DNA of 5,945 nt from Thermofilum sp. (GTDB taxonomy: Archaea > Thermoproteota > Thermoprotei > Thermofilales > Thermofilaceae): assembly GCA_020832965.1 (NCBI GenBank), contig JAJHRM010000167.1, forward strand, positions 1 to 5,945, written 5' to 3'. The position numbers and the translations under genes were made by a program. Below are positions 1 through 5,945 of the stretch, in pieces. The stretch's first letter is position 1. Each line of letters begins with the position of its first letter. The notes under the pieces are model-generated. The model ran no database searches. It saw nothing but the letters and a program-made list of their open reading frames with translations, and was not told the DNA's origin.

Positions 1-102
1 GTGTTCTGCGACTGGGACAGGCTAGTAGAAGGAGTAGAACTACCAACAGCAACACAGCCACCCGAGGAAACACCAACAGAAATCCCGCCAATGTCCGAGT
101 AG
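1..102 (+). CDS. C-terminal end of an unidentified protein (partial)
   Basis: An open frame enters from the left edge and stops at TAG 100-102, giving 33 residues. It begins FCDWDRLVEGVEL and ends in a Pro/Thr/Glu-rich tail (residues 15-33, PTATQPPEETPTEIPP). The GTG at position 1 is probably internal rather than a start. The composition looks like a disordered C-terminal extension. I do not recognise the family. A transposase-like (TnpB) tail was considered, but no diagnostic motif is in view. The frame is supported only by being open and by its protein-like composition. Confidence 0.5.
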   Translation: MFCDWDRLVEGVELPTATQPPEETPTEIPPMSE

Positions 103-309
103 TTCTAAACACTCTCAATTTCCTTTAAAATGCAACGAGAATGCACATAAAAATCGAGGTGTCTCCCGTGGACATAATTAATCTCGGTTTGGAGAGATAG
201 AGAATATTTCATTAACATGTACTGGTTTTCGCTTTTCAGTGCTTGAGAAGGTGCAGGAGACCTCGCTTTTTAGACGTAGCACGCTGATTGTAATATCGGA
301 AAATTGCCT
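103..309. other. Intergenic region, no gene seen
   Basis: All frames are short and interrupted on both strands. The only structures noted are a weak hairpin (ATCTC 181-185 pairing with GAGAT 194-198 across an 8-base loop) and a short T run near 267-271. Either could belong to termination of the upstream gene, but neither is convincing. No RNA gene, repeat array or att site was recognised. Confidence 0.5.
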
Positions 310-350
310 CTTTAGCAAAGTTTATAAACCTGTGTATCATATATGTGTTT
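310..350 (+). promoter_or_regulatory. Promoter of the RHH-methyltransferase operon, with two small dyads
   Basis: A strong archaeal TATA box, TTTATAAA, lies at 321-328. Its centre is about 26 bases upstream of the ATG at 351, so transcription should begin at or next to that ATG and give a leaderless mRNA. The box sits inside a perfect 10-bp palindrome (GTTTATAAAC, 320-329). A second dyad, CTTT-AGC-AAAG (310-320), abuts it over the expected BRE position. Ribbon-helix-helix proteins usually bind paired short dyads overlapping a promoter, so this is a plausible autoregulatory operator. That role is inference. Confidence 0.7.
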
Positions 351-605
351 ATGGTGTGTACTTTGAAACGCAGCCAGGAAAGAAGCAGAGTTAAGAGAGT
401 TCAGGTCACGTTCACCGGGGAACAGTGGAGTCTCATAGAACGCTTCAGAGGGGTTATGGGTAGCGACGATGCTGAAATAATTAGGAATATAGTGCTTGCA
501 TGGTTGTCTGAAAAGTCCATTGTCGCGTCAATCGCTAAGATGAGACTTGAAGGTGACAAGGATGAGAAGCGATCTCCGATTACGCGCGGGGGTGAAACGA
601 TATGA
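351..605 (+). CDS. Ribbon-helix-helix (CopG/Arc-type) DNA-binding protein, candidate regulator
   Basis: This 84-residue basic protein has a ribbon-helix-helix layout: a beta strand at residues 16-22 (RVQVTFT), helix 1 about 24-37 (EQWSLIERFRGVMG), then helix 2 about 39-53 (DDAEIIRNIVLAWLS), followed by a charged tail. Small crenarchaeal proteins of this type bind DNA as dimers, inserting the paired strands into the major groove. ATG 351 is chosen because the TATA box predicts transcription starting there. An in-frame GTG at 345 would add two residues, and GTG 354 is also possible. The stop overlaps the methyltransferase start as ATGA (602-605), so the two genes are translationally coupled. 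By position it could act like the controller protein of a restriction-modification system or as an autorepressor. No toxin partner is visible, so an antitoxin role is less likely. Confidence 0.82.
   Translation: MVCTLKRSQERSRVKRVQVTFTGEQWSLIERFRGVMGSDDAEIIRNIVLAWLSEKSIVASIAKMRLEGDKDEKRSPITRGGETI
588..601 (+). promoter_or_regulatory. Ribosome-binding site of the methyltransferase gene
   Basis: GGGGGTGA at 588-595 matches the anti-Shine-Dalgarno end of archaeal 16S rRNA. It lies six bases before ATG 602, inside the end of the upstream gene. It supports this start and coupled translation of the second gene in the operon. Confidence 0.65.
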
Positions 606-1819
606 AACGCTATACTGCAGTTGACCTCTTCTGCGGCGCAGGTGGGCTAACGCTAGGCTTCAAGCAGGCTGAATATAAAGGTTATGGCTTTAAAGCCGTC
701 GCAGCCGTTGACGTTTGGAAACCGGCTTGCGAGACCTATAAAACAAACCACCCCGAAGTTGAGGTTATCTGCGGAGATATCCGCGAAAACTGGGTTAAAC
801 AAAGACTTGCCACGGTAACGGGTGGGCACGTTGATGTTGTAATTGGCGGACCTCCATGCGAGGCGTTCAGCCTCGCAGGGAAGCGGGACCCCAATGACCC
901 CCGGGCTAGGTTGTTTTACGACTACGTAGACATTGTGGCTAAACTCCAGCCTTACATATTCGTGATGGAAAACGTTGAAGGGATTTTGACGATGTTGACA
1001 CTAAGGGAGGACATAGATTATGAAACAAAGAGGAAAGTCTTGGACGCTTTAAATAGGCTTCTAGAGTTGGATAAAGTTGGCAAGGCTAGGAGAGCTGCCC
1101 CCCAGTACATCATTAGGGAAAACCATGCTAGAAGTTCAGAAGAAGCAGAGCTAGTAAAATTCGTAAGAAAGTACCTAGTGACAGCTGCTGAGGCGATCAG
1201 ACAGGCGTTTAATAATATTGGCTACGACGTCGCGTGGAAAGTCCTAAACGCCCTAGATTATGGCGTTCCCCAAGAAAGGAAGAGGGTGTTCTTTATTGGC
1301 GCGAAGAAAGGTCTTGGCGTAGTCATTCACTTTCCGGAGAGAACTCACGCCCCTGAGGAGTCGATCACCATAGACGGGAGAAAGCTAGAGCGGTATAGAA
1401 CCTTGCGCGATGCAATAGGCGACCTGCCACCTCTAGAGCAAAGACCGGACGACGAGGTTTACGAGGGGGGTTTCTCCCCGATATACATGTCAAGGAATAG
1501 GTATAAGTCATGGGACGAGCCCAGCTACACAATACTCGCAAGTGCGAGACATGTACCTCTCCACCCAGACTCCCCAAGAATGATTAAAGTCGACAAAGAC
1601 AAATGGGCATTTGCCAACGAACCCGGCAAGAAACCTAGGAGGTTAAGTGTGCGGGAGTGTGCCAGGGTACAGACATTTCCTGACTGGTACAAGTTCGTGG
1701 GAAGCACGGTGGACAAATACGCGCTTATAGGTGACGCTGTCCCGCCACTATTAGCGAAGCGGGTAGCAGAAGCTACCCTAAGATCTCTAGTAGAAGCGGG
1801 GATCGAGCCTAGCTCCTAG
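602..1819 (+). CDS. DNA (cytosine-5-)-methyltransferase, M.HaeIII-like recognition region
   Basis: This 405-residue enzyme transfers a methyl group from S-adenosylmethionine to C5 of cytosine in a specific DNA site. The family motifs appear in order: I (DLFCGAGG, 8-15), IV with the nucleophile (GGPPCEAFS, Cys86), VI (ENV, 123-125), VIII (QERKR, 224-228), IX (RECARVQTFPD, 351-361) and X (GDAVP, 377-381). Motif IV has PCE where most bacterial enzymes have PCQ, and motif X has GDAVP rather than GNAVP. Residues 291-325, with MSRNR, DEPSYT, ASAR and PLHP, resemble the target-recognition region of M.HaeIII as I remember it (MSRNR, NEPAFT, ASGR, QLHP), suggesting a GGCC-like site. Residues about 131-200 form an insertion relative to M.HaeIII, which has about 330 residues. 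The 3' end overlaps the convergent glycosylase gene by 11 bases. The enzyme class is certain; the target site is inferred. Confidence 0.97.
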   Translation: MKRYTAVDLFCGAGGLTLGFKQAEYKGYGFKAVAAVDVWKPACETYKTNHPEVEVICGDIRENWVKQRLATVTGGHVDVVIGGPPCEAFSLAGKRDPNDPRARLFYDYVDIVAKLQPYIFVMENVEGILTMLTLREDIDYETKRKVLDALNRLLELDKVGKARRAAPQYIIRENHARSSEEAELVKFVRKYLVTAAEAIRQAFNNIGYDVAWKVLNALDYGVPQERKRVFFIGAKKGLGVVIHFPERTHAPEESITIDGRKLERYRTLRDAIGDLPPLEQRPDDEVYEGGFSPIYMSRNRYKSWDEPSYTILASARHVPLHPDSPRMIKVDKDKWAFANEPGKKPRRLSVRECARVQTFPDWYKFVGSTVDKYALIGDAVPPLLAKRVAEATLRSLVEAGIEPSS

Positions 1820-2477
1820 CATGTGCAAGATTATAGGAGCATTTTTCACTAAGCGGGCACTTATAGCACTTGGGTTTTTCCGTACACACTAGGGCTGAGA
1901 AGTCTATTATCCCCCAACCAAGGATCCTGCTTTCCATAGGATCTCTAGGCGTTGTTAGCCTTAGTATTTCGGCGATCTCTCGGTCAGAGACCTCCTTAGG
2001 ATATAGAAAGAACCTAGAGACAATCTTTCTGCTGTTGACATCTAGTAGGTAAGTAGGTACACCGCAAGCGAAGAGTAGAGTTGCCCTAGCTACGTAGTCG
2101 CCGACGCCTGGTAGGGAAATGAGATCCTCGTAACTACACGGCACGTTCCCGCCGTATTTTGTGAGCAAAGTAGTTGCAAGAGCTTTAAGTTGCCGAGCTC
2201 GCTGTCTCCAAAGTCCAAGAGGTCTGAGAATAAATGCTATCTCCTCTTCGCTCGCCTGAGCTAGATCTTGAACTGTTGGGAACTTCTTGAAGAACCCATG
2301 CCACACTTTCCTCACATGTCCAAAGTCTGTCTGCTGAAGCATCTTCTCCGTCACTAGCACCACGTAAGGATCCGAAGTCCGGCGCCAGGGAAAGTCTCGG
2401 AGATTTTCCCGGGTCCAGCTAAGGATCTTTTCCCGGAAGAATTCAACCTTCTCCTCGATATCTTTGCTCGAAAACAT
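1809..2477 (-). CDS. HhH-GPD mismatch DNA glycosylase with Fe-S cluster, Mig/TDG-like
   Basis: This 222-residue member of the MutY/endonuclease III superfamily excises a mispaired base from DNA. It has a MutY/Mig-type N-terminus (FPWRRTSDPY, 29-38) with the candidate catalytic Glu44 in TEKMLQQT, a helix-hairpin-helix LPGVGDY (122-128), catalytic Asp146 in LLDVN, and a C-terminal iron-sulphur cluster at Cys198, 204, 207 and 213. Tyr128 occupies the place of the endonuclease III lysine, as in the thymine-DNA glycosylase Mig.MthI, which indicates a monofunctional glycosylase. The length equals Mig (about 221), and the 8-oxoG-recognising C-terminal domain of MutY is absent. The likely job is removing T from the T:G pairs left by deaminated 5-methylcytosine, but A:G activity cannot be excluded. 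The cluster spacing is C-x5-C, one residue shorter than the usual C-x6-C. It is the second gene after the PLD nuclease, 15 bases downstream, with only a weak AGGGT as ribosome-binding site. Confidence 0.93.
   Translation of the reverse strand: MFSSKDIEEKVEFFREKILSWTRENLRDFPWRRTSDPYVVLVTEKMLQQTDFGHVRKVWHGFFKKFPTVQDLAQASEEEIAFILRPLGLWRQRARQLKALATTLLTKYGGNVPCSYEDLISLPGVGDYVARATLLFACGVPTYLLDVNSRKIVSRFFLYPKEVSDREIAEILRLTTPRDPMESRILGWGIIDFSALVCTEKPKCYKCPLSEKCSYNLAHARS
1842..1846 (+). terminator. Possible T-tract terminator of the methyltransferase operon
   Basis: Five T residues lie 23 bases past the methyltransferase stop. Archaeal RNA polymerase can terminate at short T runs without a hairpin. 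The run is short and lies within the opposing glycosylase gene, so the call is weak. Confidence 0.25.
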
Positions 2478-2492
2478 GTGAGGACCCTGGGG

Positions 2493-3914
2493 TCAGCGAA
2501 GTATCTCCACATCCCGCGAGAGCTGATGCCTCCATAAGTTGTCAAAGTGCTTCACAAACTTCTCAGTTAATTCCGCGCTCTCAACTATGACAAAGGCGTT
2601 TATCTCCGCAAATATGTCCTGTTTAACCACCTTAGTCTTTTGCGATCTAGTTTTTCTTGTTCTAACAGAATTTAGCCTCACTAAAGATTGCAGGTGTCTG
2701 TAAAGTTGTAACGCTGAGTTAACCGCGGTCTTCACGTAATCGACGCCCTGCTCTACTACGAGCTCCATAGCCCTCTCCCCCCATCCAAATTGTGTAGCAG
2801 TGAAATTAGCCGTCGATATAATGACCTTGTCATCCACAACTATGAACTTGTCGTGGACGAGTTTATTCACTCTCTGTTTAATGCCAGCGTAATCTAAGTG
2901 GCACTCAGCAAAAGCCGCCCTTCTCTTATCTGCTAAGCCGGCTGAGGAGACTTGCTTAAGAATTCTTGCGTCTAAGTTGGGGGCATTCCGCTTCTTCTCC
3001 GCAATGGCTTCTATCAATGTAGATCCTGCATATCCGTTGAAAGGTGCTATGTCATGTACATGTTGCCCGCAAACGAGGATCCTCTTCTCGGCCTCCATTA
3101 TGGTCTCAATAATTTTCTCCCTAGCAAAATGCGTTGAGCCCCTTCCGCGGATCTTTATAAAGGGACCTGTAAAGAACGCTGAGTTTGTAAACTCTTCAAC
3201 CCAGTCCTTTAACCCGTGCTTCCCTATGAAGACGAAGTCGGCAACCATTTGCAACTCGCGGGAGAGCGCCCCTATAAGGCTTGCGTATTTGCACCACGGA
3301 ACTGCTAAGGTCTCTAGCTCTTGGAAGAACCTCTTAAAAGCGTAGCTGAAGGGGCTGCTACAGGAGGGATCTTCCAGCACAACGGCGCTTTCAGAGTGGT
3401 AGGGGTCTCCCGGGGACATATTGCACGACGTTAAAATGAGTTTGCAACCGCCATCCTTGTACAAAATATACCCCGCCTTAACATGAAAACTGTAGCTTGC
3501 TTTAGCTTCCGCGTACTCTGCGCCGTGCCAAATGTACATATGCGGATAAATAAGGAAAATGAAGTTACTGCGTGTGCTAGGGTTTTTGCACAACTCTGCC
3601 ACATCATGATAAATCTGCCTGGCGTTTTCAATTTTCCTCTCGTCATATGCCGTTAGGGGGGTGCTGGTAACCACAACGTCGATTTGCATGGACCTAGCCA
3701 AACCCTTGAGCGTCTGGTAAAGCCTCGGGTTATTGAATAGGTATAGAGCAAGGTGGACCTCTCTAATATCGCTCTCCCTGGCCTTTAGCTCCTTTTCTAT
3801 CCCATAGTACACCTCAGGATTGCTTCCGACATCCGACCCGGTAGAGCTAGCTCTCCCAGGGACGACAGCGTAGATCCTAGTAGTAATGTCTTTAAACACC
3901 GTCGCTCCCACCAC
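2493..3914 (-). CDS. Phospholipase D-fold nuclease with two HKD half-sites, probable restriction endonuclease
   Basis: This 473-residue protein carries two PLD-like half domains in one chain. The first (about 34-200) has H144-x-K146, a displaced or missing Asp (Asp154 is the nearest), Asn165 and Glu175. The second (about 262-405) has a full HKD motif, H354-x-K356-x4-D361, followed by STANFTATQFG with Asn370. PLD-fold nucleases use the paired His residues to cut phosphodiester bonds without a metal. BfiI and NgoFVII are restriction enzymes of this superfamily, although they contribute one half per subunit. The residues between the halves (about 200-260) and the basic C-terminal tail (about 406-473, RTRKTRSQKTK) match no DNA-recognition domain I know. 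No signal peptide or membrane segment is seen, which argues against a phospholipase. Start GTG 3914 fits the promoter; the next in-frame ATG is at residue 76. It heads the leftward operon with the glycosylase. The fold is secure; the restriction role is inferred from the adjacent methyltransferase. Confidence 0.88.
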   Translation of the reverse strand: MVGATVFKDITTRIYAVVPGRASSTGSDVGSNPEVYYGIEKELKARESDIREVHLALYLFNNPRLYQTLKGLARSMQIDVVVTSTPLTAYDERKIENARQIYHDVAELCKNPSTRSNFIFLIYPHMYIWHGAEYAEAKASYSFHVKAGYILYKDGGCKLILTSCNMSPGDPYHSESAVVLEDPSCSSPFSYAFKRFFQELETLAVPWCKYASLIGALSRELQMVADFVFIGKHGLKDWVEEFTNSAFFTGPFIKIRGRGSTHFAREKIIETIMEAEKRILVCGQHVHDIAPFNGYAGSTLIEAIAEKKRNAPNLDARILKQVSSAGLADKRRAAFAECHLDYAGIKQRVNKLVHDKFIVVDDKVIISTANFTATQFGWGERAMELVVEQGVDYVKTAVNSALQLYRHLQSLVRLNSVRTRKTRSQKTKVVKQDIFAEINAFVIVESAELTEKFVKHFDNLWRHQLSRDVEILR

Positions 3915-3934
3915 ATATTCATTCAGGAAACCTT

Positions 3935-3954
3935 AGTTAAAAGTATTTTTTATC
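3935..3954 (-). promoter_or_regulatory. Promoter of the nuclease-glycosylase operon
   Basis: Read on the minus strand, an A/T-rich element (GATAAAAAATACTTTTAACT) occupies 3954-3935. Its centre near 3944 predicts a transcription start close to 3918, a few bases before GTG 3914. No Shine-Dalgarno sequence precedes that GTG, so the message is probably leaderless or nearly so. The exact TATA register is uncertain. Confidence 0.55.
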
Positions 3955-3987
3955 CGCGTCACCCTTCTTTGTATAAGAACGCGGGGG

Positions 3988-4020
3988 TTACCGTGGTAAG
4001 TGGGCACCACGAAGATCTTC
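3988..4020. repeat. Cluster of short inverted repeats between divergent genes
   Basis: Three dyads are packed together: TTACC-GT-GGTAA (3988-3999), GTGGT (3993-3997) pairing with ACCAC (4006-4010) across 8 bases, and the perfect palindrome GAAGATCTTC (4011-4020). The first two overlap and could form alternative hairpins. A TATA-like stretch (TTCTTAAAACA, about 4018-4028) follows directly and could serve the rightward gene, so the cluster is placed like an operator. No binding protein is known. Confidence 0.45.
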
Positions 4021-4075
4021 TTAAAACAACTAAAAGAAGCTACAAACGAGTAGGTACCTTAAGAACTCAACCACT

Positions 4076-4384
4076 ATGAACTTAGCTAATAACAGGGTTG
4101 TGCAGATGGCGGGGAGAGGTAGATGCTATATTTATGGCTCTATGCATATTAAAATGCCTAGGGAAGATATTCTCCGAGAACTACTCAGCAAAGTGGATTA
4201 TGTCCTATTAGAGGGGTTTAATGTAGGAGATTGGAGGTCGCTAATCAGACGGAAACCAAGTGTCACGCTAATAGTTCTAGGACTCTTAACATACTCCGTT
4301 ATCCTGGATTTGCATGTTAGAGTTATGGATAAGTGGTATAGGTTGCGGAGGAAACCACCGTTTAGGGGGATATGGAATGCGTGA
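4076..4384 (+). CDS. N-terminal part of a TraB/PrgY/Tiki-like protein (frame broken)
   Basis: This 102-residue ORF opens with IYGSMH (19-24), the first GX2H motif of the TraB/PrgY/GumN/Tiki superfamily, followed by a helix and KVDYVLLEGF (39-48), matching the family pattern of strand plus conserved Glu. Residues 63-80 are hydrophobic. The family includes the Tiki metalloproteases and the pheromone-shutdown protein PrgY; archaeal members are uncharacterised. The reading frame ends early at TGA 4382-4384, but a -1 step in the GGGGG run at 4365-4369 continues as RGDMECVRDYA into the next ORF, as expected for one gene. ATG 4076 has no ribosome-binding site. ATG 4106 (residue 11), preceded by AGGGTTG, gives a start nearer the domain and may be the real one. 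Confidence 0.6.
   Translation: MNLANNRVVQMAGRGRCYIYGSMHIKMPREDILRELLSKVDYVLLEGFNVGDWRSLIRRKPSVTLIVLGLLTYSVILDLHVRVMDKWYRLRRKPPFRGIWNA
4364..4374 (+). other. Frame junction at a G5 run joining the two TraB-like parts
   Basis: The first frame reads AGG GGG ATA TGG and stops ten bases past 4372. Slipping back one base after GGG 4367-4369 gives GAT ATG GAA, entering the second frame. The P-site GGG can re-pair perfectly with GGG at 4366-4368. The upstream frame of the second part is closed by TAG at 4363-4365, so the junction must lie in these few bases. The joined product would have 252 residues. One extra G in the run would also restore a single frame. Confidence 0.6.
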
Positions 4385-4833
4385 GAGACTACGCAGTGAA
4401 GTTGGACAAGAGGGTAGAGGCGGTCGATGCCAGTTTAGACGAGGTGTTTTCAGAGCAATTAGTAAACCTCAAGCCCACACTACAAAAATGCAGTAAAGTC
4501 TTTGCCATTTTCATTATCATCCTTAGCGCACTACTCCGCACATTACCCTATATGTATATGTTTTATACGTATGTAAATCCAATACCTTATCCATTTCTAC
4601 TACTCATGATAGTCCTCATTATGGTTACTATTCTAGTCATTCCCATCACAGTATGCCTTGCTGTATTCGTTGGAAACATCAATGAATTCAGAGACGCCAA
4701 GGTAGTGAAGAGGGCGAAAGAACTTATAGAGATGGGTTATAGCGTGCTAATCGTGAGAGGCAAAAAACATGTGCCATTCTTAACAAGCGAGCTACAAAAA
4801 CGCTCAATCGTCTGCGAAGTATATGAAACATAG
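4372..4833 (+). CDS. C-terminal part of a TraB/PrgY/Tiki-like membrane protein
   Basis: This 153-residue ORF overlaps the preceding one by 13 bases. It begins MECVRDYAVKLDKRVEAVDASL, the helix-strand unit that follows the Glu motif in TraB proteins. Two strongly hydrophobic segments follow (about 44-61 and 71-101), long enough to cross the membrane, with the second possibly crossing twice or forming a hairpin. The C-terminus has Arg107 in a helix (FRDAKVVKRAKELI) and then LIVRGKKHVP (126-135), containing the second GX2H motif (Gly130, His133). This motif completes the pair begun in the previous ORF. Independent translation from ATG 4372 would lack half the putative active site. No good ribosome-binding site is spaced for that ATG. 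Confidence 0.6.
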   Translation: MECVRDYAVKLDKRVEAVDASLDEVFSEQLVNLKPTLQKCSKVFAIFIIILSALLRTLPYMYMFYTYVNPIPYPFLLLMIVLIMVTILVIPITVCLAVFVGNINEFRDAKVVKRAKELIEMGYSVLIVRGKKHVPFLTSELQKRSIVCEVYET

Positions 4834-4870
4834 TATTTTGAAATGCAAAATCGCCCTTAGTAAGCCAGCG

Positions 4871-4897
4871 ACTCCTAGTAAACTCCTAGTTTAAAAA
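4871..4897 (+). promoter_or_regulatory. Direct repeats abutting a TATA-like box
   Basis: ACTCCTAGT occurs at 4871-4879 and again at 4882-4890, a period of 11 bases or about one helical turn. The second copy runs into TTTAAAAA (4890-4897). A further CCTAGT lies at 4924-4929. A box centred near 4894 would start transcription near 4920. Repeats in phase upstream of a TATA box suggest an activator site, but the gene it would serve is unclear. Confidence 0.35.
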
Positions 4898-4930
4898 CGC
4901 AGTTGAGCATGCCGAGAGCTAAACCTAGTC

Positions 4931-5143
4931 GTGGTTAAAGCCGTTAGAAGGCTCTTGAATAGATTGGAGAAACTGGAGAGTAGTGCATGGCAAATAAATG
5001 GGTGTATTCACTGGTATTCTACACTCTTTCGCCTCGATGTAGAGAAGACCCAAGGATCTACATCGAAAAACACAATGATTACGGCTTCAAGTTGTATCAA
5101 CTTCATTAGCCAAGGGACCTCGCTATTAATAACCCATTTTTAA
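4931..5143 (+). CDS. Doubtful small ORF, unidentified
   Basis: This 70-residue frame starts at GTG 4931, about ten bases past the start site predicted by the TATA-like box at 4890-4897. Its first 18 residues (VKAVRRLLNRLEKLE) look like a basic amphipathic helix or coiled coil. The rest is rich in Ser, Thr and Ile and resembles no family I know. It overlaps another weak ORF in a different frame, so at most one of the two is likely to be translated. It may be a remnant. Confidence 0.2.
   Translation: MVKAVRRLLNRLEKLESSAWQINGCIHWYSTLFRLDVEKTQGSTSKNTMITASSCINFISQGTSLLITHF
4987..5109 (+). CDS. Possible 40-residue ORF or gene remnant, unidentified
   Basis: ATG 4987 is preceded by GGAGAG (4975-4980) at a good spacing of six bases, and the translation looks protein-like (KWVYSLVFYTLS, then DPRIYIEKHNDYGFKLYQLH), with many aromatic residues. 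It stops at TAG 5107-5109. The same frame is then open through to the ORF starting at 5161, so this could be the interrupted 5' part of a longer gene. The A/T-rich stretch between them argues instead for a promoter. No family recognised. Confidence 0.25.
   Translation: MANKWVYSLVFYTLSPRCREDPRIYIEKHNDYGFKLYQLH
5034..5066. repeat. Perfect 10-bp inverted repeat
   Basis: TCGATGTAGA (5034-5043) is the exact reverse complement of TCTACATCGA (5057-5066), separated by 13 bases and followed by AAAA. It could be a hairpin in RNA or a dimeric protein site. It lies in the low-coding interval and resembles no transposon end I can name. Confidence 0.6.
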
Positions 5144-5148
5144 CAGAT

Positions 5149-5160
5149 GGTGGAGAGGGC
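5149..5160 (+). promoter_or_regulatory. Ribosome-binding site before TTG 5161
   Basis: GGTGGAG at 5149-5155 fits the archaeal anti-Shine-Dalgarno sequence, five bases before TTG 5161. It is the main support for a TTG start, as no ATG or GTG exists in this frame between the TAG at 5107 and 5161. Confidence 0.5.
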
Positions 5161-5622
5161 TTGCTTGTCGAGTTGTTACCTCGTGTCGGCTCGCCTAGAC
5201 CCCCGGTTGGCGTGCTTGGTCCGGGATTCACGCTGTGTGTTGTTAACGCTGGTAATGGACTGCGTGTTTTTCTAGAGTCTACTGTGAGCTCTGAGACTCT
5301 GTCGAGGTTTTACGGTGTTAAGAAGTCTAGCTATGAGGAACTACTTAGAGTACTTGGTGATGAAGTTTGGGTAGGTGAGGCAAGGCTTAAGCGGGAGTTC
5401 GACTTCTACCACACGGACATAATAGTGGCTGATATACCAGGCTTGGTTAACTCCCTTGAGAACAAGGGTGGCGTGTGCATCTCCGTCTCCCGAGACCCCG
5501 GGTTGAAAATGGTCTTCGCCTCTAAGGCCTCCTCGCTACTAAGCAAGGCTAGTAAATACCACAACAGTCTTTTAGACTACAGGGCAAGGAGCTACAGAAG
5601 AGGATGGGGAGGGTCCTCCTAG
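5161..5622 (+). CDS. Unidentified protein, possibly cut short by a frame break
   Basis: This 153-residue ORF starts at TTG with a well-spaced GGTGGAG. The translation is soluble-looking: GVLGPGFTLCVVNAGNGLRVFLES (17-40) suggests alternating strands, HTDIIVADIPGL (84-95) another strand and turn, and residues 118-140 a helix. No signal peptide, membrane segment or known motif is seen, and I do not recognise the family. The C-terminus RRGWGGSS is atypical. Across the G-rich tract 5606-5613 the -1 frame remains open as RVLLGKILVLAQSKSELK to TGA 5703-5705, so the real protein may be about 180 residues. It may be co-transcribed with the gene that follows. Confidence 0.55.
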   Translation: MLVELLPRVGSPRPPVGVLGPGFTLCVVNAGNGLRVFLESTVSSETLSRFYGVKKSSYEELLRVLGDEVWVGEARLKREFDFYHTDIIVADIPGLVNSLENKGGVCISVSRDPGLKMVFASKASSLLSKASKYHNSLLDYRARSYRRGWGGSS

Positions 5623-5705
5623 GCAAGATCCTGGTGTTAGCGCAGAGTAAGAGCGAGTTGAAGGTTATTGAGAAGCTCGCGGAGGCCTCTTGTAACGCCC
5701 GTTGA
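5604..5705 (+). CDS. Short frame, likely the continuation of the preceding gene
   Basis: ATG 5604 opens 33 residues, MGRVLLGKILVLAQSKSEL then KVIEKLAEASCNAR, overlapping the preceding ORF by 19 bases. The frame is already open from 5556. The sequence looks like a genuine helical C-terminus, but its ATG has no spaced ribosome-binding site (GAGG abuts it). It is more likely the 3' end of the gene beginning at 5161, reached by a -1 shift or one missing base in the G-rich tract. The stop overlaps a possible TTG start as TTGA (5702-5705), the pattern of coupled genes, which supports this frame being real. Confidence 0.35.
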   Translation: MGRVLLGKILVLAQSKSELKVIEKLAEASCNAR

Positions 5706-5722
5706 AGTGGCAGAGGAGTAGA

Positions 5723-5945
5723 GTGAGGAAGCTGAGCGAGCTCACGGAGTTACTTAAACCCCCGCAAACAAGCTTCTGGTGGAGGCTACTTGGCGAGAGA
5801 AATAGAATCGTGTTCACGGAGGATCTCCTACCAGAGGTAGTTAAGCTCCCAGACCCCTCGCTACACAGAATAGGCTTTGTTAGGGGTTCACCACTGCCAC
5901 TAGTAATCCCAGCTAGGACTGGGGAGAAGACGTTTAGAATAGGCG
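5723..5945 (+). CDS. N-terminal part of an unidentified protein (runs off the right edge)
   Basis: An open frame runs from here to the end of the window, showing 74 residues beginning VRKLSELTELLKPP, then SFWWRLLGERNR and a Pro-rich part (SPLPLVIPARTGEK). GTG 5723 is chosen because GAGGAG (5713-5718) lies just upstream. TTG 5702, overlapping the upstream stop as TTGA, is the alternative and adds seven residues. No domain is recognisable in the visible part. Its close spacing to the preceding frame suggests one operon. Confidence 0.6.
   Translation, partial: MRKLSELTELLKPPQTSFWWRLLGERNRIVFTEDLLPEVVKLPDPSLHRIGFVRGSPLPLVIPARTGEKTFRIG

What the first reader, a model, noticed from the sequence alone, without database searches (positions are those of the whole stretch)
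351..3914. A restriction-modification-like island with its own mismatch repair enzyme in a thermophile
Four genes form a closed module: RHH DNA-binding protein, C5-cytosine methyltransferase, PLD-fold nuclease and a Mig-like HhH-GPD glycosylase. 5-methylcytosine deaminates to thymine quickly at high temperature, so a C5 enzyme is costly for a hyperthermophile. A T:G glycosylase in the same module would offset that. The known precedent is Mig.MthI with a GGCC system on a Methanothermobacter plasmid. Here the presumed endonuclease is of the unrelated PLD fold and an RHH regulator is added, so this looks like an independent or shuffled assembly of the same idea.
Basis: partly seen in the sequence, partly recalled or inferred. 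Interest (0 to 1): 0.85.

Follow-up and report, generated by a model that had tools for sequence, protein, structure and literature searches.

The report
Restriction cassette with built-in mismatch repair
Four neighbouring genes look like a mobile DNA-defence cassette, probably from an archaeon: an enzyme that methylates cytosines, a repair enzyme that should fix the mutations this methylation causes, an unusual cutter of the phospholipase D fold and a small regulator, parts that occur elsewhere in other combinations.

Summary
Four genes lie at 351-3914 as two convergent pairs: RHH-like protein + C5 methyltransferase (MTase), and PLD nuclease + Mig-like glycosylase. The MTase has the target domain of M.HaeIII/M.MthTI (GGCC, recalled). 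The glycosylase groups with Mig, not MutY. The PLD protein is a two-HKD enzyme with intact catalytic residues but no B3 domain found, unlike known PLD restriction enzymes. The PLD + MTase + glycosylase triad recurs in a Methanomethylicia MAG and a viral contig; contig-length matches among metagenome proteins far exceed chance. Plasmid pCALKR01 already combines a different PLD-type endonuclease, C5 MTase, Mig-like gene and CopG protein. So: a shuffled Type II-like restriction cassette with a new branch of PLD nuclease, a new variant of a known kind. Not shown: that the PLD protein is the restriction nuclease, that GGCC is the target, T:G activity, a thermophilic host.

The parts
321..328 (+). 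TATA-box-like TTTATAAA 23-30 nt upstream of ATG 351 (would fit a leaderless archaeal transcript)
   Evidence: read directly from the sequence; inspection only, not tested
351..605 (+). RHH-like small protein, likely regulator, overlapping the MTase start by 4 nt
   Evidence: ORF; four nearest relatives (65-77% identity) all directly upstream of C5 MTases in Mig-type loci, three with the same 4-nt overlap and one 11 nt away; fold not confirmed
602..1819 (+). C5-cytosine DNA methyltransferase, M.HaeIII/M.MthTI-type target domain, with an insert of about 60 aa that L003's MTase and M.MthTI lack
   Evidence: PF00145 E 2.4e-74; best PDB relative M.HaeIII E 3e-55; first-ranked plasmid relative M.MthTI, 36.9%; alignment with intact PC, ENV and QxRxR motifs
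1809..2477 (-). Mig-like HhH-GPD [4Fe-4S] glycosylase, predicted T:G / U:G mismatch glycosylase
   Evidence: PDB 1kea Mig.MthI E 3e-44 against best MutY E 6e-32; Tyr128, Asp146 and four Cys conserved; groups with Mig-like proteins, not MutY
2493..3914 (-). Two-HKD phospholipase-D-fold protein, presumed restriction nuclease

Best explanation
A mobile Type II-like restriction-modification cassette with its own repair enzyme. The MTase methylates a cytosine in GGCC or a closely related site. The PLD protein cuts DNA lacking that mark. The Mig-like glycosylase removes the thymine left when 5-methylcytosine deaminates opposite G, so that the site is repaired by base excision. The RHH-like protein, translationally coupled to the MTase, sets the balance of expression. 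Shown: gene content, intact catalytic residues, conserved linkage of MTase, PLD protein and glycosylase, Mig rather than MutY affinity, RHH-MTase association in other loci. Inferred: target GGCC, PLD protein as the restriction nuclease, T:G activity, role of the RHH-like protein.
For: Triad present in two distant loci: L002 (Methanomethylicia MAG: MTase, OB protein, glycosylase, PLD) and L003 (IMG/VR contig: MTase, glycosylase, PLD in one direction). Shared longest-contig lengths: PLD-MTase 13, PLD-glycosylase 7, glycosylase-MTase 14, against shift-control means 0.56, 0.59, 1.14 (maxima 3, 4, 5); 0 of 77 distinct lengths of the more distant, mostly MutY-like hits match. PLD and MTase identities co-vary (rho 0.40, 14 of 2000 permutations as high). 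Of 28 further Mig-like loci of Thermoproteota 18 carry a C5 MTase within 6 kb; none was found in 471 kb of 30 control loci. Some of these pairs have a recognisable restriction nuclease beside them (EcoRII-C in L099; PADLOC REase_II for L089, with six BLAST relatives in other loci), so by analogy the PLD protein fills that slot. GGCC is the most depleted tetranucleotide in the window, L002 and L003; L002's contig is far below ten other contigs of its genome (0.16 against 0.57) and L003 below the rest of its virus contig (0.04 against 0.41).
Against: The PLD protein shows no B3 or other target-recognition domain, whereas BfiI reads DNA with a B3-like domain (PMC4081073, passages). Its nearest folds include PLD3, whose entry titles speak of 5' exonuclease-mediated nucleic acid degradation and ssDNA, and lipid enzymes. 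L003 has another possible nuclease gene upstream (270 aa) and L002 a DGQHR protein. 10 of the 28 Mig-like loci show no C5 MTase in reach. GGCC is depleted in many Thermoproteota anyway (lowest word in 8 of 20 control loci), and the window's own depletion is not significant against that background (P about 0.06). GGTC excess expected from deamination is seen in L002 only. The glycosylase pocket has F/Y and W where Mig.MthI has A50 and L187.
Confidence: 0.6

Rival explanations
1. The PLD protein is an accessory nuclease, not the sequence-specific restriction enzyme: a DrmC-like or PLD3-like end/ssDNA nuclease that degrades DNA opened by something else, or that processes ends during repair of the glycosylase's abasic sites.
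For: Beyond generic PLD models only DrmC models show a weak but recurrent similarity (E 6e-5 in PADLOC, 8.7e-5 in NCBIfam, far below the NCBIfam cut-off). The fold is nearest to complete two-lobed PLDs, among them PLD3/PLD4 crystallised with ssDNA. In the window the PLD gene is 15 nt upstream of the glycosylase gene. DrmC is described as non-essential in DISARM (PMC9142583, passages).
Against: No other nuclease candidate is common to the window, L002 and L003, and a conserved MTase plus glycosylase without a restriction nuclease would have no obvious defence role. No DrmA or DrmB was found among the window ORFs scanned. In L002 PLD and glycosylase are not in one operon.
Confidence: 0.27
2. The glycosylase is a MutY-type A:G enzyme and its place beside a C5 MTase says nothing about deamination.
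For: NCBIfam's best model is mutY, at about half its cut-off (147.4 against 286.5 bits); sources name relatives A/G-specific adenine glycosylase; the QQT motif is MutY-like.
Against: Mig.MthI is the best PDB relative. MutY's V45/Q182 determinants (PMC2714593, passages) are F/W here; F29 matches Mig F27; there is no MutY C-terminal domain. The tree separates 10 MutY-like rows from 53 others including Mig.MthI and the window (SH-aLRT 99). The Mig-like group is linked to C5 MTases far above controls.
Confidence: 0.05
3. Chance neighbours in a defence island, not one system.
For: Gene order and orientation differ between window, L002 and L003; no relative of the RHH-like gene was found in L002 or L003.
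Against: Linkage far above controls.
Confidence: 0.05

Closest known systems
MthTI system with Mig.MthI on plasmid pFV1 (Methanothermobacter)
   Same: HaeIII-type C5 MTase (36.9% identity, same target-domain motif) and Mig glycosylase 1.4 kb away
   Different: Endonuclease annotated NgoPII-family; no PLD or RHH-like relative found by my models; Mig pocket A50/L187 against F52/W188 here
Plasmid pCALKR01 of Caldicellulosiruptor acetigenus (hot-spring source)
   Same: PLD-type endonuclease, C5 MTase, Mig-like glycosylase and CopG RHH protein in one stretch of about 3 kb
   Different: Its nuclease matches NgoFVII's B3-like domain (PF20731) and PADLOC REase_II and shows no profile similarity to the window's PLD family; its MTase has another target domain
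Mig-type cassettes of Thermoproteota (e.g. L086, L088, L091, L092; L089 probably Pa-MIG's locus) and of Thermus plasmids
   Same: C5 MTase plus Mig-like glycosylase; L086, L088, L091, L092 have a close relative of the RHH-like protein directly before the MTase
   Different: Different MTase subfamily where compared and no PLD relative; other nucleases
PLD restriction enzymes BfiI and NgoFVII
   Same: HxK catalytic motifs of the PLD superfamily
   Different: BfiI is a homodimer with C-terminal B3-like DNA-binding domains and one active site at the interface (PMC4081073, passages); here one chain carries both HKD halves and no B3 domain was found
DISARM (type with DrmMII and DrmC)
   Same: MTase scores 622 bits against a PADLOC DrmMII model; weak PLD similarity to DrmC
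   Different: No DrmA or DrmB among the window ORFs scanned; the PLD protein is about twice the length of the DrmC models, with two HKDs; a glycosylase is present

Membership tests
Type II restriction-modification system | MTase with intact catalytic motifs | tested here: met
   P85-C86, E123-N124-V125, Q224/R226/R228 invariant with M.MthTI
Type II restriction-modification system | conserved linkage of MTase and a nuclease | tested here: met
   L002, L003 and 13 shared contig lengths among 58 PLD clusters
Type II restriction-modification system | nuclease cuts the unmethylated target and is blocked by methylation | not testable with these tools
   needs biochemistry
M.HaeIII-type (GGCC) MTase | target-recognition motif of the HaeIII/MthTI group | tested here: met
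   MSRNR...W...S.TI.A..RH..HP shared by window, L002, L003, M.MthTI
M.HaeIII-type (GGCC) MTase | GGCC is the methylated site | tested here: inconclusive
   GGCC depleted in all three triad loci but also in many controls
Mig / HhH thymine glycosylase | HhH-GPD fold, [4Fe-4S] cysteines, catalytic Tyr and Asp, no MutY C-terminal domain | tested here: met
   PF00730; Y128, D146, C198/C204/C207/C213 invariant in four aligned; 222 aa
Mig / HhH thymine glycosylase | lacks MutY's adenine determinants V45 and Q182 | tested here: met
   F52 and W188; of 12 longer MutY-like rows with V at the first place 10 have Q at the second, the others G and S
Mig / HhH thymine glycosylase | Mig.MthI's own residues A50 and L187 | tested here: inconclusive
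   F/W instead; other MTase-linked relatives also vary at both places, so not shown to define the family
Mig / HhH thymine glycosylase | removes T from T:G | not testable with these tools
   needs an assay
BfiI/NgoFVII-type PLD endonuclease | HxK active-site motif | tested here: met
   two HxK motifs invariant in 29 of 29 aligned
BfiI/NgoFVII-type PLD endonuclease | B3-like DNA-binding domain | tested here: not met
   no PF20731 match at E 0.1, while pCALKR01's protein matches it; two-lobed PLD folds align over nearly the whole chain
BfiI/NgoFVII-type PLD endonuclease | one HKD per chain | tested here: not met
   two HKDs per chain
DISARM | DrmA helicase and DrmB beside MTase and DrmC | tested here: not met
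   no such gene among the eight window ORFs scanned; the sequence ends 2 kb beyond the PLD gene, so a more distant partner is not excluded
Ribbon-helix-helix regulator | RHH fold | tested here: inconclusive
   no library hit; model with strand-helix-helix order at pLDDT 51

The most novel reading that the evidence does not exclude
The two-HKD PLD protein founds a new class of restriction nuclease that has no target-recognition domain of its own. It takes its specificity from the partner MTase or from the glycosylase: for example the glycosylase makes an abasic site at an improperly marked target and the PLD protein turns it into a break. Repair and restriction would then be two outcomes of one base-excision step.
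Probability: 0.12. Interest if true: 0.88.

Novelty: new variant of a known kind. Interest (0 to 1): 0.6.

Why it matters
It suggests that carrying a thymine glycosylase next to a C5 methyltransferase is a repeated solution rather than a curiosity of one plasmid: it is seen with an EcoRII-C protein, a PADLOC-recognised type II enzyme family, NgoPII- and NgoFVII-type nucleases and now a two-HKD PLD protein. That makes testable the old question of how organisms living hot can afford 5-methylcytosine, and adds a candidate new branch of PLD-type (elsewhere metal-independent) restriction nucleases.

Tried and rejected
Window genome: none held, so genome-wide GGCC statistics for the host could not be made. 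Scans with the single PLD or MTase sequence found nothing; the PLD alignment found one locus in each of two collections; P0056 found nothing; the 270-aa gene and the glycosylase of L003 found only their own contig; A5 gave ten distant viral MTase loci, none with a Mig-like or PLD gene by my models (0 of 10 for each), and A6 no PLD relative. PLD alignment in 398 Thermoproteota genomes: one full-length relative, which is L002's own genome (E 3.5e-189); the three other matches are partial (E 2e-5 to 2e-4). In 40 genomes of its class again only that one. The family is rare and patchy there. P0056 on plasmids and phages, and the window's PLD protein on plasmids: no match.

GGCC depletion as proof of target: weakened by my own control. 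11 of 20 control loci have a ratio under 0.7 (median 0.63) and 8 of 20 have GGCC as the most depleted word. Three of these controls (L027, L028, L029: 0.49, 0.41, 0.12) come from genomes that carry a relative of this MTase, so they are not clean; without them 8 of 17 are under 0.7, median 0.71. Three controls from L002's own class have 0.62, 0.51 and 0.48 (L035, L045, L046), so L002's genome (0.57) is ordinary for its class and only its cassette contig stands out. GGTC excess, expected from deamination, is seen in L002 (1.39) but not in the window (0.94) or L003 (0.89). The within-virus contrast compares two overlapping stretches of one contig.

DISARM: considered because of the DrmMII hit, rejected for lack of DrmA/B in the window. 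MutY: rejected as above. RHH structure: uninformative; a PDB sequence search with the RHH-like protein gave only one hit at E 0.75. The 50 rows shown of the Foldseek and VIA-align lists hold no BfiI; that is no evidence of absence. The tree is a quick one with long branches; within the Mig-like side the order is unsure.

Selection effects: the ten plasmid neighbourhoods of glycosylase hits that I opened (of 96 records with a match, 25 listed) were picked by me, mostly thermophiles and halophiles; 9 of 10 have an annotated C5 MTase within about 2.1 kb (pFV1), the Gloeothece one none. The 28 Thermoproteota loci are all matches at E <= 1e-30 other than L002's; several lie on short contigs, so 18 of 28 may be too low; some MTase hits are partial or frame-broken (L088, L095, L097, L099). 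In L113 the stop-to-stop frame of the glycosylase runs back over the MTase, but its match (6001-6612) lies behind the MTase. L112 has a second, partial glycosylase-like ORF. Contig fingerprints compare only the longest contig length of each protein cluster, from the best 120 glycosylase and 120 MTase hits and all 58 PLD hits. The RHH model was built from the window and the four best relatives, so its finding those four loci is by construction; what counts is where the independent search placed them.
Full report
WHAT IS THERE. Reading the window gives four genes in two convergent pairs: an RHH-like gene (351-605, +) overlapping by 4 nt a C5 methyltransferase gene (602-1819, +); and, on the other strand, a PLD-fold gene (2493-3914) followed after 15 nt by a glycosylase gene (1809-2477), whose end overlaps the MTase's end by 11 nt. 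A TATA-like TTTATAAA lies 23-30 nt before ATG 351 (inspection only). Four downstream ORFs that I scanned (4076-4381, 4372-4830, 5161-5619, 5702-5944) match no Pfam family; one has two weak PHROGs hits. No tRNA was found. The organism is unknown and no genome is held. Relatives named by sources include Infirmifilum sp. and, more distantly, a Clostridiales bacterium, Helarchaeota, Bathyarchaeia and Methanomethylicaceae, so an archaeon is likely but a thermophilic host is inference.

THE METHYLTRANSFERASE. Pfam PF00145 at 2.4e-74. Among solved structures M.HaeIII is by far the best (3.1e-55; the next other enzyme 4e-27), and among plasmids M.MthTI of pFV1 ranks first. The block MSRNR...W...S.TI.A..RH..HP...M.KV, the target-recognition part, is shared by window, L002, L003 and M.MthTI; M.HaeIII and M.MthTI read GGCC (recalled). 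Window and L002 have an extra insert of about 60 residues that L003 and M.MthTI lack. PADLOC's best model is a DrmMII model, 622 bits.

THE GLYCOSYLASE. Mig.MthI (1kea) is the best solved relative, 3.2e-44, against 6e-32 for the best MutY. PMC2714593 (passages read) names V45 and Q182 of E. coli MutY as adenine determinants, A50 and L187 as the Mig.MthI counterparts, and Mig F27 (MutY L22) and Y126 as thymine-related. The window has F52, W188, F29 and Y128 at these places. In its close family (P0059-P0098) 40 of 40 have W; of the 39 that cover the other place 38 have F or Y and P0090 has S. Of the 12 longer MutY-like proteins examined with V at that place, 10 also have Q, P0105 has G and P0138 has S. 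So the window's type is neither MutY's nor exactly Mig.MthI's pocket. A quick tree of 63 rows puts 10 MutY-like rows on one side (SH-aLRT 99) and the 53 others, with Mig.MthI and the window, on the other; the window's family and that of L002/L003 form one group of 13 (92).

CONSERVED LINKAGE. With the PLD alignment, one locus was found among genomes and one among viral contigs. L002 (Methanomethylicia MAG) has MTase, a small OB-fold gene and glycosylase in one operon, with the PLD gene converging. L003 (a contig that IMG/VR holds as viral; one gene matches the phage-type YQBQ family) has MTase, glycosylase and PLD genes in a row. For metagenome proteins no DNA could be fetched, so I compared the longest-contig length given for each cluster: 13 lengths are shared by PLD and MTase lists, 7 by PLD and glycosylase, 14 by glycosylase and MTase, against means of 0.56, 0.59 and 1.14 (maxima 3, 4, 5) when one list is shifted by 1 to 200 bases either way. 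The matches fall in the Mig-like part of the glycosylase list (P0059-P0098: 14 of 40 lengths in the MTase list, 7 in the PLD list); of the 77 distinct lengths of P0101-P0178 none match. Three lengths (4916, 6172, 6890) occur in all three lists. This is indirect evidence, one contig at a time. Over 16 loci, PLD and MTase identities co-vary (Spearman 0.40; 14 of 2000 permutations as high), a moderate signal.

THE WIDER PATTERN. A search of 398 Thermoproteota genomes with the window's glycosylase gave 26 genomes at E <= 1e-30. I fetched up to 6 kb on each side of the 28 places other than L002's: 18 of 28 have a C5 MTase in reach and 10 do not, against none in 471 kb of 30 control loci; no PLD relative was seen in the 28. 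Neighbours include a 343-aa protein that scores 384 bits with a PADLOC type II restriction enzyme (L089), six BLAST relatives of it in other loci, an EcoRII-C protein (L099) and two related 270-284-aa proteins with a restriction-like motif by eye and no family hit (L086, L091). L089's genome has a contig of 2,222,430 bases, which I recall as the size of Pyrobaculum aerophilum, home of Pa-MIG, described as acting on U/G and T/G (PMC5069365, passages); if so, Pa-MIG itself sits beside a C5 MTase. On plasmids, 9 of 10 opened neighbourhoods of glycosylase hits have a C5 MTase nearby (pFV1), a biased choice. Most telling is pCALKR01: NgoFVII-type PLD endonuclease, C5 MTase, Mig-like gene, CopG protein. 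Conversely, ten viral loci with related MTases show no Mig-like gene (0 of 10).

THE RHH-LIKE PROTEIN. In 349 Thermoproteota genomes 26 have a relative at E <= 1e-4. The four best (65-77% identity) all lie directly upstream of a C5 MTase in the Mig-type loci L086, L088, L091, L092: three overlap the MTase start by 4 nt, exactly as in the window, and one lies 11 nt away. None of the other 22 (37-53% identity) has a C5 MTase within the fetched flanks of up to 1.5 kb, and none of 30 control loci holds a relative. The MTases of L086, L091 and L092 belong to a different subfamily (27-28% identical to the window's over about 250 residues; L088's is frame-broken and was not compared) and work with other nucleases. 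So the window combines an RHH-like part known from one kind of cassette with the MTase-PLD-glycosylase triad of another. No relative was found in L002 or L003 (L002 has an unrelated RHH_1 protein 3.7 kb beyond the MTase), so it is optional.

TARGET. GGCC is the most depleted of 256 tetranucleotides in the window (4 found, 13.9 expected), L002 (9, 56.5) and L003 (1, 27.2). Controls temper this: in 20 Thermoproteota loci ratios run from 0.12 to 1.13 and GGCC is lowest in 8; three of the low ones are from genomes with a relative of this MTase. Against their own surroundings L002 (0.16 against 0.57 for ten other contigs; Poisson 1.4e-6) and L003 (0.04 against 0.41; 1.7e-4) remain low; the window alone does not reach significance (P about 0.06).

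MECHANISM. The best reading is a Type II-like cassette: MTase marks GGCC or a near relative, the PLD protein cuts unmarked DNA, the glycosylase repairs deaminated 5mC, the RHH-like protein regulates. The weakest step is the PLD protein as site-specific cutter, hence 0.6. The main rival makes it an accessory nuclease (0.27). Everything about activity is inference.

NOVELTY. Mig beside a C5 system is known from MthTI (Horst and Fritz 1996, cited in PMC2714593 and PMC5069365; the paper itself is not held and was not read). The listings of my ten paper searches show no paper on a PLD + C5 MTase + Mig cassette; they cover only open-licence PMC text and few word choices. I rate it a new variant of a known kind: the nuclease branch and this combination appear new, the principle is not.

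Noticed in passing
L003 7221-8033: A 270-aa gene 0.3 kb upstream of the MTase has a restriction-like motif by eye; its relative on a cyanobacterial plasmid (51.8% identity) lies next to a D12 N6-adenine methyltransferase. It could be a second nuclease of that locus.
   Followed up: partly
L002 5489-7513: A 674-aa DGQHR protein (NCBIfam DGQHR 140.6 bits; DpdB/DndB-like) is the gene just upstream of the MTase, with an N-terminal part that resembles a nuclease by eye.
   Followed up: no
L002 3826-4131 and L097 375-719: A small OB-fold gene (PF21473 for L002) sits between MTase and glycosylase of L002; a look-alike by eye is near the glycosylase of L097.
   Followed up: no
L087 81-3851, L089 1961-5821, L106 2067-5987, L112 6611-9895: A BLAST-linked family of 1095-1307-aa proteins recurs beside C5 MTase-glycosylase pairs; the only member scanned (L106) has a helicase C-terminal domain. 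Possibly larger defence systems that also carry a Mig-like enzyme.
   Followed up: no
window 602-1819 and 1809-2477 (PADLOC PDLC02650, PDLC03398): PADLOC's best models file this MTase under DISARM DrmMII and the glycosylase under 'Type II nicking endonuclease'; automatic defence annotation could mislabel such cassettes.
   Followed up: partly
Thermoproteota control loci L027-L046: GGCC is under-represented in many Thermoproteota (11 of 20 loci under 0.7 of expectation), also where no relative of this methyltransferase was found at E 1e-40 (8 of 17).
   Followed up: partly
glycosylase codons for F52 and W188 (gene 1809-2477, -): The close family of this glycosylase has bulky aromatic residues where MutY has V/Q and Mig.MthI A/L; its substrate range may differ from Mig.
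   Followed up: partly
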